Source of the DNA: a virus
IMG/VR virus record: IMGVR_UViG_3300031215_000016
Location: 1 to 61,499 of that record
Strand: one strand, 5' to 3'
Length of the DNA stretch: 61,499 nucleotides
The notes under the pieces are model-generated. The model did not search any database, had not been told where the DNA came from, and worked only from the letters and a program-made list of their open reading frames with translations. Below, piece by piece: positions 1-61,499 of this stretch; positions within the stretch are counted from its first letter, which is position 1; each line of letters opens with the position of its first letter. A program made the translations under genes and the position numbers.

Positions 1-145
1 GGAATGCACAGCCATTAAAAGCTATCCCGTGTAAAGTGTTTTTTATATTTTCTTTACCTACAGTTGTTAATTGACCACCCCACTCAACAGTCATTCCTAT
101 TTGTAAATCTGATTTTTGAATTGTTGTTTTTACTAAGTTGCTCAT
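1..145 (-). CDS. Hypothetical small phage protein, N-terminal part (cut by window edge)
   Basis: The first 48 codons start at an ATG at 145 and run off the left edge. The visible part contains an IGMTVEWGGQL segment followed by a short beta-rich stretch. I do not recognise a function. The frame continues without a stop across the junction with the right edge (codon 49 would be CGA, then the 27 codons at 61414-61497), which would give a complete 76-residue protein if the molecule is circular or circularly permuted. It lies 49 bases downstream of dpdA. Confidence 0.6.
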   Translation of the reverse strand, partial: MSNLVKTTIQKSDLQIGMTVEWGGQLTTVGKENIKNTLHGIAFNGCAF

Positions 146-194
146 AATTTCTTTTGTTTTTGTTGATTGAGTAATTAGAATTTTTTGCCTTACG

Positions 195-1226
195 CTATTC
201 AAGTTTTATTTTTTTTCTCTCTTTTATAGGTACGTAAAAATCGGGCTTGTGTTCGGACACCCTGGGTTTCCAATAATCCATCACGGGCTTGTTTCTTAAT
301 TTTCTATTACTAATTTTAGTAAACTTTTGATTAAACCTAAGCCATCCATGCAAGTTCATTACGTTAACGTCCCAATCTTTATTTCTTCTACCCGAAATTT
401 TAGAATAATCTAACCCCATGTCAGCGGCCTTGTGCTTAAATTTTTTTCTGTAGTGGTGGTAGTTCCTGTTGAATGGTCTATAATTGGCGCCATCGTCAAT
501 GTGGGTCTCTCCAAACCTACTGCCCATAGTCCATGTAGAGGAGTCTATGCTAAACATTGGCCTGTTCATCAATTCGTTATATACTGTGTAGCCGAAGCCA
601 TGAAGTCTAGTATTAAACGACCTGGATATTTGGGCTATTTTGGGGTATGACTTATTCATGTTAATGCCAGACGCAATACCTACGTAGTCGTGTAGGTTGC
701 AGTACTCTTTTAGTCTTTTAAAGGCCATAACATCTTCCTTCTCATTGGGGTGTACAACGTAAACAATTTGCATGTATTTTTCTAAAGGCTTAAAATACCT
801 TTCATTCCATTCGTCTACGGCTTCTCTACCAACTATTCTGTCTAAGTCCATGTTAGCCGCACAATATATGTTGTGGCAGTTGTCGTAAAGAAATTGAATG
901 TACTCCTCAATGTACGGCTCCCAAAACTTAGGGTCTGTTGATTTGCTCCTGTCTATATTAGCGAGCAATGAGAAGGCCCCTGAGTCAGTCATAAAAACGC
1001 CCTTAGATTCTACTATTTCGGGTAACATTTCTTTTTCTGCCCAATCTAAGGACTTCCTAATATATTCGTAGGACATCAAGTAACTTAGAGCTCCTACATA
1101 TCTGACTTGTTTATATCTGTTTCTATTATTGATTGTGTAAAATAGAACCGATTTATTTTTGTCAAATTCGTTTATACAATCAAACTCTTTTCGTTGAGAT
1201 ATTTTAGAAGCCCTAAATTCACTCAT
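195..1226 (-). CDS. dpdA: DpdA-like DNA guanine transglycosylase (7-deazaguanine insertion)
   Basis: Predicted to exchange guanine bases in phage DNA for a 7-deazaguanine base, which protects the DNA from restriction. The 343-residue sequence has hallmarks of the tRNA-guanine transglycosylase superfamily: MTDSGAFSLL with Asp81 (TGT TDSGGFQ motif), a GIASGINM segment, LHGFGYT, and SIDSSTW with Asp228 as the candidate nucleophile. It lacks the C-terminal zinc site usual in tRNA enzymes, as DpdA proteins do. Its ATG overlaps the stop of the upstream oxygenase gene (ATGA, 1223-1226), so the two are probably translationally coupled. queC and a QueF-like gene precede them, which supports a DNA-modification role over a tRNA role. 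I cannot assign the DpdA subfamily from sequence alone. Confidence 0.85.
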   Translation of the reverse strand: MSEFRASKISQRKEFDCINEFDKNKSVLFYTINNRNRYKQVRYVGALSYLMSYEYIRKSLDWAEKEMLPEIVESKGVFMTDSGAFSLLANIDRSKSTDPKFWEPYIEEYIQFLYDNCHNIYCAANMDLDRIVGREAVDEWNERYFKPLEKYMQIVYVVHPNEKEDVMAFKRLKEYCNLHDYVGIASGINMNKSYPKIAQISRSFNTRLHGFGYTVYNELMNRPMFSIDSSTWTMGSRFGETHIDDGANYRPFNRNYHHYRKKFKHKAADMGLDYSKISGRRNKDWDVNVMNLHGWLRFNQKFTKISNRKLRNKPVMDYWKPRVSEHKPDFYVPIKERKKIKLE

Positions 1227-1927
1227 ATTCTAAACAGAACTGTGTCTCCTTCTTCAATAGAGAATTGAGCAACAAGGCTTGCTCTTGCTTCTGTATAACT
1301 ATGACCTTCTTTGTTCTCAAAAGGTGAAATGTCATGCTTTAGTGCGGAGTTGAAAATGATAGCTTCTCCTGCTTCAAGACGGACGGTTTTTGTTTCCGTT
1401 GTGCCCAAGTGTTTTTGGATGTTCAAATAGAAGGTCACTCCGCCAAAAACATTGCAAACTAACGTGAATAGCTTGGGGGTTTCTAGGTTGTCTACTACCT
1501 CTGATTTGTCGTATATGGCCAAATCTCTATGAGCACCACCCTTTTCTATGTGGTTTTTTAGAAAGTGAAAAACGGGGTAGTTTATGTAGTAAAAGTTTTT
1601 CAATTTAGGGCTAGAACCGTTAGAGAAAACAGCAAAATTGGCGGCCATTGTATTGGCTACAAAACTTTCTAGTTTTTTAAATAAGTCCGCGACTAAGAAT
1701 TTTTTTAGGTAATCTATATGGTACGATTCAATACTGTAACCTAAATTCATCATACTGTCATAAAGGCTTATTCTGCCCCCAATGTTAAGCTGGGTTACTC
1801 CTTTATACTCGCTTTCAAAAGCTAGGCTCTCTTCTTCGTTTTCAAATTTTAAGATTTCTGATATGAGGGCTTGGTTTGTTTCCTTTTGGGACTTGCCCAT
1901 CAACAATTTGTGGGGTTTTGTTATCAT
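1223..1927 (-). CDS. 2-oxoglutarate/Fe(II)-dependent oxygenase-like protein in the deazaguanine cluster
   Basis: This 234-residue protein shows a double-stranded beta-helix oxygenase pattern: HRD (His133, Asp135) as the HxD iron ligands, a GGVTFYLN strand, a VRLEAGEAIIF strand, His198 in LKHDISPF as the distal iron ligand, and Arg215 in ARASLVAQF as the likely 2-oxoglutarate anchor. The order and spacing resemble prolyl-4-hydroxylase-type enzymes. It sits between the QueF-like gene (one base apart) and dpdA (4-base overlap). The position suggests that it oxidises the deazaguanine base or the modified DNA, but the substrate is inference. It could instead act on an unrelated protein or nucleotide. 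Confidence 0.65.
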   Translation of the reverse strand: MITKPHKLLMGKSQKETNQALISEILKFENEEESLAFESEYKGVTQLNIGGRISLYDSMMNLGYSIESYHIDYLKKFLVADLFKKLESFVANTMAANFAVFSNGSSPKLKNFYYINYPVFHFLKNHIEKGGAHRDLAIYDKSEVVDNLETPKLFTLVCNVFGGVTFYLNIQKHLGTTETKTVRLEAGEAIIFNSALKHDISPFENKEGHSYTEARASLVAQFSIEEGDTVLFRI

Positions 1928-1928
1928 G

Positions 1929-2489
1929 TTAGTTTACTACTTTGTGGGTTATTCTGCTTTTAACCGGAGCAGATTCAAGGTGAACGTATATGGCGTTCGT
2001 CTTGAATATAACACAAAAAAAGTATTTTAAAAAATCTGCAAAGTCCTCATGTAGAATAGAAATAAATCTAAATTGGTCTAAGGCGGTTAACAGTTGACCG
2101 AACTCTATCATGATTTCGCAATGGTTTATGTGCACAGTGAGTTTGCAGTTATCATTGAACCCCGTTACAGGACAAACATTAAACAAGTCCTCAATAGTGA
2201 TTATGTATTTAGACTTAGGGAATTCTGTTTTCAGTTTCTCCTCAACAAAAACATCGCTTAGGCCCGTAATAAGTTTAGTTCTCTCTACTAGGTGTAAGAG
2301 AAGTTCTTGTTTATTGTCAAAAATGTTGCCTGTATCAGTACAGCAAGCTAGTTTAGCGTCTAAGTAAGCCTCACAATAGCTTTCAATTTTTGAATTGTCT
2401 TTTATACGCTCGAAAGCCTTTTTGTCTGAGTTTGCAAGACGGGCAATTACCACATCCTTTCCCAAAATCGTTTCTTTTGTCTGAACCAT
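1929..2489 (-). CDS. QueF-like tunnel-fold enzyme lacking the NADPH motif
   Basis: The C-terminal half matches the QueF (7-cyano-7-deazaguanine reductase) core. CPVTGFND carries the catalytic Cys106 and Asp113 seven residues later, Glu129 sits in a pocket strand, and His147-Glu148 match the FHE motif. The QueF signature E-S-K-S-x-K that binds NADPH is replaced by EFGQLL, so ordinary nitrile reduction is doubtful. QueF paralogues proposed as carboxy-deazaguanine decarboxylases (DpdL) are one alternative, recalled from literature. The chosen ATG makes the gene overlap queC by 107 bases. No ATG, GTG or TTG occurs in frame shortly after the queC stop, so either the overlap is real or a rare start codon is used. 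Confidence 0.65.
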   Translation of the reverse strand: MVQTKETILGKDVVIARLANSDKKAFERIKDNSKIESYCEAYLDAKLACCTDTGNIFDNKQELLLHLVERTKLITGLSDVFVEEKLKTEFPKSKYIITIEDLFNVCPVTGFNDNCKLTVHINHCEIMIEFGQLLTALDQFRFISILHEDFADFLKYFFCVIFKTNAIYVHLESAPVKSRITHKVVN

Positions 2490-3051
2490 AGTAGCAAGTT
2501 ACTGTATCATTTATTATAACATCTAAGCAACCTAAATCGTCAGCCAACTTGAAAGTCTCAGCCTTATTTAAGTGCATTAACGGGGTGTGTATTTTTATTG
2601 CTTCTTCGCTACCTAAATTTGTCGTTTTCTCTAGCGAATTTATGAACTCTTCTCGGCAATCAGGGTAACCTGAGTAGTCTGTTTGGCAGACCCCAGTAAC
2701 TATGTGTTCGGCCCCTATTTTTTGGGCTAAACTGTGGGCTACGGTTAAAAATAGTTGGTTTCTGTTAGGGACAAAAGAGGAAGGAAGTCCTTTTTTATTT
2801 GTTTTATTGACATCGCCACTATGAACTAGTGCGCTGTTGGTTAGGTTTTTTACGAAACCTAATTCTACACCATGGAGTGGTATAGATAGTCTTTTAATTA
2901 TTTTTATGGCAGCAGAAACCTCATGTATGTGGTTTTGTCCATAATCGAAAGTGATAGCTTCTACTTCCTTAAAATTAGAAATTGCCCAGAAAAGGCATGT
3001 TGTGGAGTCTTGTCCACCGCTAAAAACTACTACTGCTTTTTGGTCAATCAT
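2383..3051 (-). CDS. queC: QueC, 7-cyano-7-deazaguanine (preQ0) synthase
   Basis: Converts 7-carboxy-7-deazaguanine to preQ0 with ATP and ammonia. The 222-residue protein has the N-terminal PP-loop SGGQDS (11-16), the TGVCQTDYSGYPDCR substrate segment (120-133), and the zinc-binding cysteines Cys186, Cys200, Cys203 and Cys206 (CGNCPSCKLR). All hallmark residues are intact and the length is normal for the family. It opens the modification cluster, followed by the QueF-like gene, the oxygenase and dpdA. folE, the first pathway enzyme, is encoded far away at 24941-25594. queD and queE are not in the window. A terminator-like hairpin separates it from the gene upstream. Confidence 0.95.
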   Translation of the reverse strand: MIDQKAVVVFSGGQDSTTCLFWAISNFKEVEAITFDYGQNHIHEVSAAIKIIKRLSIPLHGVELGFVKNLTNSALVHSGDVNKTNKKGLPSSFVPNRNQLFLTVAHSLAQKIGAEHIVTGVCQTDYSGYPDCREEFINSLEKTTNLGSEEAIKIHTPLMHLNKAETFKLADDLGCLDVIINDTVTCYYGSDKRNDFGKGCGNCPSCKLRQKGFRAYKRQFKN

Positions 3052-3067
3052 ATTAAGGGGATAAAAT

Positions 3068-3099
3068 AAAGGCCACGTTTCTTACGCTTAATGGCCTTT
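3068..3099 (-). terminator. Rho-independent terminator (works in both orientations)
   Basis: An 8-bp perfect inverted repeat (AAAGGCCA at 3068-3075 pairs with TGGCCTTT at 3092-3099) is followed by T-rich sequence on both strands. On the minus strand it lies between the 47-residue gene and queC, so it should separate the two transcripts or act as an attenuator ahead of the modification cluster. Confidence 0.6.
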
Positions 3100-3121
3100 T
3101 AATTAGTTTGAGATGGCTTTT

Positions 3122-3265
3122 TTATTTTCCACCTGCACGACTCTGACTAGCTGCGCGAGCTTGTCCTGGAGCGTTAGCTCTAGCACCTGTAGCGGCATTT
3201 CTGCCAGCGGTACGTGGGTTAGCTCTTACGGCTCCTCTTGGTGCTGCTCTTGTTGGGCGACTCAT
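3122..3265 (-). CDS. Small Arg/Ala/Gly-rich basic protein (47 aa)
   Basis: An ATG at 3265 opens a 47-codon frame ending in TAA at 3122-3124. The product is almost entirely Arg, Ala, Gly, Pro, Thr and Ser, starts MSRPTRAAPRG and ends SRAGGK. The composition suggests an unstructured nucleic-acid-binding or DNA-compacting peptide, but no family is recognised. It lies between the SpoVS-like gene and a terminator, as a short stand-alone gene on the coding strand. The opposite-strand reading (3113-3301) gives a Ser/Cys/Trp-rich sequence typical of a shadow frame. Confidence 0.55.
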   Translation of the reverse strand: MSRPTRAAPRGAVRANPRTAGRNAATGARANAPGQARAASQSRAGGK

Positions 3266-3297
3266 AACTTAGTAGTTTTAAAATTCCTTCAAAAATA

Positions 3298-3582
3298 CTA
3301 AATTTTTGTCAACTCCAAAGAAAGTTGCATTCCTGTAAAATTTAATTCATCGTCAATGGTATTAAAGTTGGGAACGCATTTTATTTTTTTGCCTAAAGAC
3401 GATAGTGTTTGGTTAGCTATGATTACGGATTTTACCGCGTTATTTAGGGCTCCAGCACCAACGAAGTTTAGTATAATGTTTATCGGCTCCTTGGAGTTTC
3501 TATAAACTATGCAAATGCTTGCGGCCAACTTTTTAGGGTTGGTTTTTGAAGCAACGTTATAATCTTTTCTAATCCCTTCCAT
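3298..3582 (-). CDS. SpoVS-like (Alba superfamily) protein
   Basis: The 94 residues resemble the whole SpoVS domain: an N-terminal KTNPKKLAASI segment, then VGAGALNNAVKSVIIA matching the family's IGAGALNQAVKAVAIAR, a CVPNFNTI strand, and a final amphipathic strand. SpoVS belongs to the Alba fold, whose members bind nucleic acids. In sporulating bacteria it regulates sporulation. In a phage a DNA or RNA chaperone role is more likely, but that is inference. It overlaps the 3' end of the upstream nuclease-like gene by 14 bases. Confidence 0.7.
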   Translation of the reverse strand: MEGIRKDYNVASKTNPKKLAASICIVYRNSKEPINIILNFVGAGALNNAVKSVIIANQTLSSLGKKIKCVPNFNTIDDELNFTGMQLSLELTKI

Positions 3583-3985
3583 TTTCGTATTCGTTTAGTA
3601 TTGTTTCTAAATCTTCCGGGCTTATAACTAAAAGATACCCACGGCATCCCTTTTGTTTTATGGCTACCACGGGTGTCTTATTTTCTTTTTTTGCTAACTC
3701 TTTAGTTTTTTGGTATAAACCGTGAACTGAGAACTTATTTCTGAGTTTGGCTTCAATGAACAGTTTTTTGTGAAGGGTGTCAGCACTGGTTACTCCGCCA
3801 TTAGAACCACTAAGGGGTGTTCTCTTTGTGCCAAAATCGGCTGCTACGGTGCGTTCAAATGCTTTCCACGTACTTTTATGTGTTGTCTTTTTGGCGGGCT
3901 TAGGAGGGCTTAAAATAGCTTTTTTGGGTATTCTTTTAATCTTTGGTGGCTTGTTTTGTGTTACGGTTCTTTTAATCTTTGGCAT
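3569..3985 (-). CDS. PD-(D/E)XK nuclease, Holliday-junction-resolvase-like
   Basis: After a 38-residue Lys/Pro-rich tail, the protein shows an archaeal Hjc/VRR-like core: WKAFERTVAADF (Glu44), LSGSNGGVTSADT (Asp69), then LFIEAKLR with Glu78 and Lys80 as the catalytic ExK, followed by a PVVAIKQKG strand. The likely role is recombination-junction cleavage or DNA trimming. It is followed by the SpoVS-like gene (14-base overlap). A second protein of the same type is encoded at 9388-9729. The start is an MPKIK-type N-terminus shared by several genes here. Confidence 0.65.
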   Translation of the reverse strand: MPKIKRTVTQNKPPKIKRIPKKAILSPPKPAKKTTHKSTWKAFERTVAADFGTKRTPLSGSNGGVTSADTLHKKLFIEAKLRNKFSVHGLYQKTKELAKKENKTPVVAIKQKGCRGYLLVISPEDLETILNEYENGRD

Positions 3986-3999
3986 AGATGGATAATTTT

Positions 4000-4491
4000 C
4001 TACGGCCTATTTCCCAATCTTCTAGTTATCTCACGAGATAGTACCGTAATCGCGTTATTTATTGATTCAAATTTTGATGCGAGCATATCTCTATACATTT
4101 CCGCATCAACGAATTTATCTCGCAAATATACTATATCTTCTGATACGTCAATCTCTTTTTCTTTGTCCTTTACTGTCTGCCCACTTCTCTTGGCCGTAGT
4201 TATCCAATCTTTTTTTAGTTGTAATCGGTATTCTTCTTCAAAGGCTATAACTTCTAAGTTAGCTGACATTAACAAGTCCTCTGTGTACTCTCTCCAAGCG
4301 GAGTAAGTGCTCATGTAATTTCCTAGTTCGTTCGCTGAAAGATTTGTCATTTCTTCCGGCATTCTAGGCATATCTATTTCGGGGCGGTTTAAAAAAGTAA
4401 AACCTAATTTTAGGTATTTATTCTCTACTAGGGATACTCTCTCTCTTTCTTCGTTTTCTCCTGTTGTCGGTTTAATTTTCGGCATACTCAT
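4000..4491 (-). CDS. Hypothetical helical protein
   Basis: The 163 residues are predicted to be almost wholly helical and charged, with two long amphipathic helices (about 60-100 and 115-160). I do not recognise the family. The arrangement and the neighbourhood of recombination nucleases faintly recall UvsY-type recombination mediators, but no motif supports this firmly. A second ATG six bases downstream (4485) would give an MPKIKPTTG start, which matches the MPKIK N-termini of other genes in this genome and may be the true start. It overlaps the Cas4-like gene by 20 bases. Confidence 0.55.
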   Translation of the reverse strand: MSMPKIKPTTGENEERERVSLVENKYLKLGFTFLNRPEIDMPRMPEEMTNLSANELGNYMSTYSAWREYTEDLLMSANLEVIAFEEEYRLQLKKDWITTAKRSGQTVKDKEKEIDVSEDIVYLRDKFVDAEMYRDMLASKFESINNAITVLSREITRRLGNRP

Positions 4492-5371
4492 TTAATTTAA
4501 AACAAACACTCCTGTAAGGGCAGGCGAGTGCGTTTTGGGTTAAGTGATTACTACAAGACCTCTTTGGCTCAGCATTTAGTTCGTCTATGTGAACTTGCAA
4601 GTCAGATGTTTTATCTTCGATTTGCTCCTCAATGTCGGTTTCTAAATAGTAGATATGTTCACACATTTCCTGAGTGTCTTTGTTGAGGTAAACAAAAAGA
4701 ACTCGGTCATAGTCTCCGTACTTGGCATAAACAGATGCTTGTTTTTTGTGCTTCAAAAAAGGCTCTTTTTTTGCTTTCCTGTAAGACATGGAATTTGCAG
4801 TCTTTATCTCAAGTATTAGTTTTTCAGTTTCGTAAAAAACTACTACTCCATCGGTTTTTCCTAATATTCTATACTTGTCGCTTCTTATGTTTGTTTCTGC
4901 GCTTTCTAATACTCCTGCTCTACTAAGGTGGAATTGTATATAGAGGTGCATGATGTGGCCAACATCAAATATCCTTTGCAAGTTTGGAGATATTTCCTCT
5001 TCTTGGGGGTTGTCAGAAAATTCTGTGTTAGTAAGGTCGTAGTATAACTTCCTTGTGCAGTCTTCCATGAAAGAAGAAGGGTGCAAGTGGGTTTTACCCG
5101 AACCATCGTAAGAAAGCACAAAAGAGAAAAATAGGTCAGCCATGCTCATTAAAAGATTAGTCCTATCTTCTTCACCATTCATAGAAGAAACTAAATCGTC
5201 AAGGACTAATTCGGCTTTACCTATCAAGTCTGGAAAGTCTATCTTACCGTAGCCCATGTTAATGGATTTGTTTATCTCGTTTACGGCAGATATTTTTCTA
5301 GTCTCCTTGTTTTTTGCTGCGGCTATTCTGTTTAATAGGCCCGGCTTTCTTATTGATTTTTTTCTAGGCAT
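4472..5371 (-). CDS. Cas4/RecB-type PD-(D/E)XK nuclease with a probable Fe-S cluster
   Basis: The 299 residues have the Cas4/AddB-like layout: Cys105 (CTRKLYYDL), GHIMH near 138-142, Asp174 in GKTDGVV, Glu188-x-Lys190 in LEIKTAN, the QxxxY motif Gln211-Tyr215, and a C-terminal cysteine trio Cys273, Cys284, Cys290 in CPYRSVCF. One early and three late cysteines are the pattern of a 4Fe-4S-clamped exonuclease. It probably works in phage recombination or end processing, or degrades host DNA. A 37-residue membrane peptide gene overlaps its start by 8 bases. Confidence 0.8.
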   Translation of the reverse strand: MPRKKSIRKPGLLNRIAAAKNKETRKISAVNEINKSINMGYGKIDFPDLIGKAELVLDDLVSSMNGEEDRTNLLMSMADLFFSFVLSYDGSGKTHLHPSSFMEDCTRKLYYDLTNTEFSDNPQEEEISPNLQRIFDVGHIMHLYIQFHLSRAGVLESAETNIRSDKYRILGKTDGVVVFYETEKLILEIKTANSMSYRKAKKEPFLKHKKQASVYAKYGDYDRVLFVYLNKDTQEMCEHIYYLETDIEEQIEDKTSDLQVHIDELNAEPKRSCSNHLTQNALACPYRSVCFKLNEYAEN

Positions 5372-5477
5372 TTTTTATGCTTTTTTGTACAACGTAAATT
5401 ATTGCGGTCGCTAAAAGTACCGCAATTGTAAAGACATACATCAGTGTCTTGTATGCTTCTTTAAAAAATTTTTTCAT
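5364..5477 (-). CDS. Single-pass membrane peptide (37 aa)
   Basis: An ATG at 5477 opens 37 codons ending in TAG at 5364-5366. The product has a basic start (MKKFFKEAYK), one hydrophobic helix (MYVFTIAVLLATAIIYVV) and a short basic tail. Its stop overlaps the start of the Cas4-like gene by 8 bases, which suggests translational coupling. The role is unknown: a small inner-membrane effector or an accessory lysis or exclusion peptide are possibilities without direct evidence. Confidence 0.55.
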   Translation of the reverse strand: MKKFFKEAYKTLMYVFTIAVLLATAIIYVVQKSIKNA

Positions 5478-5539
5478 TTTTGCCCTTTACATTTATGTAA
5501 GTTCGTAAGATGCTCTTTTTCTAATTACTACTTCAATGA

Positions 5540-5833
5540 TTAATACCATGACGTCATTACCCTATCAAAGTTTTTATTATGGCTTGTAAGGGCTATACTA
5601 CAAGCTATTTTAATACCCTCGTCTAGTATGGTGAAGGCTCTGTAAGTACCAAAAGAACCTGAGTAGGTTGAGAACAATAATATGTTCCTGTTTTCTTCGC
5701 AAAAAGACTCTACTTCTTCTTTCTTGTCTTTGAAAAGAGAGGGGGAAAATTTAGACCTATGTATCAGTCCATACTTATCTACTGTGGCGGTTTTGTGCAT
5801 TTCTACTAAAACTTCCTCTATATACTTTTTCAT
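5540..5833 (-). CDS. Hypothetical protein (97 aa)
   Basis: A mixed alpha/beta protein with no recognised motif. It starts MKKYIEEVLVEMHKTA and has a beta-rich middle (NILLFSTYSGSFGTYRAFTIL). It starts two bases after the stop of the VWA-protein gene and is probably co-transcribed with the AAA+/VWA pair. About 60 bases separate it from the membrane-peptide gene downstream. Confidence 0.6.
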   Translation of the reverse strand: MKKYIEEVLVEMHKTATVDKYGLIHRSKFSPSLFKDKKEEVESFCEENRNILLFSTYSGSFGTYRAFTILDEGIKIACSIALTSHNKNFDRVMTSWY

Positions 5834-5835
5834 GG

Positions 5836-7662
5836 TTATGATATTAGTCTGTTCATTTTCTTTGCTACATACTTACCTAGCATGTTCGGCAATTCTTCTA
5901 AGTCGGTAAATTTTATATAGTTGCTAAACATCTTCTCAGAAGACACCGAATTGTCAATCGCTATTTGGATGATTTCTGTTCCACTATTTTCAATCTCCTT
6001 AACACATTTTCTAGTGTGCGCTACTGCTTCTTCGCCACTATATCCCGAAGATTGTGGGTCTCCATCTGATATTATTATGTATAGAAAGTTATCACCTATT
6101 TTTCTCTTAGCTATTTTGTGGACTTCTTTTATTGCATCGCCATCCCTGTTGTTATATTTGGCTCTAACGTTTCCAAGCGAGTAAGGGTTTTTTGTTTGAT
6201 TTCCTTCGCAATAAACACTTATATTAAGTGGGTACTTTGACGGTTCAGTAGGAGCTGTTAAATCCGATGTGTGCCCGTATATGTAATGGTCTATTGCAGG
6301 AATATCTTTAAATGCCTCGTTTAGTGCTATCGCGGCTGCTTTCGCATTTTTTATTCTACTTCCGTGCATAGAGCCACTCTCATCAATAAGCAGAACAACG
6401 CTTAGTTTCTTAGACTCCTGGTTGTGTCTTTTTTTGTACACATTGGGCGAGCCTGATATTACTTTTACTGGATTGCTTAAATCTAGCTTACCTGAGTTTT
6501 GAGAACTTAGGTCGTAAGCCCTGACTTTTCTGAATTTGTTGAATACGTATTTTAGTCTATTTACTACTGAAGATATAGAATTCCTGGTGTTATGATACTC
6601 TACGTAATTATCTTGTGGTTCGTTGTACAACAATTCGTAATCACCTTCACTGTTCTCTGAGTCATGCGGATGTTTTTTGTAGTCTTCACCCTTTTCGCTT
6701 TCTTCTTCTTTGTCGGGGTCTTCCCCACCACCACTGTCTGATGTTTCTGGGGCTTCTCCTTTAGGTGTGCCACCTATTTCTGGGTCTTCATCGTCCATTT
6801 CCATAGGTTGATATTTAGAAACCATCTCTTTCACACCTTCAACTAATCTAATAAGGTCTTCGGGGCTTAAATCCTCGGGGATGTGGTTTTCTAATTTTAG
6901 GAATATAGTCATAGCTAAATCCTGAGCATCTTTTACAGTGTCTATTGGGGAAGACATAGTGTCCTTTACAAACTCTAAAAAAGACATATTGTAAGCCATG
7001 TTAGCCAAATCTTGGTTTTTATGCGGCCTTAAAACATCGTAAAGAATAGTGATTAATTCATCTAGCTTGCTGTTATACTTGGGTGCGGATTCCCTGTCTA
7101 TATTTGCGTAGTAATGAGAGCAGAACATTAAGTGCCTAAAGTGTCTAGGTTTGTGCTCTTTTATTTTCTGCTCAATTCTAACGTCCTCAATTATATTTAA
7201 AACAGTTTTGTATATGCCTGTTTTGCTGTTACCAAATCTGTCAGCAACAGACTTTAGGTGTGGGCCTAAATTGTGCATTTCGCTGTAAAGTATGTGAGCA
7301 CTTTCGTGAACACCTAAACCAAGGACTGCGGAGTAAGAGTAGCCAAAGCCCGAAGTTTCTGACGACCTAAAAGGGGCTAAGGCTACTTGTACTTTCTCTC
7401 CATCTGTTAAGCTATCCCTGTCGTGGAAGACAAAGTATTTCTTCTTAACTTTTTTATCAATAAGTCCTGTGCACATTCTTATGCAGTCTCTTTTGGTTTT
7501 GCTAATGGCCAACCGAGTATTTAACTTTTCGCTTTTAAAGTAAGGTATCGGTACGTGACTAGGTAGGTCGTGTTCGGGGATTACCGAAAAATCTACTAAA
7601 CCAATATGCTCTTCGTAAAAGCTATCTATATCTGATTTTATATCCTCAAGTTCTGTTAACAT
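5836..7662 (-). CDS. CobT-like VWA protein with an N-terminal HExxH metallopeptidase-like domain
   Basis: The N-terminal half carries HESAH (119-123) followed by NIIEDVRIE (156-164), the arrangement of metallopeptidase-like domains found in some VWA proteins. A very acidic, low-complexity linker follows (about 287-345). The C-terminal VWA domain has a complete MIDAS motif, DESGS (Asp427), and later SDGDP. Such proteins pair with MoxR/CobS-type AAA+ ATPases to remodel or metallate partner proteins. The AAA+ partner is the gene immediately upstream (two bases apart). CobS/CobT homologues are known in phages, but their substrates are mostly unknown. A true cobalt chelatase role is unlikely without the large subunit. 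Confidence 0.8.
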   Translation of the reverse strand: MLTELEDIKSDIDSFYEEHIGLVDFSVIPEHDLPSHVPIPYFKSEKLNTRLAISKTKRDCIRMCTGLIDKKVKKKYFVFHDRDSLTDGEKVQVALAPFRSSETSGFGYSYSAVLGLGVHESAHILYSEMHNLGPHLKSVADRFGNSKTGIYKTVLNIIEDVRIEQKIKEHKPRHFRHLMFCSHYYANIDRESAPKYNSKLDELITILYDVLRPHKNQDLANMAYNMSFLEFVKDTMSSPIDTVKDAQDLAMTIFLKLENHIPEDLSPEDLIRLVEGVKEMVSKYQPMEMDDEDPEIGGTPKGEAPETSDSGGGEDPDKEEESEKGEDYKKHPHDSENSEGDYELLYNEPQDNYVEYHNTRNSISSVVNRLKYVFNKFRKVRAYDLSSQNSGKLDLSNPVKVISGSPNVYKKRHNQESKKLSVVLLIDESGSMHGSRIKNAKAAAIALNEAFKDIPAIDHYIYGHTSDLTAPTEPSKYPLNISVYCEGNQTKNPYSLGNVRAKYNNRDGDAIKEVHKIAKRKIGDNFLYIIISDGDPQSSGYSGEEAVAHTRKCVKEIENSGTEIIQIAIDNSVSSEKMFSNYIKFTDLEELPNMLGKYVAKKMNRLIS

Positions 7663-7664
7663 AA

Positions 7665-9110
7665 TTAAGATTTTTGAGATAGGGTTTCTATTTCGATTTC
7701 AAACTCCTCGGAAAGTTCTTTAGGAACTCTCGGCATTAGGTAAGACTTGCATGCCTTTTCTACACTAAAACCACCAACAACTCTAGTTGTTATAACCTTT
7801 GTGGCTCGTATTGATGGCACATAGTCGTACTCTTTTTCTAGGCAAAGGCTCCTTATTTCTTGGATTATGTTAACAATCGTGTTACATATAGGGTCTGACA
7901 GAGAACCCTTAGAAACATGCTTAACAATAGCCAACTCTACTTCCTTTTTGGGGTAATCAAACTCTATTATGTACATGCGTTCTCTAAGGGCCTCATCAAT
8001 ATTGCTAGTACCTGAGTACTTACCACCAATGTTAGCAGTACCAAAGAACACAGTGCCTTTACCAACTTTGAACTTTTTGTCGGTCGCTTTATAAGCAATA
8101 GGTATTGTTACAGTTCTCCTATCGTCAAGTATCGGGAATAATATGTTGCTTGCGTTCGGGTCAATCCTATTGATTTCGTCACAAAGAACTACTGTGTTTT
8201 CCTTTTTACAGAAAGATGCGAACGGGGCCAAAGAAAAATTAGATGCTCCGTCAAGAAGGGTTAGTTGGCCAAGCAAACCTGATACGGGGTCTGTCATGGT
8301 GCTCATATCTACGTATTCGTAGTTCATGCCTATCTTTCTAGCTAGGTGCTCAATAACTGTTGTTTTTCCAACACCGGAAGGGCCAGTAATTAATGTGGGT
8401 ATATTTTGAAGAGCATTGAAAACTAAGTCGCTCCAAATATCCTTCTCTACAAGGATGTTGTCGTCCTCAAGATTTGGTGTGCTTAGCTTTTTGTCGGTCT
8501 CTATGCGGTGCAGAACTGAACCTGGGGGGGAAGAAGAAGCGATTGTATTTATGACATCCTTAAACACGTAAGTTTCGGGCATATCATCCATTGATGTTTT
8601 TCCCTGAGTTTGCAAATCTAATTCGATTGCTTGGTTCCAAATAACCATATTCTTAAATATGGGAAGATACCTAGAGGACATCTCGTCAATTTTGGGTGTG
8701 TCAAGAAGGGGAGTAAAATTGTTATCCTCTGTAACTAAGTAAGAATGGTCACTGTCTATTCTAATACTACCCTTAGATATGTTTTCCTCTAAATCCTTTC
8801 TATCTATTAAGGTTAGAATTGTTTTTGGCCCGTCTATACACTTAGGCTTTATAATTTCTGTAAGAGATATATCGCAATTTGTGGGGTAGCTATTAACCTG
8901 AGCCACAATGGGGTATTCAAAAATATAATCTACTTTATCACCTATTTTTTTGATACTAACGTTTGCATATTGAAAGGGGCGAACTTCCCACTTTGGTAGC
9001 CAACGGGCATCTTGCCTATCTTGAAGAACAACCAATATAGGTGTTTTATTTAAGAGTATTTTTTTGGCCCTCTTTGCAGCCACGGGTACTACCTTATTTA
9101 TTGTCGGCAT
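7665..9110 (-). CDS. MoxR/CobS-like AAA+ ATPase
   Basis: An unrecognised N-terminal region of about 220 residues precedes the AAA+ core, which has Walker A GPSGVGKT (243-250), Walker B VVLCDEINRID (Asp311-Glu312), a sensor-1 FFGTANIGG segment, and the arginine-finger region EALRERMYIIEF. It is the MoxR partner of the VWA protein encoded directly downstream. The gene follows a 77-base gap that contains the ATATTAGTA promoter-like element, so it probably begins a transcript. Confidence 0.85.
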   Translation of the reverse strand: MPTINKVVPVAAKRAKKILLNKTPILVVLQDRQDARWLPKWEVRPFQYANVSIKKIGDKVDYIFEYPIVAQVNSYPTNCDISLTEIIKPKCIDGPKTILTLIDRKDLEENISKGSIRIDSDHSYLVTEDNNFTPLLDTPKIDEMSSRYLPIFKNMVIWNQAIELDLQTQGKTSMDDMPETYVFKDVINTIASSSPPGSVLHRIETDKKLSTPNLEDDNILVEKDIWSDLVFNALQNIPTLITGPSGVGKTTVIEHLARKIGMNYEYVDMSTMTDPVSGLLGQLTLLDGASNFSLAPFASFCKKENTVVLCDEINRIDPNASNILFPILDDRRTVTIPIAYKATDKKFKVGKGTVFFGTANIGGKYSGTSNIDEALRERMYIIEFDYPKKEVELAIVKHVSKGSLSDPICNTIVNIIQEIRSLCLEKEYDYVPSIRATKVITTRVVGGFSVEKACKSYLMPRVPKELSEEFEIEIETLSQKS

Positions 9111-9140
9111 TTGTCAGAAACTTTAATTTGTTAGTTATTT

Positions 9141-9160
9141 TGTTACACTACTAATATAGG
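9141..9160 (-). promoter_or_regulatory. Candidate promoter element ahead of the AAA+/VWA genes
   Basis: On the minus strand this reads CCTATATTAGTAGTGTAACA, 31 to 50 bases upstream of the AAA+ ATG. A closely related ATATTAGTA or TATTATAGTA element stands ahead of the SSB gene and the acidic-protein gene. It could be a phage-specific -10 type box. It does not match the TAnnTTTG box. Confidence 0.3.
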
Positions 9161-9187
9161 GAAGAAAAAGTGTTTAAAAAAAATTTC

Positions 9188-9391
9188 TTAAAACCTTAAT
9201 TCTAGCGGAACTCTGTTGTTCATTTTGTGACAAAGAGTTTCTATCCTGTCTTTGCTGCGGCACTTGCTTCTTGTTTTTTTATGCAGTCTACTACTGTTAT
9301 TAGGCATAAACACCTCAACAAGTTTGTATTCTTTTTCTGTCGGCTTTACAATGTACTTTACTTTTAAAATGCCTTTGGTTGGTACTCTCAT
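9188..9391 (-). CDS. Hypothetical basic protein (67 aa)
   Basis: A short Lys/Arg-rich protein beginning MRVPTKGILKVKY, with no recognised family. It overlaps the end of the upstream nuclease-like gene by 4 bases (ATGA type), so it is likely expressed from the same transcript. The charge suggests nucleic-acid contact, but nothing more can be said. Confidence 0.55.
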   Translation of the reverse strand: MRVPTKGILKVKYIVKPTEKEYKLVEVFMPNNSSRLHKKTRSKCRSKDRIETLCHKMNNRVPLELRF

Positions 9392-9729
9392 TTCTCTGTT
9401 TTGAATTTATTGACGATAGCTTCTAGGTCACTTAGTTTTATTACCGCTAATTCTAAATCGTCATTTTCAAACTCTATAACGAAAGACGGCATTTGAGTTA
9501 CCTTTGTTCTTGATTCTAGTTTTCTCCACTCTTCTACGGTTAGTCTGTAACCCTTTCCATAGGTTATTTTAGCTTCTATACTTACATCAGCACTAACGAC
9601 ATCGTTTTCTCCGAACGTGGCGCCAGAGTTAATCGTCTTGTTTGCTTTGAACTTGTTAGCTAAAGAAGTTTCTTGCTTGTCAGACCTCTCTCTAGTTGTC
9701 TTTTCTTTGAACCATTTTGGCTTGCTCAT
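9388..9729 (-). CDS. Small PD-(D/E)XK nuclease, Hjc-like
   Basis: In 113 residues it shows RSDKQETSLANKF (Glu20), NSGATFGENDVV (Asp43), SIEAKITYGKGYRLT with Glu52 and Lys54 as the ExK pair, and an MPSFVIEF strand. That is the compact core of Holliday-junction-resolvase-like nucleases. It lies directly downstream of the RecA-like gene (7-base gap), consistent with a role in recombination. It resembles the product of 3569-3985 in fold but not closely in sequence. Confidence 0.65.
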   Translation of the reverse strand: MSKPKWFKEKTTRERSDKQETSLANKFKANKTINSGATFGENDVVSADVSIEAKITYGKGYRLTVEEWRKLESRTKVTQMPSFVIEFENDDLELAVIKLSDLEAIVNKFKTEK

Positions 9730-9736
9730 ACCACTA

Positions 9737-10879
9737 TTATAAGGAATGTATTTTAGGAATTTCTGCGTAAATTTCGTCCTCTAATATTTCGTAGTACTCG
9801 CTGCTAAGTATTTTGTCAACGAAAGCATCAAACCCTTGTATCTTTAGGTCTTGGTATGAAAACCAACCACCAGCTCTTTTTATAAAACCTAAAGTAGAAG
9901 CAACTTCAATCATCTGTGAAGGTATATCAATAGTGTTAGCTTTTTGAGTTCCTGTGGGTTGTAGGTTATAAAAATATGAAGACTTTAGACCTCTCACACC
10001 AAGTTTATTTTTTAAGCATGTAAGACTTACAGAATAACCTGAGTAGTTAAGAGGGGTTTCTTTGTTTTCGGCAGACTCAAATTTGAGGGCGTTAAACCTA
10101 ATTGATATGGTTTTGGCGAGCTTTAATTGATTTCCATTTTTTATTTGCTCAGGGTTGCCCATAGAAAATCCAACCTTTTCATAAGCACTGTTTATCATCA
10201 TAAGTGTGCCGCACTTTTCTGGGTTTTTATTTATGGCGTTTTGAAGCTTTCTAACGGATTTGTTCCAAAACCTAGCAGTAGAACTCATTTGGTCTTTTTC
10301 CATGCTGTTCTCTACCTCTGTCTTGTCTCCTATAGCGCTCATAGAGTCAAAAACGACTAAGGAGTTGCTAGGGTCTCCTAAAAGTAGCTCAGTAATGTCT
10401 ACCGCTTGCTCTAAGCTTTGCGGCATTATGTGGATTAAATTGTCATTGTCTATTCCGTGTTTTTCCCCCCAACTTTTCGTGTAAGTTCCCTCAACATCAA
10501 CTAAAGCACAGGTTTTTGTGTTTTTTGGATTTTCCTGCAATGACCACCTTCCTGGCAACCAATCTATTTTTTGAAACTGAGATATTGCCTTATATGCCGA
10601 TAAAGACTTGGTTGATGAAAAAGCACCGAAATGCTCAATTATCCTTCCTACCGGTATAAAATTAGTTATGTAGTCTAGTGCCGGTAATCCGTAAGGAACC
10701 TTAAAAACGTTAGCTGTCTCCGAAGCTATACTCACTACATCTGCACCGCAATGCTTGTTTATATCCGTAATGAGTTTCTTTAGGTCATTTTTTTTCTTAG
10801 TTTTACTAGGGCTGTCTGAAGAAATTGCAACTGATTTTTTAGAGGTTGATTTTTTGTCGGAAGTCTTTTTTGTTGGCAT
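9737..10879 (-). CDS. RecA-like recombinase
   Basis: The 380 residues align with the RecA core: VPYGLPALDYITN, VGRIIEHFGAFSSTKS (degenerate Walker A at 85-92, where the usual Gly before Lys is Thr), the NSLVVFDSMSAI Walker B strand, and later KNKLGVRG. A basic, disordered N-terminal tail of about 35 residues contains SSDSP (20-24). The gene starts inside the 3' end of the polymerase gene (41-base overlap). It probably catalyses strand exchange in replication and repair. The Walker A change could lower ATPase activity. Confidence 0.85.
   Translation of the reverse strand: MPTKKTSDKKSTSKKSVAISSDSPSKTKKKNDLKKLITDINKHCGADVVSIASETANVFKVPYGLPALDYITNFIPVGRIIEHFGAFSSTKSLSAYKAISQFQKIDWLPGRWSLQENPKNTKTCALVDVEGTYTKSWGEKHGIDNDNLIHIMPQSLEQAVDITELLLGDPSNSLVVFDSMSAIGDKTEVENSMEKDQMSSTARFWNKSVRKLQNAINKNPEKCGTLMMINSAYEKVGFSMGNPEQIKNGNQLKLAKTISIRFNALKFESAENKETPLNYSGYSVSLTCLKNKLGVRGLKSSYFYNLQPTGTQKANTIDIPSQMIEVASTLGFIKRAGGWFSYQDLKIQGFDAFVDKILSSEYYEILEDEIYAEIPKIHSL
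10809..10823 (-). repeat. 15-base dispersed repeat, copy 1 (encodes SSDSP in RecA)
   Basis: On the minus strand TTCTTCAGACAGCCC, identical to copies at 13476-13490 and 20378-20392. All three are read in the same frame and encode SSDSP in a disordered segment. A 12-base version (TTCTTCAGACAG) abuts the ATG at 50858, and a 10-base version lies at 42111-42120. Confidence 0.7.
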
Positions 10880-12734
10880 GTAGTATGTAATTTATTTTAA
10901 ACGGGTTAACTCTATTCTTAAACAAATGTCTTTGGTTGTTGGAGTCGTCTTTACCTTCACCATAACTATTAACAACGTTGGGTTTGGCAGAAAATTTACT
11001 TCTCATTTCTATGGCGTTTTCCATATTGAATTGAACAACCTTACAAACTTCTTCTACGTGGTCTAGGTTGGTTACGTCAACACCCAGTTCGTCATGCACA
11101 GATAAAACGACAGTAGCGGATAGGTTTCTCTTTTTTATCTCTCTAAATATCTTGACCATGGCCATTTTAACTTGAATAGCTGCGGAACCCTGTATACTAG
11201 TGTTCACGGCTCTTCTTAAACAAGCGTTTCTAAACTTCTTATTGTCTATGTCAGGAAATCTTCTAATGGCTCCCATCGGGGTTCTGATGTACTTGTTTCT
11301 TATAGCAAAAGCTTCAACCGCATTTTTCCATGGCAATAACTTAGGAAAGGCATTATAATATTTTTTAATATAGCTCTCAGCAACCGCAACACTAACTCTT
11401 AGTAAGGATGCTAGATTTGATATTGACAGCCCATAGAATATACCAAAACCAACGGCTTTAGCATCTTTTCTGGTGATGTCACACATATCAGCTACCCATT
11501 GGTGTATGTCTTCTCTCCTCTCAAAAACGGCCAACATGTTTTCGTCTCTGGAAGCGTGAGCAGCTATTGCATATTCTTGAGCATCGAAGTCACACATTAT
11601 AAGTCGGCCCCCCTTAGTAGGCACGAAGGCGTGTCTTATTCTAAACTTATCGTCAGAAGATAGATTCTGTAAGTTAGGATTGGATGAACTGAATCGTAAA
11701 GTGGATGTACCCGTAGAGTTTAGGTTTCCACGAAGTCTGCCATCAGAATCAATAAGTTTTTGTATGCCTAATGCGTAAGTAGATAGCGCTTTTGAATACT
11801 CTGAGTAAGTGAGTAGATGCTCTGCTATTTTATGGCCTTGAGACCCTAAACTCTTAATTACTTTTTCATCGGTAGCGTATTGACCGCTTTTTGTTCTTCC
11901 CTTATTAGGTAAGCCCATAACTTCAAACAAAACTTTTCCCTTTTGTGCGGGAGAATTTATGTTGAATTCACAACCAGCTTCATCGTATATTTTCTGCTCT
12001 AGCTCGGTTAATTCTTCTTGAATCAAATTAGCGGAGTTGACTAATTCTTGCTTGTCTATTCGTATACCTGTGACTTGCGCTTCTACTAAACACTCAATAA
12101 GGGGTATTTCTACATTCTCGTATATGTTGTAAAGTTTTTTGTCGGCCAAAAGTAAGGGGTGATAATGCTCAAAAAGTAGGTGGGTGTACCAAACGTCTTC
12201 GGCTGCGTATAGCCCTGAGTTTTCTTTGGTTATCTTGCCAGAATCTTGGAGTTTTTTAAAATTTCTTAATATGGTTGCCCACTTGTTCCCAACCATCTCT
12301 TCAAAGCTCTCTTTGTGGATGCCTAAATCTTCATAAACTCTAGTTTCCATTTTAAGCGGTTGGTCAGGGTCGTATAAGTGCATCAGAATTATAGAGTCGT
12401 GCACAAAGTTTATCTTCTTTGTGAACCCCTGACCAATAAGTATGCACCAATCAAATTTAAAATTTTGGCCAGCTATTGGGAAATTTTCAAGTACGGGGTT
12501 AAGAACTTTTATGATTGAAATCATAGGGATGCCTTCAAAAAACACAGACTGAGGAAAAATAGAAACGGCATCATTACCTGGTTGGTAAACAGATATAATC
12601 CAAGCTTCTGCGGAGTAAACGTCTAAGGAAGTGGTTTCTGTGTCTACATAGGTAATGGTGTTGGGGTCTAAACTGTCTACGTAATCTTTTAGCTCAGATA
12701 GCTCGTCTATGTTTCTTATATTTGGTTTCCTCAT
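10839..12734 (-). CDS. DNA polymerase family A (3'-5' exonuclease plus polymerase)
   Basis: The 631-residue replicative polymerase has an N-terminal 3'-5' exonuclease (TYVDTETTSLDV, later GQNFKFDW) and a Pol I-type palm and fingers: SSSNPNLQNL, motif A DFDAQEYAIAAHAS, motif B RKDAKAVGFGIFYG, motif C VHDEL. Motif B keeps Phe at the position where T7 polymerase has Tyr. There is no 5' nuclease domain. I chose the ATG at 12734. A TTG at 12758 would add 8 codons but lies inside the terminator hairpin of the upstream SSB gene. Confidence 0.95.
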   Translation of the reverse strand: MRKPNIRNIDELSELKDYVDSLDPNTITYVDTETTSLDVYSAEAWIISVYQPGNDAVSIFPQSVFFEGIPMISIIKVLNPVLENFPIAGQNFKFDWCILIGQGFTKKINFVHDSIILMHLYDPDQPLKMETRVYEDLGIHKESFEEMVGNKWATILRNFKKLQDSGKITKENSGLYAAEDVWYTHLLFEHYHPLLLADKKLYNIYENVEIPLIECLVEAQVTGIRIDKQELVNSANLIQEELTELEQKIYDEAGCEFNINSPAQKGKVLFEVMGLPNKGRTKSGQYATDEKVIKSLGSQGHKIAEHLLTYSEYSKALSTYALGIQKLIDSDGRLRGNLNSTGTSTLRFSSSNPNLQNLSSDDKFRIRHAFVPTKGGRLIMCDFDAQEYAIAAHASRDENMLAVFERREDIHQWVADMCDITRKDAKAVGFGIFYGLSISNLASLLRVSVAVAESYIKKYYNAFPKLLPWKNAVEAFAIRNKYIRTPMGAIRRFPDIDNKKFRNACLRRAVNTSIQGSAAIQVKMAMVKIFREIKKRNLSATVVLSVHDELGVDVTNLDHVEEVCKVVQFNMENAIEMRSKFSAKPNVVNSYGEGKDDSNNQRHLFKNRVNPFKINYILHANKKDFRQKINL

Positions 12735-12750
12735 GTTGGCTAAATTGAAA

Positions 12751-12780
12751 GCCCCCAAAGTTTAGTAATTCTTTGAGGGC
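12751..12780 (-). terminator. Rho-independent terminator after the SSB gene
   Basis: A 10-bp stem (12751-12760 with 12771-12780, one G-T wobble on the minus strand) with a 10-base loop. On the minus strand it is followed by TTTCAATTT. It lies between the SSB stop (12791) and the polymerase ATG (12734), so SSB expression can be uncoupled from polymerase. Confidence 0.65.
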
Positions 12781-12790
12781 TTTTTTAGAA

Positions 12791-13672
12791 TTAGTATTTT
12801 GCTTCACTGAAACCCATATCTGCGAGTTCTTCATTGCTTTTGGCTGCGTAAACGTCAGCGGTGGCATCTTTTTTAGGTTCAAACTCTATTGGCTCATAAA
12901 CCACGTTGTTTTTGTCCATGGCCATTTCTATGTTGTAAGACGTCTCTTTTCCTGAACCAGAACGAGTAATACCTAAAACAATTTCATCTAGGGCAACCCC
13001 TTTTTTCTTGATAAAAGTATGTATTTGCTTAGCTAGGGTCATACCAGTAACCCATATTTTTTCGATGGGCTCATCCCACTTATGGTCTTCTTTAGCTTTG
13101 TCATAATTACCTCTGTAATCAATAAGCTTAAATGCCACAGCGGTTGTAGATTTTATGCCCTCGTTACACATAAGGCAATTTCTTTGAAAAGATTTTTGGC
13201 AAGGCTCTTTCTGAAAAGAACCGCCAGTCATAATGCTATGAGCTTCAAAGATAAAGGGCTCTTTGTCTAACATTTGAACTTCGGCATACTCACCGTCAGT
13301 CATGTAAAAATCTCTGGGGGTCTGAGCGCGTCTTTCTTTTTCTTTTTCAATCTGTTCATGCTTCTTGTTTAGATACGCCCAACCAGAACCAGAAACACTT
13401 TCTAAACCTTCTTCCTGCTCTTCTAAGCTTGGCTCTTGTTTTGGTGGGGAAGTTTTATTGGCTTTAGTACTTATAGGGCTGTCTGAAGAACTAGCGGCCC
13501 CACGTCTTGAACCTCTACTTGAGGTAGGCTCAGGTCTTCTGCTCGCTCTGTTGGGTATTTGTCTTTCGTTGGTTTCTTCTTGCCCCTCTTCTTGGAATCG
13601 AGGACGTGAACCACGGGTGCTTGTAGCTCTTCTTGGGCTACTGCTTTCTTCTGGTCTTCTTCTTGTTGGCAT
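12791..13672 (-). CDS. Single-stranded DNA-binding protein with a Cys motif
   Basis: A 293-residue phage SSB-type protein. The first 90 residues are Arg/Ser/Glu-rich and disordered and contain SSDSP (62-66). The core begins near RTPRDFYMTDGEYAEVQMLDKEPFIF and has a partial zinc-type motif (Cys158, Cys166, Cys169 in CLMC), followed by OB-like strands. The C-terminus is acidic to neutral and short. It precedes the polymerase gene and follows the primase gene. Assignment rests on domain pattern and context rather than a diagnostic motif, and the long basic N-terminal tail is unusual for an SSB. Confidence 0.65.
   Translation of the reverse strand: MPTRRRPEESSSPRRATSTRGSRPRFQEEGQEETNERQIPNRASRRPEPTSSRGSRRGAASSSDSPISTKANKTSPPKQEPSLEEQEEGLESVSGSGWAYLNKKHEQIEKEKERRAQTPRDFYMTDGEYAEVQMLDKEPFIFEAHSIMTGGSFQKEPCQKSFQRNCLMCNEGIKSTTAVAFKLIDYRGNYDKAKEDHKWDEPIEKIWVTGMTLAKQIHTFIKKKGVALDEIVLGITRSGSGKETSYNIEMAMDKNNVVYEPIEFEPKKDATADVYAAKSNEELADMGFSEAKY
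13476..13490 (-). repeat. 15-base dispersed repeat, copy 2 (encodes SSDSP in SSB)
   Basis: Identical to the copies at 10809-10823 and 20378-20392, in the same frame and the same codons (TCT TCA GAC AGC CC). Confidence 0.7.
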
Positions 13673-13687
13673 TTTTGTTACAATTTA

Positions 13688-13704
13688 TGGTTACTATAAT
13701 ATAC
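13688..13704 (-). promoter_or_regulatory. Candidate promoter element ahead of the SSB gene
   Basis: On the minus strand this reads AGTATATTATAGTAACC, 16 to 32 bases upstream of the SSB ATG. It is closely related to the elements at 9141-9160 and 20558-20570, and the GTAACCA part is shared with the latter. It is probably a phage promoter core, but not proven. Confidence 0.3.
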
Positions 13705-13717
13705 TAAAAATTTTTGG

Positions 13718-14746
13718 TTAAAGATGAACCTTTTTAAAACCTCTGCTGATTAATTTTCTTTTGGATTTTTCTTTTATCTCTTCGTAGTTATCAATGTTTT
13801 CATACATACCCATGCTATACGATAGATAGTCTAGTGCGGAGTAGTATGATTCTTCCCAAGAGTCGAGGTCACAATCGTCTGGGTCTTCCCCCGGATATAC
13901 TATGAAATTGACTTCATAATCAAATTTTAAATAGAAGTGAATAATCTCTTTTGCTATAAAACCTGGGTCATCATTATCAGTCGCAATATAAACTTTTTTT
14001 AGATTTGGAAACTTTTTAGCCAGTCTATTCTTATGGTGTTTTGTGAATTCTGTTCCCAATAGACCAACAACTGCGTAACCTTTATAGTGAGTAGACCAAA
14101 CGTCAGTAAACCCCTCAACGATAGTAATCTCTTCGGTTTTTGGGTCTACTAAGTCTTCCCCATATAAAAACCCAGTCTTGTCAAAATCAGTAGACCAAAT
14201 CTCTTTAAGGCCATCTTTTTTAATGCGTATGAACTGAACGCCACAAACGTTACCACCTTGTATGAATGGGATGTGAATAGTGGGCTTGGGTGGAAGAGAC
14301 TTTTTAATCTCTAAAGGCGATTTTTTAAGCATTTCACCCACTTTAAACTCTTTTAGTTGTTCTGGGCTAAATCCCCTGTCCACGTAATACTGTGGGGGCT
14401 TAGTCGGAATTATACCATCAAAGCTAGTGAGAGAATCTCCATGTGCAGCGTTTACTTTGTTGTAATCCTCAAAGTCTCCCTCGTTAACTGAGATGTTTAC
14501 TGAATCTATCGCATCAAAAGCACTCAAACCAAGTCTGCTGGTTAGGGCGTGCACAAGCGTACCACTACTTTGGCAAGAAAAACAATGATACCAGTTTTCA
14601 TCCTCACTTATAAACATAGAATTTCTGCCTGTACCATCTGTGTGGTTCTCTTCAAAGAAACAACGCATTCTGTATTGGCCTGGGAAAGATATTCTAGGTT
14701 TAGGGTTGTAGTCTTTAAAAATAGTCTCTATGTCTTTTTTAGCCAT
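13718..14746 (-). CDS. DnaG-type DNA primase
   Basis: The 342 residues contain an N-terminal zinc-binding domain (MRCFFEENHTDG ... WYHCFSCQSSG) and a TOPRIM domain with EITIVEGFTDVW (catalytic Glu) and VYIATDNDDPG (the DxD metal site). The protein is shorter than bacterial DnaG and lacks a helicase-binding C-terminal domain, which is common for phages. The DnaB-like helicase and its loader are encoded just upstream. It synthesises RNA primers for lagging-strand replication. Confidence 0.9.
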   Translation of the reverse strand: MAKKDIETIFKDYNPKPRISFPGQYRMRCFFEENHTDGTGRNSMFISEDENWYHCFSCQSSGTLVHALTSRLGLSAFDAIDSVNISVNEGDFEDYNKVNAAHGDSLTSFDGIIPTKPPQYYVDRGFSPEQLKEFKVGEMLKKSPLEIKKSLPPKPTIHIPFIQGGNVCGVQFIRIKKDGLKEIWSTDFDKTGFLYGEDLVDPKTEEITIVEGFTDVWSTHYKGYAVVGLLGTEFTKHHKNRLAKKFPNLKKVYIATDNDDPGFIAKEIIHFYLKFDYEVNFIVYPGEDPDDCDLDSWEESYYSALDYLSYSMGMYENIDNYEEIKEKSKRKLISRGFKKVHL

Positions 14747-14752
14747 GGCAGT

Positions 14753-15220
14753 TTAGTTGTTGTATTTGTCCTTTAAGAAAGTAAGTAATGCTTTCATCGA
14801 CTTCTCGGAATTGGCGAGGTTGTCTGTTACAGCTTTGAGCAATCTCTCTTCTGCGTTCTTTGTCTTCTTATTCATTATGGCTTGCTCCATTAAAACCTTT
14901 TGAATATTATTTAAGGCGTTAAATAGTCGCGCCACAAAGAATAAGGTTGGAACTATTGAGACAGACACCAATACCATAAAATAGTTAGTTATATTTTGGG
15001 CGCCATATACAATTATCGGTAAAGGAAGACAGGCACTTATGAGCACCAGAAAAAGTAAGTAAATAATGTTTTTGTTAAGCCTTTTGATTAGTGGTGGCTT
15101 GACTTCTTGTACGTCTCTTTCGGGACTTGATTTTTTGGCTGCTTCTTCTGCATACCTCTGAAAATCGTCTATAAACTCTTTTTCGGGGTTTCTAGGTGTT
15201 ATATCATTTTCTGTGCCCAT
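14753..15220 (-). CDS. Two-pass membrane protein (155 aa)
   Basis: An N-terminal polar region of about 50 residues is followed by two hydrophobic helices (about 52-72 and 80-100) and a C-terminal coiled-coil-like tail (about 105-155). No family is recognised. It lies between the primase gene and a hypothetical gene and overlaps the latter by 22 bases. It may tether the replication complex to the membrane or be an unrelated early inner-membrane protein. Confidence 0.6.
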   Translation of the reverse strand: MGTENDITPRNPEKEFIDDFQRYAEEAAKKSSPERDVQEVKPPLIKRLNKNIIYLLFLVLISACLPLPIIVYGAQNITNYFMVLVSVSIVPTLFFVARLFNALNNIQKVLMEQAIMNKKTKNAEERLLKAVTDNLANSEKSMKALLTFLKDKYNN

Positions 15221-15705
15221 AGTGTTTTAAATTTATCGTTACCTAACATATTGATTTCGGTTCTAGCTTCTCTTATTTTTTCGCTGAGCGTTTCTTTGAA
15301 TATGGCATCAGTGATGTTGTGTCGTTTTAAAAACCGCCTAAAGTCTGCTCTAACAGTTGCGGGGGATGTACTATCTGTTCGCATAACACACGCACCAGTT
15401 ATCGGCTCTGTAAGGGTGTATTTCTGGGACGCTGTATGCCCCTTAGCAAATAAATTGGGGGTTAAGTATAGATTTAATCCACACACACTAAAAGCGCATA
15501 CAGGCTTTACTGTATACCTAGTCGAGTGGGAGTAGGGTTCTTTGTGTTCTGCTAAATTAGAAGATTTAGTGTTCACAATTACCGTTACGAACAGAGGTTC
15601 TTTTGTTTTTATTATACTAATCATTTTAATTTTTGTTTTTGGGTCTAAAATGCATATTATATTTGGGTCTAAGCGAGTGTTTTTTATCCGGGGGTTATGC
15701 GGCAT
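15199..15705 (-). CDS. Hypothetical protein (168 aa)
   Basis: No recognised domain. The middle is beta-rich with several cysteines (PVCAFSVCGLNLYL) and the C-terminal third is helical and basic (ADFRRFLKRHNITDAIFKETLSEKIREA). The start ATG is shared with the stop of a 21-codon upstream frame (TAATG), and the 3' end overlaps the membrane-protein gene by 22 bases, which fits a tightly packed operon. Confidence 0.6.
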   Translation of the reverse strand: MPHNPRIKNTRLDPNIICILDPKTKIKMISIIKTKEPLFVTVIVNTKSSNLAEHKEPYSHSTRYTVKPVCAFSVCGLNLYLTPNLFAKGHTASQKYTLTEPITGACVMRTDSTSPATVRADFRRFLKRHNITDAIFKETLSEKIREARTEINMLGNDKFKTLWAQKMI

Positions 15706-15770
15706 TAGTTATCTTCATTTTCACGCTGTTTAAGCTCATCCATCGACTCTGGCGTTGGTGGGTAGTTCAC
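15705..15770 (-). CDS. Possible mini-gene (21 aa, GTG start)
   Basis: A GTG at 15770, five bases after the helicase stop, opens 21 codons (VNYPPTPESMDELKQRENED plus Asn) and ends in TAATG, so the stop overlaps the start of the next gene. The packing argues for translation, perhaps as a coupling leader. The length is too short for sequence statistics. Confidence 0.35.
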   Translation of the reverse strand: MNYPPTPESMDELKQRENEDN

Positions 15771-15774
15771 TAAA

Positions 15775-17031
15775 TTAAAGGGTTACAGTATCTTCCTCTA
15801 TATCGAAGTCTTGCTCATATAAATCGAACAACATGTCGCTAAGGCAAAATCTCCAAAAGAACTTTCTGGTTATGTCCATTCTTCGGCCCTTAGCAAACTG
15901 AAGACCAACTTCATCTCGATACTTCATTTGTGCGTTTTGATAAGCGCTAACGGCCAAGTCGGAGTCATTTATAAAAGAGCCGCCAAAAGCAAACTCTTCT
16001 TGTGCATCGAGACTGAATTCAGAAGACTCTTTACCAGAAGAGCGTTTAAGTTGGGTCGTGTTGACAATTGGCTTTCCAGAACTCAAACCAATCGCTTTAA
16101 AGTCTGACGTGACAGATTCTACTCTTTCCCACGTAGCCAGCTTTAAATGCCTATTCATTAAGTAAGAACCATCCACGTAAACTATTGGGGGGTTATACAT
16201 CGCCACTAATGAGTCTAGTTCTTCCGTGCTTCTTACGTTCTGAACCATACGTATTCTTGAGTTTTTTTCGCTCATGTTCTTTAAACCTTCATGATACTTT
16301 TTTTCCATGAAAGGTGTCAAATTACCCCCAAGCAAGTCTCCATAGGGAACACCGAAACGTATTGCATCTGAGCGTTCATTTATCTCCTCAATAGGCATCT
16401 CGTTCGTAACAAACAAAATCTCATTGTCTGTATCGGGCAAAGCATCTTCGGCCAACAAAGCGAGGTATATTAGAAGGAAGGTTTTACCTATACCGGAACG
16501 AGCAGCAAAAGTCCAAACGTCTGATACTTGGTAGCCATAAGTAAGTTCGTCCATAAGTTTGCTGCCCGTTGAGCGGTATAGTATTCCACCAGAGTGCTTT
16601 CTTTCTTCATATTTATCGAATCTGTCTAATGCGGACTCGTGTTGGGTTGTTGATTTGCTGTTCGTTTCTCTAAGCGTGTCGCGCTGTATTAATTTGTTTA
16701 TGTCGCTGAGGGCTTTTCTTGGGTCGTCTCTAACGGTCTTTGAAATCTTGGGTAGCACTTCGGCAATAGATACATATATATGGCGCTCAAATATCTTTGT
16801 CGCGTAGAATTTTGGTTCTGCTGCTGCTTCATCAAAGTCAAACTTTACAGTGGGAAACTCCGAAGAAAGAACTCTTAGGGGCGGTAATTTTTTGTAGTCA
16901 GCATAATAATTTTTGACTACTCTGTAAATGTCAAACTCTAAGTCGTCCCACCAGTCTTCCTGTATCTTGGTTATGTGGGATATGTCTTTTTTTCTGATAG
17001 AGCTAACAATGAGCTTTATGCCATCGGTCAT
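15775..17031 (-). CDS. DnaB-like replicative helicase
   Basis: The 418 residues have a small helical N-terminal domain and a RecA-fold C-terminal domain: a LMDELTYGYQVSDVWTFAARSGIGKT Walker A region, FVTNEMPIEE (DnaB H2-like), the PPIVYVDGSYLM Walker B strand, and a KPIVNTTQLKR segment. It is the phage replication fork helicase. The upstream DnaC-like loader overlaps its start by 4 bases, so loader and helicase are translationally coupled. Confidence 0.85.
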   Translation of the reverse strand: MTDGIKLIVSSIRKKDISHITKIQEDWWDDLEFDIYRVVKNYYADYKKLPPLRVLSSEFPTVKFDFDEAAAEPKFYATKIFERHIYVSIAEVLPKISKTVRDDPRKALSDINKLIQRDTLRETNSKSTTQHESALDRFDKYEERKHSGGILYRSTGSKLMDELTYGYQVSDVWTFAARSGIGKTFLLIYLALLAEDALPDTDNEILFVTNEMPIEEINERSDAIRFGVPYGDLLGGNLTPFMEKKYHEGLKNMSEKNSRIRMVQNVRSTEELDSLVAMYNPPIVYVDGSYLMNRHLKLATWERVESVTSDFKAIGLSSGKPIVNTTQLKRSSGKESSEFSLDAQEEFAFGGSFINDSDLAVSAYQNAQMKYRDEVGLQFAKGRRMDITRKFFWRFCLSDMLFDLYEQDFDIEEDTVTL

Positions 17032-17642
17032 ATACTATACTTTTTTTTGTTTTCCTGTCTTATTTTTTCTCTGTAATCGTAGTCCGGCATTAACACACCC
17101 AACGAAGTCTCTTTAAGTTTAGAAGAAACACCTTCACCATAAATATTAGAAAGGTTGTCGGGCGTTTCTCTTGATGATATAATCGTTGGCTTTTTTAAGT
17201 CGCTTCTGTAAGTCAGGATTTGCTCTATAACAGTCTTGGCTAAGTTGCTGGTCTCGTTTCTTTTTATTTCGGCCCCTAGGTCTTCCACAAAGAGAAAATC
17301 GGGATAGGTTATCGCTTTAAAAAAGTTAGAATCAGAACCGCCAACCCAACTGCTTGTGAGCATACTAACTAAGGAATTAAAGTATCTAACTCTAACTCCC
17401 ATTCTAGTGCTAGACATTACAGAAAGGGCTGCGGTATATAAAAAGCGAGACTTGCCAGAACCTGGTGGGCCATAAATGTAGAGCCCAATTCCATCCTTTC
17501 TATAATCTTCAACATTATCCCCAAAATGTTTCAATCGAGATTTTTGGGGGTCAGTAAAGTCGTCTAAAGAAACATCGTGCCACTTAGTTGGTAGCTTAGC
17601 TAGTTTTAAAAGCGATTTGTTAGAACTCTGATTCTTTGTCAT
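17028..17642 (-). CDS. DnaC-like AAA+ helicase loader
   Basis: The 204 residues show IGLYIYGPPGSGKSRFLY (Walker A GPPGSGKS), FLFVEDLGAE (Walker B), a sensor region KKPTIISSRETPDNL, and an SSKLKETSLGVLMPDYDYR end typical of the DnaC/IstB family. It should load the DnaB-like helicase encoded next. Its start lies inside the upstream gene (23-base overlap). Confidence 0.85.
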   Translation of the reverse strand: MTKNQSSNKSLLKLAKLPTKWHDVSLDDFTDPQKSRLKHFGDNVEDYRKDGIGLYIYGPPGSGKSRFLYTAALSVMSSTRMGVRVRYFNSLVSMLTSSWVGGSDSNFFKAITYPDFLFVEDLGAEIKRNETSNLAKTVIEQILTYRSDLKKPTIISSRETPDNLSNIYGEGVSSKLKETSLGVLMPDYDYREKIRQENKKKYSI

Positions 17643-18426
17643 ATTTTCTACTTTCAGTTATTGTTGGCTTCTTGAATCCCCTAATTGACTGGTATATGTC
17701 GTCTTTCAAAAAAGATAGGGCGGAAGGTGTAGGAAATTTTCGCTTGGCGTAGTTGTCAATGTTCATGACCATCTCTATAACTATTCCAGCTTTTGCGGCA
17801 TCGGAAAAACCTTTAAGGGTAGAACCAAAAGTAAATAAGTCTTTCTTCTGAAATTCTCTAAAGTCTTCCCAATAAGTTAGGAAATAACTAATATTAAATA
17901 TCTCGGCCAGTTTGTTTTGTGTCAACTTAGAACCACCGCCAACACACTCTTCTATGATTTGGTTTCTTCTCTCGTATCTAAGTGAAAACTCACTAGCCCT
18001 GTTTTTTGGTGCGGATTTATGGAAACTAGAATACTTCTCGCACAGAGACTTAATGTCTTCAACGTTTAAAGGGTCAGTTACACTCGAAACAGTCGGGGTA
18101 GTATTTTCTTTTTCGGTATTAAAGGACACATTGTAATTATCGTCAATACTACCTAATACGTAAAAATTTCGGTGGTTAGTTATACGGCCACTCTCAACTA
18201 GTTGCTGAGCAAGTATATCAATTTTCGGTAATCCCTCTATTTCGGATAGTAAAACATCGCTATAAAGATTACCATCGCCAATCTCAAAACATATCGAAGT
18301 AAGGGCTAGGAAAAGTTGGTCTTTGAAACTTAAAGACGACATTTTTTTCCTCATAATATTTTGAGCGGTCAAACCAACATAGACATACTTTTTCTGGGAG
18401 TCTTTTATCGTGCTTAGTTTTGGCAT
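17620..18426 (-). CDS. Hypothetical protein of the replication module (268 aa)
   Basis: The N-terminal half is helical (SLSFKDQLFLALTSICFEIGDG), possibly winged-helix-like. The C-terminal half is helical with conserved-looking aromatic residues (YFLTYWEDFREFQKK). Nothing identifies it. Its position directly before loader and helicase suggests an initiation or primosome factor (inference). It starts with MPKLSTIKD. Confidence 0.6.
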   Translation of the reverse strand: MPKLSTIKDSQKKYVYVGLTAQNIMRKKMSSLSFKDQLFLALTSICFEIGDGNLYSDVLLSEIEGLPKIDILAQQLVESGRITNHRNFYVLGSIDDNYNVSFNTEKENTTPTVSSVTDPLNVEDIKSLCEKYSSFHKSAPKNRASEFSLRYERRNQIIEECVGGGSKLTQNKLAEIFNISYFLTYWEDFREFQKKDLFTFGSTLKGFSDAAKAGIVIEMVMNIDNYAKRKFPTPSALSFLKDDIYQSIRGFKKPTITESRKYDKESEF

Positions 18427-18430
18427 GGCG

Positions 18431-18727
18431 CTAGGCGTTATTTATTTGGTATTCGATTTCATCGTCAATAATACCGCTCAACCTCTCTATCGTAGTTTGA
18501 ATATTATCTTCTTGAATTTCTAGCTCTTCTTCATTGAGGGGGTTTACTGCTTTAGCTAGAATACCGGTGCAAACTTTAAAATAGTCTTCACCAATTTTTC
18601 TGGTTACTGACTTCTCGTAGTACACATAATCAGACTTACCATCGGCAAGTTTCATTGGCTCTAGTTTTGCCGTGTTAGCGTGTAAGGGAGCTTCTTTTTT
18701 GGGGGGTGTTTTTTTGATTTTTGGCAT
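18431..18727 (-). CDS. Hypothetical protein (98 aa)
   Basis: A Lys/Pro-rich start (MPKIKKTPPKKE) is followed by a compact alpha/beta region and an acidic helical end (EEELEIQEDNIQTTIERLSGIIDDE). No family is recognised. It is packed between the MerR-like gene and the replication-module gene with gaps of 2-4 bases. Confidence 0.6.
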   Translation of the reverse strand: MPKIKKTPPKKEAPLHANTAKLEPMKLADGKSDYVYYEKSVTRKIGEDYFKVCTGILAKAVNPLNEEELEIQEDNIQTTIERLSGIIDDEIEYQINNA

Positions 18728-18729
18728 AC

Positions 18730-19035
18730 TTATAGATTTTTATATTCTTCTTCAAAAGCTTTTTTCAATCTAACTGCGGTTTCTTTAGGTCGCTTGTTGT
18801 ATTTCTCTAAGACTTCTGTATTGAATATATGGATAATTTTCTCTACTAATTCTGGGGTATACAACCTTATGTTACCACCTAAGTGAGAGCCAGAAGGTAT
18901 TTTTATATTCGCTTTTGGTAAGACGCCAGAATCTTCTAATTTTCGCATAGCGGATTTACTTTTACCACAAAGTTCGGCCATCTCTTTTCGGGTATAGCAC
19001 TTATGAATTTTTCCCGAAATATTTACTGTAATCAT
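18730..19035 (-). CDS. MerR/excisionase-type winged-helix DNA-binding protein
   Basis: The 101-residue protein shows the MerR-type helix-turn-helix: YTRKEMAELCGKSKSAMRKLEDSGVLPKANI, then a wing segment ending RLYTPELVEKI, and a basic C-terminal helix. Likely a phage transcriptional regulator or a DNA-bending accessory factor. Its start overlaps the stop of the upstream gene by 4 bases. Confidence 0.65.
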   Translation of the reverse strand: MITVNISGKIHKCYTRKEMAELCGKSKSAMRKLEDSGVLPKANIKIPSGSHLGGNIRLYTPELVEKIIHIFNTEVLEKYNKRPKETAVRLKKAFEEEYKNL

Positions 19036-19466
19036 TGCTTGGGTCTACTTATGTTTAGCCGGTAATGTTCTTTTATTTCAGTGATTTCTGATAGGTCTTC
19101 TTCGGTAAGTTCACCGTTTATAGCAAGCTGCTCAATAACTTGCTCATCAACCACTTCAATAGTGGATATGGCTTCTTTGAACCCTAAACGTTTTAATTCT
19201 TCAACAGCTTCGTCTTTGAATTGTAGCTTTCTAACTGGGGTGCAAGAAGCTTCAAAGTCCACGTAGCCAACTCTTGTGGTAAAGTATCTAGCCCCCTCAC
19301 CATTTGGTGTGACATTATCCATTAAGTAGGCTGTGATTTCTTTTTTTAGGTCGTCTTCTTGTTTTTTTAGATTTCTTAATTTGTCTTTAACCCCTTTTAT
19401 TGCAGCTATTTTAAGCTTCACTGCTTTGGTCTTTTCTTCTAAGTTCTGTTGGTTCTGTTCTTGCAT
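19032..19466 (-). CDS. Hypothetical coiled-coil protein (144 aa)
   Basis: An N-terminal coiled coil (about residues 1-48, KLKIAAIKGVKDKLRNLKKQ) is followed by a beta-containing region with one Cys and an acidic helical C-terminus. The overall shape recalls phage Gam-type host-nuclease inhibitors, but the match is only architectural. A strong terminator separates it from the acidic-protein gene upstream. Confidence 0.6.
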   Translation of the reverse strand: MQEQNQQNLEEKTKAVKLKIAAIKGVKDKLRNLKKQEDDLKKEITAYLMDNVTPNGEGARYFTTRVGYVDFEASCTPVRKLQFKDEAVEELKRLGFKEAISTIEVVDEQVIEQLAINGELTEEDLSEITEIKEHYRLNISRPKQ

Positions 19467-19496
19467 TTTCGTTGTGCTTATGTAAAACGTTAAATA

Positions 19497-19522
19497 AAAA
19501 AGAAACGCCCGTAGGCGTCTCT
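19497..19522 (-). terminator. Strong rho-independent terminator after the acidic-protein gene
   Basis: On the minus strand a 9-bp stem (AGAGACGCC with GGCGTTTCT, one wobble) encloses the tetraloop TACG and is followed by TTTTTTATTT. It ends the transcript of the gene at 19546-20523. Confidence 0.85.
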
Positions 19523-19545
19523 TAGGTATTATAAATAAAAGTTAA

Positions 19546-20523
19546 CTACTTTATGATTACGGCAGTTGTTTGCTCTGGGTCTAGTGTTTCTTCTGTATCA
19601 TCTTCATAAAGAATAACAGGGCCCTTTCCACGAGCAATCTTAGACACTTCACCATCTACCCATTCTCCTTTTCCATCATTCTCTAATGGCCAGAAAACAG
19701 ATACTTTATCACCTTTTTTCAGTTGTGCTTTGGCTTCTTCATAGCTAAGCTCTTCTGACTCTTCTTCTTTCTCTTCTTGAGCTCCTTCTTCCTCTTCGCC
19801 TATAATCAAACTATAGGTTTCTATTCCCATGTCACCTGGGTCAATAGAAGAATCGTCAAAAAATACTGAGGCTTGGTCTTCCAGAATATTCTCAATGGCT
19901 TCTACCTCTGATTTTTCAACTTCTAAGTTATCAAAGATTATCTCTTTGTTGCGAGCCACAATGTCCTCTTGGCTGTCAGCTATTGCATAACTATCAGATA
20001 AAGCTTGGATTATTTTCTCCTCTGTTAGTGGCTCTGACTTTTCTTCTTTTTTAGAAGAGCTACCACGAGATTTCTTGGTAGGTTCTTTCTTTTCTTCTTT
20101 CTCCTCACCAGCTAAAGGGTCTTGACCATCTTGAAGCTCCAAATAAATCTTTCTGAGCTTTTTGTTGGTGTTAGAGCCTGTAGTTTCGTCCAAATCAAAT
20201 TCGGGGAAATTTTGCTCTATAAGCTCAATAAGATTACTTGCAGGGGTAATTTTTTGCAATTCAGACTCCGTGTAAACCTTAGTTTCGGAAGAAGTCTCTT
20301 CCTTAGTTTCGGGCTCTTTTTTGATTGGGGGGGTTTCTTTTTTTGGTTCGGGCTTTTCAGCAGCTTCTTTGATTTTTGGGCTGTCTGAAGAATTTATGAC
20401 GTTCTTGACGTTCATAAGAGGGAAATAAACAACTCCATCCCCATCAATTACGGCTTCAACGTCTTCGCCTGGATTCACATTAAGCATCAAGTTCGATGCT
20501 ATTGAAACTAGTACTTTTTTCAT
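19546..20523 (-). CDS. Acidic low-complexity protein with a possible C-terminal Tudor/SH3-like domain
   Basis: The 325 residues are rich in Glu, Lys and Ser, with several disordered stretches. SSDSP occurs at 45-49. Short structured parts lie near 85-130 and 165-225. The last 55 residues (KKGDKVSVFWPLENDG ... GPVILYEDDTEETL) look like a Tudor/SH3-type barrel. The gene stands alone between a candidate promoter and a strong terminator, so it is probably highly expressed. A role as a DNA- or protein-binding hub is inferred only. Confidence 0.6.
   Translation of the reverse strand: MKKVLVSIASNLMLNVNPGEDVEAVIDGDGVVYFPLMNVKNVINSSDSPKIKEAAEKPEPKKETPPIKKEPETKEETSSETKVYTESELQKITPASNLIELIEQNFPEFDLDETTGSNTNKKLRKIYLELQDGQDPLAGEEKEEKKEPTKKSRGSSSKKEEKSEPLTEEKIIQALSDSYAIADSQEDIVARNKEIIFDNLEVEKSEVEAIENILEDQASVFFDDSSIDPGDMGIETYSLIIGEEEEGAQEEKEEESEELSYEEAKAQLKKGDKVSVFWPLENDGKGEWVDGEVSKIARGKGPVILYEDDTEETLDPEQTTAVIIK
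20378..20392 (-). repeat. 15-base dispersed repeat, copy 3 (encodes SSDSP in the acidic protein)
   Basis: Identical to the copies at 10809-10823 and 13476-13490, in the same reading frame. Confidence 0.7.
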
Positions 20524-20557
20524 TCTTACTTCTGTTTTTATGATTACTAATTATTTG

Positions 20558-20570
20558 GTTACTAATATGG
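20558..20570 (-). promoter_or_regulatory. Candidate promoter element ahead of the acidic-protein gene
   Basis: On the minus strand GCCATATTAGTAACC lies about 33 bases upstream of the ATG at 20523, inside a 123-base AT-rich gap. It shares ATATTAGTA with the 9141-9160 element and GTAACC with the 13688-13704 element. No TAnnTTTG box was seen here. Confidence 0.3.
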
Positions 20571-20646
20571 CTTAAATTAATTGAGTTTTTTTAAGGTTTT
20601 TATTCCTTAGTTTTTGGGGTTGCAAATCTAAACTCTTTATCGGTCG

Positions 20647-20859
20647 TTATGCACGAGGTAAAATATTAAATATGATAACTATTCCTACACCAGACCTTTT
20701 AATAAGTAACTTAACGTTCTGCTCTAGGTGGCAAAACTTTCTAAGGTGGTTCCCATGCAACTCTTTTACGTGGCATTTAACTCCTTCGGAGGTAGGGATT
20801 ACTTTTTCAGTAGGTAGGTTTTCGGAAACCCATTGGCTTAACTCTTCTCTATTCTGCAT
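20647..20859 (-). CDS. Hypothetical protein (70 aa)
   Basis: A small protein with a polar start (MQNREELSQWVSENLPTEK), several His and Cys in the middle (CHVKELHGNHLRKFCHLEQ) and a hydrophobic end. No family is recognised. It is bounded by the 123-base gap at 20524-20646 and by the hairpin region at 20860-20980. The overlapping plus-strand frame (20672-21004) runs against local transcription. Confidence 0.45.
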   Translation of the reverse strand: MQNREELSQWVSENLPTEKVIPTSEGVKCHVKELHGNHLRKFCHLEQNVKLLIKRSGVGIVIIFNILPRA

Positions 20860-20898
20860 TATATATATTTACATTAAAATTAATAAACTTTTTGAAGG

Positions 20899-20935
20899 TC
20901 TTAGGGCGCTACGCATGTCAGATAGCGCCCTAAGA
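20899..20935. other. 13-bp perfect inverted repeat, GC-rich
   Basis: TCTTAGGGCGCTA (20899-20911) and TAGCGCCCTAAGA (20923-20935) form a perfect 13-bp hairpin with an 11-base loop, in otherwise AT-rich DNA. Neither side has a U-tract, so it is a poor intrinsic terminator. A second, shorter stem (TCCTCA/TGAGGA) follows within 50 bases. Possible roles are a protein-binding palindrome, a replication-related cruciform or a structured RNA. Confidence 0.75.
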
Positions 20936-20980
20936 TTCTGCAAAGCAGGATTCCTCAATTTATTTTCCCATGAGGATAGG

Positions 20981-21316
20981 CTAATCTTTGTTATTGTGTG
21001 TTAAGTTATTTAAAGACTTTTTTGAAACTTCTTTTTTTCTGCGGATATAATCAACTCTGAAATTGGAAGCAGTAAGGTTGCTTTTCATAGCACTAAATGT
21101 CTTGCTTGCTTGTAATAAATTAGAGCGTAGTCTTAGCCCAGCTTTGTTTTTACCCTCTACCAAAAACTTGTTTAAGTCTTCTTCAAAACTATCTAAACTT
21201 ATGTCTATGTTTCGCTTGGCTAATGTGAAGTCTTCAATAAGTCTCTTTTTTGCTTTTTCGTTAGTAAGGTCGTACTTACCATCTTCTCTGAATATTTTAT
21301 CCTCAAGTTTAGGCAT
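20981..21316 (-). CDS. Possible histone H1-like (Hc1-type) protein
   Basis: The 111-residue form begins MPKLEDKIFRED at an ATG at 21316, which I prefer to an upstream start lying inside the preceding gene. The segment DSFEEDLNKFLVEGKNKAGLRLRSNLLQ followed by a basic tail resembles the Bacteroidota H1-like consensus with its KGNKAAGTRAR-type core. If correct, it binds and condenses DNA. The match is by eye over about 30 residues. A terminal Lys/Asn-rich tail follows. Confidence 0.5.
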   Translation of the reverse strand: MPKLEDKIFREDGKYDLTNEKAKKRLIEDFTLAKRNIDISLDSFEEDLNKFLVEGKNKAGLRLRSNLLQASKTFSAMKSNLTASNFRVDYIRRKKEVSKKSLNNLTHNNKD

Positions 21317-21656
21317 TTTTTTGCTCCTCTCTTTTTTGGTTGAACTTTCTAGTGGCCACGGATAATACGGGGGTAGTAGACCAAGCAGTTTTTCCAAAAT
21401 CGTTATTGGAAGGGAACATTTCTTTGTGCTCTAACTCTACATCAGTACCGCCAAAATTAACGGTGGTTGGTTTTTGTATTTTAATAAAAAATATCTCATA
21501 ACCAACAACTTTTTCGTGCTCTGGGTCATATTGCTCATACATAGCTAGGCCAGCATCTCTATCAACACGTATTTGGGTATAAAGAAACTTGTTCTTCTTC
21601 AACTCAATCGGTAAGGGTTGCGGCTTGCTCTCTGTCTTCTGTTTCAGTTTTGGCAT
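21309..21656 (-). CDS. Hypothetical protein (115 aa), first gene of the leftward operon
   Basis: A beta-rich protein with no recognised motif. The start MPKLKQKTESKPQ is of the recurrent MPK type. It is the first minus-strand gene after the divergent region, with a TAnnTTTG-like box 22 bases upstream, so it is probably expressed early. Its 3' end overlaps the next gene's start by 8 bases. Confidence 0.6.
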   Translation of the reverse strand: MPKLKQKTESKPQPLPIELKKNKFLYTQIRVDRDAGLAMYEQYDPEHEKVVGYEIFFIKIQKPTTVNFGGTDVELEHKEMFPSNNDFGKTAWSTTPVLSVATRKFNQKREEQKNA

Positions 21657-21677
21657 AGCGATGTGTTAAATCTTGGA

Positions 21678-21712
21678 CAAATGTAATGAATAAAATCACA
21701 ATTAAAAGCAAA
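21678..21712 (-). promoter_or_regulatory. Candidate Bacteroidota-type promoter for the leftward operon
   Basis: On the minus strand TACATTTG (21678-21685) fits the -7 box TAnnTTTG, and TTTG lies 23 bases upstream (21709-21712). That spacing is a few bases longer than the usual 19-21. It is placed just ahead of the ATG at 21656. Confidence 0.4.
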
Positions 21713-21727
21713 TTATTTACCTTTGCT

Positions 21728-21845
21728 GAGAAATAAAGAATAAAAAGAATAAAAAGAAAGAAAAAAAGAAAAGAAAGAAAGAAAGTAAGACAAAGAAAGA
21801 AAGAAAAGAAAAAAAGAAAGAAAAACAAGAAAAACAAGAAAACAA
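21728..21845 (+). repeat. Polypurine (G/A) tract in the divergent intergenic region
   Basis: About 118 bases composed almost entirely of A and G (units GAAA, AAAGA, AAGAA) with a handful of T and C interruptions. The pure runs reach about 35 bases. It lies in the 251-base gap between the leftward operon (21656) and the plus-strand island (21908), where replication origins and early promoters are often found. The tract could form triplex DNA or ease strand opening. Confidence 0.85.
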
Positions 21846-21907
21846 CGACCTTTTTTTCAAAAAGACTCGTTTCATTCAGATTATCAACACTTTAAGAGTA
21901 AAAATAT

Positions 21908-22309
21908 ATGAGTAATGAGGTAGGCAAAGTAGGTGGGTTTGAAAAAAAAGACGAACACTATTTAAGCATATTAGCGCAAGGCTCAAATGTACTGCTAGAA
22001 TACTCAGAGTTAGTGGAAGGTAAGAGGTTATTCGTTTACCAAGTCCATGCTGTAAGAAAAGTAGGCAAGAGAGATATTGTTCTTTCTAATGGGTTGCGGT
22101 TCTCTGTAAGTACTGGGTTAGCTTTAGGAAACTACACAAGCAATAAACTCAAAGACGCCAGAATTCTCCCCCTTACTCTCGATAGAAGGAAGCAAATCAA
22201 TGAGCAAAGGGCTATTAGAAAGTTAACCGCCCAATTGGTGGGTTTGTTAAAAACTAAAACACTATCATCAAACAAATTATTAACCATAATAGACATTGTC
22301 AATGAATGA
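21908..22309 (+). CDS. Hypothetical protein (133 aa), first gene of the plus-strand operon
   Basis: No recognised domain. It has a beta-rich middle (VLLEYSELVEGKRLFVYQVHAVRKVGKRDIVLSNG is spread over two strands) and a helical C-terminus (ITAQLVGLLK-like). It is the first gene right of the divergent region and overlaps the next gene's ATG by 8 bases, so it is likely expressed early with the MazG-like gene. Confidence 0.65.
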   Translation: MSNEVGKVGGFEKKDEHYLSILAQGSNVLLEYSELVEGKRLFVYQVHAVRKVGKRDIVLSNGLRFSVSTGLALGNYTSNKLKDARILPLTLDRRKQINEQRAIRKLTAQLVGLLKTKTLSSNKLLTIIDIVNE

Positions 22310-23057
22310 AAGTGAAAATATTATCGAAAGAATATCCTATTGGGCTAAATGTTTTGGGCATAACGTCCCTTCATTTGTGCTTGAAAAAGTAGAAGAGAAA
22401 AAAAGACACCTTTATAACAAGCTGATAATTGAGGAGTTTGAAGAATTGAGCGAAGCATCCAAGGAAGAAGACTTAGAAGAGATTATTGACGCTTACGGAG
22501 ACATTGTGTGGGTGTGCATCTTTAAAATGGTTTGCCTAGGGTACTACCCCAAACATGTTCTTTCGGACGCCCTAGAGTGGGGAGTACTCTTTAGGAAGTC
22601 GGAAAAACATGTGGGAAAAGCCGAGTTAATGCCCCCTTCAGAATCTTTACCAAAATTGGTCTGGTTGAACAGCTTACATAATAACTACCAAAGTCATTGT
22701 CTTTTGGCGGTCGGACTAAACGAAGAGCACTCAGGATTAATTGAAATATTAAAAGAAATATCAGTAACAAAATCCTTACTGTACGAGATAATACGGTTGT
22801 TTGAGAGTAAGGGGGTGTCAACGATGGAAGTCATTGAAAGTATTTACGTGTCGAATATGACAAAGGTTATTGTTGGGCAAGAAGCCAAAGAAAAGACCAT
22901 AGAATTTTATCAAGAAAAAGGCATAGAGTTGGGCTTTAATGAAGTTAAAAATAGGTCGTGGACTTGTTACAACTTAGATACTGGGAAATCTTTGAAATCC
23001 GTGCAATTCAAAAAACCAGACCATTCCAAAACTATCAACAAAATATTAAAGAGATGA
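22302..23057 (+). CDS. MazG-like nucleotide pyrophosphohydrolase (two-repeat)
   Basis: The N-terminal region carries the all-alpha NTP-pyrophosphatase signature: IIEEFEELSEASKEEDLEEIIDAYGDIVWV, with the two acidic metal-binding clusters. A second similar helical unit follows (LYEIIRLFESKG ... VIESIYVSNMTKVI). Known enzymes of this group hydrolyse (d)NTPs or ppGpp. A phage enzyme could trim unwanted nucleotides or blunt host stress signalling. I chose ATG 22302 over a TTG six bases upstream. A 4-base ATGA overlap joins it to the next gene. Confidence 0.75.
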   Translation: MNESENIIERISYWAKCFGHNVPSFVLEKVEEKKRHLYNKLIIEEFEELSEASKEEDLEEIIDAYGDIVWVCIFKMVCLGYYPKHVLSDALEWGVLFRKSEKHVGKAELMPPSESLPKLVWLNSLHNNYQSHCLLAVGLNEEHSGLIEILKEISVTKSLLYEIIRLFESKGVSTMEVIESIYVSNMTKVIVGQEAKEKTIEFYQEKGIELGFNEVKNRSWTCYNLDTGKSLKSVQFKKPDHSKTINKILKR

Positions 23058-23383
23058 AAATAGTTTTCACGAAATGGATGAGAAAAAACACGAGAGGAAA
23101 AGCTTTTTGGCCTTTTGTGTTCGTAAAGAAAGGTTTGAGCCAAGTAGAAATGATAACAGTCATAAATCACGAGACAACGCATATAAAGCAGCAACAAGAA
23201 ATGCTTGTTGTGTTCGCCATTGTGTGGTATTGGACAGAAATGATTGCCCGGCTATTAATATACAAGCTTAACTACAAAAAAGCCTATGACCTTCACTCTA
23301 TGGAAAGAGAAGCCAGAGAAAATCAGGAAGACATAACTTACAACGTCAGGAGAGCGCCCTACTCATTTATTCTATACTTATGA
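23054..23383 (+). CDS. Small HExxH zinc-peptidase-like protein with a membrane segment
   Basis: The 109-residue form starts at ATG 23054, overlapping the MazG stop (ATGA). It has VINHETTHIKQQQE with His39-Glu40-x2-His43, the thermolysin-type HExxH, then a hydrophobic helix (MLVVFAIVWYWTEMIARLL), and a YDLHSMEREARENQED segment whose Glu could be the third zinc ligand. It may be a membrane-associated minimal peptidase. The target is unknown. Confidence 0.6.
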   Translation: MKIVFTKWMRKNTRGKAFWPFVFVKKGLSQVEMITVINHETTHIKQQQEMLVVFAIVWYWTEMIARLLIYKLNYKKAYDLHSMEREARENQEDITYNVRRAPYSFILYL

Positions 23384-24948
23384 TTCCCTGGGCAATAAAA
23401 AAATCTTTAATGGCAGTACCAAAAGGTTCTGTTGATGTTAAAACCCTAGAGAAAGACTTGTCTGTAAAAGAGTTAGGGTTCACTAATAAAGGAAGAAAAA
23501 GCTTAGGCATTAAGCCTTTATGGAGAGAAGATAGTGAAAGATTTTATTTGCCCAGAAACTATCTAAGGAATAAGGGGATAAAAATAAAGGAGTTTAGAGA
23601 CTTGACAAAAGAAGGGACAGAGTGCCCAAAAATGGTTTTTAAAGCCAAACTAAGGGATTACCAAGAAGAGTTCTTTAGGCAGCACGATAGGCTCTTTACG
23701 GACACCGATGTAGTAATAGAAGCTGGTTGCGGTTCGGGTAAAACTGTTATGAGCATCTACATGGTTTGTAAAAGGGCAGTAAAAACTATTGTTTTGGTTC
23801 CGACTAATTTTTTGGCCGACCAATATTACGACCGGTGTGTAGAGTTTGTTGATGGAGCCAAAGTGTCTAGGGCAACAACAAAGAAAATTGATTGGGAAGA
23901 CGCTGACATACTGATACTATCCTACGAGCTTTTCAAAGTAAGGAAGTTTACAAAAGAGTTTTTTGAAGAGTTTGGCCATTTTGTTATTGATGAAGGTCAT
24001 AGAGTAGGCGCGGACGGGCATGAAAAAATAACAGCGATGATGCCTGCAAAATATAGGACAATGCTTACTGCTACATTTCGTAGAGAAGACGGTACTATGG
24101 AAATTATTGAGCACCATTTTTCTTTTCGCGCCAAAATGAAAAAAGTAAATCCAGACGTGTTGGTGTTCCCTTTAAACATAGGAAAGAAATACGGAACTAT
24201 TGTAAGTTTTAAAAAGAATTTTGAGAAAGAAAAAAGCAAATCAGAGTTACTGGAAGCTTTAAAAGTTATGGAAGACGTTGGTGTATCAATGTTAAGAAAA
24301 GGACACAACGTAGAGTTCCTAGAACCTATGGAAGTACAGAAATGCTTTTTTAAAATAAACCACAACGTATTAAGCAAAAAAACCTCAAACATAATTGACA
24401 GCATCATATACAAAGTAGGGTTAGCAACCAAAAATCCCCAATATGCCGCAGTAGATAGTTATGTATCCATGGACAAAGTAAGAAATGTTAAGCTTGCTAA
24501 ATTTTGCAGAGATTTAGTTGTAAGGGATGGGAGAAGAGTTTTAATATTGGGCAAAAGATTAGACCAATTAAATTATTTTGATAGCTATTTAAAAAATTGT
24601 GGCATAGTTTCGCAAGTATTAAATAGGGAAACAAACGCGGCTTTGAGGAAAGCGAAAAAACTAGAAAAAACCATCGGGGAAGCCCAAGTAATAGTGGGCA
24701 TAGATAAGTTAGCAAAAGAGGGGATGGACGTAGATAAATTAGACACCCTAGTGCTGCTAACTCCCATAGGTGACACGGAGCAAGCTTTTGGTAGGGTGAG
24801 CAGAATACTTAAAGGAAAAAAGAAACCATACGCATTTTACCCATACGACCAGTGCACACCTTACCAACAAATATTCAAAAAATCACAAAAATTTATACCA
24901 ATTAACGGGAGAATCCAAAAAGAAATATATTTAGACGATTATGTATAG
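23380..24948 (+). CDS. SF2 DEAD/DEAH-type helicase (XPB/RapA-like)
   Basis: The 522-residue superfamily 2 helicase has KLRDYQEEFF (Q-like motif), EAGCGSGKT (motif I), LVPTNFLADQ (Ia), FVIDEGHR (II, DEGH), MLTATFRREDG (III), and in the C-terminal domain RVLILGKRLDQ (IV), VIVGIDKLAKEGMDVDKLDTLVLL (V) and QAFGRVSRI (VI). All motifs are intact. It probably unwinds branched DNA in replication or recombination. It overlaps both neighbours by 4-8 bases. Confidence 0.9.
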   Translation: MIPWAIKKSLMAVPKGSVDVKTLEKDLSVKELGFTNKGRKSLGIKPLWREDSERFYLPRNYLRNKGIKIKEFRDLTKEGTECPKMVFKAKLRDYQEEFFRQHDRLFTDTDVVIEAGCGSGKTVMSIYMVCKRAVKTIVLVPTNFLADQYYDRCVEFVDGAKVSRATTKKIDWEDADILILSYELFKVRKFTKEFFEEFGHFVIDEGHRVGADGHEKITAMMPAKYRTMLTATFRREDGTMEIIEHHFSFRAKMKKVNPDVLVFPLNIGKKYGTIVSFKKNFEKEKSKSELLEALKVMEDVGVSMLRKGHNVEFLEPMEVQKCFFKINHNVLSKKTSNIIDSIIYKVGLATKNPQYAAVDSYVSMDKVRNVKLAKFCRDLVVRDGRRVLILGKRLDQLNYFDSYLKNCGIVSQVLNRETNAALRKAKKLEKTIGEAQVIVGIDKLAKEGMDVDKLDTLVLLTPIGDTEQAFGRVSRILKGKKKPYAFYPYDQCTPYQQIFKKSQKFIPINGRIQKEIYLDDYV

Positions 24949-25594
24949 GAAAGACAAAGAGTTAGGTTTAGAAGTAAAGAACCACTTAATTGAGGAAGGG
25001 ATAGAAAACCCTACAATAGAAGTTTTGGGCGACCAAAAAAAAGAGGTAGAAAAGTTTGCTGCAAAAATGTTAGAGTCCATAGGGATAGACCTAAGTAACT
25101 CTTCGACTAAAGGCACTCCAAGGAGATTAGCTAAGATGTTTGTAGATGAACTTTTCTGGGGACTTAATTACGATAATTTTCCTGCCCTTCAAGTAACTGA
25201 GGACGAATATGGAGTCTATGATTCAATGATAATCGAGAAAGCCATACCAGTAAAAAGCATGTGTGAACACCACTTAATGCCAATAAAGGGTATTTGCTCT
25301 ATAGCCTACATCCCAAACAAAAAGATATTGGGGTTATCGAAATTGAACAGAGTGGTTAGGTTCTTTAGTAGGCGGCCACAAATACAGGAGAGGTTAACAG
25401 AGCAAATACATGCGGCAATGGCTTGGGTACTAGAAACAGACGATGTGGCTGTTCACATGAGCGCTGAGCACTTCTGTGTGTCTCATAGAGGGGTAGAAGA
25501 CCATGGAACAGTTACGGAGACCATGAGACTGTCGGGGGCATTCAAAGAAGACCCTGCGGCTCGTTCAGAGTTTACCCAAACGGTGAACAAATGA
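24941..25594 (+). CDS. folE: GTP cyclohydrolase I (FolE)
   Basis: It makes dihydroneopterin triphosphate from GTP, the first step toward 7-deazaguanine bases (and folate). The 217 residues show GTPRRLAKMF, SMCEHHLMPIKG with the zinc ligands Cys108 and His111 and neighbouring His110, LGLSKLNRVVRFFSRRPQ, and AEHFCVSHRGV with Cys179. All catalytic motifs are present. Given queC and dpdA elsewhere in the genome, its likely job is to supply the DNA-modification pathway. Confidence 0.95.
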   Translation: MYRKDKELGLEVKNHLIEEGIENPTIEVLGDQKKEVEKFAAKMLESIGIDLSNSSTKGTPRRLAKMFVDELFWGLNYDNFPALQVTEDEYGVYDSMIIEKAIPVKSMCEHHLMPIKGICSIAYIPNKKILGLSKLNRVVRFFSRRPQIQERLTEQIHAAMAWVLETDDVAVHMSAEHFCVSHRGVEDHGTVTETMRLSGAFKEDPAARSEFTQTVNK

Positions 25595-25815
25595 GAAACT
25601 ATTTAGTATATTGGACAAATAGGCCCACCTCTCAAGTACTAAAAAACTGTAAGAGCCCACAAAATGCCAGAGAAAAAGCAAAGAAGCTGAACAAAGGAAA
25701 CTATGGGAGCATTACAAGAGTAATACCAACTAACGTCAGAGAAAACACGATAATAAGAGCCGGTAAATGGAAAAACAACGTACCTCCAGGACTGAAAGTG
25801 AACAAAAGGAGCTAG
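25591..25815 (+). CDS. Hypothetical basic protein (74 aa)
   Basis: It overlaps the folE stop by 4 bases (ATGA). A Lys/Asn/Arg-rich small protein with no recognised family, predicted strand-helix-strand at the start (MRNYLVYWTNRPTSQVLKN). It probably belongs to the same operon. Confidence 0.6.
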   Translation: MRNYLVYWTNRPTSQVLKNCKSPQNAREKAKKLNKGNYGSITRVIPTNVRENTIIRAGKWKNNVPPGLKVNKRS

Positions 25816-26105
25816 AGCTTTATAATATTTATAAAGAGAGGGTTAAAGTTGCGGCCATGACTGTGATACTTTTAGAAAAGTGGGAAGTACTAAAAACACC
25901 TAAATGGCCCCAAAGAACGCTTAAATATAGGGCTAATTTATTCATCAAAGAGATGGAGAAAGAATTAGCCGAAGCAATAGCCCACTTATACAATACGGAA
26001 GAAGAAATATTTGTAGCCATACAAAACTCTTTTGAAAAGTTACTAGAGAAGGATATAATGGAAATACTCAAAGAATCAAAAGAGTACGACAAATTACCCG
26101 ACTGA
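25767..26105 (+). CDS. Hypothetical helical protein (112 aa)
   Basis: Almost entirely helical and Glu/Lys-rich. It begins MEKQRTSRTESEQKELELYN inside the previous gene (49-base overlap; an internal start is possible). It is the last gene of the plus-strand island. Its end overlaps the end of the convergent tail gene by 12 bases, and no terminator is visible between the two. Confidence 0.55.
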   Translation: MEKQRTSRTESEQKELELYNIYKERVKVAAMTVILLEKWEVLKTPKWPQRTLKYRANLFIKEMEKELAEAIAHLYNTEEEIFVAIQNSFEKLLEKDIMEILKESKEYDKLPD

Positions 26106-27887
26106 CAAGTAAGTAACGTTGATGTTGTATTTGTAACCAAGTGTAGTGTTTGTCAATGCTGGTAATTGAGCTAACAAAAATCCTTGCCCAGAAGCACCAA
26201 TGAGAACGTCTAGCTTAGTTTCAAATCCATTCGCATTACAAGTAGCGCTTAGTTGAGTTTTAAGCGGTTCCCAACCAGAAGGCAAATCAAAAATAGCGTT
26301 GGAAATACTGGTACTGGGGTCAAAAAAGGTACTTACATCGGGGCTGTCTATTTCAAAATCTAAGTTTATCGTCACCAACCTACCAAGTTTGGAAACATAG
26401 CCAGCGAAATCAATGCCTGCTAAGGTGTTTATCTGGTTTATATTTAAAACAATTGGGGCTTTATCCAACTTGCTTATTAACCCGTACTTAGTTTCTAGTG
26501 AGTCGGCCAAAGAATTTAGTGTGGTTATATCAGTAACCACGAAGTTTGACGGGGAGTTAAAGTAACCATCTATTACTACCTCTTTTTGTGGGCCGTCCCC
26601 AAATAGAGGGAGCTTTGTTCCCCCAAGAACGTTGGCTTGCTGTATGTTGATACCAGAAACGTTGTGAAGAATAGAAGGACTATAAATCCTAGACTCATAA
26701 TTATTAGAAACAGGAACGTTAGGCATGTTTATTATAATTCTAACGTAGTTTCTGAACCCAGAACCCTTAGATAAGTCAAAAGAAGAGTTGCAGTATATTT
26801 TTTCTAATATTATGGGGTCTGCTCCTGAGTAATCTATATGAACTGTATCAGCAGAGTTGACAAATATAGCAGCGAACTTAGTAGAAGGCTCGTAATAAGC
26901 AGCGACCTTGTTTATTGAAGATACAGAAGTGGGAGTAAGAGCTGAAACAGTACTTATGTTACCCCCGGGGGTAATTATTGGGTCGGTGGTAATATTTATT
27001 AAGTCGGTCTGGTGTACTTTTTTAGCGTTTCTCCCTGCTATAAGATTGTTGTTTGGCAAAGATTGGTAAACAGAGGAGAGATTGGCTATTGAATTGTCTA
27101 CATAGTCTTCTAAATCTGAATGATTATCGTCTACATACTTTCTAAGAATCGGTATTAAAGTTCTAACACTAACGGGAGCAACAGTACTTAAATCAGCGTA
27201 AAGGTCTCTTACTGCGTCTACTTCATTGTGGATAGTAACCGTGCCATCCATAGAAACAGAAATGATAGCCAGTCTAGCTAGTCTATTGTATTCACCATCT
27301 TCTTTAACAAAGTCAACATCTTTTATCAGTTCTATTTTCGGTTCAGTAAAACCAACAAAATCCATACCCTCTAAGGTGTTGGTAACTAAGGAGCCAGAAG
27401 CAGTAGTGGTATAAGTAATTGAAGCTATCGCATCAGAAACTATTTTCTTAATCCCCGTTTTTAAATCGTACTCAATGCTGGTTGACTTAGCAGAAGATAC
27501 GTATTGAGTGTATTTAGCGGATAACCAAACACCGAAAGTTCTTGAATCTTTATTGAGGGTCGTTAAGTCTATCGGTAAAGACTGCTCTATCGTTTGGGAA
27601 GCCAACCCAATAACTGAGCCTTTAACAAAAATGTTAGAGTCGGCCAAGGAAAGGTCAACGTCCAAAACATTATTTGGGAAGTCCATGGAAGCGGTAAGGG
27701 AAGATATTACCTTGTCTGTGGAATCAAAATTAAAAGTGCCCAAAGAATCACAAAGAGCATCAATGGCGTTCTTAACAATACTTTGAGTAAGGTTTATATC
27801 TGAGTCAGAGTATACTGCTGGTTTTCTCTTATGTACAGACCTCTCTAAAGACTGGCTAAAATCAAAAGGCTTCTTGCTTACGGGCAT
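26094..27887 (-). CDS. Virion-associated fibre-like protein, function unknown (597 aa)
   Basis: A long, Ser/Thr/Asn/Asp-rich, beta-rich protein without Cys-rich or enzymatic motifs. A coiled-coil-like stretch occurs near DDNHSDLEDYVDNSIANLSSV. It is the last gene of the structural block, after lysis and fibre genes, so a tail fibre, appendage or decoration protein is most likely. Confidence 0.5.
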   Translation of the reverse strand: MPVSKKPFDFSQSLERSVHKRKPAVYSDSDINLTQSIVKNAIDALCDSLGTFNFDSTDKVISSLTASMDFPNNVLDVDLSLADSNIFVKGSVIGLASQTIEQSLPIDLTTLNKDSRTFGVWLSAKYTQYVSSAKSTSIEYDLKTGIKKIVSDAIASITYTTTASGSLVTNTLEGMDFVGFTEPKIELIKDVDFVKEDGEYNRLARLAIISVSMDGTVTIHNEVDAVRDLYADLSTVAPVSVRTLIPILRKYVDDNHSDLEDYVDNSIANLSSVYQSLPNNNLIAGRNAKKVHQTDLINITTDPIITPGGNISTVSALTPTSVSSINKVAAYYEPSTKFAAIFVNSADTVHIDYSGADPIILEKIYCNSSFDLSKGSGFRNYVRIIINMPNVPVSNNYESRIYSPSILHNVSGINIQQANVLGGTKLPLFGDGPQKEVVIDGYFNSPSNFVVTDITTLNSLADSLETKYGLISKLDKAPIVLNINQINTLAGIDFAGYVSKLGRLVTINLDFEIDSPDVSTFFDPSTSISNAIFDLPSGWEPLKTQLSATCNANGFETKLDVLIGASGQGFLLAQLPALTNTTLGYKYNINVTYLSVG

Positions 27888-27888
27888 G

Positions 27889-28434
27889 TTATGGTAAATT
27901 TAAAAATATTACTTTCTTAGGATTAAAAGGCATAATCCAAAAAACCCAACCAAACTTTCTAACGAAAAAGTTAGCGAGTTTCCTGTAGAATTTAGGAACG
28001 TCTGATGCTATAAGGTCTTCTTCAAAAAAATCATTCACTTCTTTTAAGGTAACGTTCCTATTAAACCATATTGCTGGTTGCTTAGTACCGTTTATTTCTT
28101 GAGAAAAGTTTAACTCCATGCAGTTTCTAAGTTCGCCATTAACGTGGAAAAGGGCATCGTGCAAAGCGCTTGCTTGCTCTAGTAGAGAGCGAGGTATAAC
28201 GGCTCTGGCAGGAGCAGGAACAGAAGCGCCATCAAAAACAAAACCTTTTTTGACCCAACATTTAAAATTGTGTTTTTTGTTCTCGTAGAATAAATCCTCT
28301 TCAGTAACAAAAGACACTTTTGGAAGGTGTTTCGGGTTCACCCACTTAGGCAGGTATTCGTACATTCTCAAGAGAATGTGGTTCCTACTGTATGTAGTAA
28401 TCTTGAGACTTTTTACTAATTTATCTTTTCCCAT
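27889..28434 (-). CDS. DUF1353-family protein
   Basis: The segment WVKKGFVFDGASVPAPARAVIPRSLLEQASALHDALF fits the DUF1353 family, often found near phage lysis and tail genes. The function of the family is not established. The basic C-terminus is hydrophobic and aromatic (LANFFVRKFGWVFWIMPF). It lies directly downstream of the M15-like peptidase gene, so a role in lysis or cell-wall contact is plausible. Confidence 0.65.
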   Translation of the reverse strand: MGKDKLVKSLKITTYSRNHILLRMYEYLPKWVNPKHLPKVSFVTEEDLFYENKKHNFKCWVKKGFVFDGASVPAPARAVIPRSLLEQASALHDALFHVNGELRNCMELNFSQEINGTKQPAIWFNRNVTLKEVNDFFEEDLIASDVPKFYRKLANFFVRKFGWVFWIMPFNPKKVIFLNLP

Positions 28435-28461
28435 GGCGTGTGTTTTACGGTCGCTAAAATA

Positions 28462-28986
28462 CTAAATATCGAATAGGTAAACTTTTGGTAAGCCCGGTAT
28501 CTCACAAACATCCATGTGAACCCAAATGATAGGCTTACCCCTAAGATTATTTTCCAGCCTTATAGGGTGCGGTATTTCTTCTGCGTTTTCTAAAAGCCAC
28601 TTTCTGTGCTCAACAGCGGTTTGGTCGGTAACATCATAATCTAAGGCTGCTGCTAAAACGTGCATGCTAATCCAAGCATCTTTATTATCGGCTCTTTCTT
28701 GAACCATGGGGGTGCTAGTATCTCTAAGGCCCCTTTCATCGAAACGCCCACCCCAAAGCCAAGTATTGACTGTAATAGATAGGCCAACATTTAAACGAAT
28801 CCAAAGTAAGTTCTCAAGTAATCTTTTGTCAAATCGGGCAAGCAAATCGTAATCAGAAAAACCAAGACGTAAAACATACTTTTTGTATACCCCTGGACTA
28901 ACAAGTTCTCGAATATCGAAGAGTTCAAGAATACCATCGTAAAGATATTTAATATCTAGCTCGAATATTTGCTGCTTAGTCATCAA
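28462..28986 (-). CDS. M15-like peptidase, probable endolysin
   Basis: The 174 residues contain a D-Ala-D-Ala carboxypeptidase-type zinc site: SMHVLAAALDYDV (His109, Asp116) and WVHMDV (His157), with a preceding NTWLWGGRFDERGLRD loop. In the M15 family these residues bind zinc and cut peptidoglycan peptide cross-links. Its neighbours are a small membrane protein (29397-29696) and a DUF1353 protein, a lysis-type cluster. Confidence 0.7.
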   Translation of the reverse strand: MMTKQQIFELDIKYLYDGILELFDIRELVSPGVYKKYVLRLGFSDYDLLARFDKRLLENLLWIRLNVGLSITVNTWLWGGRFDERGLRDTSTPMVQERADNKDAWISMHVLAAALDYDVTDQTAVEHRKWLLENAEEIPHPIRLENNLRGKPIIWVHMDVCEIPGLPKVYLFDI

Positions 28987-29416
28987 CGGATTCTTCTTTA
29001 AGTTCGATTAAGATTATGCTCTCTTTGCTGCTATCTATTTTAAACATTTCCCCAGCTTTTACGCTAATGGGCCTATCTCCCTCAGACAAGCTTCCTCTGT
29101 CTGTAGTCAATTCGCCACGTATTACATGAATGTTTCTATCAAAAGGTAAGGACACGGGATGACTTTTGTATTTGTCGCTCATATAACCGATAACTATTTT
29201 TCCATCAGGTCTTATCTTTTTGGGAAACTCAATAGTAAGGTGCATGGCTTCCCCAGTAGTTTCGTCAGGAATCCAGTCATGTGACTCGTCTAAGTCTATG
29301 AACACTTTTTCTCCTTCGGGATTTTTATACATTACTTCCGATATTTTAGACATACTCATGTCATAAGCATCGTTGAATCTTTTTTTGGTGTCTTCGTTAC
29401 CGTTGTTGCTTTTCAT
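28976..29416 (-). CDS. Hypothetical beta-rich, possibly cupin-like protein
   Basis: I chose the ATG at 29416 (MKSNNGNED) because an upstream ATG at 29440 lies deeper in the neighbouring gene. The C-terminal half (IHVIRGELTT ... VKAGEMFKIDSSKESIILIEL) has a cupin-like rhythm but no clear metal ligands. It overlaps the peptidase gene by 11 bases. Confidence 0.5.
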   Translation of the reverse strand: MKSNNGNEDTKKRFNDAYDMSMSKISEVMYKNPEGEKVFIDLDESHDWIPDETTGEAMHLTIEFPKKIRPDGKIVIGYMSDKYKSHPVSLPFDRNIHVIRGELTTDRGSLSEGDRPISVKAGEMFKIDSSKESIILIELKEESVDD

Positions 29417-29696
29417 AGTTGCATGAATTTTTTGATACACTTTCGACCAGATTATCTATTCTGCTGACTAATTTATCGTCAGCGTCCTTTGAAAGTTCTA
29501 TGGATTTAGTGGCTAAGGTCATAACTTCAATCGCTTTATTGCCCATTTCTTTGTACTCTTCCAGCAATTTCTCATTGCTTTTTTTGAGTTGTTTTTTGTC
29601 GCTTTTTAGCGATAGAATAAAGTAAACTAAAACAGCGAGAGAGAAAAAATAAGCCCCAAAAAACTCTTTTTGCTGCATCAACACATCTTCTATCAT
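29397..29696 (-). CDS. Membrane protein with coiled-coil tail, holin or spanin candidate
   Basis: One N-terminal hydrophobic helix (FFGAYFFSLAVLVYFILSL) is followed by a charged coiled coil (LKKSNEKLLEEYKEMGNKAIEVM and onward). It is 99 residues long and sits immediately upstream of the M15-like peptidase gene cluster. Single-pass topology plus context suggests a holin or an inner-membrane spanin. No family motif confirms either. Confidence 0.5.
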   Translation of the reverse strand: MIEDVLMQQKEFFGAYFFSLAVLVYFILSLKSDKKQLKKSNEKLLEEYKEMGNKAIEVMTLATKSIELSKDADDKLVSRIDNLVESVSKNSCNYEKQQR

Positions 29697-29733
29697 CTTA
29701 TATTTATATTTATATCTATACGGTATTAAGTTA

Positions 29734-30129
29734 CTAATTATTTTGCAAAGCTATTGCGCTTGCCCAAATTTCATCTAAATCTAAATTCAATTGCTGCTCA
29801 AAACTCATAATTAAGGGGTCATATCTATTAAAAGTATTAGCCGTGTTCCACTTCATTTTAGTTGCAAAGTCACCAGAGCTCTCAACAGCGCTTTCTATGA
29901 TATTGAAGATACCTAGGTCGTTTAAGATTATTTTAACATTGAAAGCTAAGACCTCTATCTTGGAAAACTGCGATTTTGTGAAGTGTAGTTCAAACTTGTC
30001 TATGTCTTTTCTATATACGTGGTAGTCATAGTCTGTACCAATTACAAGACCGTTAGGCAAATTAGGAACCCATTTTGTTCTTTGTTGCCCCCCTACTGTT
30101 TCTGTTATTTTCTTTTTATCTACTATCAT
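29734..30129 (-). CDS. Hypothetical tail-region protein (131 aa)
   Basis: No recognised domain. Mixed alpha/beta, with an acidic, Gln-rich C-terminal helix (MSFEQQLNLDLDEIWASAIALQNN). It overlaps the stop of the collagen-like fibre gene by 4 bases, so it may be a fibre chaperone or accessory protein (inference). Confidence 0.5.
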   Translation of the reverse strand: MIVDKKKITETVGGQQRTKWVPNLPNGLVIGTDYDYHVYRKDIDKFELHFTKSQFSKIEVLAFNVKIILNDLGIFNIIESAVESSGDFATKMKWNTANTFNRYDPLIMSFEQQLNLDLDEIWASAIALQNN

Positions 30130-31244
30130 GGTATTGATTGTATTAACCCACCATCTACCCGGTAGCCTGTGAATTTTACTCCAGCGCTGGCCTCACCAAA
30201 ACCTATGGCCGTTAGCGCACCTATATCTGTAGCCTTATTAAGCGAAAAAGAGCCAGAATGGGGGGTTTTTATGTACATAGTATCTCCAAAACTACCACGG
30301 GGCCCCGTATGTATTTCATAAGTACCGTAACCATTTCTAAGGCCTGGAGAGTTTTGATTAAGTATTTCGGTGGCCACCCCGCTTACAATTTCTAAAACAA
30401 TGAGCCTTTGATCCCTAATTTCAAACAGCAACCCGTTACTGTTGTCAATTAGAAAACCTATGTACGCATAGCCACCGGCTCCTGCTCTTCCCTGAATAGT
30501 TGCAATTACAGCAATTTCATCAAAAGTAGAAGTATTCAGAGTTATGGGGTAAACATATTGTAAGGGCGCAACACCTGCTGTAAAAGCTTGACCCGTAATG
30601 GGGGCAGCAATGTCTTTACCATAAAATAAACCTGCATTTGGCGGCATGAGCGATACAACAACAGATTCTTCGGCTGATGGAATACTTCCGACAGGGCCTT
30701 GAATGCCCTGTGGGCCTGTGGGGCCTTGTGGCCCTTCAATATCAGTAAGCGGTATTAAGTTTAACCAAGTAACTTCACCAATGTAGCGCCATTGAATGTG
30801 CGTAGCGGTTTTTTGCAGTTCTATTTCTCTACCATCATCACCGTCAGACCCATTAGCACCGGGTAAACCTTGTGGCCCTTCAATATCAGTAAGCGGTATT
30901 AAGTTTAACCAAGTAGCTTCGCCCACGTAACGCCATTGAATGTGCGTAGCGGTTTTTTGCAGTTCTATTTCTCTACCATTAACCACCCCAACACCAGCAA
31001 GCAAAGCTTCTACTTTTTTCATAAAATGAAAAGAGCTATACTCTCCTGGGACTACTTCTTCATCTTCTGGGTTTATTGCGTAGCTCCTACTTAAATCCTT
31101 GAAGGTATCTGTTTCAGATTTTAAATTGACAACTTCATCTCTTACTGCTTCAGTAGCTTCTTTAGCTGCAACAGCAGCAGCGGCAGAAAACGGTGCAGTA
31201 AAATCCCACCTAATAACATTCCCTGTTTGAATTGAAAACTTCAT
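30126..31244 (-). CDS. Collagen-like tail fibre protein
   Basis: The 372 residues have a short N-terminal region with an Ala-rich helix, two nearly identical 48-residue units (each with REIELQKTATHIQWRY and TDIEGPQG), two short Gly-X-Y collagen-like runs (GPQGLPGANGSDGDDG and GPQGPTGPQGIQGPVG), and a beta-rich C-terminal domain of about 170 residues that is probably the receptor-binding head. Collagen-like triple helices are common in phage fibres. Confidence 0.75.
   Translation of the reverse strand: MKFSIQTGNVIRWDFTAPFSAAAAVAAKEATEAVRDEVVNLKSETDTFKDLSRSYAINPEDEEVVPGEYSSFHFMKKVEALLAGVGVVNGREIELQKTATHIQWRYVGEATWLNLIPLTDIEGPQGLPGANGSDGDDGREIELQKTATHIQWRYIGEVTWLNLIPLTDIEGPQGPTGPQGIQGPVGSIPSAEESVVVSLMPPNAGLFYGKDIAAPITGQAFTAGVAPLQYVYPITLNTSTFDEIAVIATIQGRAGAGGYAYIGFLIDNSNGLLFEIRDQRLIVLEIVSGVATEILNQNSPGLRNGYGTYEIHTGPRGSFGDTMYIKTPHSGSFSLNKATDIGALTAIGFGEASAGVKFTGYRVDGGLIQSIP
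30724..30979 (-). repeat. Direct repeat within the collagen-like fibre gene
   Basis: Two near-identical 112-base copies (30724-30835 and 30868-30979), offset by 144 bases (48 codons), differ at only a few third-position and conservative sites. This points to recent internal duplication or recombination-driven change in fibre length. Confidence 0.85.
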
Positions 31245-31245
31245 A

Positions 31246-31578
31246 TTAAGCTCTTGTTTTAGTAGGTAGTATCTCTAGTATAATTAAGGGGCTGAAAAAC
31301 ACGTCACCGTTTATAAATTCAACTCTTATGTCTGTGTAAAAAGTTCCATGGCCAAGCTTCAAAGTATCTTCTGGGGTAATCTCTAGTGGATAATGTCCAG
31401 CAGAAAAAGTACTAGTGTAACTAAGGACTTTCTTGCTTCCTTTGACTGCGCTATCGTGAACGTCCATGGTGACAATCGGCATGGAAATACCTGGCCCGGG
31501 CTCAATTGGTACAGAGTCTTGCTCCAAAACTAAAAAGTCTTGCCAGAAGCTACCTTCTTTTACACATATCTTATCCAT
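31246..31578 (-). CDS. Hypothetical tail/baseplate-region protein (110 aa)
   Basis: A beta-sandwich-like small protein (VKEGSFWQDFLVLEQDSVPIE ... TFYTDIRVEFINGDVFFSPLIILEIL). The pattern recalls the N-terminal domain of baseplate upper proteins that hold fibres, but the resemblance is loose. It lies between the tailspike and the collagen-like fibre genes. Confidence 0.45.
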   Translation of the reverse strand: MDKICVKEGSFWQDFLVLEQDSVPIEPGPGISMPIVTMDVHDSAVKGSKKVLSYTSTFSAGHYPLEITPEDTLKLGHGTFYTDIRVEFINGDVFFSPLIILEILPTKTRA

Positions 31579-31587
31579 TGAGCAAAG

Positions 31588-33306
31588 TTACGATTGTAAA
31601 GGATTACTAAATAAAATCTTGGGGTCAATGTTCATATCTAACAGCTCTAGTTTTTCTGAGTCGGTTAATTTACCATCAATAGTATCCCAGTTTTGAGCGT
31701 TAGGGTTCTTTTTAAGCCTGTCTATTGCCATGGATTGAAAGCTGTTTAGTTTTTGGTTGCCTAAAGCGTTAGATGGGCCAGCAGAAGCGAGGACGTGGTT
31801 CTTAACTTTGATAACATCCATATTGTGTGTTTGGATATAATCGTGGGAAACTGCTATGAAATCATTTACCGAAGTTTCAGACTTGCTATCGCTGTTTGTC
31901 CAAGTATGTTTACCAAAACTGCCGTCTCCTTGCAAATCGTTTAGAGTGTCCCACGGTTTTTGGTGTAATTGGTCATCAACTAGAAAGTTTTTGAAGTATA
32001 GCTCAGAAGTAGTACCTCTAGGTCTAGCAACCATCCTTACCACGTTCCTGCTCATATTTTCAAAAACTATGTTTGTCGCTTCGAGAACTAAGCCACCATT
32101 ATCGTCTTGCCCCCGTTTATCTTTTCTAACGTTGTCGTGAGCTATGGCCAGTCCAAACTTAGCTGTTAAGATGTAGCAATTGTGCATATAAGATTTTGTT
32201 CCTGCGGTCAATTGGGGAGTTCTGTCAACACAGTTCAAATACGCACATTCTATGAAACTTAAATTTTTCCCACCCTTTTCATCGTAGCAGAAATGAATAG
32301 TTCCTTTAGGGTGAGCACCCTTGTGGTGTTTTGGACTAGCTAAGGGCTCTAAGAAAAGGCATCTGTAAAAAGAGATATTACTACCAGTACTTTGTACTAG
32401 TTCGTCAGTAGCTAAACTAAAAGCGCAATTCTTAAAGAGAATGTTGTGACCATTAATCTTTAAACAATCTCTTTCTCCGAATTGAGACCACCCACTCGCT
32501 GTAATAAGGTCTTCGTCTTCATTTAACCAATCGCCTAAGTGAAAAGAAACACTATCAAAGAAAACATGATTTACATGTGCTTTGATTTCTAGCCCAATAA
32601 GATTGACGCCACCAACCATACTAGCATCTACAGTTACGTAGGGATGTTTTATCTTGTGTAGGGTGTAAGGGGTGAAGTGATAATCTCCCGGACTAGTGAA
32701 TATTATTTTTCTTGGCCCCTTAACGTCCAAAGCTTTTAAAAAGCCTTCTGGGGTGTTTACGAGTATCTCCATCGGAGTTACTTTCGCGCTAGATTCTTCT
32801 GTGTAGCCAGAACCACCAAAACAATCAAAACCTCCACCAGAGTAAGTATTTTTAATTAGCGGTAAAGCGTATTTATTCGGGTCAGGTGTGGGTGTAGGTG
32901 TGGGTGTAGGTGTGGGTGTAGGTGTGGGTGTAGGTGTGGGTGTGGGTGTAGGTGTGGGTGTAGGTGTAGGTGTGGGTGTAGGTGTGGGTGTGGGTGTAGG
33001 TGTAGGTGTAGGTGTGGGTGTGGGTGTAGGAGTAGGAGTAGGGTCAGGCTTCGGTTGAAAACTGTCTTTTATTTGCTTAATGCTAGATTTTATTTCTAAT
33101 AATGAAGACTTAAAAAACTCAAGGTCTGAAGCTCTAGCCCTATCCAATAAAGTTAGGCTATTTTCAAAGCTATTTATTTTTTTAGTCAATTCAGATATAG
33201 AAGACGAATTAATCTCTTGTTTCTCGTTAATATCTGATATACCCAGCTTTTCAGACAAGGTATTAAGTTTTATTACTAGCTTTTGAATTTCTAATTCTTG
33301 TGACAT
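31588..33306 (-). CDS. Tailspike with pectate-lyase-like beta-helix and Pro-Thr stalk
   Basis: An N-terminal coiled coil (about 1-80) is followed by a (Pro-Thr)n stalk of about 50 residues, then a right-handed beta-helix domain of pectate lyase type ([59 protein letters not shown]). It probably cleaves an acidic polysaccharide of the host surface or of its algal substrate during adsorption. I cannot tell active-site residues with certainty. Confidence 0.7.
32885..33042 (+). repeat. GGTGTR hexamer minisatellite encoding the Pro-Thr stalk
   Basis: About 26 tandem copies of GGTGTA or GGTGTG (158 bases) on the plus strand, read on the minus strand as alternating Pro and Thr codons. The G-runs could favour G-quadruplex-type structure and replication slippage, giving stalk-length variation. 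Confidence 0.9.
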
Positions 33307-33339
33307 TTTTATTTATTTTGTGGTTTGTTTTAATATTAT

Positions 33340-34635
33340 TTATAGTGAACTGCCGTCTACGTTGACCCAATTAGTGCCGTTATAAACAACCAGTTTACTT
33401 AATGATGTGTCAAAAAACAATCTACCGGTAAGCGGAGAAGACGGTCTTTCGCCTGTTGTGCCATCTTGTACTTTGTCTAAGTTTCTAGTATACATAGCTG
33501 AACCACTAGAAACTAAAACTTCACCCTCTGATAAAGCTACATCTGCTGAGTCTTTTTGATTACCATAAAATCTAAATGCTTGTGTGCTGTCTATGGAAAA
33601 CACATTTCTATATACAGAGTCCCGCTTAACTTGGCCCTTAAAAGAACCATCGTAGTGGTCTTGTGAAGTGCTTAGGAACCTAGTAGTGCCTTTTATAGAG
33701 CTTACGTGTGTCGGGTCTTTACCAAAGTTTAAGTATAGCTCGTTCTGAATAGTTACTTCATCTTCAAATCTAGCACCTTGTGTAGATGATAGTTGTAAAA
33801 TTCTAGTGCCATTTGGTCTAAACCCCATAGTGCCACTAAATGTGTGTAAGTCCATCCCCAATGTCCCAGCAGTTATTTTACCTCCTCTATTCCCTAAACT
33901 GTCAGCGACTAAACTAAGTTGTGTAGTAAATCCACGTATTGTGACGTTTGTTGTGGCTGGGGATTCCCCCTCAGCTATTGTTGTGTCACCGAGCACAACA
34001 AACAATGTTTTCTCTCCATTGTATTCTGTTGTATCAACTATTTTGATTGTTTGATAAGATGTGCCTTGAGCTAGTACGGCAGAATTTAAACCATAATCAA
34101 CGGATTTCATTTTAGAACCATCTGAAACTAAGATTTGGTTAGCCAGCAACTCTGTACCTAAAGCGTCTTTTGCGTTTTCAGTAAACATGTAATTGCCAGA
34201 TTCGTCCATCTCAAAGACAGTTACCCCAGCTTTTTTTACACGAAAAACACCAACACCTTCTTCTGAAATAGAATACGTTGCACCCAGAAAAATGCCATTG
34301 TTGAATACGGGAGCAAACGTAGTGGTATTCCCTTCGTTTAGCACTTCTTGTAGAGTACTTTTGCCAGAAGCATTGTCTATTAAGGGAGTCCAAGAAGAAC
34401 CGCCCCATAAGTAAAAAAGACTGTCTTTCTTTTGATAAACAACTGCGCTGTCTTTTAGATATGACGGCAAGAGAAAGGTGTCAGTCAAAACATGAAAGCC
34501 ACCCTTAACATACTTTTGAGTAGTTATTGGGAAAGGCCCTGTAGGGGCCAAAGAACCATCACTGATAACCTTTACTTGCGAGAACAAAGGAGTAGACACA
34601 AGGACTAAAAATAAAAATAAAACACTTTTTTTCAT
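33340..34635 (-). CDS. Fibre-like protein with an N-terminal signal peptide
   Basis: The 431-residue protein starts with a Lys-Lys n-region, a hydrophobic core and a typical cleavage end at LFSQ (residues 17-20), i.e. a type I signal peptide. The rest is repetitive, beta-rich and Ser/Thr/Gly-rich (GTTRFLSTSQ, SLSKLVVYNGTNWVNV near the end) and resembles tail-fibre or trimeric-adhesin proteins. Secretion signals are unusual on virion proteins. Its ATG overlaps the stop of the upstream gene (TAATG). Confidence 0.6.
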   Translation of the reverse strand: MKKSVLFLFLVLVSTPLFSQVKVISDGSLAPTGPFPITTQKYVKGGFHVLTDTFLLPSYLKDSAVVYQKKDSLFYLWGGSSWTPLIDNASGKSTLQEVLNEGNTTTFAPVFNNGIFLGATYSISEEGVGVFRVKKAGVTVFEMDESGNYMFTENAKDALGTELLANQILVSDGSKMKSVDYGLNSAVLAQGTSYQTIKIVDTTEYNGEKTLFVVLGDTTIAEGESPATTNVTIRGFTTQLSLVADSLGNRGGKITAGTLGMDLHTFSGTMGFRPNGTRILQLSSTQGARFEDEVTIQNELYLNFGKDPTHVSSIKGTTRFLSTSQDHYDGSFKGQVKRDSVYRNVFSIDSTQAFRFYGNQKDSADVALSEGEVLVSSGSAMYTRNLDKVQDGTTGERPSSPLTGRLFFDTSLSKLVVYNGTNWVNVDGSSL

Positions 34636-35597
34636 TACGGTATAAATTCAAATGTGGAACTGGTTGAAAATTGATTGTTACTAACGTATATTTTGTAGCT
34701 TTCTGATTCCCCGTTAACGTTAATAACGTTTCTGGTAGTTTCAGTAAAAGCCGATATAGAATTAAAGCCGTTAACCTTTATTTCAGATAATGAACCATGA
34801 CTGTTTGGGTAAGCGAAGTAATAATATTGATTTCCAGAAGGAGTATCTGTAACTGTTTTTTCTTCGCTTTCTACTAATTCCCCAGAGCCAGAAGTCAGGT
34901 CTGAGTCTGTAGGGGAGTCTGTATTAGCGAACCCAAAATATCTTTTGTAGGCAACTCTTATGGATTGTATTGAGCTAAATATTGTGTTTCCGTTGGCATC
35001 GAGGACAGAAGCTCTGTACTGTAGAGAGGTAGAAGTGGTTGGCGTTATAGACCCTATGCTCTGCGTCAAAGGAGAAATAATTGATTGGCTCGAAGCTATC
35101 GGGTTGTTACCACCGCTAACATCAATTATGCTTAGCGTGTCAGGCGCAACATTTCCCACGTTACTGAAAGACCAAGAGAAGTCTCTATCTCCCTCAATCA
35201 AATCTCCAACTTCAAAAAGTTTAGAGCCACTAAAATTAAAACTAGAGAATGACGGGGCAACATATCCAAGAAAAGCAGCGGTTAGAAATTCAATAGCTGT
35301 GAGACCTTCAACGTCTGTGCCGGCACTTAATAATCCAGCATCAATTGTCAGTACGCTCCCAACGCCAAAAACGGCTTCGGCTGCATTAGCGCTCCCCAAA
35401 GACCACGAAAAAACTTGATTCCCAACCCTAACAAAGAATTTTTTATCTGCTTTATTTAAAAGTATTTGCCTATCGTACAAGTCAGTATTAGACCAACCAC
35501 CCAAAGAAGGGTCTTCGTTAGGCGGTATAGTACCAACCGCTCCTGGAACAGTAGTTTCTTTAAAGAGGAATGAAGCATTAATTCGAGTCATCGTCAA
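34635..35597 (-). CDS. Structural, fibre-associated protein (320 aa)
   Basis: A beta-rich protein with Ser/Gly/Thr repeats and Ig-like spacing in the middle (FEVGDLIEGDRDFSWSFSNVG ... LQYRASVLDANGN). The N-terminus (SLGGWSNTDLYDRQILLNKADKKFFVRVGNQVF) recalls fibre-tip units of contractile phages. No firm family. It is placed among fibre genes. Confidence 0.5.
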   Translation of the reverse strand: MTMTRINASFLFKETTVPGAVGTIPPNEDPSLGGWSNTDLYDRQILLNKADKKFFVRVGNQVFSWSLGSANAAEAVFGVGSVLTIDAGLLSAGTDVEGLTAIEFLTAAFLGYVAPSFSSFNFSGSKLFEVGDLIEGDRDFSWSFSNVGNVAPDTLSIIDVSGGNNPIASSQSIISPLTQSIGSITPTTSTSLQYRASVLDANGNTIFSSIQSIRVAYKRYFGFANTDSPTDSDLTSGSGELVESEEKTVTDTPSGNQYYYFAYPNSHGSLSEIKVNGFNSISAFTETTRNVINVNGESESYKIYVSNNQFSTSSTFEFIP

Positions 35598-36744
35598 TTA
35601 CTATGTTATCGTTATTAGGTGTATCATCATCGAGAATATCACCAACGTTAATACGCTCACTACCATCGTCAAAAATAAACAAATTGGACGAGGAGTTAGG
35701 GGATACATTCAAAAATATAGAATTGTTGTCCTTACAAAGGACTAAGTAAGAGGTTGTTCCAACATGTGGAAGTGAGTAGGCCCCTTCAGAATAAGAAGTT
35801 TCTGCGTAAGGTATTTCGTCTGGGTTTTCGTAATTAGCTTGAATCAACCCACCATTAGAAGTAAGAATGCTCAACAAATCATTTATTACAGAAGTGGTGA
35901 AGCTTTGTTGGCCAAGCTTGCTTGCCAATCGGCAAAGGAGTAAAACCATATCATATCGAACCTTACCATAGTTGGTCGGATATAAATCTAAAGGGTAAGA
36001 GGTTAATCCATACATTCCAGATACGGGGTCGTTTGAAGAGTAGTTGCCAACTATGTAATCGTTTAGCTTTATGCACTCAAGTAACTTTCCTATATCGAAC
36101 AACAAGCAAGCACCAAGAATTTGATAGTTGACATGAAAGTCGTCTGGTTCTGGGTTAGCATTTCCAGAGAGAAGCCTAGCATAAAAAACATCATTTCTAT
36201 AAAAAGTGTCTATTATGTTGGCAGACAAGGTATCTGCTAAATTTTTATACGTGTTATCTCCTGTATAGACATATTGAGCGTGTAAGAAATAAAAACCATA
36301 AATATTTGTCTTCAAATAAGCTGTTTCAGAGGTAGACTCTTTTAAGAGTGTTGCAGAGCCAAGTTTTGTAACAATGGAATCTCTTATCACGTTTATTTTG
36401 GTGTCCCAATCGGTAGAAACGTTAGGCACAACGGGCGCTAAAAAGTTAGCGGCTACAGTCAATGCGTACCCTGTAAATACGCTGCTTAGGTATATTCTGT
36501 TAGCCATAGAAACGGTGTGTGGGTCATCGTTTGTTTGGTCGAAATAGTCAGGAACCAGCTCTACATTGTCTATTCTCTCTATAAGTTCATCGCCCAAGAG
36601 TTTAGCCCTACTAACATTACCGACTTGGCAAAAATAAAGTAGCGCTCTTGCAGCATCTAATGTCTCTACTGTATTTAGAAAAGCCACGGTTCTTGGTGGG
36701 TTGTCTGATTCATAAGAACGGGTTATATATTTGTCTACGCTCAT
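35578..36744 (-). CDS. Tail-associated helical protein, possible six-hairpin glycosidase fold
   Basis: The 388 residues are mostly helical and contain repeating helix pairs (DAARALLYFCQVGNVSRAKLLGDELIERI, ANRIYLSSVFTGYALTVAANFL, GACLLFDIGKLLECIKL) that resemble (alpha/alpha)6 toroid enzymes. The catalytic acids cannot be identified by eye. The C-terminus is acidic and Asn-rich. It overlaps its neighbours by 4 and 20 bases. It may be a sugar-degrading baseplate or fibre component. Confidence 0.4.
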   Translation of the reverse strand: MSVDKYITRSYESDNPPRTVAFLNTVETLDAARALLYFCQVGNVSRAKLLGDELIERIDNVELVPDYFDQTNDDPHTVSMANRIYLSSVFTGYALTVAANFLAPVVPNVSTDWDTKINVIRDSIVTKLGSATLLKESTSETAYLKTNIYGFYFLHAQYVYTGDNTYKNLADTLSANIIDTFYRNDVFYARLLSGNANPEPDDFHVNYQILGACLLFDIGKLLECIKLNDYIVGNYSSNDPVSGMYGLTSYPLDLYPTNYGKVRYDMVLLLCRLASKLGQQSFTTSVINDLLSILTSNGGLIQANYENPDEIPYAETSYSEGAYSLPHVGTTSYLVLCKDNNSIFLNVSPNSSSNLFIFDDGSERINVGDILDDDTPNNDNIVIDDDSN

Positions 36745-37460
36745 ATAGTGTATCCTTGGGCTATCATAAATTCAAGACTAGATATGTCGTCAACTAAACA
36801 AGAGTTAAGTGGTTTTATACTCTGTAAGCAGTTGAAGTAATCAATCATGTTTTCAACACACACTATGGGGCCGCATAAAAATATTATTTCTGGCTCCGAA
36901 TCAGACTCGTAAAAAGGCAAAAAAGTTTTAATACTTTTTCTAATATAGTCCTTTACAATTAGGTTCTCAAACCAATAGGTTTCGATAGTGGCTTTAAATT
37001 CGGAATTCAAAGATTCTTCGTCAGGAGAGTAGGTGTACCAAGCATCTTCGGGGATGTCGTTAGGCAAGAAACCTGTGTTGGGGTCGTCAGGGTATATAGC
37101 CCTAGAGCGAGGAAAGAAGTTATCAGTATCTAAGGTTACTTCTCCCAGAGTGCACGCTTGAAGAAATAGTTTTATGCCGGTAACGCTGCCACGGTAGCTC
37201 ATTATTTTCCCCGCGTTAAGAACCATATTTTGAAGCAGTACTGAGGGAAATTTCTCTGAAACTCTAGGGAACCCATAATCAACCAAAGTCCTTACCAAAT
37301 GCGAACGGTATTGGTTGGTAATCGTGTTGTAAACACGGAAAAAATTGTTTTGTCTGTCTTTTTTAAAATTATATAAACCGTCCAATACAGAAACCATCCC
37401 ATCGGTATTTTCAAATCGAAGAGCTGTAAAAGGTATTCGGTCTCTGAAATCTTCTCTCAT
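36741..37460 (-). CDS. Baseplate protein, P2 gpI-like
   Basis: The segment LNAGKIMSYRGSVTGIKLFLQACTLGEVTL matches the conserved core of P2 gpI-type baseplate wedge proteins. The 239-residue protein follows the gpJ-like gene directly (no gap), as in many contractile tails. It connects the wedge to the tail fibres. Confidence 0.65.
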   Translation of the reverse strand: MREDFRDRIPFTALRFENTDGMVSVLDGLYNFKKDRQNNFFRVYNTITNQYRSHLVRTLVDYGFPRVSEKFPSVLLQNMVLNAGKIMSYRGSVTGIKLFLQACTLGEVTLDTDNFFPRSRAIYPDDPNTGFLPNDIPEDAWYTYSPDEESLNSEFKATIETYWFENLIVKDYIRKSIKTFLPFYESDSEPEIIFLCGPIVCVENMIDYFNCLQSIKPLNSCLVDDISSLEFMIAQGYTI

Positions 37461-38999
37461 TTATATAGGCTTAACAACTAAGTTCATAGTTTGCTTGGCG
37501 TTAGAAGGGTCTACCACAGACTTTTTAATTATGTCGCTCTCGCCAATTCTTATAAAATCTGGGACTTGTACGTTAGTACCGAAGTTGTAGATATTTATTC
37601 TAGCAATATCATCATCAGAATCTTTCAAATAAATATAGAAGTCATCGTGAGAAAAGTCTCTACCGTAATCGCCAAAAACTAAGGGGTCGAAAAAATCAAC
37701 TATTCTTTGAGAAACCTTAGAGTATATGCTATTGAAATTGGCGCTTGGATTTGTTTCTACAACAATATCCATCTTAGGCAATACTATCTCGTTGGTATCA
37801 GAAGCTATAACCGTGTACCCAAGCTGAACCATTATAGCTTCTATTTCGGGAATAAAAGGGTCTAATTCGGCAGACGCCATAGAAATCCCCTGATTGTTTA
37901 TGCCATAGATAGTTATCGTCTCATTTATAAACACGGCATGCGTTCTAGCTATCGAAGACTTAGACAAAAGAAAGTCTGTACAGTCTTCTGTATTTATTAT
38001 AGTCTTTCTTCTGCGCGACTCAACAGGGGCGACTTTTTTAATGCTCTCTAACGTTTCTGCGACTAAGGCCTCTTCTGTTTCATCAGAGTTGGGGGTTGCG
38101 GAAATTGCTGGGCGGGATTGATTAAATCTGAATATGTCAAAGCTCTCAGATTGAAGACCCTTACCATTAAGCCCATCGGTTTTTATGTAGGTAACAAACA
38201 CGTCTGTCTCTGGCTCCACTTTTTTACCGAAAACGCCATAACCAAAAACTATTGTGGCTGAGCCATTCTCTTCTGGAAGAGCTACAAAATGCTTATCGAA
38301 AGAATCGCTTATGCCCAGTTGTTGGACGCTTTCCCACTCAACTGAATCAATGTATAGGCGGATAGTTTTGGGGTCTATGCTACTGTCTTCAATAAAAATT
38401 CTATCTCCATCAAATACATAAGAACGGGTTTTAAACTTTCCCCTAACCATGGGAATAACTTGAGTGGTATCAGATAATGAATCAGGAATTTGAAATGCGG
38501 AGTTATTTATGTAATTGTCTGGCCCGGAAGAAACTTTTAAAATTAAATCGCCTGGATTGTATGTCTTAAAAGGGTTAGAGACGTCTACGACATCTAGTCC
38601 GTCAAAAGTAACTGAGAATTCAACTTTTCCAGCGGTATACACTTGTGGGTCATAGCCCATAGAGATTGCGCGAACAAAAGCGTTGCTGTATACCTGAGAC
38701 GTGTGTAAATTGGATTCCAGAGAAAAAGCGTTGTTGTACCAATAATCTTTTTCAGAAAACAAACAAACAAGTTCTACTAAGAATTGGCCAAAGTCACCAT
38801 CCCCCCTATCAGTCCAACTAGGTAAGTGGGTATTCGCTAACTCTCTGGCTTTAGAAAGCATTTGAGACATATTAGCATTTAGCAGCAAGTCGTCTTCGGG
38901 GTAAAGCATCTGAACTACCTTAGAGTAGTCATGCAACTTGTTCAACTTACTTTGGGTAAGGTTTGCTAATTCTGTTAGTATGGCTTTCTTAGATAGCAT
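37461..38999 (-). CDS. Baseplate wedge protein, gpJ/gp6-like
   Basis: The 512 residues have an N-terminal ELANTHLPSWTDRGDGDFGQFLVELVCLFSEKDYWYNNAFS segment, a central beta domain with FGYGVFGKKVEP, and C-terminal helical and beta segments typical of baseplate J. The order gp25-like, gpJ-like, gpI-like agrees with contractile-tail gene order. Confidence 0.75.
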   Translation of the reverse strand: MLSKKAILTELANLTQSKLNKLHDYSKVVQMLYPEDDLLLNANMSQMLSKARELANTHLPSWTDRGDGDFGQFLVELVCLFSEKDYWYNNAFSLESNLHTSQVYSNAFVRAISMGYDPQVYTAGKVEFSVTFDGLDVVDVSNPFKTYNPGDLILKVSSGPDNYINNSAFQIPDSLSDTTQVIPMVRGKFKTRSYVFDGDRIFIEDSSIDPKTIRLYIDSVEWESVQQLGISDSFDKHFVALPEENGSATIVFGYGVFGKKVEPETDVFVTYIKTDGLNGKGLQSESFDIFRFNQSRPAISATPNSDETEEALVAETLESIKKVAPVESRRRKTIINTEDCTDFLLSKSSIARTHAVFINETITIYGINNQGISMASAELDPFIPEIEAIMVQLGYTVIASDTNEIVLPKMDIVVETNPSANFNSIYSKVSQRIVDFFDPLVFGDYGRDFSHDDFYIYLKDSDDDIARINIYNFGTNVQVPDFIRIGESDIIKKSVVDPSNAKQTMNLVVKPI

Positions 39000-39005
39000 G
39001 GCGAG

Positions 39006-39389
39006 TTATAAAATTCTTGCGTAAACGTTTTCTGTTCTGTCTTGTTGGTCGGGTTCTGTATTTGAGTAATCTATGTAAAGTTCTGTAACTTTTCTGTCCG
39101 TCTTAGGAACTATTAAGCTGCTGTTATTCACATTTAAAAATTTTATAGAACTCTCTAATAATGAAGTAAGGCGGAGCATAATGGCCCCCCTAGCTGAAAC
39201 TATGCTAGAGGTATTGGCTTGAATCAATTGAAATATGAACAGAGTGCTGAAGAATCTTTTATAATCTCTAGTCCTGTCATAGAAGGATATAACAAAGTCT
39301 ATTGAAGATTCTACGCGGTCATTGCCCGTGTAAAAACTGAATTTACCATCTACTATCGGTAGATTATGTGGGATAGACTTTAAGTTCAT
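39006..39389 (-). CDS. Probable gp25-like baseplate wedge protein
   Basis: A 127-residue protein with a DGKFSFYTGNDRVESSIDFVISFYDRTRDYKRFFSTLFIFQLIQ core that loosely resembles the gp25/IraD fold. The location immediately before the gpJ-like gene fits. Without profile search the assignment is tentative. Confidence 0.5.
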   Translation of the reverse strand: MNLKSIPHNLPIVDGKFSFYTGNDRVESSIDFVISFYDRTRDYKRFFSTLFIFQLIQANTSSIVSARGAIMLRLTSLLESSIKFLNVNNSSLIVPKTDRKVTELYIDYSNTEPDQQDRTENVYARIL

Positions 39390-39403
39390 TTCGTCAAAAT
39401 TAG

Positions 39404-40171
39404 TTATTTAAGTTCTACCAATGAAGATTTGAAAGAATCGAGTTGCGTTTTAAGCGCTTTTATTGCTGTACTAGATGCTGGGTTGATTGGGGTTGCTGGC
39501 CCTGCCACAGTAGGAACAGTTATAAGGGCTATTGTGTCTATAAGATTCCCCAAAAAGCTTTTAAGCTCTTGATGTGTAACGGCTGAACCAAGATTAGTGT
39601 CGTTCTTTTTTGCGAGTTTTACTTTTCCATCAGTAGCATGAACTCCTATATCGTCTGAACCATGGTAAAGGCCAGAATAATTCTCGCCTTTAATGTTTGA
39701 GGTTTCTGAGGATATTATGGATAATTTTTTAGTGGCTAAATTTATAACTTCATCCGAAGATAGCTTGGCAGTGCCATCGTCATCGTTGAATTCCAAACTG
39801 TTTTCTAGGTCTCCAAACTTAGACACATCCCCAAACTTGTTTGCTTCTGCTGTTTCTGTGTTTTTTCTTCTAAGATACCCAAGAACAACCGGGCTGCTTC
39901 TAGTACCATCCAAGTAACCAACAATGAAATCTATTTGGTTGTAATATTTTTTAAACCACTTGTAGCTAGGGATAGCGGAAACGCCAAAACCCATCAGAAG
40001 TCTGGGTCTTATGCACATACCAGCAACATTACCTTCGTCCATTAAGTATTCGCTGGAAGTAAGTTGGGCTTCATAAAATATGTCATTGAATATTCTACCA
40101 GTAGGTCTAGCCATTTCTATGCCGGTGAATCTAACAGATGATTTTCTATAGAAGTCGTATTCGTCTTGCAT
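39404..40171 (-). CDS. Baseplate spike protein, gpV/Vgr-like
   Basis: The 255 residues contain a N-terminal OB-like domain (EARLMGFGVSAIPSYKW-type and IDFIVGYLDGTRSSPVVLGYLRRK), then a repetitive beta segment (GVHATDGKVKLAKKNDTNLGSAVTHQELKS) like phage spike proteins. It overlaps the hub gene by one base (TAATG). It forms the puncturing device. Confidence 0.65.
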   Translation of the reverse strand: MQDEYDFYRKSSVRFTGIEMARPTGRIFNDIFYEAQLTSSEYLMDEGNVAGMCIRPRLLMGFGVSAIPSYKWFKKYYNQIDFIVGYLDGTRSSPVVLGYLRRKNTETAEANKFGDVSKFGDLENSLEFNDDDGTAKLSSDEVINLATKKLSIISSETSNIKGENYSGLYHGSDDIGVHATDGKVKLAKKNDTNLGSAVTHQELKSFLGNLIDTIALITVPTVAGPATPINPASSTAIKALKTQLDSFKSSLVELK

Positions 40172-41934
40172 TACTTAAAAAATTCGAGTTTAGTTTCAAA
40201 TCCCGTATCTTCCCAAGTGTGCGACAAAGAACGCAAGTAGAATTTTTCATTGTCTGAGTCGGAACCATAACGTATGATGCCGATTACGTCATAAAATCTT
40301 TGGGAACGGATATTTATGTTGCCATCTATTTTACAGTTTATTCTAACACCTCTCCAATCAAACCCCTTAATTCTCTGTGTCTTTTCTATCGGGGATGGGA
40401 CACGCTTCAAATAAATATATTCTTTTTTTGTAAGGTTGTTATTATTTTGGCTTATCTTATCGTTAAGTTCATTTTGTTTTTCAGGCGACAAACCAAGTAT
40501 CTTAACTTCGTCCACTTCATAGAAGTAATCAGCATCCATTAAAACATAATCAGACTCTTTCTCTATTGATTGTATTCCCAAATCAGAAACGCTCTTTATT
40601 TTCCCTGTAATAGGGTTTCTGTCGACCAGCTTCTCGTCTACGGCCAAGTAAGATTGGCCATTGATTACTACAAAGTCCTTATCTTGGTTTTTAATTTTAT
40701 CTCTGTTCTGATTATTTATTAATTGAAAAACTCTTTTCTGAGTTATGTAGACTTTATGTCTAAGGTCTATTTGTTCCCCGTCTGCTGTTGTGGTTTGTGG
40801 AGTAACTGCGTTCAGCATAGTCATGTCTTCGATGACAGAAACGTCAAACATTTGAAGCCTTCTATCTGTAGCGCTGCCAAATTTCTTGTTGTACGAATCG
40901 TTACGGTAAAAGAAAGAATCAAAGAGTTTTCTGCCCCGGTCATCGCCAGAAACAAAAACAGAATCTCCCCTTCTAGGGAAATAAAAAGATGTTTCGGGTT
41001 GAAGTCTTCTTATGCCAAACTCGTCAATTTTTAAATCTTCGGGTTTAGAAAGACCTTCTAAAGAAACAAAAAATAATTTAAGGGTGTCTTTTTCCACTTC
41101 TAACCAAGCTCTGCAAGATAAAATAGCGCAAAGCTTCAATAGAAATGACCAGTCGGATTGACTATCTTGAGTCGCAGGCGCTAACAGTGTAGGCTGTTGT
41201 TCCCAGTCCTTATTTGCGGCAAGCTCTGGAAGGACAATGCTAGAGTCATCAAAATCCCACTCATTCTCTTCTGCTATGCCCTCTATAATTGCTTTGTAAG
41301 TTATGCTTATGTCGTTGCCATATTTGACTCTATATCTACTCCCATCGGTATTTACTTTACTGTCAAATTGATTAACTGCGACATCTAAGGGACTCCTAAT
41401 ACTTTGAAGTAAGTCGTTGTTATCTACTATGGTTGTGTTTTCACCAAAAAATTCGTCAGGAAGTGGGGTAACATCATAATTATTTCTTATGTAGTTGTAA
41501 ACGAACAACCTGGAAGAAGAAGAAATGTCTGGATAGGTGTAACTTCTAGTTCTGTTGACTGCTTCTGAGTTAAAAGCCTTCATACATGTTATGGTCACAT
41601 AAACTTCTCCATCTTCTTGGTAGTCGGACTTAATAACTCTTATGGGCCCTTGGAACACTTTACGGTAATTCACTGTGTTTCTTCCAGAGCCCAACTCTAA
41701 ATCGCCACCCCAAAAACTGATTATGCCCCCTACTTGCAGAAAAGCATATAAGAATTCAGCGTTATTGGCTGTGAGAGTTAACTCAGTCATTAAGGAAGCC
41801 TGCTCTTCGTAATTAGCCCTAAAAACTGTTTTAGTTATGTCAATAGCAGGCTCCCCGTAATAGCAACGAAAATACGGTTGGTCTTCACCAGCTAAATAGT
41901 TAGAGGGATTTTTCTGTCGAAGTACTCTAGGCAT
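40171..41934 (-). CDS. Tail hub protein, gpD/gp27-like
   Basis: The 587-residue protein has the late-control gpD-like features RCYYGEPAIDITKTVF... and a SDWSFLLKLCAILSCRAWLEVEKDTLKLFFV segment common to hub proteins. The C-terminus ends with SLSHTWEDTGFETKLEFFK, the classic gpD-type end. It lies between the LysM protein and the spike gene as expected. Confidence 0.75.
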   Translation of the reverse strand: MPRVLRQKNPSNYLAGEDQPYFRCYYGEPAIDITKTVFRANYEEQASLMTELTLTANNAEFLYAFLQVGGIISFWGGDLELGSGRNTVNYRKVFQGPIRVIKSDYQEDGEVYVTITCMKAFNSEAVNRTRSYTYPDISSSSRLFVYNYIRNNYDVTPLPDEFFGENTTIVDNNDLLQSIRSPLDVAVNQFDSKVNTDGSRYRVKYGNDISITYKAIIEGIAEENEWDFDDSSIVLPELAANKDWEQQPTLLAPATQDSQSDWSFLLKLCAILSCRAWLEVEKDTLKLFFVSLEGLSKPEDLKIDEFGIRRLQPETSFYFPRRGDSVFVSGDDRGRKLFDSFFYRNDSYNKKFGSATDRRLQMFDVSVIEDMTMLNAVTPQTTTADGEQIDLRHKVYITQKRVFQLINNQNRDKIKNQDKDFVVINGQSYLAVDEKLVDRNPITGKIKSVSDLGIQSIEKESDYVLMDADYFYEVDEVKILGLSPEKQNELNDKISQNNNNLTKKEYIYLKRVPSPIEKTQRIKGFDWRGVRINCKIDGNINIRSQRFYDVIGIIRYGSDSDNEKFYLRSLSHTWEDTGFETKLEFFK

Positions 41935-42244
41935 TCCTAAATCTATCTAAATTAAAATCTTTTCTCAATACGATGACTAAGGGTATTTTTAGTGTTTCTC
42001 CTGTTCTCCAATCTTGCGGCCTTCTCAATCTATTTGTGTTGCATAAAATAGTCCAATTAGATTCTCCACCACCAGAAAATTTAAACAAGAATTCGCTGAT
42101 TGTATTGATGCTGTCTGAAGCTTTTATGTCATACTCCGTAGTCTCTAATATTTTGTTTCTGGGTACGGGCATGTAATGGTCAGCTTTCCCCGTTAAGTAA
42201 ACGGAGCGAACATTATTAAGGTTGAGCTTATCTTGATAAATCAT
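41927..42244 (-). CDS. LysM-like tail protein, gpX type
   Basis: The 105 residues show a LysM layout: YDIKASDSINTISEFLF, then NWTILCNTNRLRRPQDWRTGETLKIP. Such small LysM proteins (gpX) sit at the hub of contractile tails. It overlaps the hub gene by 8 bases. A 10-base version of the dispersed repeat (42111-42120) encodes its ASDS segment. Confidence 0.7.
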   Translation of the reverse strand: MIYQDKLNLNNVRSVYLTGKADHYMPVPRNKILETTEYDIKASDSINTISEFLFKFSGGGESNWTILCNTNRLRRPQDWRTGETLKIPLVIVLRKDFNLDRFRNA

Positions 42245-42249
42245 AGTTA

Positions 42250-43377
42250 CTAATTTTCAGAAATAGATTTTATTGCCGCGTTAATAAGTGCGGGGTTTAT
42301 GTTAGCGCGGTACTTCTCTAGTACGGGTTTAGAAAAATCGCTGTGAACATCCCACTCGTCTATAATAAAAGAGACGCTACATTCGCTACGTATGGGCATG
42401 TAGTCTTTATTATGTAAAACATGCTTAACGCCAACGCTGTCTATTTTTCCCATAAAAACTCTATTACCAAGAATCAAGTAGAGTTGCGGTATTGACTCAA
42501 ATCTAGGGGCCGGCTCTTGCATCCCATTATAGTATCGGGGGCGAGAAAGGCCCTCTAATTCTTTTTTCTGAATAATAGGGTATTGAAAAGAGCACAGTCT
42601 ATCAACAACGGGTTGAGTACCATTTACCGAATCACCACCATACTTTGCGTGTTTGTCATTGCTGTACGGATTCTTGGCTTGTTCCCTTAATTCGGCACTA
42701 AATAGTTCGTCTTCATTCATTGATATTCTGGAAGCATCGAAAAATAAGTTGAAGCTCATTGTTCTTCTGCCACCAAAAACCCAGTTATTTCTAGACGCAC
42801 CAAAACCCAAGTAGTTTTTTTCTACAACGTTATTCTTTTTCTTATCCTCAAACTCTGTGGGGTTATACTGGAAAAAGAAAAAATCTTTTGGGTTTATCTT
42901 TTTATTTTCAAACAAGTAAGTGGGGATTAAGCACCCCCTAGTTTTATCAATATCGAGAACGTTATATTCAGACGCTATGGTAGGGAATAAAGGGAGTTCT
43001 TTTTTTATACTTCTTAGGTTTGATACTGTCGGGTCTTTTTGTGGTTCCCCAACTTTACCAATACCCTCTCCCAAATCTCTCATAGCTTGAGGGTAGTCAA
43101 TAACCCCACCAGTAACTCTGCTAAATAGGGTAAGCTTTTTAGCTGTGTCCAGACTTATCTTACCTAAGTTAGAGGCTTTCAAAATAGGGTCTGGAACAAT
43201 AGCACTAAGGACGGCCCCGCCATAATTTAAAGCGCTTCTAGTGACACCAGCAGCGAGAGTGTTTTCTCTTTCGGTTTCGACATTCCTAAAGTCTAAAGAC
43301 TTTCTTACGGACAAAAAACTGTTGGTTGTTCTTTTTTTAGAAGACTCGGTAAAGTTTTTCGTGTTATCACTAGCCAT
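42250..43377 (-). CDS. Contractile-injection tube-initiator/baseplate protein, Afp7/gp53-like
   Basis: The segment FFFQYNPTEFEDKKKNNVVEKNYLGFGASRNNWVFGGRRTMSFNLFFDAS fits the N-terminal domain of contractile-injection-system tube proteins (Afp7/Pvc7 type), which normally carry a LysM at the end. Here the LysM is encoded as the separate next gene. The 375-residue protein is preceded by the tape-measure gene (8-base overlap). Confidence 0.65.
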   Translation of the reverse strand: MASDNTKNFTESSKKRTTNSFLSVRKSLDFRNVETERENTLAAGVTRSALNYGGAVLSAIVPDPILKASNLGKISLDTAKKLTLFSRVTGGVIDYPQAMRDLGEGIGKVGEPQKDPTVSNLRSIKKELPLFPTIASEYNVLDIDKTRGCLIPTYLFENKKINPKDFFFFQYNPTEFEDKKKNNVVEKNYLGFGASRNNWVFGGRRTMSFNLFFDASRISMNEDELFSAELREQAKNPYSNDKHAKYGGDSVNGTQPVVDRLCSFQYPIIQKKELEGLSRPRYYNGMQEPAPRFESIPQLYLILGNRVFMGKIDSVGVKHVLHNKDYMPIRSECSVSFIIDEWDVHSDFSKPVLEKYRANINPALINAAIKSISEN

Positions 43378-45646
43378 ATACTTTGCTTTGATTATTAATA
43401 ACCAACCCAGACCTAAATCTTAGTTTATCGGTGGCTTTTCTATTCTCTTCTTCTACTACTTTTCTAACTTTCTGAGAAAAATCGTTGGCATCGTCTTTAT
43501 TCATAGAACCATCAAAAACTATTGATATATCGCTTTTGAAGTTGTTTTTGTTGACGGGGACGGAAGCTTGAGGAGATTTTGTTTTGTGCGATTCTTTTGT
43601 GGGATTGGATTGTTTCGAGGTTTTTTTGCTGTCGTACAGCCCAGAACCAGTCCATATATTATCAGCATCGGTATTCATGTCCCTAGCAACGTTAATGCCA
43701 GCAATGCCAACGGCTGCGGCAGTACCATATCCCGGAATCAAAGAAGCTATCCCCTCTGCTATAGCTAGGCCACCCCCAACATTATCTCCAGCTTTGAATC
43801 TTCTGTAGGCTTCTGAAGCGGCAAAAAACAAACCAATAACAGGTATTTTTTTCATAATCTGTCTTAGACCAACACCAAGACCTTTACTGCCCAACCCAAA
43901 AACTTTGCTAAGTAGCCCACCACCCGTCTTGATGCTAAACATTCTTTTAGTAGCTGAGCCAATACTCTTAAATATGCTGAAGACCTTTTTACCAATATTC
44001 CAAACACGTCTTAAAATATTGGCACCCCCTCTAATAACAGCAAAAGTGGTTTTTAATACAGTAGTAGCTATCTTAAAACCAACAAACCCAGAAGCCACTA
44101 AGCCGAGCGCATAAGCTACTTTGTTTAGTCCGTCTCTATAATCCCCATTGTCTCCAATTAGACTTAAAATGAATTTGCCAAAATCACCCAAAAGACCGAG
44201 CATTACCCTTAACGGCTTAGTGCCACGGTAGAAGGCTTTGGCCATGTCTATAATCGCGGGAATAGCCTCTTTAACGAACCTAACTATTTTCGCTCTAAGG
44301 ATGACGAATCTCATTTCTATAGCCAGAAGCTTCATTCCAAATTCGTCTGTTCCAGCGCCAACTTTTTTAAATTGTCTGTCTAAGTAGCCTCCAAGTATTT
44401 GACCTAAATCTCTTACTGCGCCAATAAGTTGTTTAAAGAAAGCGGTAGCTACTCTAACCACATCGGCTATTTGTTTTTTGTGTGACATTAACCAATCAGC
44501 AATAGACTTAAAAGTGTCCCTGTAAACTGAATATAAAGAGTTGGGGTCGTCTATTCTGCCCACCAAAGTCATGGTCATCAGGTCTTTGTATTCACTAATC
44601 CTAGACATCATTTCGTCTATCGTTTTCGGGGTATCTTTTAGTATAGAATTTAAAAGTTTTTGGTCTTTTATAACTTCCATCACTGCGTCTCTGGACATTT
44701 TCGTGCCCTCTGGAATAACGGACATAACACGTTGCATAAGTCTTTGATTCATCATCATGGACTTATAAAGCGCGTCACCCCCATACATAATAGCATCGTG
44801 CAGTTGCTCAGACAAGTCACCAACTGATTGACCGGTATGGAAAGAAAGTTTTTGTAAGCTGTTAAGGGTGTCTTTGAAGTCTAGGTCAAGTCTAGCTAAG
44901 TTGTTTTTTACGCCCACGTATTCTGTGTCGGATAAAAACAGTTGGCCCTTGGCTCCCTGAGACTTTTTATACATTAAGTCTCTTTCAGAGTTCGCTTGGC
45001 CACCAGAAGCTATTTTAGTTTTACGTATGACTCTGTTGAAGCCGTCCGCAGCTTCCATAGATTTTTTGAACATTCTAGTGATGCCTTTAACCACTTTTGA
45101 TAGCGCTTTGAACACTTCAATAGTAATAAAAATAGCAGCCCCATAACCGCCCATAGACCTAGTGGCCATGCTAAGACCTTGGGAGAATTGCTGAAGCTTA
45201 CTACCGGGAAAAAGTTCGGCAACGTTGCTCATTGCGTTTCCAGCTTTACTGCCCATATTAGAACCTTGGGTCGCAGCTCTCCCTGGCTTACCTTTTAAAG
45301 TGGCCATATAATTGTTTATGTCTTTAGAGTGCTGGCTTAGTTTACCGCTACTAAGGCTTCTTTGCATTCTCGTGTTTTGATAGCCCATGTAGCCACGTAT
45401 AATGTTGGCTTGCTTTCTTCTTTCACTACCCTTGGGCAGTAAACCCATTCTTACTTTTCGGTCAATTGAGCGTATTTTGGATTTGTTTGATGCTATCTTA
45501 GCAGTATATTCGACAGCTTTCTTTAGATTTTTTGTCTCCTCTTTGCTATAATTTTTCATTTTAGTCATCTGACTGACAACGTCATCCATCTTTTTTCCGG
45601 CTTTACCAGAAGCTATGTTGGCTATTATATCAAAGGGGTTAATCAT
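43370..45646 (-). CDS. Tape measure protein
   Basis: The 758 residues are helical and rich in Lys, Gly and Ala with several membrane-like hydrophobic segments (GAAIFITIEVFKALSKVV, VAYALGLVASGFVGFKIATTVL, AAAVGIAGINVA), as in tape measure proteins. It sits after the frameshifted chaperone pair and before baseplate genes, the canonical position. At roughly 1.5 angstrom per residue the length implies a tail of about 110 nm. Confidence 0.8.
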   Translation of the reverse strand: MINPFDIIANIASGKAGKKMDDVVSQMTKMKNYSKEETKNLKKAVEYTAKIASNKSKIRSIDRKVRMGLLPKGSERRKQANIIRGYMGYQNTRMQRSLSSGKLSQHSKDINNYMATLKGKPGRAATQGSNMGSKAGNAMSNVAELFPGSKLQQFSQGLSMATRSMGGYGAAIFITIEVFKALSKVVKGITRMFKKSMEAADGFNRVIRKTKIASGGQANSERDLMYKKSQGAKGQLFLSDTEYVGVKNNLARLDLDFKDTLNSLQKLSFHTGQSVGDLSEQLHDAIMYGGDALYKSMMMNQRLMQRVMSVIPEGTKMSRDAVMEVIKDQKLLNSILKDTPKTIDEMMSRISEYKDLMTMTLVGRIDDPNSLYSVYRDTFKSIADWLMSHKKQIADVVRVATAFFKQLIGAVRDLGQILGGYLDRQFKKVGAGTDEFGMKLLAIEMRFVILRAKIVRFVKEAIPAIIDMAKAFYRGTKPLRVMLGLLGDFGKFILSLIGDNGDYRDGLNKVAYALGLVASGFVGFKIATTVLKTTFAVIRGGANILRRVWNIGKKVFSIFKSIGSATKRMFSIKTGGGLLSKVFGLGSKGLGVGLRQIMKKIPVIGLFFAASEAYRRFKAGDNVGGGLAIAEGIASLIPGYGTAAAVGIAGINVARDMNTDADNIWTGSGLYDSKKTSKQSNPTKESHKTKSPQASVPVNKNNFKSDISIVFDGSMNKDDANDFSQKVRKVVEEENRKATDKLRFRSGLVINNQSKVYG

Positions 45647-45998
45647 CGTTTTCGCTATTTAGCTTATCTGCCTCTTTTTGTTCGTCCAAATATACGGGAT
45701 ATTCTAAGTCCATGAATAATTGCCTAGTTATCTCGTCCATCATCATTGTTTCTTTATAAGAGTACTTAAATCGCTTTGCGAAAAAAACACAGTAACTTAT
45801 CAAGTCCCAATTCGGCTCTCTTGGCCTATCGCTGTAAATTGTGTGAAAGGTAAAATTACCAAAAACATCTTGTAGTTGCGGCCAATGATTTCTTGATGGG
45901 TTTATACTGGGCCAGACCTTGATGACTGACCCAGAAAACGAGCCTATTCCGCGAAAAAATTTCCCTGCTCTACTACTAATGCAACAGTAGAACCACAA
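45639..45998 (-). CDS. Tail assembly chaperone, -1 frameshift extension (T-like)
   Basis: This frame has no convincing start of its own (the first ATG lies inside the upstream gene and gives a Cys-rich translation of coding sequence in another frame). It overlaps the end of the Zn-ribbon chaperone gene and is in the -1 frame relative to it. A slippage at the AAATTTT heptamer joins 290 codons of that gene to 105 codons of this one, giving a 395-residue product. Its end overlaps the tape-measure start by 8 bases, as in G/GT chaperone systems. Confidence 0.75.
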   Translation of the reverse strand: MWFYCCISSRAGKFFRGIGSFSGSVIKVWPSINPSRNHWPQLQDVFGNFTFHTIYSDRPREPNWDLISYCVFFAKRFKYSYKETMMMDEITRQLFMDLEYPVYLDEQKEADKLNSENDD

Positions 45999-46825
45999 GA
46001 ATCACAAGTACTTTCAGTAAAAAATCCCAACACAGGCAACTCATAAAAAACTATCGCTTCTTTAAGTTTTTTAAGGTCTTTAATACCTAACAACTCATTT
46101 AGAAGCTTTATGGTTTTGTACGGTCTTACCTGAGTGTTAGTTAATTCTATTTCTTCGCCATCAACACCCACTTTAGCGGAAACAATACAATCAAGTATCA
46201 TGTGTCTCCAAAAATGTATAGTGTCTTCTCCCTTTATGTAACGCTCATTGTTTATGGCGTCTTTTAGTTTCGGTGCTCTAAGAACAAACTTGGTTATTCT
46301 CTTGCCATCAATTTCGGGTTCCAATAATTCTCCTTTAGGATTCTTAGGTGAGTTGTAGATTATCTCTGCGCTCAACTCATATTCTTTACTAGTAAGGTGG
46401 TGTAAATCTTCGCCAGAATCTACAAGCTCTTTGTGCTCAGGAATAAAATCTACTTTGTTTAAGTCCAAGTCTTTTGAGCCTTTGTGCCCACAACTACCAC
46501 AACCATAGGGTTGGTTTTCTAATATGTCTTGCCAAGCTGTGCGGTGAATCTCTACCATGGCGGTGTTCGCGTCACTAAGGAAAAGATTTGTTATGGCGCT
46601 AGGCACGGCAAAGGTTTTATTTTTTAAATAAGCCTCTCTAACATCGTGACAGATTTCTCTGCTACCTAAAGAAGCGATTGTAGCGCTAAGGATGTTGGCT
46701 ACTGTTGTGTACGGCTTTTCGTTTCTTTTTTTAAGGATTATTTCTTCTGCCACCCCGTTAACTACTGCTATTTCGTAGTCATTTACTGATGACTCTCCTA
46801 CTTTAATTCCAATGGGTAATTTCAT
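45944..46825 (-). CDS. Tail assembly chaperone with zinc-ribbon motifs (G-like)
   Basis: The 293-residue form starts at ATG 46825 (MKLPIGIKVGES). A longer frame to 46870 reads into the terminator hairpin and is unlikely. It has two Cys pairs, CGSCGHK and CDSCGST, that could bind zinc, and a helical middle. The position between tail tube and tape measure, plus the slippery site near its 3' end, marks it as the short chaperone product. Confidence 0.7.
   Translation of the reverse strand: MKLPIGIKVGESSVNDYEIAVVNGVAEEIILKKRNEKPYTTVANILSATIASLGSREICHDVREAYLKNKTFAVPSAITNLFLSDANTAMVEIHRTAWQDILENQPYGCGSCGHKGSKDLDLNKVDFIPEHKELVDSGEDLHHLTSKEYELSAEIIYNSPKNPKGELLEPEIDGKRITKFVLRAPKLKDAINNERYIKGEDTIHFWRHMILDCIVSAKVGVDGEEIELTNTQVRPYKTIKLLNELLGIKDLKKLKEAIVFYELPVLGFFTESTCDSCGSTVALVVEQGNFFAE
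45956..45962 (-). other. Programmed -1 ribosomal frameshift heptamer
   Basis: On the minus strand A AAT TTT fits the X XXY YYZ pattern, in the zero frame of the short chaperone gene, ten bases ahead of its TAG stop. Both tRNAs can re-pair after slipping back one base, and the -1 frame is open to 45639. Confidence 0.8.
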
Positions 46826-46859
46826 ATATGATAATTTTTTGTGCGGAACAAAAATAAAA

Positions 46860-46892
46860 AAATCCCCCATAACATAACATCGTGAGGGATTT
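46860..46892 (-). terminator. Rho-independent terminator after the tail tube gene
   Basis: AAATCCC (46860-46866) pairs with GGGATTT (46886-46892). On the minus strand the stem is followed by a run of T residues (TTTTTTATTTTTG). It ends most transcripts of sheath and tube, which are needed in high copy, before the low-copy chaperone and tape-measure genes. Confidence 0.8.
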
Positions 46893-46915
46893 CAACCAAC
46901 GTATAAAACAGAATG

Positions 46916-47410
46916 TTAACCGATAACGGAATTAAGTACTGGCGTAACCAAGTTGGGTTGGTTAGTCACATCGAACTGTAAAGGAACCATGTAAGCATCG
47001 TCAATTGTTGCTGGGTAAGTAACAACGAATTTTTCTCGTCCCTCAACATTAAAGTCTGGGAACTGTATTGCTGACATTCTAAAATCTTTCAACAACATAG
47101 AAAAAACATCTATTTGCTTGTGTCTCTTAGTAGCAACAATGTCAATTTTGTAGCCCTGCTTTATACAAGCAATGGCAAAAATTTGGAGCGCATAATCATT
47201 AACGTCTGACTGAAAAGGTCTAGTCAGTGTTATATCGGAGTAGTCAACTATTTGGTCAGAAAACTTTTTCTTCTTATTGGTCACACCATCCACAGTCTCA
47301 ACGCTCTCGCCCCCTATACTTAAACCAGTAAGGGTCTCAAAGTGCGGCTCAACTAGGCCCGGTATTCCCTCAAGAATCCAACCATTAGTTACCATTAAAT
47401 CTTTTACCAT
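46916..47410 (-). CDS. Tail tube protein
   Basis: A 164-residue protein of tube size. It includes TGLSIGGESVETVDGVTNKKKKFSDQIVDYSDITLTRPF, the loop and strand typical of contractile-tail tube proteins (gp19 / XkdM type), and a beta-rich remainder. It follows the sheath gene by 10 bases and is followed by a terminator. Confidence 0.8.
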   Translation of the reverse strand: MVKDLMVTNGWILEGIPGLVEPHFETLTGLSIGGESVETVDGVTNKKKKFSDQIVDYSDITLTRPFQSDVNDYALQIFAIACIKQGYKIDIVATKRHKQIDVFSMLLKDFRMSAIQFPDFNVEGREKFVVTYPATIDDAYMVPLQFDVTNQPNLVTPVLNSVIG

Positions 47411-47420
47411 ATCTAAGTTT

Positions 47421-49223
47421 TTATGAAACTAATAAAGCTCCATCGTTTCTATTTATCCTCAAAGTTACGGTTTCTGAGCATTCAGTAGGGATGTACTGAA
47501 CTTCAAAGTTTCTAACTTTTCTGTCCTGCGTAGCTGGGTTAAGTGTTGAGCCAGACAAAATGATACAAGCTTCTGAAAACGGTATGCTATTTTCGAGGGC
47601 TTCTTCATCGTATTCATTACCAAAAAATGCGGTAAGGAAGTTAACCACCTGATTATCGAAACGAGGGGTTATGGGTACTTGTAGTGTCCAAGCTAAGTTG
47701 TCTACAAAAATCTTGCGGTAGTAGTTAGCTTGAATAACCAGGTGGATAGAGTGCCATAAAGTGTTGGTACTCATGGTTCGAGAACTTAACATGTAAATTC
47801 CTAGACCATCCGTTTTAACGGCCACGTTAACTAGATAATCTCGAACACGAGTATTTATCTTAACGTTTTCGGCTGGTGACAACTTAGGAAAGTAGTCAGT
47901 TGCGCCTAAAGCTGCTGTGTTTATTCCAGCAGGCGGAGTATGAACTCTTCCACCGTTTTCTAGTTGCGCTTTTAAAAAGCCAGCACCCATAACATAACCA
48001 ACAGACGGAACAAAAACTTGCTTGTCTTGCGAAGCGCTATACACTTTTAGCCAGAAATCATAACAAGCAATTGAAGGCTCGTTTGCGCTGCTTAGCGTAG
48101 AGTAGTAAAGCTCTCTAGTGTCGTCAGTAGCATTGTACGGTAAATTGGCCAAGTAGATTGTATAGTTAGCGGCTGCCCAAATCTGTCCTTGAACGGCCAT
48201 TTCTACACTCATGTGGTCAACAACGGTAACGGCTTTTAAATAAACACCATCAAGAGCGGCCAAACCAAGACCTTCAGTTGTTGGGTATGCGTCTGATTCT
48301 GCTTCAGTGCCAGCATCACCGTTAGAAAAAGTAGTTGACGTAGAAACAGTCGGAGTAGAAAAAGTTAAATCAGAAATAAGTCCACCATTATTCGGAGTTA
48401 CCGGAACACCAGAGTTAGCTAATTTAACAGTAATACTAAACAGGGAAGTGGTCGGGCTAGTTTCTATGGAGTACACGGAGATTATCTTACCAACAACGGT
48501 TCCTTGGTAACTAACACTTTCACCAACAGTAACAGCGGCAATAACTTCATTAACGATATTAGTCGGTAATGTAGCACCAATAACCCTTTGTTGGTTTCCA
48601 TAAGAATTGAAAGTTTCAGTAGTAGCAGAAGCACTACTAGTATCGGCATCAGGAACAGACGCATTAGGTGTCGGAGTTCCTGTAACAGTAACGTACTTGC
48701 TTTCGTTTGTTAAGAACGCTACAATATTTGCAAAAGTATCTTTCTCTACTTCCTCAACAACAACTCCATTAGGGTCTGTTAAAGTCCACTTGTAGGGTGT
48801 GTCTGTAACCGCAGAAGCGGAAGCAATAGAGACTTTAGGGGAGTAACCATTTAACCATACGCCTGGGTCTTCTTCTCCAAGATAACCAGCCACTAAATCA
48901 ATAGATAAACTAGTTCCCGGTTCATCAACAGAAGCGGTAGCAGCAACGGCATCGGAAGCGACAATACGAACGCCATAAATTTTAGGGGTAGCTTGACCTG
49001 CATTGTCTATAAGTAGCTTAACCACTTCAGCGCCATACAAGTTTTTATCACTTCCCCCAAAAATTTCAGCGTCTTCCTCAACAGAAGAGTAAATAAACGC
49101 CTTATTAGGTACTCCCCTTTTTCTACGAAACACTAAACCCAAAGAGTTCGTGTCTGGTAGTTGGGGGGTGTTTAGGCCATTGGCCACACCATTTAAGACA
49201 TTCAATCCAACATTGTTAGACAT
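47421..49223 (-). CDS. Tail sheath protein
   Basis: The 600-residue protein has an N-terminal sheath-like domain (LVFRRKRGVPNKAFIYSSVEEDAEIFGG), a variable beta domain in the middle (about 190-310), and a conserved C-terminal sheath domain (NVAVKTDGLGIYMLSSRTMSTNTLWHSIHLVIQANYYRK ... LTAFFGNEYDEEAL). Together with the downstream tube gene it identifies a contractile tail. Confidence 0.85.
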   Translation of the reverse strand: MSNNVGLNVLNGVANGLNTPQLPDTNSLGLVFRRKRGVPNKAFIYSSVEEDAEIFGGSDKNLYGAEVVKLLIDNAGQATPKIYGVRIVASDAVAATASVDEPGTSLSIDLVAGYLGEEDPGVWLNGYSPKVSIASASAVTDTPYKWTLTDPNGVVVEEVEKDTFANIVAFLTNESKYVTVTGTPTPNASVPDADTSSASATTETFNSYGNQQRVIGATLPTNIVNEVIAAVTVGESVSYQGTVVGKIISVYSIETSPTTSLFSITVKLANSGVPVTPNNGGLISDLTFSTPTVSTSTTFSNGDAGTEAESDAYPTTEGLGLAALDGVYLKAVTVVDHMSVEMAVQGQIWAAANYTIYLANLPYNATDDTRELYYSTLSSANEPSIACYDFWLKVYSASQDKQVFVPSVGYVMGAGFLKAQLENGGRVHTPPAGINTAALGATDYFPKLSPAENVKINTRVRDYLVNVAVKTDGLGIYMLSSRTMSTNTLWHSIHLVIQANYYRKIFVDNLAWTLQVPITPRFDNQVVNFLTAFFGNEYDEEALENSIPFSEACIILSGSTLNPATQDRKVRNFEVQYIPTECSETVTLRINRNDGALLVS

Positions 49224-49270
49224 TTTTGAATGAATTTATGTTAATAAAAAAAATACTGCTAAACCCTTAG

Positions 49271-49278
49271 CAAATATA
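49271..49278 (-). promoter_or_regulatory. Candidate -7 box ahead of the sheath gene
   Basis: On the minus strand TATATTTG matches TAnnTTTG, 48 bases upstream of the sheath ATG, in a 110-base AT-rich gap. A TTTG lies 26 bases further upstream, too far for a good -33 box. Confidence 0.3.
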
Positions 49279-49333
49279 GTAAAAGTGTTTTTAGGGGGTA
49301 AGGACAAAAATCAAATTAAATCCTGTAGCTACT

Positions 49334-49420
49334 CTAGCAGCGTTTGGACTTATACTTTGCGCTTGTCTTAGTACCAACCCTAGGCATAATTTTGCTAGAC
49401 TTCATCTTAGCTTTTTTCAT
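49334..49420 (-). CDS. Small basic peptide (28 aa)
   Basis: ATG at 49420 opens 28 codons (MKKAKMKSSKIMPRVGTKTS and so on) ending in TAG at 49334-49336. The product is very Lys-rich. It fills part of the 203-base space between the 97-residue gene and the sheath gene. It could be a DNA-binding or virion-internal peptide, but evidence is only the open frame, the start and its position. Confidence 0.4.
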   Translation of the reverse strand: MKKAKMKSSKIMPRVGTKTSAKYKSKRC

Positions 49421-49426
49421 GGCAAT

Positions 49427-49720
49427 TTATTTTATGGATTTATTTATTTTACACAAATTTACGGCAAATACATTAGAGTTCGTAGCTGGAACCACATAAG
49501 ACTCACCATTAAAAACCTCTAAAGAGCTTCCACCATCGTGGGATATAGGTAGAGTAAAGTGTCCATTAGCTACAAACTTTATAACTTCTTCTTTTTTCTT
49601 CGCACCCTTAACCACTTTATAGGGCTCTTTTTTAGAAGATTTGGGTTCGGTGCTTTCAGTTTCTACTGCTTTGGATTGGTCTGGTTTCTCAGACTCATAA
49701 ATTTTTTTCTTGCTAGGCAT
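49427..49720 (-). CDS. Hypothetical neck/tail-region protein (97 aa)
   Basis: A Lys/Glu/Ser-rich tail (1-45) is followed by a small beta domain (KFVANGHFTLPISHDGGSSLEVFNGESYVVP). The arrangement (disordered Lys/Glu-rich N-terminus, then a short domain with G-x-x-Y-x-[VL]-P) is shared with the protein at 53852-54127. No function is recognised. Confidence 0.55.
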   Translation of the reverse strand: MPSKKKIYESEKPDQSKAVETESTEPKSSKKEPYKVVKGAKKKEEVIKFVANGHFTLPISHDGGSSLEVFNGESYVVPATNSNVFAVNLCKINKSIK

Positions 49721-50384
49721 CTATTTTAATTTTTGGGGTTAATACAATGTTTAACTCATTAACAATCGGTAATATCTGCGGGTCGCCAGAAGAAATCCAA
49801 ACCTCTAAAGTAAAGGTGTAAACGTCTTGCAGAACTCCATCGGGTCTGGGAATTTCTGTGTGCTCAACGAAATAGAAAAATCTCTCTTTTATCTTTACCG
49901 GCTCGTCATTATATAGTTTGTAGACTTCATAACCATCAAATTCAAGAACACCTCTACTGCCGAAGGTTTGAAGCATTAACAGTCTTGCGGAATCTCTGTC
50001 CATAAAATCCTTAAATACGAAATGCACATCGTATTTAAAATCAAAAAGAAAGGGGCGGTAAAAAACAGGAAGGTGTTTAATTATATTCTCGTCAGCTAGT
50101 TCTTCTTCTGTGAGCTTTTTAGAGGAAGAGTCTGTAAGCTCGTTACCTATATACTCGTAATTAAAAACGTCATTGTCTGACTTATCAGAAGGCACGGGCA
50201 TTAAAGGTGTAAGAGCAAATGCTGGATACTGTTCTGGTTTAGCTTGACCAAAGTTCTTGGCAGAGCGTTGAGACACATAACCGGGAATCTTAGTGCCATT
50301 GGGCAGGGTTATGGGTGTATTAAATTTTCTACCCATAAAGTACTTAAAGAATCCTTTGTTTACGTCTTCAATACTTAGAACCAT
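49713..50384 (-). CDS. Neck/tail-completion-like protein (223 aa)
   Basis: An alpha/beta protein with no decisive motif (FNYEYIGNELTD, FKYDVHFVFKDFMDRDSARLLMLQTFGSRG, TFTLEVWISSGDP). Its place between the head-tail joining genes and the sheath suggests a tail terminator or completion protein. Its start codon is shared with the stop of the 59-residue gene (TAATG). Confidence 0.5.
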   Translation of the reverse strand: MVLSIEDVNKGFFKYFMGRKFNTPITLPNGTKIPGYVSQRSAKNFGQAKPEQYPAFALTPLMPVPSDKSDNDVFNYEYIGNELTDSSSKKLTEEELADENIIKHLPVFYRPFLFDFKYDVHFVFKDFMDRDSARLLMLQTFGSRGVLEFDGYEVYKLYNDEPVKIKERFFYFVEHTEIPRPDGVLQDVYTFTLEVWISSGDPQILPIVNELNIVLTPKIKIDA

Positions 50385-50563
50385 TACTTACCAGATTTAT
50401 TTACTCTTGTCGAGGATTTTATATGACCACGAACTCTAATTCTTATCCCGCTTCCAGTTTTTTGGGTGTATCCATTAACGACTCCCCCAGAGCGGCTGTG
50501 ACTTTTAAGCTTTGAGCGTTTTTTTCTTGCTGACTTTTTTACGTTTAAATTCCTAGCGCCCAC
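50384..50563 (-). CDS. Small highly basic protein (59 aa, GTG start)
   Basis: A GTG at 50563, overlapping the 3' end of the 101-residue gene by 11 bases, opens 59 codons ending in TAATG. The product is very rich in Lys, Arg and Ser (ARNLNVKKSARKKRSKLKSH) with a beta-like end (SGIRIRVRGHIKSSTRV). It follows another basic protein, so it may belong to the DNA-contacting part of the neck. The GTG start and overlaps make it a coupled gene. Confidence 0.55.
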   Translation of the reverse strand: MGARNLNVKKSARKKRSKLKSHSRSGGVVNGYTQKTGSGIRIRVRGHIKSSTRVNKSGK

Positions 50564-50858
50564 CAGTTTTTTTCTTAGTGTCTTTTTTACCTCTTTCTCT
50601 TCTGCGGTAATCTATCTTACCACTGGCTCTTTTCTCTCTTATACCATAACCTTTACCAGCTTTTTCGTGTCGAGAAACAGAAGTAGCTCTCCGTCTAGTT
50701 GCTCTAACGAGGATTACTTTTCCGTTTTTAAGTCTACGAGTGTGGGAAGTAGCGGTAGTCGCACCCCTCTTATGGGAAGAACGAATAATCTTCTTTTTGC
50801 CACCCTGTGTTCTCTTAGGCTTGTTGGTCGTAGATAAATCTGGATTTCCGTATCCCAT
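50553..50858 (-). CDS. Highly basic protein (101 aa)
   Basis: About 40% Lys and Arg. It starts MGYGNPDLSTTNKPKRTQGG and ends KKDTKKKTGGR. The ATG directly follows the 12-base repeat TTCTTCAGACAG, and a TAnnTTTG-like box lies 23 bases upstream. It could bind DNA inside the head or in the neck. No family is recognised. Confidence 0.55.
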   Translation of the reverse strand: MGYGNPDLSTTNKPKRTQGGKKKIIRSSHKRGATTATSHTRRLKNGKVILVRATRRRATSVSRHEKAGKGYGIREKRASGKIDYRRRERGKKDTKKKTGGR

Positions 50859-50881
50859 CTGTCTGAAGAATTTTTGTTCTC

Positions 50882-50889
50882 CAAAGGTA
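50882..50889 (-). promoter_or_regulatory. Candidate -7 box ahead of the basic protein gene
   Basis: On the minus strand TACCTTTG fits TAnnTTTG, 23 bases upstream of the ATG at 50858. No clear -33 TTTG was found. Confidence 0.3.
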
Positions 50890-50897
50890 CAAATAAG

Positions 50898-51584
50898 TTA
50901 TTTAATGAATCTCTCTATTAATTGGCTGAGTTCTTTTTCCTTTTCTTGCAGTAATTCTCTGAGTATTGGTCGCCACACAGGTCGGGCAGGAATAGATAAA
51001 TCTGGATACCCAAACTCATTCATGTAATAGATTTGTATGTACTTTATTGGGGGTTGGCCATCTTTCTGACCAGCTCTTTTTGGATGAGTTCCTGGGTTTA
51101 TGTAAACGGTGTTTGTTTCTTTTATATGTCTTATTCCATTATTAAGGAAATCCCCAGACTCATAATATGGGGTGATTCGGTACACCCTACTGCTTCTTCT
51201 TCTTTTTATAGTGCTCGGACTTAGGGGAGCTGGCTTTACTGAACCAGTACCTCGGTAGGCTCTTCTTATTTTAGTGTATAAAGAGCGAGAAAAACTAGCT
51301 TCTAAGAGTTTTACTTCTTCTGTAAATCTCTCGTAATCATCCATAATAGAATTATCTATGCGCAACTGTTCTTCTCCGCCAACTCTTTTAGTTGTTCTCT
51401 TGAATTTACGTTGGTCTAGTTTTCCAGATTTGGTAAGTAGATTAAGGGATATTCCCCTGTCTGGGTCTGTCATACCAATGCCAGTCTGAACTCTCGATAA
51501 TAATGCGGAGCCAAGACCTCTGTATTGTCTAGTTAGTCGATTTTCTACGCTTTTTGCAGCGTATCTAGTTCTTTTATCCGCCAC
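50898..51584 (-). CDS. Head-tail joining/neck protein, virion-morphogenesis-like
   Basis: The C-terminal part (ITPYYESGDFLNNGIRHIKE ... INPGTHPKRAGQ ... YMNEFGYPDLSIPARPVWRPIL) resembles Mu gpG / HK97 gp10-type neck proteins: a loop with an R-rich N-terminus, a strand pair and the iPaRP motif. It overlaps the upstream gene by 11 bases. Confidence 0.6.
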   Translation of the reverse strand: MADKRTRYAAKSVENRLTRQYRGLGSALLSRVQTGIGMTDPDRGISLNLLTKSGKLDQRKFKRTTKRVGGEEQLRIDNSIMDDYERFTEEVKLLEASFSRSLYTKIRRAYRGTGSVKPAPLSPSTIKRRRSSRVYRITPYYESGDFLNNGIRHIKETNTVYINPGTHPKRAGQKDGQPPIKYIQIYYMNEFGYPDLSIPARPVWRPILRELLQEKEKELSQLIERFIK

Positions 51585-52026
51585 CTCTTTTTGAAGTCTT
51601 TAATTGAAGCTGAATAGCAACACAGTCTCCAAACATCTCTTCTAAGTATCTGGCAAAAGAAATTACATATTCTTCTCCAAGGTAAGTTATTATTACAGTA
51701 TTGGTGTCGGGGAATTTCTTGAAACCAAACTTTTTGAACAGTTGTACTGGGGATATATATATAACAGCTTCGGTATCTTCTCTGATACCAAACCTAGTTC
51801 TGCTTTTTCCAATGGCTTCCAAGTCAAAAAGGCAATTGAGTGTTTCTTTCTTCTTGTACTCATGTAAAGAACCAACGGCTTTTTCGTACCCATCTTCACA
51901 ATCTTGTTCTAAGGCGTACAAAGAGTAGACTTCACAAGTAAGTGGGTTAACGGTTACTTGTCTGTGAAATCTGTTTCTAACATCGTAGAATTTTCTTTTA
52001 GTAAGTCTGTGGTACGTTAAAGACAT
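51574..52026 (-). CDS. Head-tail connector-like protein (150 aa)
   Basis: No diagnostic motif. The size, strand-rich sequence and position just before the neck protein gene suggest a head-completion protein. It begins MSLTYHRLTKRKFYDVRNRF. The start is two bases after the stop of the 602-residue structural gene. Confidence 0.5.
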   Translation of the reverse strand: MSLTYHRLTKRKFYDVRNRFHRQVTVNPLTCEVYSLYALEQDCEDGYEKAVGSLHEYKKKETLNCLFDLEAIGKSRTRFGIREDTEAVIYISPVQLFKKFGFKKFPDTNTVIITYLGEEYVISFARYLEEMFGDCVAIQLQLKTSKRGGG

Positions 52027-52027
52027 A

Positions 52028-53836
52028 TTATATTATTCCACCAGATGAATAAGAAGACGAACTGTCGGATATACTTCTTCCGCCACCAAAAATACCCCTA
52101 CTGTATGGAGATAATTGATATGGGTAAGAATCGAAGAAGGCCATGTAATTCATTTGAGTGGCTGGGTCTAGCTCTTCCACACCCTCAAGAACTTGATTAG
52201 AGCGGAGTGCATAATCTCTGTAAATGTCTTCAAATCTTTTTCTGATATGGCCCTGTAAGCGATACCAAAAATTAGCGTCATCGCCAAGAACATTATCTGC
52301 CCCAACTTGCCCAACTTTGTTGTCTCTTGAGTCTCCTGCGCCACCCGGCTTTTCTCTCATAGTGAATACGGAGCCAATTTGAACTTCTAACTCGCTTGTT
52401 AGGCTGTTGTTTCCACCAATTAAGGAAGAAAACCCAGTAGATAAATCTAAGTTATCGGCTCCACCCATGAGACCTTGACCGGCCATTTCATAAGCTCTTC
52501 TATCTTCTACTGCATAGAAAGAAACCCAAAGCATCATGTGGTCAACCATTTTTTCGGGTAATCCCATGATGTTAACTTCAATGCTTTCTGATAATCTAAA
52601 CCCCCTAGAATAGTAGTATTGGAAATATCTTTCTAAAAGGTTTCTATAATGGTCGTCATCAAAAAAACTCTTGCGGTATATGGCGGCAGGCTCATCGTCT
52701 TTTAGGTTGGCTAAATACGTCTCGACTAGAGTTGTTGGGGGGTCTGAGGTTATTAGTGTAGGCCAGAAATCTAAGTCAAATAGATTGTTGTTGTTAGACT
52801 TCATCTTTGTGCCCAAATCTATAATGTCAATAGCATCAGAAAAAGGAAAGCTTTTAGTCTCAAAATCCTCTAATTCTATTGGGTATGTAGGGTCTTTGTA
52901 GGTTATGTTAAAATTGTAATAACCGATAACGTTGCCAGTATCTTTACTCTTAACACTAATAGTAAATACGTGTGGTTGGACAACTGTGCTAACTGATTGC
53001 TCGTAAGTATGCCTGTCGTCAAAGTCGATAAATGGTAAAAAACTAGCGGTTATGTCGCCAGAAAAATCGGCAGGAATTTCTACGTCATATTGTGTCTTGT
53101 AAGGGAAAAACCCCTCAACAAATTCACCATTAATAAACAACTCTTTTATCAGTGGACATTCGTTCTTTTCAAACGTGTAAATTCTTTGAACGCCCGATAC
53201 TGCTGTTGTCAGGGAAATGCCAGAAATAGTATTGATGGAAGTGGTAGGTTGAAGTGATGGGTCTTGAAGAACCACCCTTACTTCTGAAGTACTTACAGGT
53301 AACTCAAAATCTTCGGGAACATAAATGTTAGATGCGTTGGTAAAATCGGCATCGGTTACAGGTTGGCTGTCAAAATAAGGACAGCTTACCCTTTTAACTG
53401 TTAAGGATAAAAGCTGCTTATCGTTTCTTCTGTTGACTGTTATTGTGTACGTTCTATTGTTTGATTCATCCGAACTTGTGGTTACTAACGTCACAATAGA
53501 TTTTAAACTGTTTACAACATTTTCGGCCTCAACCACCTCTATGTCGTCTAACGTCTTTCTATATGATATTTTCCCTGGTCTTTTGAAATCTATAAAGACT
53601 TCGTATTCTAAACGGTCGGGGTTAAAGTTCGGGAAGGTAGTACCATCAATAAGAAGTTTGGATAAAGAATCTATCTTAGACTCCTTAACCAAACTTACTT
53701 TTGAATCAGTAACTCTTAGGCCAACATTTTCTGAGTTTGATGGCTTTTTCTGTATTAAGTAAGCCGGTTGTGGGAATTGGTCTAAGGTGATTTCTCTTAT
53801 ACCCCTAACCACATTCTCAAATGTTATGTCAGCCAT
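52028..53836 (-). CDS. Large head/neck structural protein (602 aa)
   Basis: The N-terminal two thirds are beta-rich, with repeated cadherin- or Ig-like strand patterns (KLLIDGTTFPNFNPDRLEYEVFI, ELFINGEFVEGFFPYKTQYDVEI). The C-terminal third is helical with aromatic residues and ends in a Ser/Gly-rich tail. The repeated INGxxxxGFxPxxxxYxVxI pattern is typical of cadherin-like repeats. It is between capsid and neck genes, so it may be a head decoration, whisker or connector component. Confidence 0.5.
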   Translation of the reverse strand: MADITFENVVRGIREITLDQFPQPAYLIQKKPSNSENVGLRVTDSKVSLVKESKIDSLSKLLIDGTTFPNFNPDRLEYEVFIDFKRPGKISYRKTLDDIEVVEAENVVNSLKSIVTLVTTSSDESNNRTYTITVNRRNDKQLLSLTVKRVSCPYFDSQPVTDADFTNASNIYVPEDFELPVSTSEVRVVLQDPSLQPTTSINTISGISLTTAVSGVQRIYTFEKNECPLIKELFINGEFVEGFFPYKTQYDVEIPADFSGDITASFLPFIDFDDRHTYEQSVSTVVQPHVFTISVKSKDTGNVIGYYNFNITYKDPTYPIELEDFETKSFPFSDAIDIIDLGTKMKSNNNNLFDLDFWPTLITSDPPTTLVETYLANLKDDEPAAIYRKSFFDDDHYRNLLERYFQYYYSRGFRLSESIEVNIMGLPEKMVDHMMLWVSFYAVEDRRAYEMAGQGLMGGADNLDLSTGFSSLIGGNNSLTSELEVQIGSVFTMREKPGGAGDSRDNKVGQVGADNVLGDDANFWYRLQGHIRKRFEDIYRDYALRSNQVLEGVEELDPATQMNYMAFFDSYPYQLSPYSRGIFGGGRSISDSSSSYSSGGII

Positions 53837-53851
53837 AGCGTTTCTTTGTTT

Positions 53852-54127
53852 TTAGATTATAACCTTGCCAACTTTTGAAAGCATAGAAGCTAATGTTTTA
53901 GGCAATTCGTAGGTCTTTCCAGCTACAATGTTGTAGTCTTTGTTACCATAGTTGCTAGTCCAAGTCTTAACAGCTTTAACCTTTACGGTCTCTTCTTTTG
54001 CGCTGTCTTTTTTAACTTCGGCTACAACTGGTGTAACTTCTGCTGCTTTTTCTGCTGCTGCTTTTTCTGCTGCTGCTTTTTCTGCTGCTGCTTTTTCTGC
54101 TGCTGTTTGAGTTTTCTTCTCAGGCAT
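53852..54127 (-). CDS. Ala/Lys-repeat protein with a small C-terminal domain (91 aa)
   Basis: Residues 9-29 consist of four AAAEK-type repeats that form a helix or coiled coil. The C-terminal domain (TWTSNYGNKDYNIVAGKTYELPKTLASMLSKVGKVI) resembles small phage head proteins and echoes the protein at 49427-49720. It lies directly downstream of the capsid terminator. A head fibre or decoration protein is plausible. Confidence 0.5.
   Translation of the reverse strand: MPEKKTQTAAEKAAAEKAAAEKAAAEKAAEVTPVVAEVKKDSAKEETVKVKAVKTWTSNYGNKDYNIVAGKTYELPKTLASMLSKVGKVII
54039..54105 (-). repeat. 15-base tandem repeat (encodes AAAEK)
   Basis: About four and a half copies of a 15-base unit (TCTGCTGCTGCTTTT on the plus strand), encoding the Ala-Ala-Ala-Glu-Lys helix repeats. 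Confidence 0.85.
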
Positions 54128-54154
54128 TTTTGGGTAATTTTAAATGAAAAATAA

Positions 54155-54174
54155 GGGGGGATTTTAGTCCCCCC
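54155..54174 (-). terminator. Strong rho-independent terminator after the major capsid gene
   Basis: A perfect 7-bp stem (GGGGGGA 54155-54161 with TCCCCCC 54168-54174) and a 6-base loop, followed on the minus strand by TTATTTTTC. It lies 11 bases after the capsid stop codon, so capsid protein can be made in high amounts independently of downstream genes. Confidence 0.9.
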
Positions 54175-54184
54175 AATGAAAAAC

Positions 54185-55207
54185 TTAGGCGTGTTGGGTA
54201 ATTACTTTGAAAACATTGCGGTCTTCTAGTATTCCAGCACCCCAGATACCGTACCATGCAAGTCCATGCTTACGGCCAAAATCTTGAACACCATCGTCAC
54301 GAAGCTCTGCTTCAACGGCAACACCCCAAGCATAAGCATTTTCACCAAATGCAACGGCTTCGTGGTTATCGTCATTAGTAACTCCGGTATATCCTGCTGT
54401 TACAGCTTCGGCAGCGGTAGCGTATATAGGCATGTTTGTGGTTTCGATAAAAATCATACCCTCGTACATACCAGCTTCACCAACATATAACTGTCTACGA
54501 CCGTTGTATTTATTGGCTTCAATCCAATTGTTGTCATCACGTAAAGAACGCAATTGAGATGGAGTAGCGAAACAAACAAAGTAGTCTCCTTCAAAACGCG
54601 GAGAGTTGTTGCTCGCTAATCGCTCAACCAAGGTCTTAACTGTTGCAGTGTTGAACTTGGCAGTAGCGTTTCCATCTGCTCCGTTATAAGCGGTAGCATC
54701 GGCCAAAGAACCATCACCAAATAGAATATTGGTAGTTTCTAGTGCGGCATTGCGCAATAAAGTGTCTACGGAAGTTGCTAAGTGGTTCGCCAAAATACGA
54801 GAAGATTCACCCATAATGTCTTGAAAAGACGTCTGTAGTAAAAACTCAGTAACTTGGATTGCTTTACCTTGCTCCTTTACGGTAATGGTAATCTCACTAG
54901 CTGATAGATTTGTCTTTTCTAAGTCTGTTCCTTCAGTAAGTTCTGAGCCACCAGTCAAGTTGTTATACTTGGTAAAGATTATCGACTTACCCTTTACGGC
55001 TTGAAAGTCTACTTTTTTCTTGGCGAACTGCACAAACTTTTGTCGAGGTTGAGCTTCAAAAAGAATTTCACGGGAATACAAATCTCGAACTGCGGGGTCT
55101 AATGTAACATATCCACCACCAGAAGTACTGGCAGAAGAAGTGCTGTCTGCTGCGAAGCCAAAAAAGGCCGAGAAGACTAGCATAACAAATGAAATAATAA
55201 AAGTCAT
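54185..55207 (-). CDS. Major capsid protein, N4-gp56-like family, with a hydrophobic N-terminal leader
   Basis: The 340 residues contain the N4-gp56-type core: REILFEAQPRQKFVQFAKKKVDFQAVKGKSIIFTKYNNL, SELTEGTDLEK, ITVKEQGKAIQVTEFLLQTS, ESSRILANHLATSVDTLLRNAALE, GDYFVCFATPSQLRSLRDD. The first 20 residues (MTFIISFVMLVFSAFFGFAA) read as a signal peptide with an AxA-like end, followed by a Ser/Gly linker. The only internal start is Met9, still in the hydrophobic part, so the leader is translated. A leader of this kind on a capsid protein is odd. A strong terminator follows the gene. Confidence 0.85.
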   Translation of the reverse strand: MTFIISFVMLVFSAFFGFAADSTSSASTSGGGYVTLDPAVRDLYSREILFEAQPRQKFVQFAKKKVDFQAVKGKSIIFTKYNNLTGGSELTEGTDLEKTNLSASEITITVKEQGKAIQVTEFLLQTSFQDIMGESSRILANHLATSVDTLLRNAALETTNILFGDGSLADATAYNGADGNATAKFNTATVKTLVERLASNNSPRFEGDYFVCFATPSQLRSLRDDNNWIEANKYNGRRQLYVGEAGMYEGMIFIETTNMPIYATAAEAVTAGYTGVTNDDNHEAVAFGENAYAWGVAVEAELRDDGVQDFGRKHGLAWYGIWGAGILEDRNVFKVITQHA

Positions 55208-55254
55208 TTTTCTTGTAAATAAAGTTAAACTATCGGTTAGTGAAGACTATTTAA

Positions 55255-56247
55255 CTATCCTTTAAAAGTTGGTTTAGCACTTTTCAACAAAGATTCACGA
55301 TAAGTTGCGTACTCTTCGTGGTTCATGTCTTTTGGGCTCTTTGTGGGAGCGTTAGATGCTTGGCCATTGTTCGCGTCTGGGCTAACGCGTACTGTTGGGT
55401 CAGAACTACCACCGTTGTCGGATAGTTGATTTGCCCCACCAGAATTTCTTGCGCCATTCTCAATATCTTCAACCGTAAACTGTCTAACAGTATTCGGAGA
55501 CGATTGAGCTTGATGCTGAGCGTTAATCTGGGCTTGGTGCACAGGACTAACGTTGTTGTCTTGCCCGTTGTTATTTTGTCCAGCGTTAGGCTGGGGAGTA
55601 GAGTTGGGCTGCGGATTAGATGAACCGTTGTTGGGCGCTGCTCCATTAGGAGTGCTCACACCAGTAGGGTTGTACTTTTTCCAAGCTTCGTGCGCTTTCG
55701 CATAAGAAGCTTTAAGTTCTTCTTCTGTGCTGCCAGAAATAAGCTCCTCGATAACTTGCCCACCATACTGCTTAGCAATAGCCTGCTTAGCGGTATTCAT
55801 TTGCATATCGACAATTGGAGCCAATCTGTCATTAACCGCATTCATAATCGCGTTTACAAGTTCAGAATTGTCCACGTGTTGCGTATTTGCGTTGCCATTT
55901 TGGTTTGGGGTGTTGGGTTTAGCAGCATTGTTGTTTGCTTGCACACCTTGTCCATCATTAGCAGTAGCGTCATTTGCTTGCTGTGATTCCACAGCGCTGG
56001 GATTCTGAGGTTGTTGCGTACTTAATCGTGCGACTTGGTTAGCCAAAGAACTGTTTTTTGTTTTGAGCGTGTTAATTTGATTGTAGAGGTTTTTCTTTTC
56101 CTCTCGAATCTGGTTAGTGTGTTGCTCTGAAACTTCTGATTCTATTTCTGAGCGAAGCTCGTCTCTAACTTCAGAAGCTATTTCTGGAAAATCATTAGTT
56201 TCAATACTAACATTTTTTCCGTCAATTTCTAGGTTCAATTTTGCCAT
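55255..56247 (-). CDS. Capsid scaffold protein
   Basis: An N-terminal beta strand is followed by a coiled coil (EVRDELRSEIESEVSEQHTNQIREEKKNLYNQINTL), a long Asn/Gln/Pro-rich disordered middle and a basic C-terminal helix (HEEYATYRESLLKSAKPTFKG), which is the pattern of scaffolding proteins. It is directly upstream of the capsid gene. No protease domain is visible. Confidence 0.7.
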   Translation of the reverse strand: MAKLNLEIDGKNVSIETNDFPEIASEVRDELRSEIESEVSEQHTNQIREEKKNLYNQINTLKTKNSSLANQVARLSTQQPQNPSAVESQQANDATANDGQGVQANNNAAKPNTPNQNGNANTQHVDNSELVNAIMNAVNDRLAPIVDMQMNTAKQAIAKQYGGQVIEELISGSTEEELKASYAKAHEAWKKYNPTGVSTPNGAAPNNGSSNPQPNSTPQPNAGQNNNGQDNNVSPVHQAQINAQHQAQSSPNTVRQFTVEDIENGARNSGGANQLSDNGGSSDPTVRVSPDANNGQASNAPTKSPKDMNHEEYATYRESLLKSAKPTFKG

Positions 56248-56320
56248 TGAAAATTTATTTAAGATGTATAATTAAAGTGGTGATTATAATTGGCGGTGTA
56301 TTACCTAAACTCGGCCCAAA

Positions 56321-56503
56321 TTATACGTTATTCGGGTTGCTTGCTTTTTCAACCAAAGCGGCTGAATTGGCATTACTAATTTTAGCGTGCTTACGCTCTT
56401 CCATTTTTACAAAGCTGCTAGGCGATGTACCTGGGTTAACAAACTGCGCATCTGTGCGGCTGTCTGTTCCTTTATTCTTTTCATGCAAACTTTCTGGATT
56501 CAT
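56321..56503 (-). CDS. Small head-region protein (60 aa)
   Basis: A Lys/Asn/Ser/Glu-rich peptide beginning MNPESLHEKNKGTDSRTDAQ. It lies between the portal and scaffold genes on the coding strand. The opposite strand carries a longer hydrophobic frame here, but it runs against all neighbouring genes. It could be a small head accessory protein. Weak evidence beyond the frame. Confidence 0.45.
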   Translation of the reverse strand: MNPESLHEKNKGTDSRTDAQFVNPGTSPSSFVKMEERKHAKISNANSAALVEKASNPNNV

Positions 56504-56586
56504 AATCTCAGGTGTTTTAAGTTAAACTATTACGGATTGTAAAATTACTGCTAAAATTTAAAATACAAAAAAATTAACAATTACTT

Positions 56587-58221
56587 TTATTCTTCAACGG
56601 TCTCTTCTTCTTTTTTATCGGTCTTTACTGTGTCGCCCCCATTATTAACTTTAGGGTTTCCTTTGCCGTTGTCTGTGGGGTCTTCGGTCTTGGAGCTTTT
56701 ATCAGATTCTTGGTCTTCTTTAAGAGCTTTTTTTTCTTCTTCGATTTCTCTCAAAAGAGATGTAACATTGTTCTTTCCTAATTTTTCCATCCACTCTCTA
56801 CGAGAGCCTATGCCCATGTTTATCTCTTGTTGAGCCATACCTAATTCGGATGCTCTATCTTTAGGAAAACCATAAGTAAAGGTAGGTTCTATTCTGTATT
56901 CTTCGTTGAAGTCTTTTGGCAAATCGTCAAAGGTTTTTAAACCTTTAAACTCACGAATATTGAGCATGCTTATGGTCATCTTATTTATCTCTGTAAAACC
57001 ATCACCATACATAGTCTTTTTCGTGTCCGCCTGCTGTAAAAGCGGCTGATACGTCAGTTCTAAAGCAGCACCAGAAGTGTTAGATATTGGTTGCAATTGC
57101 CCAAGAGTGTTTTCTGGAACGTCAGAAAATTCGTGCATTGACGTTTTTATTCTTTCAGTAAACTGCATAGCTGCCCCCAAATCGCTGTCAAGGGTCAAGT
57201 TGAATACGTTGGCATCTACTGGGAGACCAGACCATATATTTCCGACACCACGTTTTAGTGCTTTAGCATTGGCCCCGGTTATAACGGTTGTAGGTGCGGA
57301 GTGGTAATCTATGATGGTTTTTAACTGCTGATTCATCTCGTTGTAGATTTTGTTCAGCGGCAAAATACCTTCAACATCGGAAACAGAAAAATACTGACCA
57401 AGGTTAGGCCTGTTGCGTATGTGGATTATTGGGATGAACCCATAAGGATTCTTAGACGATTCTATATCTTCTTTATCTCCCCCCTCTTTAACGTTTTTCT
57501 GATACCAAGTTTTTATGTTCTCTTTGTCGTAAGAGTAAACCTTTAAAACGTAGTTGCTATCATTCTTGGGTAAAGGGACTCTGATTTCAAACCTAGACAT
57601 GTCTCCGTCTCTAGTGTCTTTATCGAAATACGGAATACCAAAACGACTGTCAATTAAATTATACCTGACAAATTTATTTTCTGAGTCATAAGCTAGGGAA
57701 ACGTAACAATCTCCGCAAACGCTGCCCATTTGTAGGATTTCTTGAACAAGTATCTTTCTTTTGTTTAGATTCCAGTTACGCATGATGAATCTCTCAGCGT
57801 TTTCGGCAACTTTGGACAACCTTATTTCTTCTGCGCTGTGTTTACTAGGCCCCTCTTCAGAAGAGTCTTCGACAATTTTCCTTAGTATGCTGTCCTCTGA
57901 CAGGCTCCTAACTTGAAAGCTTATAGACTCTTTGCCCACTATGAAGAAGATAACTTTATCTATAAAGGCTTTTATGTAATTAAAGGTTAAGAAAGTCTCA
58001 TTCCAATCTTTCCAATGCTTACCACTATAAAAGTTGAAAAACAAAGCATACTTCGTAATCCTGTCCATTACAGACTGATTAGCAGTAGATACTATGTTTT
58101 GAGAAACAAAATCTCTGAGTTGGGAATCTCCAAGACCCATAACTCTAGTGTTGAAGTTGCCAGACTCTCTGCTAGTCGTTCCCCTAGAAGTACCCCAAGT
58201 ATCGTTAGTGCTTACACTCAT
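56587..58221 (-). CDS. Portal protein
   Basis: The 544-residue protein has the SPP1/gp6-like portal core: YALFFNFYSGKHWKDWNETFLTFNYIKAFIDKVIFFIVGKE, GSVCGDCYVSLAYDS, NPYGFIPIIHIRNRPN, GVEGILPLNKIYNEMNQQLKTIIDYHSAPTTV, PISNTSGAALELTYQPLLQQA. The C-terminus is Lys/Glu/Asp-rich and disordered. It follows terL by 23 bases and lies upstream of the scaffold. Confidence 0.9.
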   Translation of the reverse strand: MSVSTNDTWGTSRGTTSRESGNFNTRVMGLGDSQLRDFVSQNIVSTANQSVMDRITKYALFFNFYSGKHWKDWNETFLTFNYIKAFIDKVIFFIVGKESISFQVRSLSEDSILRKIVEDSSEEGPSKHSAEEIRLSKVAENAERFIMRNWNLNKRKILVQEILQMGSVCGDCYVSLAYDSENKFVRYNLIDSRFGIPYFDKDTRDGDMSRFEIRVPLPKNDSNYVLKVYSYDKENIKTWYQKNVKEGGDKEDIESSKNPYGFIPIIHIRNRPNLGQYFSVSDVEGILPLNKIYNEMNQQLKTIIDYHSAPTTVITGANAKALKRGVGNIWSGLPVDANVFNLTLDSDLGAAMQFTERIKTSMHEFSDVPENTLGQLQPISNTSGAALELTYQPLLQQADTKKTMYGDGFTEINKMTISMLNIREFKGLKTFDDLPKDFNEEYRIEPTFTYGFPKDRASELGMAQQEINMGIGSRREWMEKLGKNNVTSLLREIEEEKKALKEDQESDKSSKTEDPTDNGKGNPKVNNGGDTVKTDKKEEETVEE

Positions 58222-58244
58222 CTTTTATTTTTTTGTAAAATTAG

Positions 58245-60680
58245 TTAATTGTAACTATTCTGTCTTATGGATTCCATCATTCCTGCGCCTGGATAAAAAG
58301 GGTTGTGTTCTTCTTGCTCTACATAGTCTTCTACGAGTATGTCCATATTGGCGCCAAGAGTGGCTAAACCCAAAGAATCTAAATAATCATCAAAACTGTG
58401 TGGCCCCTTTTGAACAACTAGTAAACCACCAACGTAAAATCTTACGGCCGAAGTAAGCTGCTTTTCAAAATTTTTGTACTCCTCAGAATCTCTTACGGAT
58501 TTGTAAGCTGGCACAACAATACGGTCTTTTTGCATGTCTTCTTCTAAGGATTGCCACATATCTGACTTAGAAGTTCTTGAAAACACATAAGGTACTACTT
58601 GGGTTTCTGGGGGAGCGTTGAACATAAGTCTTTCTGTTGGCGCATTACCAACACCCGTAGAATCACAAACAACGTAAGTAGGCATCCACAAATCAATTAA
58701 GTCCATAATAGCTATGTGTTGGTCTTCGTAACTAGTGCTAGGGAATTCATACCAATTAAGTAGCCTTTTATTTGGCTTATCTGCTTCATAATCTTCCACA
58801 GACTCATGTAGCTCGTTGCTTGGGTAAACTTCTACTATTGTTAGGACAGTAGAGTTGTTTTCTTTTGCCCAGTCTATACCAAAAACTATGTGTGTTTCTT
58901 GTCCGTCAGGCAAAATAAATTTGCTGATAGGCACTACTTCCTGTGGGTCTGATTCTGTTTTGAGTTTCTTATTTAAAAGGGCTTCAAATTTTTTCTCTGT
59001 ACAAAACATGCCCGTCTCGAAAGTCCATACCAGTGCGTATGAAAGTTTAAATGCGTCTGAATCTTTACCCCAACGGTGGTACTTTTTCATAACATCTTTT
59101 TGGTAAAGTAGGTGGTACTTTTTACCATCAACCTCGTACTGCTTTTTCCTAGATGCTATTATGGATTTGTAATCGTATTCGTAGTGTGTTTTTAGTCTTT
59201 TATCATCGACTGCTCGGTCTGCTTTTTTATTAAATTGTATCTCTTCGTAAAAATGATTCTTACTTGTTCCAGTAGTTCCACACCTAAGTATGGTTCCCCC
59301 TGTTGCTGAAACCATTGGTTCAATACTTTTCTGCGCGATAAGTGAGTCTATTTCTTGGGTTTCATCAATAACAGCTAAGTCTAACGTCTTACCCTCAATT
59401 TTAGATTGTTTTGAAGCTGTTTGGGCGGAGCAGATAGAGTCATTAGTTAGTTTGAGTCGGGCTAAGGATATGATTCCCGTGTCTATGTCTTCATCGGACA
59501 TAACCATAGCAGCGTTGTGCGAACCTATACGAGACTTTGTTCTTCCATAAACGTTATCCACTTGCTCTGATTGAGGGGCGAATAAACCAGATTTAAAACC
59601 AGTACTAAATTGACCTAAATCGTCTTCAAAAATGTCGGCTAACTTAGGGAGTATAACCATCAGAGTAGCTACTACGAAAGCCACAACCTCTGACTTGCCA
59701 CAATTATGCAGCTTTATGCCCCCACAAGTGAACCAATGTTTCTCTGGAACTTCTACGTCATAAACGTCATAGAAACCATCAAAAGTTATATTCAAAAGCG
59801 GGGCAAATTTATATTGCTCTCCGTCTTCTCCCATAAAGTCGTATTCGGGGACAGTAGGACAAACTCCGGTGCGTAGGAATTTTTCAAAAGTCTTATTCAT
59901 AAAGTCCGCAGGAAACTTTACATAAAAACCAGTATTACCGAGCTTATCTATTACTGATTTATCTATGAAGGACGGGAAACCAAATTTATTTAGGACTTGC
60001 TGGATAGTTTCTGCTACTGTTCGGTCGGGAGCAAAGAAAGAATCTTTCTTGTAGAGGTTATTTAGAAGGTCTATGCAGTCTTTTCTGCTAAGCTTTGACA
60101 CCATTGAGGGGAAATCAATGTTAGTGTCTCTCTGGTCTACTGTGGTCTTTTCTGGGAACTTATCCCACTTGACTAGACAAGCTATTTCTTCGCCAATTTT
60201 TAAGTCTTCTGCTTTTTTCCAACCATCCCTAGTGTGCACTGGGTGGTTATTAGTTAGGAACACTTCGTGCCCAAGATAAGATGTGTACTTCTTAACGGGT
60301 CTGTTCTTTGCGGTTAGCCAAGCGTTGGGGTGGTTTTCAATGGCGCACAAAGAGCCATCTCTGTTATGAATAACTGAGCCCTTCTTTACACACTGTCTTG
60401 ACGTGAGCAACGTAATAGATGCTCCTTCTAAGGTAATGACTGAGTAAATCACTCGGTACGCTGGGGCATATTGGTAGTCATACAAGTCTATGCCCGTAAG
60501 CATGGCCCCAAACTTCATTATCTTATCAGTTAAATCATGGGGGTCAAAAGCAAATTCTCCCGACATATCACTAGAGAAGTCATCTGGAAAGTCGTTTATT
60601 AATTCTTCCGCATCGGAGCTAACTGTTTTAGTTATTCTGCTCTCGTCTGTTTTATATTTCTTGTTTCTCAACTTAGGCAT
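58245..60680 (-). CDS. terL: Terminase large subunit containing an intein
   Basis: The 811-residue translation becomes a 581-residue terminase after splicing. Walker A is SRQCGKSE, interrupted between Gln96 and Cys327. Walker B is DLAVIDETQEI (Asp439-Glu440), motif III GTTGTSKN, and the RNase H-like nuclease acids are Asp603 (FGIDWAKENNS), Asp673 (VVCDSTGVG) and Asp764 or Asp765 (SFDDYLDSLG). All catalytic residues are present. It packages DNA into the prohead. No clear small-subunit gene was recognised next to it. Confidence 0.95.
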   Translation of the reverse strand: MPKLRNKKYKTDESRITKTVSSDAEELINDFPDDFSSDMSGEFAFDPHDLTDKIMKFGAMLTGIDLYDYQYAPAYRVIYSVITLEGASITLLTSRQCVKKGSVIHNRDGSLCAIENHPNAWLTAKNRPVKKYTSYLGHEVFLTNNHPVHTRDGWKKAEDLKIGEEIACLVKWDKFPEKTTVDQRDTNIDFPSMVSKLSRKDCIDLLNNLYKKDSFFAPDRTVAETIQQVLNKFGFPSFIDKSVIDKLGNTGFYVKFPADFMNKTFEKFLRTGVCPTVPEYDFMGEDGEQYKFAPLLNITFDGFYDVYDVEVPEKHWFTCGGIKLHNCGKSEVVAFVVATLMVILPKLADIFEDDLGQFSTGFKSGLFAPQSEQVDNVYGRTKSRIGSHNAAMVMSDEDIDTGIISLARLKLTNDSICSAQTASKQSKIEGKTLDLAVIDETQEIDSLIAQKSIEPMVSATGGTILRCGTTGTSKNHFYEEIQFNKKADRAVDDKRLKTHYEYDYKSIIASRKKQYEVDGKKYHLLYQKDVMKKYHRWGKDSDAFKLSYALVWTFETGMFCTEKKFEALLNKKLKTESDPQEVVPISKFILPDGQETHIVFGIDWAKENNSTVLTIVEVYPSNELHESVEDYEADKPNKRLLNWYEFPSTSYEDQHIAIMDLIDLWMPTYVVCDSTGVGNAPTERLMFNAPPETQVVPYVFSRTSKSDMWQSLEEDMQKDRIVVPAYKSVRDSEEYKNFEKQLTSAVRFYVGGLLVVQKGPHSFDDYLDSLGLATLGANMDILVEDYVEQEEHNPFYPGAGMMESIRQNSYN
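59703..60392 (-). other. Intein (230 codons) in the terminase P-loop
   Basis: It spans residues 97-326 of the translation. It starts CVKKGSVIHN (block A, Cys1), has block B FLTNNHPVHTRDG (Thr47-x2-His50), block F YDVYDVEVPEKHWF, and block G GGIKLHN with penultimate His229 and terminal Asn230, followed by Cys+1. All splicing residues are present. The middle 100 residues (DCIDLLNNLYKKDSFF ... VLNKFGFPS) look like a degraded LAGLIDADG homing endonuclease, so the element is probably a mini- or decaying intein. Confidence 0.92.
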
Positions 60681-60695
60681 ATAGCAAAAATAATA

Positions 60696-60726
60696 AAAGC
60701 GAACCTACGCAATGTAAGCTCGCTTT
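60696..60726 (-). terminator. Rho-independent terminator upstream of terL
   Basis: A 7-bp stem (AAAGCGA 60696-60702 with TCGCTTT 60720-60726). On the minus strand it is followed by TATTATTTTTGC. It ends the transcript of the 119-residue gene, 16 bases before the terL ATG, so terL expression needs readthrough or a promoter overlapping the terminator. Confidence 0.75.
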
Positions 60727-60769
60727 GAGTGTTGATAGTAATAATGGATTAAAAGTCAATGTAATTTTA

Positions 60770-61129
60770 TTAAAAAAGTAATTTAACTAATAAAGAACCT
60801 AGGACGAAAAAAAAGAAACCCAATAAGAAGAACGTAGAAATTTTAGTAGCGGACGAATAGTGGTTGCTTTTCCAAGACTCCAAGAAGTCACTTAGCACTT
60901 TATCGTCATACTTAAAAACATGAACAACTGACCCTTCGTTGTCTGCCAGCATAATAAAGTCAGATGTAGCTGTTAGCGAATAAAGGGTTTCGGTTTCCAC
61001 GTATATGTCGGCCAATATTTTAGATTCCCCTGTGTCATTGTTCATTATCATATTAAGTTGGGCGTCTTGAATACCGTTAGGGCTGTGCTCTGGGTTAACT
61101 GTTACCCATGTTTGCGCTTTTACGTACAT
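60770..61129 (-). CDS. C-terminally anchored membrane protein (119 aa)
   Basis: A soluble beta-rich region of about 90 residues is followed by one strongly hydrophobic C-terminal helix (FFLLGFFFFVLGSLLVKLLF), a tail-anchor topology. No family is recognised. It is located between a 91-residue hypothetical gene and terL. Possible roles in membrane attachment or host interaction are open. Confidence 0.6.
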   Translation of the reverse strand: MYVKAQTWVTVNPEHSPNGIQDAQLNMIMNNDTGESKILADIYVETETLYSLTATSDFIMLADNEGSVVHVFKYDDKVLSDFLESWKSNHYSSATKISTFFLLGFFFFVLGSLLVKLLF

Positions 61130-61132
61130 AGG

Positions 61133-61408
61133 CTAACCAGTAACTTTAAATATGTTCCCAATCCCTAAAGCTGCGGCAGGCTGCTTACCATCTACGCGCA
61201 TCCACATTTTTCCTGTAAAAAGAAAGTAAAATCTAGCCAGCAAACTTGGGCAATACCAGTTGGTTACTGTGTGGTTTCTGTCGATGTACATAGGTAACTC
61301 TTCATAATCTTCTTTAGGAACTCCACGGCTAACTTGTTTTCTTGTCGGCTTTCCTTTTCCTATGGCGTTTTGCTCTTTGAATCTTGATGCTTCTAAGGGT
61401 ATATACAT
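61133..61408 (-). CDS. Hypothetical protein (91 aa)
   Basis: Basic N-terminal half (SRFKEQNAIGKGKPTRKQVSR), then aromatic residues (NWYCPSLLARFYFLFTGKMWM). No recognised motif. The start is 5 bases after the stop of the partial gene at the right edge, and the gene is followed by the membrane protein gene 3 bases later. Confidence 0.55.
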   Translation of the reverse strand: MYIPLEASRFKEQNAIGKGKPTRKQVSRGVPKEDYEELPMYIDRNHTVTNWYCPSLLARFYFLFTGKMWMRVDGKQPAAALGIGNIFKVTG

Positions 61409-61413
61409 TTTTC

Positions 61414-61499
61414 TTAACTTTTGTTTGCTCTGTTAATTGCTCTTTTTGCTTTTCTAGGTAGGTTATTATAGTAGTCTAGCTTATTTTGGGTTTTGTCTC
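61414..61499 (-). CDS. C-terminal fragment of a hypothetical small protein (cut by window edge)
   Basis: The last 27 codons (DKTQNKLDYYNNLPRKAKRA and 7 more) of a minus-strand gene end in TAA at 61414-61416. The N-terminal part is outside the right edge or, if the molecule is circular, at 1-145, where the frame continues exactly. The visible sequence is Lys/Asn/Arg-rich. Confidence 0.55.
   Translation of the reverse strand, partial: DKTQNKLDYYNNLPRKAKRAINRANKS

Follow-up and report, generated by a model that had tools for sequence, protein, structure and literature searches.

We identify, at the left end of an IMG/VR virus record, a minus-strand run of four genes in which queC and dpdA bracket two unusual members: a gene for a QueF-family protein that has lost the NADPH motif and a gene for a 2OG-Fe(II) oxygenase-like protein. 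With about evenly balanced confidence, we read this run as an operon for 7-deazaguanine modification of phage DNA that includes a tailoring branch, in which a QueF-L-like conversion would be followed by oxidation. The record (IMGVR_UViG_3300031215_000016; linear, no terminal repeat) was analyzed over its full 61,499 nt, hereafter the window. It belongs to a tailed phage, as it also encodes a DNA polymerase, a DnaB-like helicase, and portal, terminase, and baseplate proteins.

A deazaguanine gene cluster and its nearest relative

The cluster runs from queC (2383–3051, minus strand; 222 aa) through the QueF-like gene (1929–2489, minus; 186 aa) and the oxygenase-like gene (1223–1927, minus; 234 aa) to dpdA (195–1226, minus; 343 aa), with junctions of 1–4 bases apart from an overlap between queC and the QueF-like gene. 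All four lie where the original prediction had placed them, and its assignment of the cluster to 7-deazaguanine DNA modification is supported by profile matches that identify queC and dpdA unambiguously. The preQ0 synthase QueC is canonical, with an SGGQDS loop and a four-Cys zinc motif, and matches PF06508 (E 7.7e-77) and TIGR00364 (254 bits, cut-off 150). The DNA-guanine transglycosylase DpdA matches PHROG 887 (queuine/DNA-guanine transglycosylase, E 1.5e-27). Its residues Asp81 (MTDSGAFS) and Asp228 (FSxDSSxW) are invariant in A1 and A7 and form the probable catalytic pair; TGT-like, with these two Asp residues and deazaguanine genes alongside, the protein has the features of its family. 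The predicted folE (24941–25594, plus strand) is likewise a clear GTP cyclohydrolase I (PF01227, E 3e-58), which would perform the first step of the preQ0 pathway and may serve folate too.

Several features of the dpdA neighborhood were noted in passing. SpoVS-like, Holliday-junction-resolvase-like, and cobaltochelatase-like ATPase/VWA genes adjoin the cluster (3298–3985 and 5836–9110) and recur near dpdA in relatives. In the human-gut phage MT835482 (L003, 8965–11163), the dpdA frame is split at the catalytic DSS/TTW site by an insert of ~400 residues that is intein-like in appearance, with HN at its end. Downstream of dpdA in several relatives lies a four-Cys-motif protein (L006, 9515–10336) whose match to PHROG 887 falls in the C-terminal part of that family. 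DpdA of another relative (L012, 7932–9467) has a similar domain fused to it, which suggests that the four-Cys-motif protein may be a DpdA partner.

The nearest relative of the cluster is an IMG/VR contig, L006, with the order queC, QueF-like, oxygenase, dpdA, and then queD and queE. Its DpdA is 65% identical to that of the window, and its record carries a folE 54% identical to ours. Since both odd genes recur in this independent contig (~35% identity) with their order kept, their grouping goes beyond chance. In alignment-based searches L006 was the only IMG/VR contig matched by either odd protein, and it carries both; single-protein scans of IMG/VR gave no relatives, and neither protein had a relative in 50,697 phage records. 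Bacterial and archaeal genomes yielded no match to DpdA or the oxygenase. L006 also holds two extra genes (5658–6524 and 7174–8001) that are interleaved among the QueF-like, oxygenase, and dpdA genes and flank the oxygenase. The product of the former has weak class I methyltransferase matches (PF10017, E 0.003; NF041820, E 1.4e-4), while that of the latter matched no family and is methyltransferase-like by eye only. The two proteins showed no mutual relation by phmmer and no match among the phage records, and both are absent from the window.

The original prediction had also reported queD and queE as missing. The 61,499-nt window has no homologue of either QueD or QueE of L006, so the observation itself stands. 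As a trait of the pathway it does not, and we rejected a biological absence in favor of a truncated contig. The sequence ends 194 bases beyond dpdA, within another small gene (1–145, minus) of which only the first 48 codons remain and whose direct reading is unlike QueD. In L006, queD follows dpdA by 55 bases and queE by 1.9 kb. Truncation of the contig is therefore the most likely reason for the absence of both genes. Records of most other relatives with similar dpdA neighborhoods span 65–96 kb, the 37.7-kb L006 record and one 5-kb match being fragments.

The QueF-like and oxygenase-like proteins

The QueF-like gene starts within queC, with an overlap of 107 bases (2383–2489); the corresponding overlap in L006 is 131 bases, in the same relative frame. 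We considered whether this frame could be a mere shadow of queC and rejected the idea, as most of it lies outside queC and the likeness across the overlap is greater than that given by synonymous recoding of queC (1 of 500 recodings, made without codon bias). Both odd proteins resemble their own families weakly, with scores that fall short of the curated cut-offs. The QueF-like protein matches the NCBIfam model QueF-II (TIGR03139) with E 0.013 and 15.3 bits, under the 86.9-bit cut-off; its L006 homologue is 36% identical, and the C-terminal part of that homologue alone matches the same model weakly (E 0.1). Profile comparison strengthens the assignment: hhalign of the two homologues against an alignment of four QueF proteins, among them those of halovirus HCTV-5 and Cellulophaga phi38:2, gave E 2.8e-5, against 0.24 and 0.57 for mismatched control pairs.

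Both homologues keep the Cys and Asp of the QueF motif CPxTGxxD (Cys106 and Asp113), and the window protein keeps Glu148. In QueF, the corresponding residues are, in turn, the Cys that forms the thioimide, the Asp that acts as acid, and the Glu that binds the base. The His beside the base-binding Glu is not conserved in L006. The NADPH motif ExKxLKxYL is replaced by EFGQLLTAL in the window and by ELGQLGLSL in L006, and an RGG loop was found in neither protein, whereas both elements are invariant columns in all four QueF references. The predicted loss of the NADPH motif from a QueF relative is thus borne out. With Cys, Asp, and Glu kept and the NADPH motif and RGG loop lost, the protein resembles archaeal QueF-L (archaeosine synthase) more closely than it does the reductase, as judged from its motifs. 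An AlphaFold model was poor (mean pLDDT 43), yet shows the beta2-alpha2-beta2 order. With this low-confidence model, the best ten PDB matches in Foldseek were all archaeal QueF-L (5k0p/5jyx; E 0.01–0.04, none below 0.001), with QueF and FolE ranking after them. Sequence searches of the PDB were uninformative, save for one weak QueF match.

The oxygenase-like protein carries the expected iron triad, His133-x-Asp135...His198, and a 2OG-binding Arg215. All four residues are among nine invariant columns in an alignment with three 2OG oxygenases that are annotated or Pfam-matched, one of them from an unannotated record and one from contig L007 (PF13640 match). Together with an hhalign E value of 2.2e-5 against 2OG oxygenases, this supports the original call of a 2OG/Fe(II) oxygenase-like gene at a sub-cut-off Pfam score. 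PF13759 is the best Pfam match of both homologues, with E 0.025 and 15.4 bits in the window and E 0.01 and 16.7 bits in L006 (cut-off 27 bits). By tblastn, the L006 protein matched phage 2OG oxygenases with E 0.007–0.04. The structural model (mean pLDDT 37) gave no useful fold match and no pattern like that of the QueF-like model. In L007, a different 2OG-Fe(II) oxygenase (9237–9830; PF13640, E 1.9e-8; PHROG 61) is encoded directly after dpdA of another deazaguanine cluster and is a second case of oxygenase–dpdA association.

A proposed tailoring pathway and its rivals

Synthesis of preQ0 and its insertion by DpdA would follow from established pathways. Starting from GTP, FolE and QueC would make preQ0 together with QueD and QueE, whose genes probably lie just beyond the contig end; DpdA would then put preQ0 in place of guanine in phage DNA. 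From motifs and gene order, we infer two further steps. The QueF-like protein would attack the nitrile via a thioimide; addition of ammonia would yield an archaeosine-like formamidine and addition of water an amide, in either case instead of preQ1. The 2OG-Fe(II) oxygenase would then hydroxylate or otherwise oxidize the modified base. Such a base could protect the phage DNA from restriction. QueF and QueF-L share a common Cys/Asp thioimide route that splits at hydride versus ammonia, and QueF-L uses ammonia, with preQ0 in tRNA as its substrate (PMC5485725). If the proposed steps hold, the product may be a DNA base beyond the known 7-deazaguanines, archaeosine-type or related and oxidized by a dedicated oxygenase; in L006 it might also be methylated by an interleaved methyltransferase-like protein. 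This outcome is plausible from the gene content, and we put it forward tentatively, as somewhat short of an even chance.

The QueF-like protein could instead be a reductase with an altered cofactor site that still makes preQ1, the oxygenase then oxidizing the preQ1 aminomethyl arm. Phage QueF relatives tested to date gave dPreQ1 (PMC6884629), and the top NCBIfam match is QueF-II preQ1 synthase; that match, however, stays below the cut-off (15 versus 87 bits), and ExKxLKxYL and RGG, present in four of four QueF references, HCTV-5 and phi38:2 included, are absent. We regard this reading as distinctly unlikely. The function of phage QueF-family proteins is evidently hard to predict, and earlier predictions proved wrong, since Dp-1 and HVTV-1 proteins called QueF-L by HHpred yielded dPreQ1 (PMC6884629). 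The NADPH motif is intact in the aligned phage QueF sequences, among them that of the HVTV-1-related halovirus HCTV-5, but not in the window protein.

It is also conceivable, if rather unlikely, that the final base is already known (dG+, amido-, or preQ0) and that the oxygenase has a different target, such as a protein or some other base. Phages often carry 2OG oxygenases as accessory genes (PHROG 61 and 81), and the sole tie of this one to the base is gene order in two contigs. Against this, the oxygenase lies between the QueF-like gene and dpdA in both contigs, with two more genes around it in L006, and an oxygenase adjoins dpdA in L007 too. DpdL, a predicted phage enzyme of the deazaguanine pathway that was reportedly described together with DpdM and DpdN in a 2023 paper, offers another possible identity for the QueF-like protein, that of a carboxy-deazaguanine decarboxylase leaving 7-deazaguanine in DNA. 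This we consider highly improbable, because the canonical queC directly upstream would drive the pathway beyond CDG to preQ0 and the Cys and Asp of nitrile chemistry are kept. The annotation of Acinetobacter phage SH-Ab 15497, considered as a source of DpdL, contains no deazaguanine genes.

Significance and relation to known systems

Base modifications are a main anti-restriction defense of phages, and new nucleic-acid chemistry has its source in them. If a deazaguanine pathway includes an oxygenase, the range of known replacements for guanine in DNA would grow. With a phage QueF relative that has lost the NADPH motif, one could ask whether QueF-L amidine chemistry works on DNA, a question that phage proteins predicted to be QueF-L did not answer, as they gave dPreQ1 (PMC6884629). 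The original prediction could name no matching pathway; the combination indeed occurs in none of the phage records searched, but archaeal QueF-L is a named precedent for a QueF relative that lacks the NADPH motif.

Compared with archaeal QueF-L (5jyx, 5k0p; PMC5485725), the window protein shares the tunneling-fold topology, as seen in its low-confidence model, as well as the Cys and Asp and the lack of an NADPH site. It differs in a longer N-terminal part, in ~18% identity in the fold alignment, and in its setting, a phage with DpdA in place of arcTGT. Phage dG+/dPreQ1 clusters (9g, Dp-1, nt-1, HVTV-1; PMC6884629) resemble ours in combining the FolE-QueD-QueE-QueC preQ0 pathway with DpdA and a nitrile-converting enzyme. 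No oxygenase is mentioned for them in that paper, whereas the window has one, and the window QueF-like protein is far more divergent and without the NADPH motif. The marine Bacteroidota phage Cellulophaga phi38:2 (KC821629) carries folE, QueF, dpdA, queC, queD, and queE, but the NADPH motif of its QueF is intact, and its cluster has a cysteine-rich protein where the window has the oxygenase. Bacteroides phage BS162P1 (OP172706) shares the neighborhood, with a SpoVS-like gene, a QueC-like PP-loop gene, dpdA (38.5% identical), and QueE; unlike the window, it has no QueF-like gene and no oxygenase among the genes adjoining dpdA.

Follow-up and report, generated by a model that had tools for sequence, protein, structure and literature searches.

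A phage QueF homologue without the NADPH motif as a candidate for non-reductive, QueF-Like-type chemistry

In this work we asked what a homologue of the nitrile reductase QueF might do in a phage once its motif of NADPH-binding residues has been lost. The window, as we call the stretch of DNA analysed, corresponds to a linear virus record of IMG/VR with 61,499 nucleotides (IMGVR_UViG_3300031215_000016, positions 1 to 61,499). In a first-pass annotation one of its open reading frames was described as a QueF homologue with the segment CPVTGFND, containing Cys106 and Asp113, and the reading frame, its coordinates, its strand and both residues are indeed as described there. We call this protein, together with its orthologue in a second phage contig, L261, QueF*. 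On the minus strand at the left end of the window the gene order is QueC, QueF*, a 2OG-Fe(II)-oxygenase-like protein and DpdA, and the contig ends just past DpdA. A further gene of the pathway lies elsewhere on the plus strand:

2383..3051, minus strand: QueC, the preQ0 synthase, full length (PF06508 7.7e-77, TIGR00364 6e-76)
1929..2489, minus strand: QueF*, 186 amino acids, with its ATG at 2489 and a 107-bp overlap with the end of queC
1223..1927, minus strand: 2OG-Fe(II) oxygenase-like protein, with a weak family match (PF13759 0.025)
195..1226, minus strand: DpdA-type guanine transglycosylase (phrog_887 1.5e-27)
24941..25594, plus strand: FolE, GTP cyclohydrolase I, the first enzyme of the pathway (NF006824 1.6e-73)

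The QueC of the window is 54-57% identical to the QueC of other phages, some of which are annotated as dPreQ0 synthase, and its DpdA shares 39-43% identity with proteins from two other phages, one of Bacteroides and one faecal. No QueD or QueE was found in the window, which stops at the point where QueD starts in L261. Two other observations concern the window itself. An ORF pair at 5836-9110 on the minus strand encodes a von Willebrand A (CobT-like) protein and an AAA+ ATPase (MoxR/CobS-like), and its order is kept upstream of the L261 cluster. A terminase-like ORF at 58245-60680, also on the minus strand, carries an apparent intein at the Walker A region (TSRQ / CVKKG ... HNCGKSE), as judged by eye. 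An intein-like insert also seemingly interrupts the DpdA of the faecal phage MT835482 (L003:5965-8163), after FFSSDSS.

The window ORF is a T-fold/QueF homologue, and the homology that had been proposed for it is borne out by the rank of an HMM search, by profile comparison and by structural matches. Curated models barely recognise the protein, with no Pfam match up to E = 1 and a match to TIGR03139 (QueF-II) at E = 0.013. Direct protein searches found no relative in phages, viral contigs, plasmids or the PDB, and the phage search at E <= 10 gave a single chance match in a Vibrio phage. An HMM built from 161 motif-bearing QueFs, with QueF* itself excluded, ranks the window protein first of the 693 six-frame ORFs of the window and L261 (domain E = 2e-7), followed by the L261 orthologue (7e-5) and by FolE, a true T-fold relative. 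In hhalign the two-member QueF* family matches 43 QueFs with a probability of 94.7% (E = 6e-8) and the archaeal QueF-Like proteins with 94% (E = 1e-7). An AlphaFold model based on a 45-sequence alignment predicts a T-fold core at about residues 91-186 (pLDDT about 90), preceded by some 90 N-terminal residues without a confident fold; an earlier model from 9 sequences was set aside (pLDDT 56). The structure prediction that had been suggested as a check thus yields a model that fits both QueF-Like 5jyx, its best match (Z 13.5, 98 residues, 2.1 A), and QueF 4f8b (Z 12.4), the two scores lying within about 1 Z of each other.

In QueF, Cys55 is the residue that forms the thioimide and Glu97 the anchor for preQ0, and NADPH-binding residues lie in the motif E(S/L)K(S/A)hK; the family is defined by Cys55, Asp62, Glu97 and this motif, which includes Glu78 (PMC5372742). 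The corresponding positions in the window are as follows:

2172..2174, minus strand: Cys106 (QueF Cys55), the predicted thioimide nucleophile, invariant in 45 sequences, in 21 archaeal QueF-Like relatives and in L261
2151..2153, minus strand: Asp113 (QueF Asp62), the predicted general acid/base, at an aligned position conserved in QueF, the archaeal QueF-Like relatives and L261
2091..2105, minus strand: EFGQL (residues 129-133) where QueF has the NADPH motif E(S/L)K(S/A)h, with Glu129 retained and the lysine lost; ELGQL in L261
2046..2051, minus strand: His147-Glu148, of which Glu148 (QueF Glu97, the preQ0 anchor) is invariant and His147 is Thr in L261

The equivalents of Cys55, Asp62, Glu97 and Glu78 are therefore all found in QueF*, the last two as Glu148 and Glu129, and so is the T-fold core. 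The full motif E(S/L)K(S/A)hK(L/Y)(Y/F/W) is missing from both members, which read EFGQLLTA in the window and ELGQLGLS in L261. Replacement of the motif by EFGQLL (129-134) had been noted in the first-pass annotation; the loss is confirmed, but the first residue of that segment, Glu129, is the retained motif glutamate. The His147-Glu148 pair reported there is likewise present in the window, but only its glutamate is conserved. The earlier suggestion that the protein binds a 7-deazaguanine, probably covalently, and carries out no normal NADPH reduction is made plausible by this combination of four retained residues and an otherwise vanished motif.

The second member was found with DpdA as bait. 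Contig L261 encodes a DpdA 65% identical to that of the window and, at 6083-6661, a QueF* that is 36% identical to the window protein and overlaps queC likewise. Its genes are ordered QueC, QueF*, methyltransferase-like, 2OG-like, methyltransferase-like, DpdA, QueD, a Cys-rich protein and QueE, with FolE elsewhere, so that compared with the window there are two additional methyltransferase-like genes and the FolE/QueD/QueE/QueC set is complete. Its QueC is a full match (TIGR00364 6e-69). The 2OG and methyltransferase assignments are based on weak family scores (for the 2OG-like protein of L261, PF13759 0.01 and phrog_81 0.0045), and the HxD (H133, D135), H198 and R215 of the window's oxygenase-like protein are also present in the L261 orthologue by alignment. 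The L261 QueF* retains Cys106, Pro107, Thr109, Gly110, Asp113, Glu129, Gly131, Gln132, Leu133, Glu148 and Asp149. It reads ELGQLG where QueF has ES/LKSxK, and since the gene and its cluster correspond to those of the window, the motif loss is no sequencing error. Outside the queC overlap the identities between the two genes at the three codon positions are 0.49/0.61/0.31, which indicates that the reading frame is maintained and fits protein-level constraint. Inside the overlap the QueC frame can explain the likeness of the N-termini, judging from the codon positions, and we have left it uncounted. Searches of the phage, plasmid and viral collections gave no third member. A scan of viral contigs for C-P...D...E-x-G-Q-L gave L261 and one other match, L269, which we rejected as a chance match with in-frame stops. 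As a separate observation, the Cys-rich ORF downstream of DpdA in L261 (10515-11336) aligns with the C-terminal portion of phrog_887 (2.6e-17) and DpdA with its N-terminal portion, so that this lineage appears to have DpdA divided between two proteins.

The closest characterised precedent for QueF* is the archaeosine synthase QueF-Like of Crenarchaeota (PDB 5JYX/5K0P), which had not been considered in the first-pass annotation. This enzyme works without NADPH, and its Cys thioimide on preQ0-tRNA is attacked by free NH4+ (PMC5485725). Archaeal relatives were gathered from the 37 of 398 genomes with a match, and 21 proteins were aligned; being related to the characterised QueF-Like, they would be expected to make archaeosine. 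Among the 21, invariance is limited to Cys, Pro, Asp and Glu. Nearly all have another residue where the motif lysine would be (AIEEF, ELGSF in two cases, ELNSL, EAYSF, EALSL), and several carry Gln instead of the His, so the EFGQL/ELGQL and the His to Thr change of QueF* have near precedents. The kept and the lost positions of QueF* match those of these relatives, and it shares with QueF-Like the T-fold core, the Cys-Asp spacing, the base-anchoring Glu, the absent motif and the preQ0 route. There are differences, however. The P. calidifontis QueF-Like has lost the motif Glu that QueF* retains, whereas QueF* has an N-terminal extension of about 90 residues, has Thr for His in L261 and neighbours a DNA transglycosylase rather than a tRNA pathway. 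Within the archaea, the replacements at loci L290-L303 (ELGSF, ELNSL, EAYSF, EALSL, some with His to Gln) may mark separate subfamilies.

Likeness to QueF-Like does not make QueF* a descendant of it. In the tree an archaeal QueF-Like clade (100/99) is separate from the QueF* clade (100/99), which falls outside it, and the sequence closest to QueF* is that of a phage QueF whose ELKS motif is intact; reverse profile scores agree. As the QueF* branch is long, this placement is tentative. A first tree, in which QueF-Like grouped with an archaeal ELKS protein, was due to one long-branch fragment and has been superseded. The position beside a motif-bearing phage QueF suggests that the motif was probably lost in phages independently of archaea, which is the simplest reading of the sequences. 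Unimodular QueFs (B. subtilis, PDB 4F8B; phage QueFs such as L020) share the Cys, Asp, Glu97 and Glu78 equivalents and in phages are also linked to QueC and DpdA. They differ in having E(S/L)K(S/A)hK where QueF* has E(F/L)GQL and in an RGG(I) arginine that is not clearly kept in QueF*, which has a Lys nearby and no conserved His. Judged by its motif QueF* is no QueF, and judged by the tree it falls outside the archaeal QueF-Like clade. Profile scores for QueF against QueF-Like do not separate the two for QueF*, and with its place in the tree apart from QueF-Like this means that function cannot be read from ancestry.

We tentatively propose, with a probability of roughly 0.42, that QueF* is a non-reductive enzyme of the QueF superfamily, encoded by phages, which works like archaeal QueF-Like and gives dG+. 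QueC would supply preQ0, which DpdA probably inserts into DNA, so that DNA rather than the free base would be the substrate. Cys106 would attack the nitrile to give a thioimide, with Asp113 as acid/base and with Glu148 and Glu129 holding the base. Since NADPH would be unable to bind, ammonia could attack in place of hydride, and the product released would be 7-formamidino-7-deazaguanine (archaeosine, dG+), a base already known in phage DNA (PMC6884629). That the chemistry is something other than NADPH-dependent reduction is, judged from sequence and predicted structure, very probable; this reaction type is more certain than which nucleophile, if any, is used. The presence of QueC beside QueF*, which had been thought to make the chemistry unclear, is expected of an enzyme that starts from preQ0 and forms a Cys thioimide without NADPH. 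A phage pathway from preQ0 to dG+ with DpdA exists in Enterobacteria phage 9g, but there an amidotransferase domain fused to QueC (Gat-QueC) is used, which is non-homologous to QueF*.

dG+ may not be the final product. The adjoining 2OG-like gene and the two methyltransferase-like genes in L261 suggest that the final base may be more elaborate, with an oxygenase-like step following. A further-reaching version, which we regard as rather unlikely, is that QueF*, the 2OG-like protein and in L261 the two methyltransferase-like proteins build a DNA base not yet described, such as an N-substituted, hydroxylated or methylated amidine, by T-fold non-reductive chemistry that evolved independently of QueF-Like.

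Two other readings are improbable. In the first, water would take the place of ammonia and resolve the same thioimide to the amide (dADG) or the acid (dCDG). dCDG is known in phage DNA, and we know of no characterised T-fold precedent for nitrile hydration. The QueC reaction already passes through the amide, so that nitrile hydration, raised as a candidate in the first-pass annotation, would be chemically possible but redundant as a separate step. dADG is known in phage DNA as well (PMC8306585), yet the QueF thioimide is reported to be very stable to decomposition (PMC5372742). In the second reading, of similar standing, QueF* binds preQ0 without turnover and carries it from QueC to DpdA. The gene overlap with queC, the closeness to DpdA, the long N-terminal extension and the loss of the reduction residues would suit such a handover, but the catalytic Cys and Asp are kept besides the binding Glu residues at only 36% overall identity, and related phages with QueC-like and DpdA proteins do without QueF*.

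Lower still we place an ArcS-like scheme, in which QueF* transfers a primary amine onto the nitrile and the 2OG-oxygenase-like neighbour then oxidises or cleaves the adduct. ArcS is described as transferring lysine in Euryarchaea (PMC11298593), after which a second enzyme finishes G+. The 2OG-like gene is found in both clusters with HxD/H/R kept, and L261 adds its methyltransferase-like genes. However, a related phage that lacks QueF* also has a clear 2OG-Fe(II) oxygenase (L262:10237-10830, PF13640, 1.9e-8) adjoining its DpdA, so oxygenase and QueF* are not strictly coupled. We consider it just as doubtful that QueF* is still a reductase making preQ1 from preQ0, with NADPH or some other reductant held in a different way. 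Its nearest tree neighbour has an intact motif, Glu129 is kept, as is His147 in the window, and other phage QueFs give dPreQ1 (PMC6884629). Against this, both motif lysines are lost in both members and the His in L261, whereas all 130 matches of an ILHE/IFHE pattern scan retain the motif, one as ELRS; the scan demanded His and Glu and is uninformative on how often the His is lost. One phage QueF with intact ELKS (L041:1715-3483) has, by eye, a DpdA-like ORF before it and a formyltransferase-like ORF after it, as expected for a formylated dPreQ1 pathway.

The DpdL-type decarboxylation of CDG to 7-deazaguanine, the lead of the first-pass annotation, is very improbable: DpdL, a predicted phage CDG decarboxylase, belongs to phage 7-deazaguanine gene sets, but from the chemistry we would expect it to act without QueC, a context that sets it apart from QueF*, since both phages have an intact QueC next to QueF* and thioimide chemistry requires a nitrile. 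No QueF homologue was found in Cellulophaga phage phiST, where FolE/QueD/QueE are encoded and QueC is absent; CGPG_00067 of this phage, a guess by eye at a DpdL, had no Pfam support and was dropped.

If the proposed QueF-Like-type role of QueF* is correct, a phage lineage would have made a nitrile reductase non-reductive independently of archaea. This would add to Gat-QueC and ArcS another way of making dG+ in DNA, or else yield a new DNA base. It would also suggest that one and the same thioimide can be steered to a different outcome by loss of the motif lysines. In phage genomes, QueF annotations based only on the Cys/Asp signature would then call for a check of the NADPH motif.
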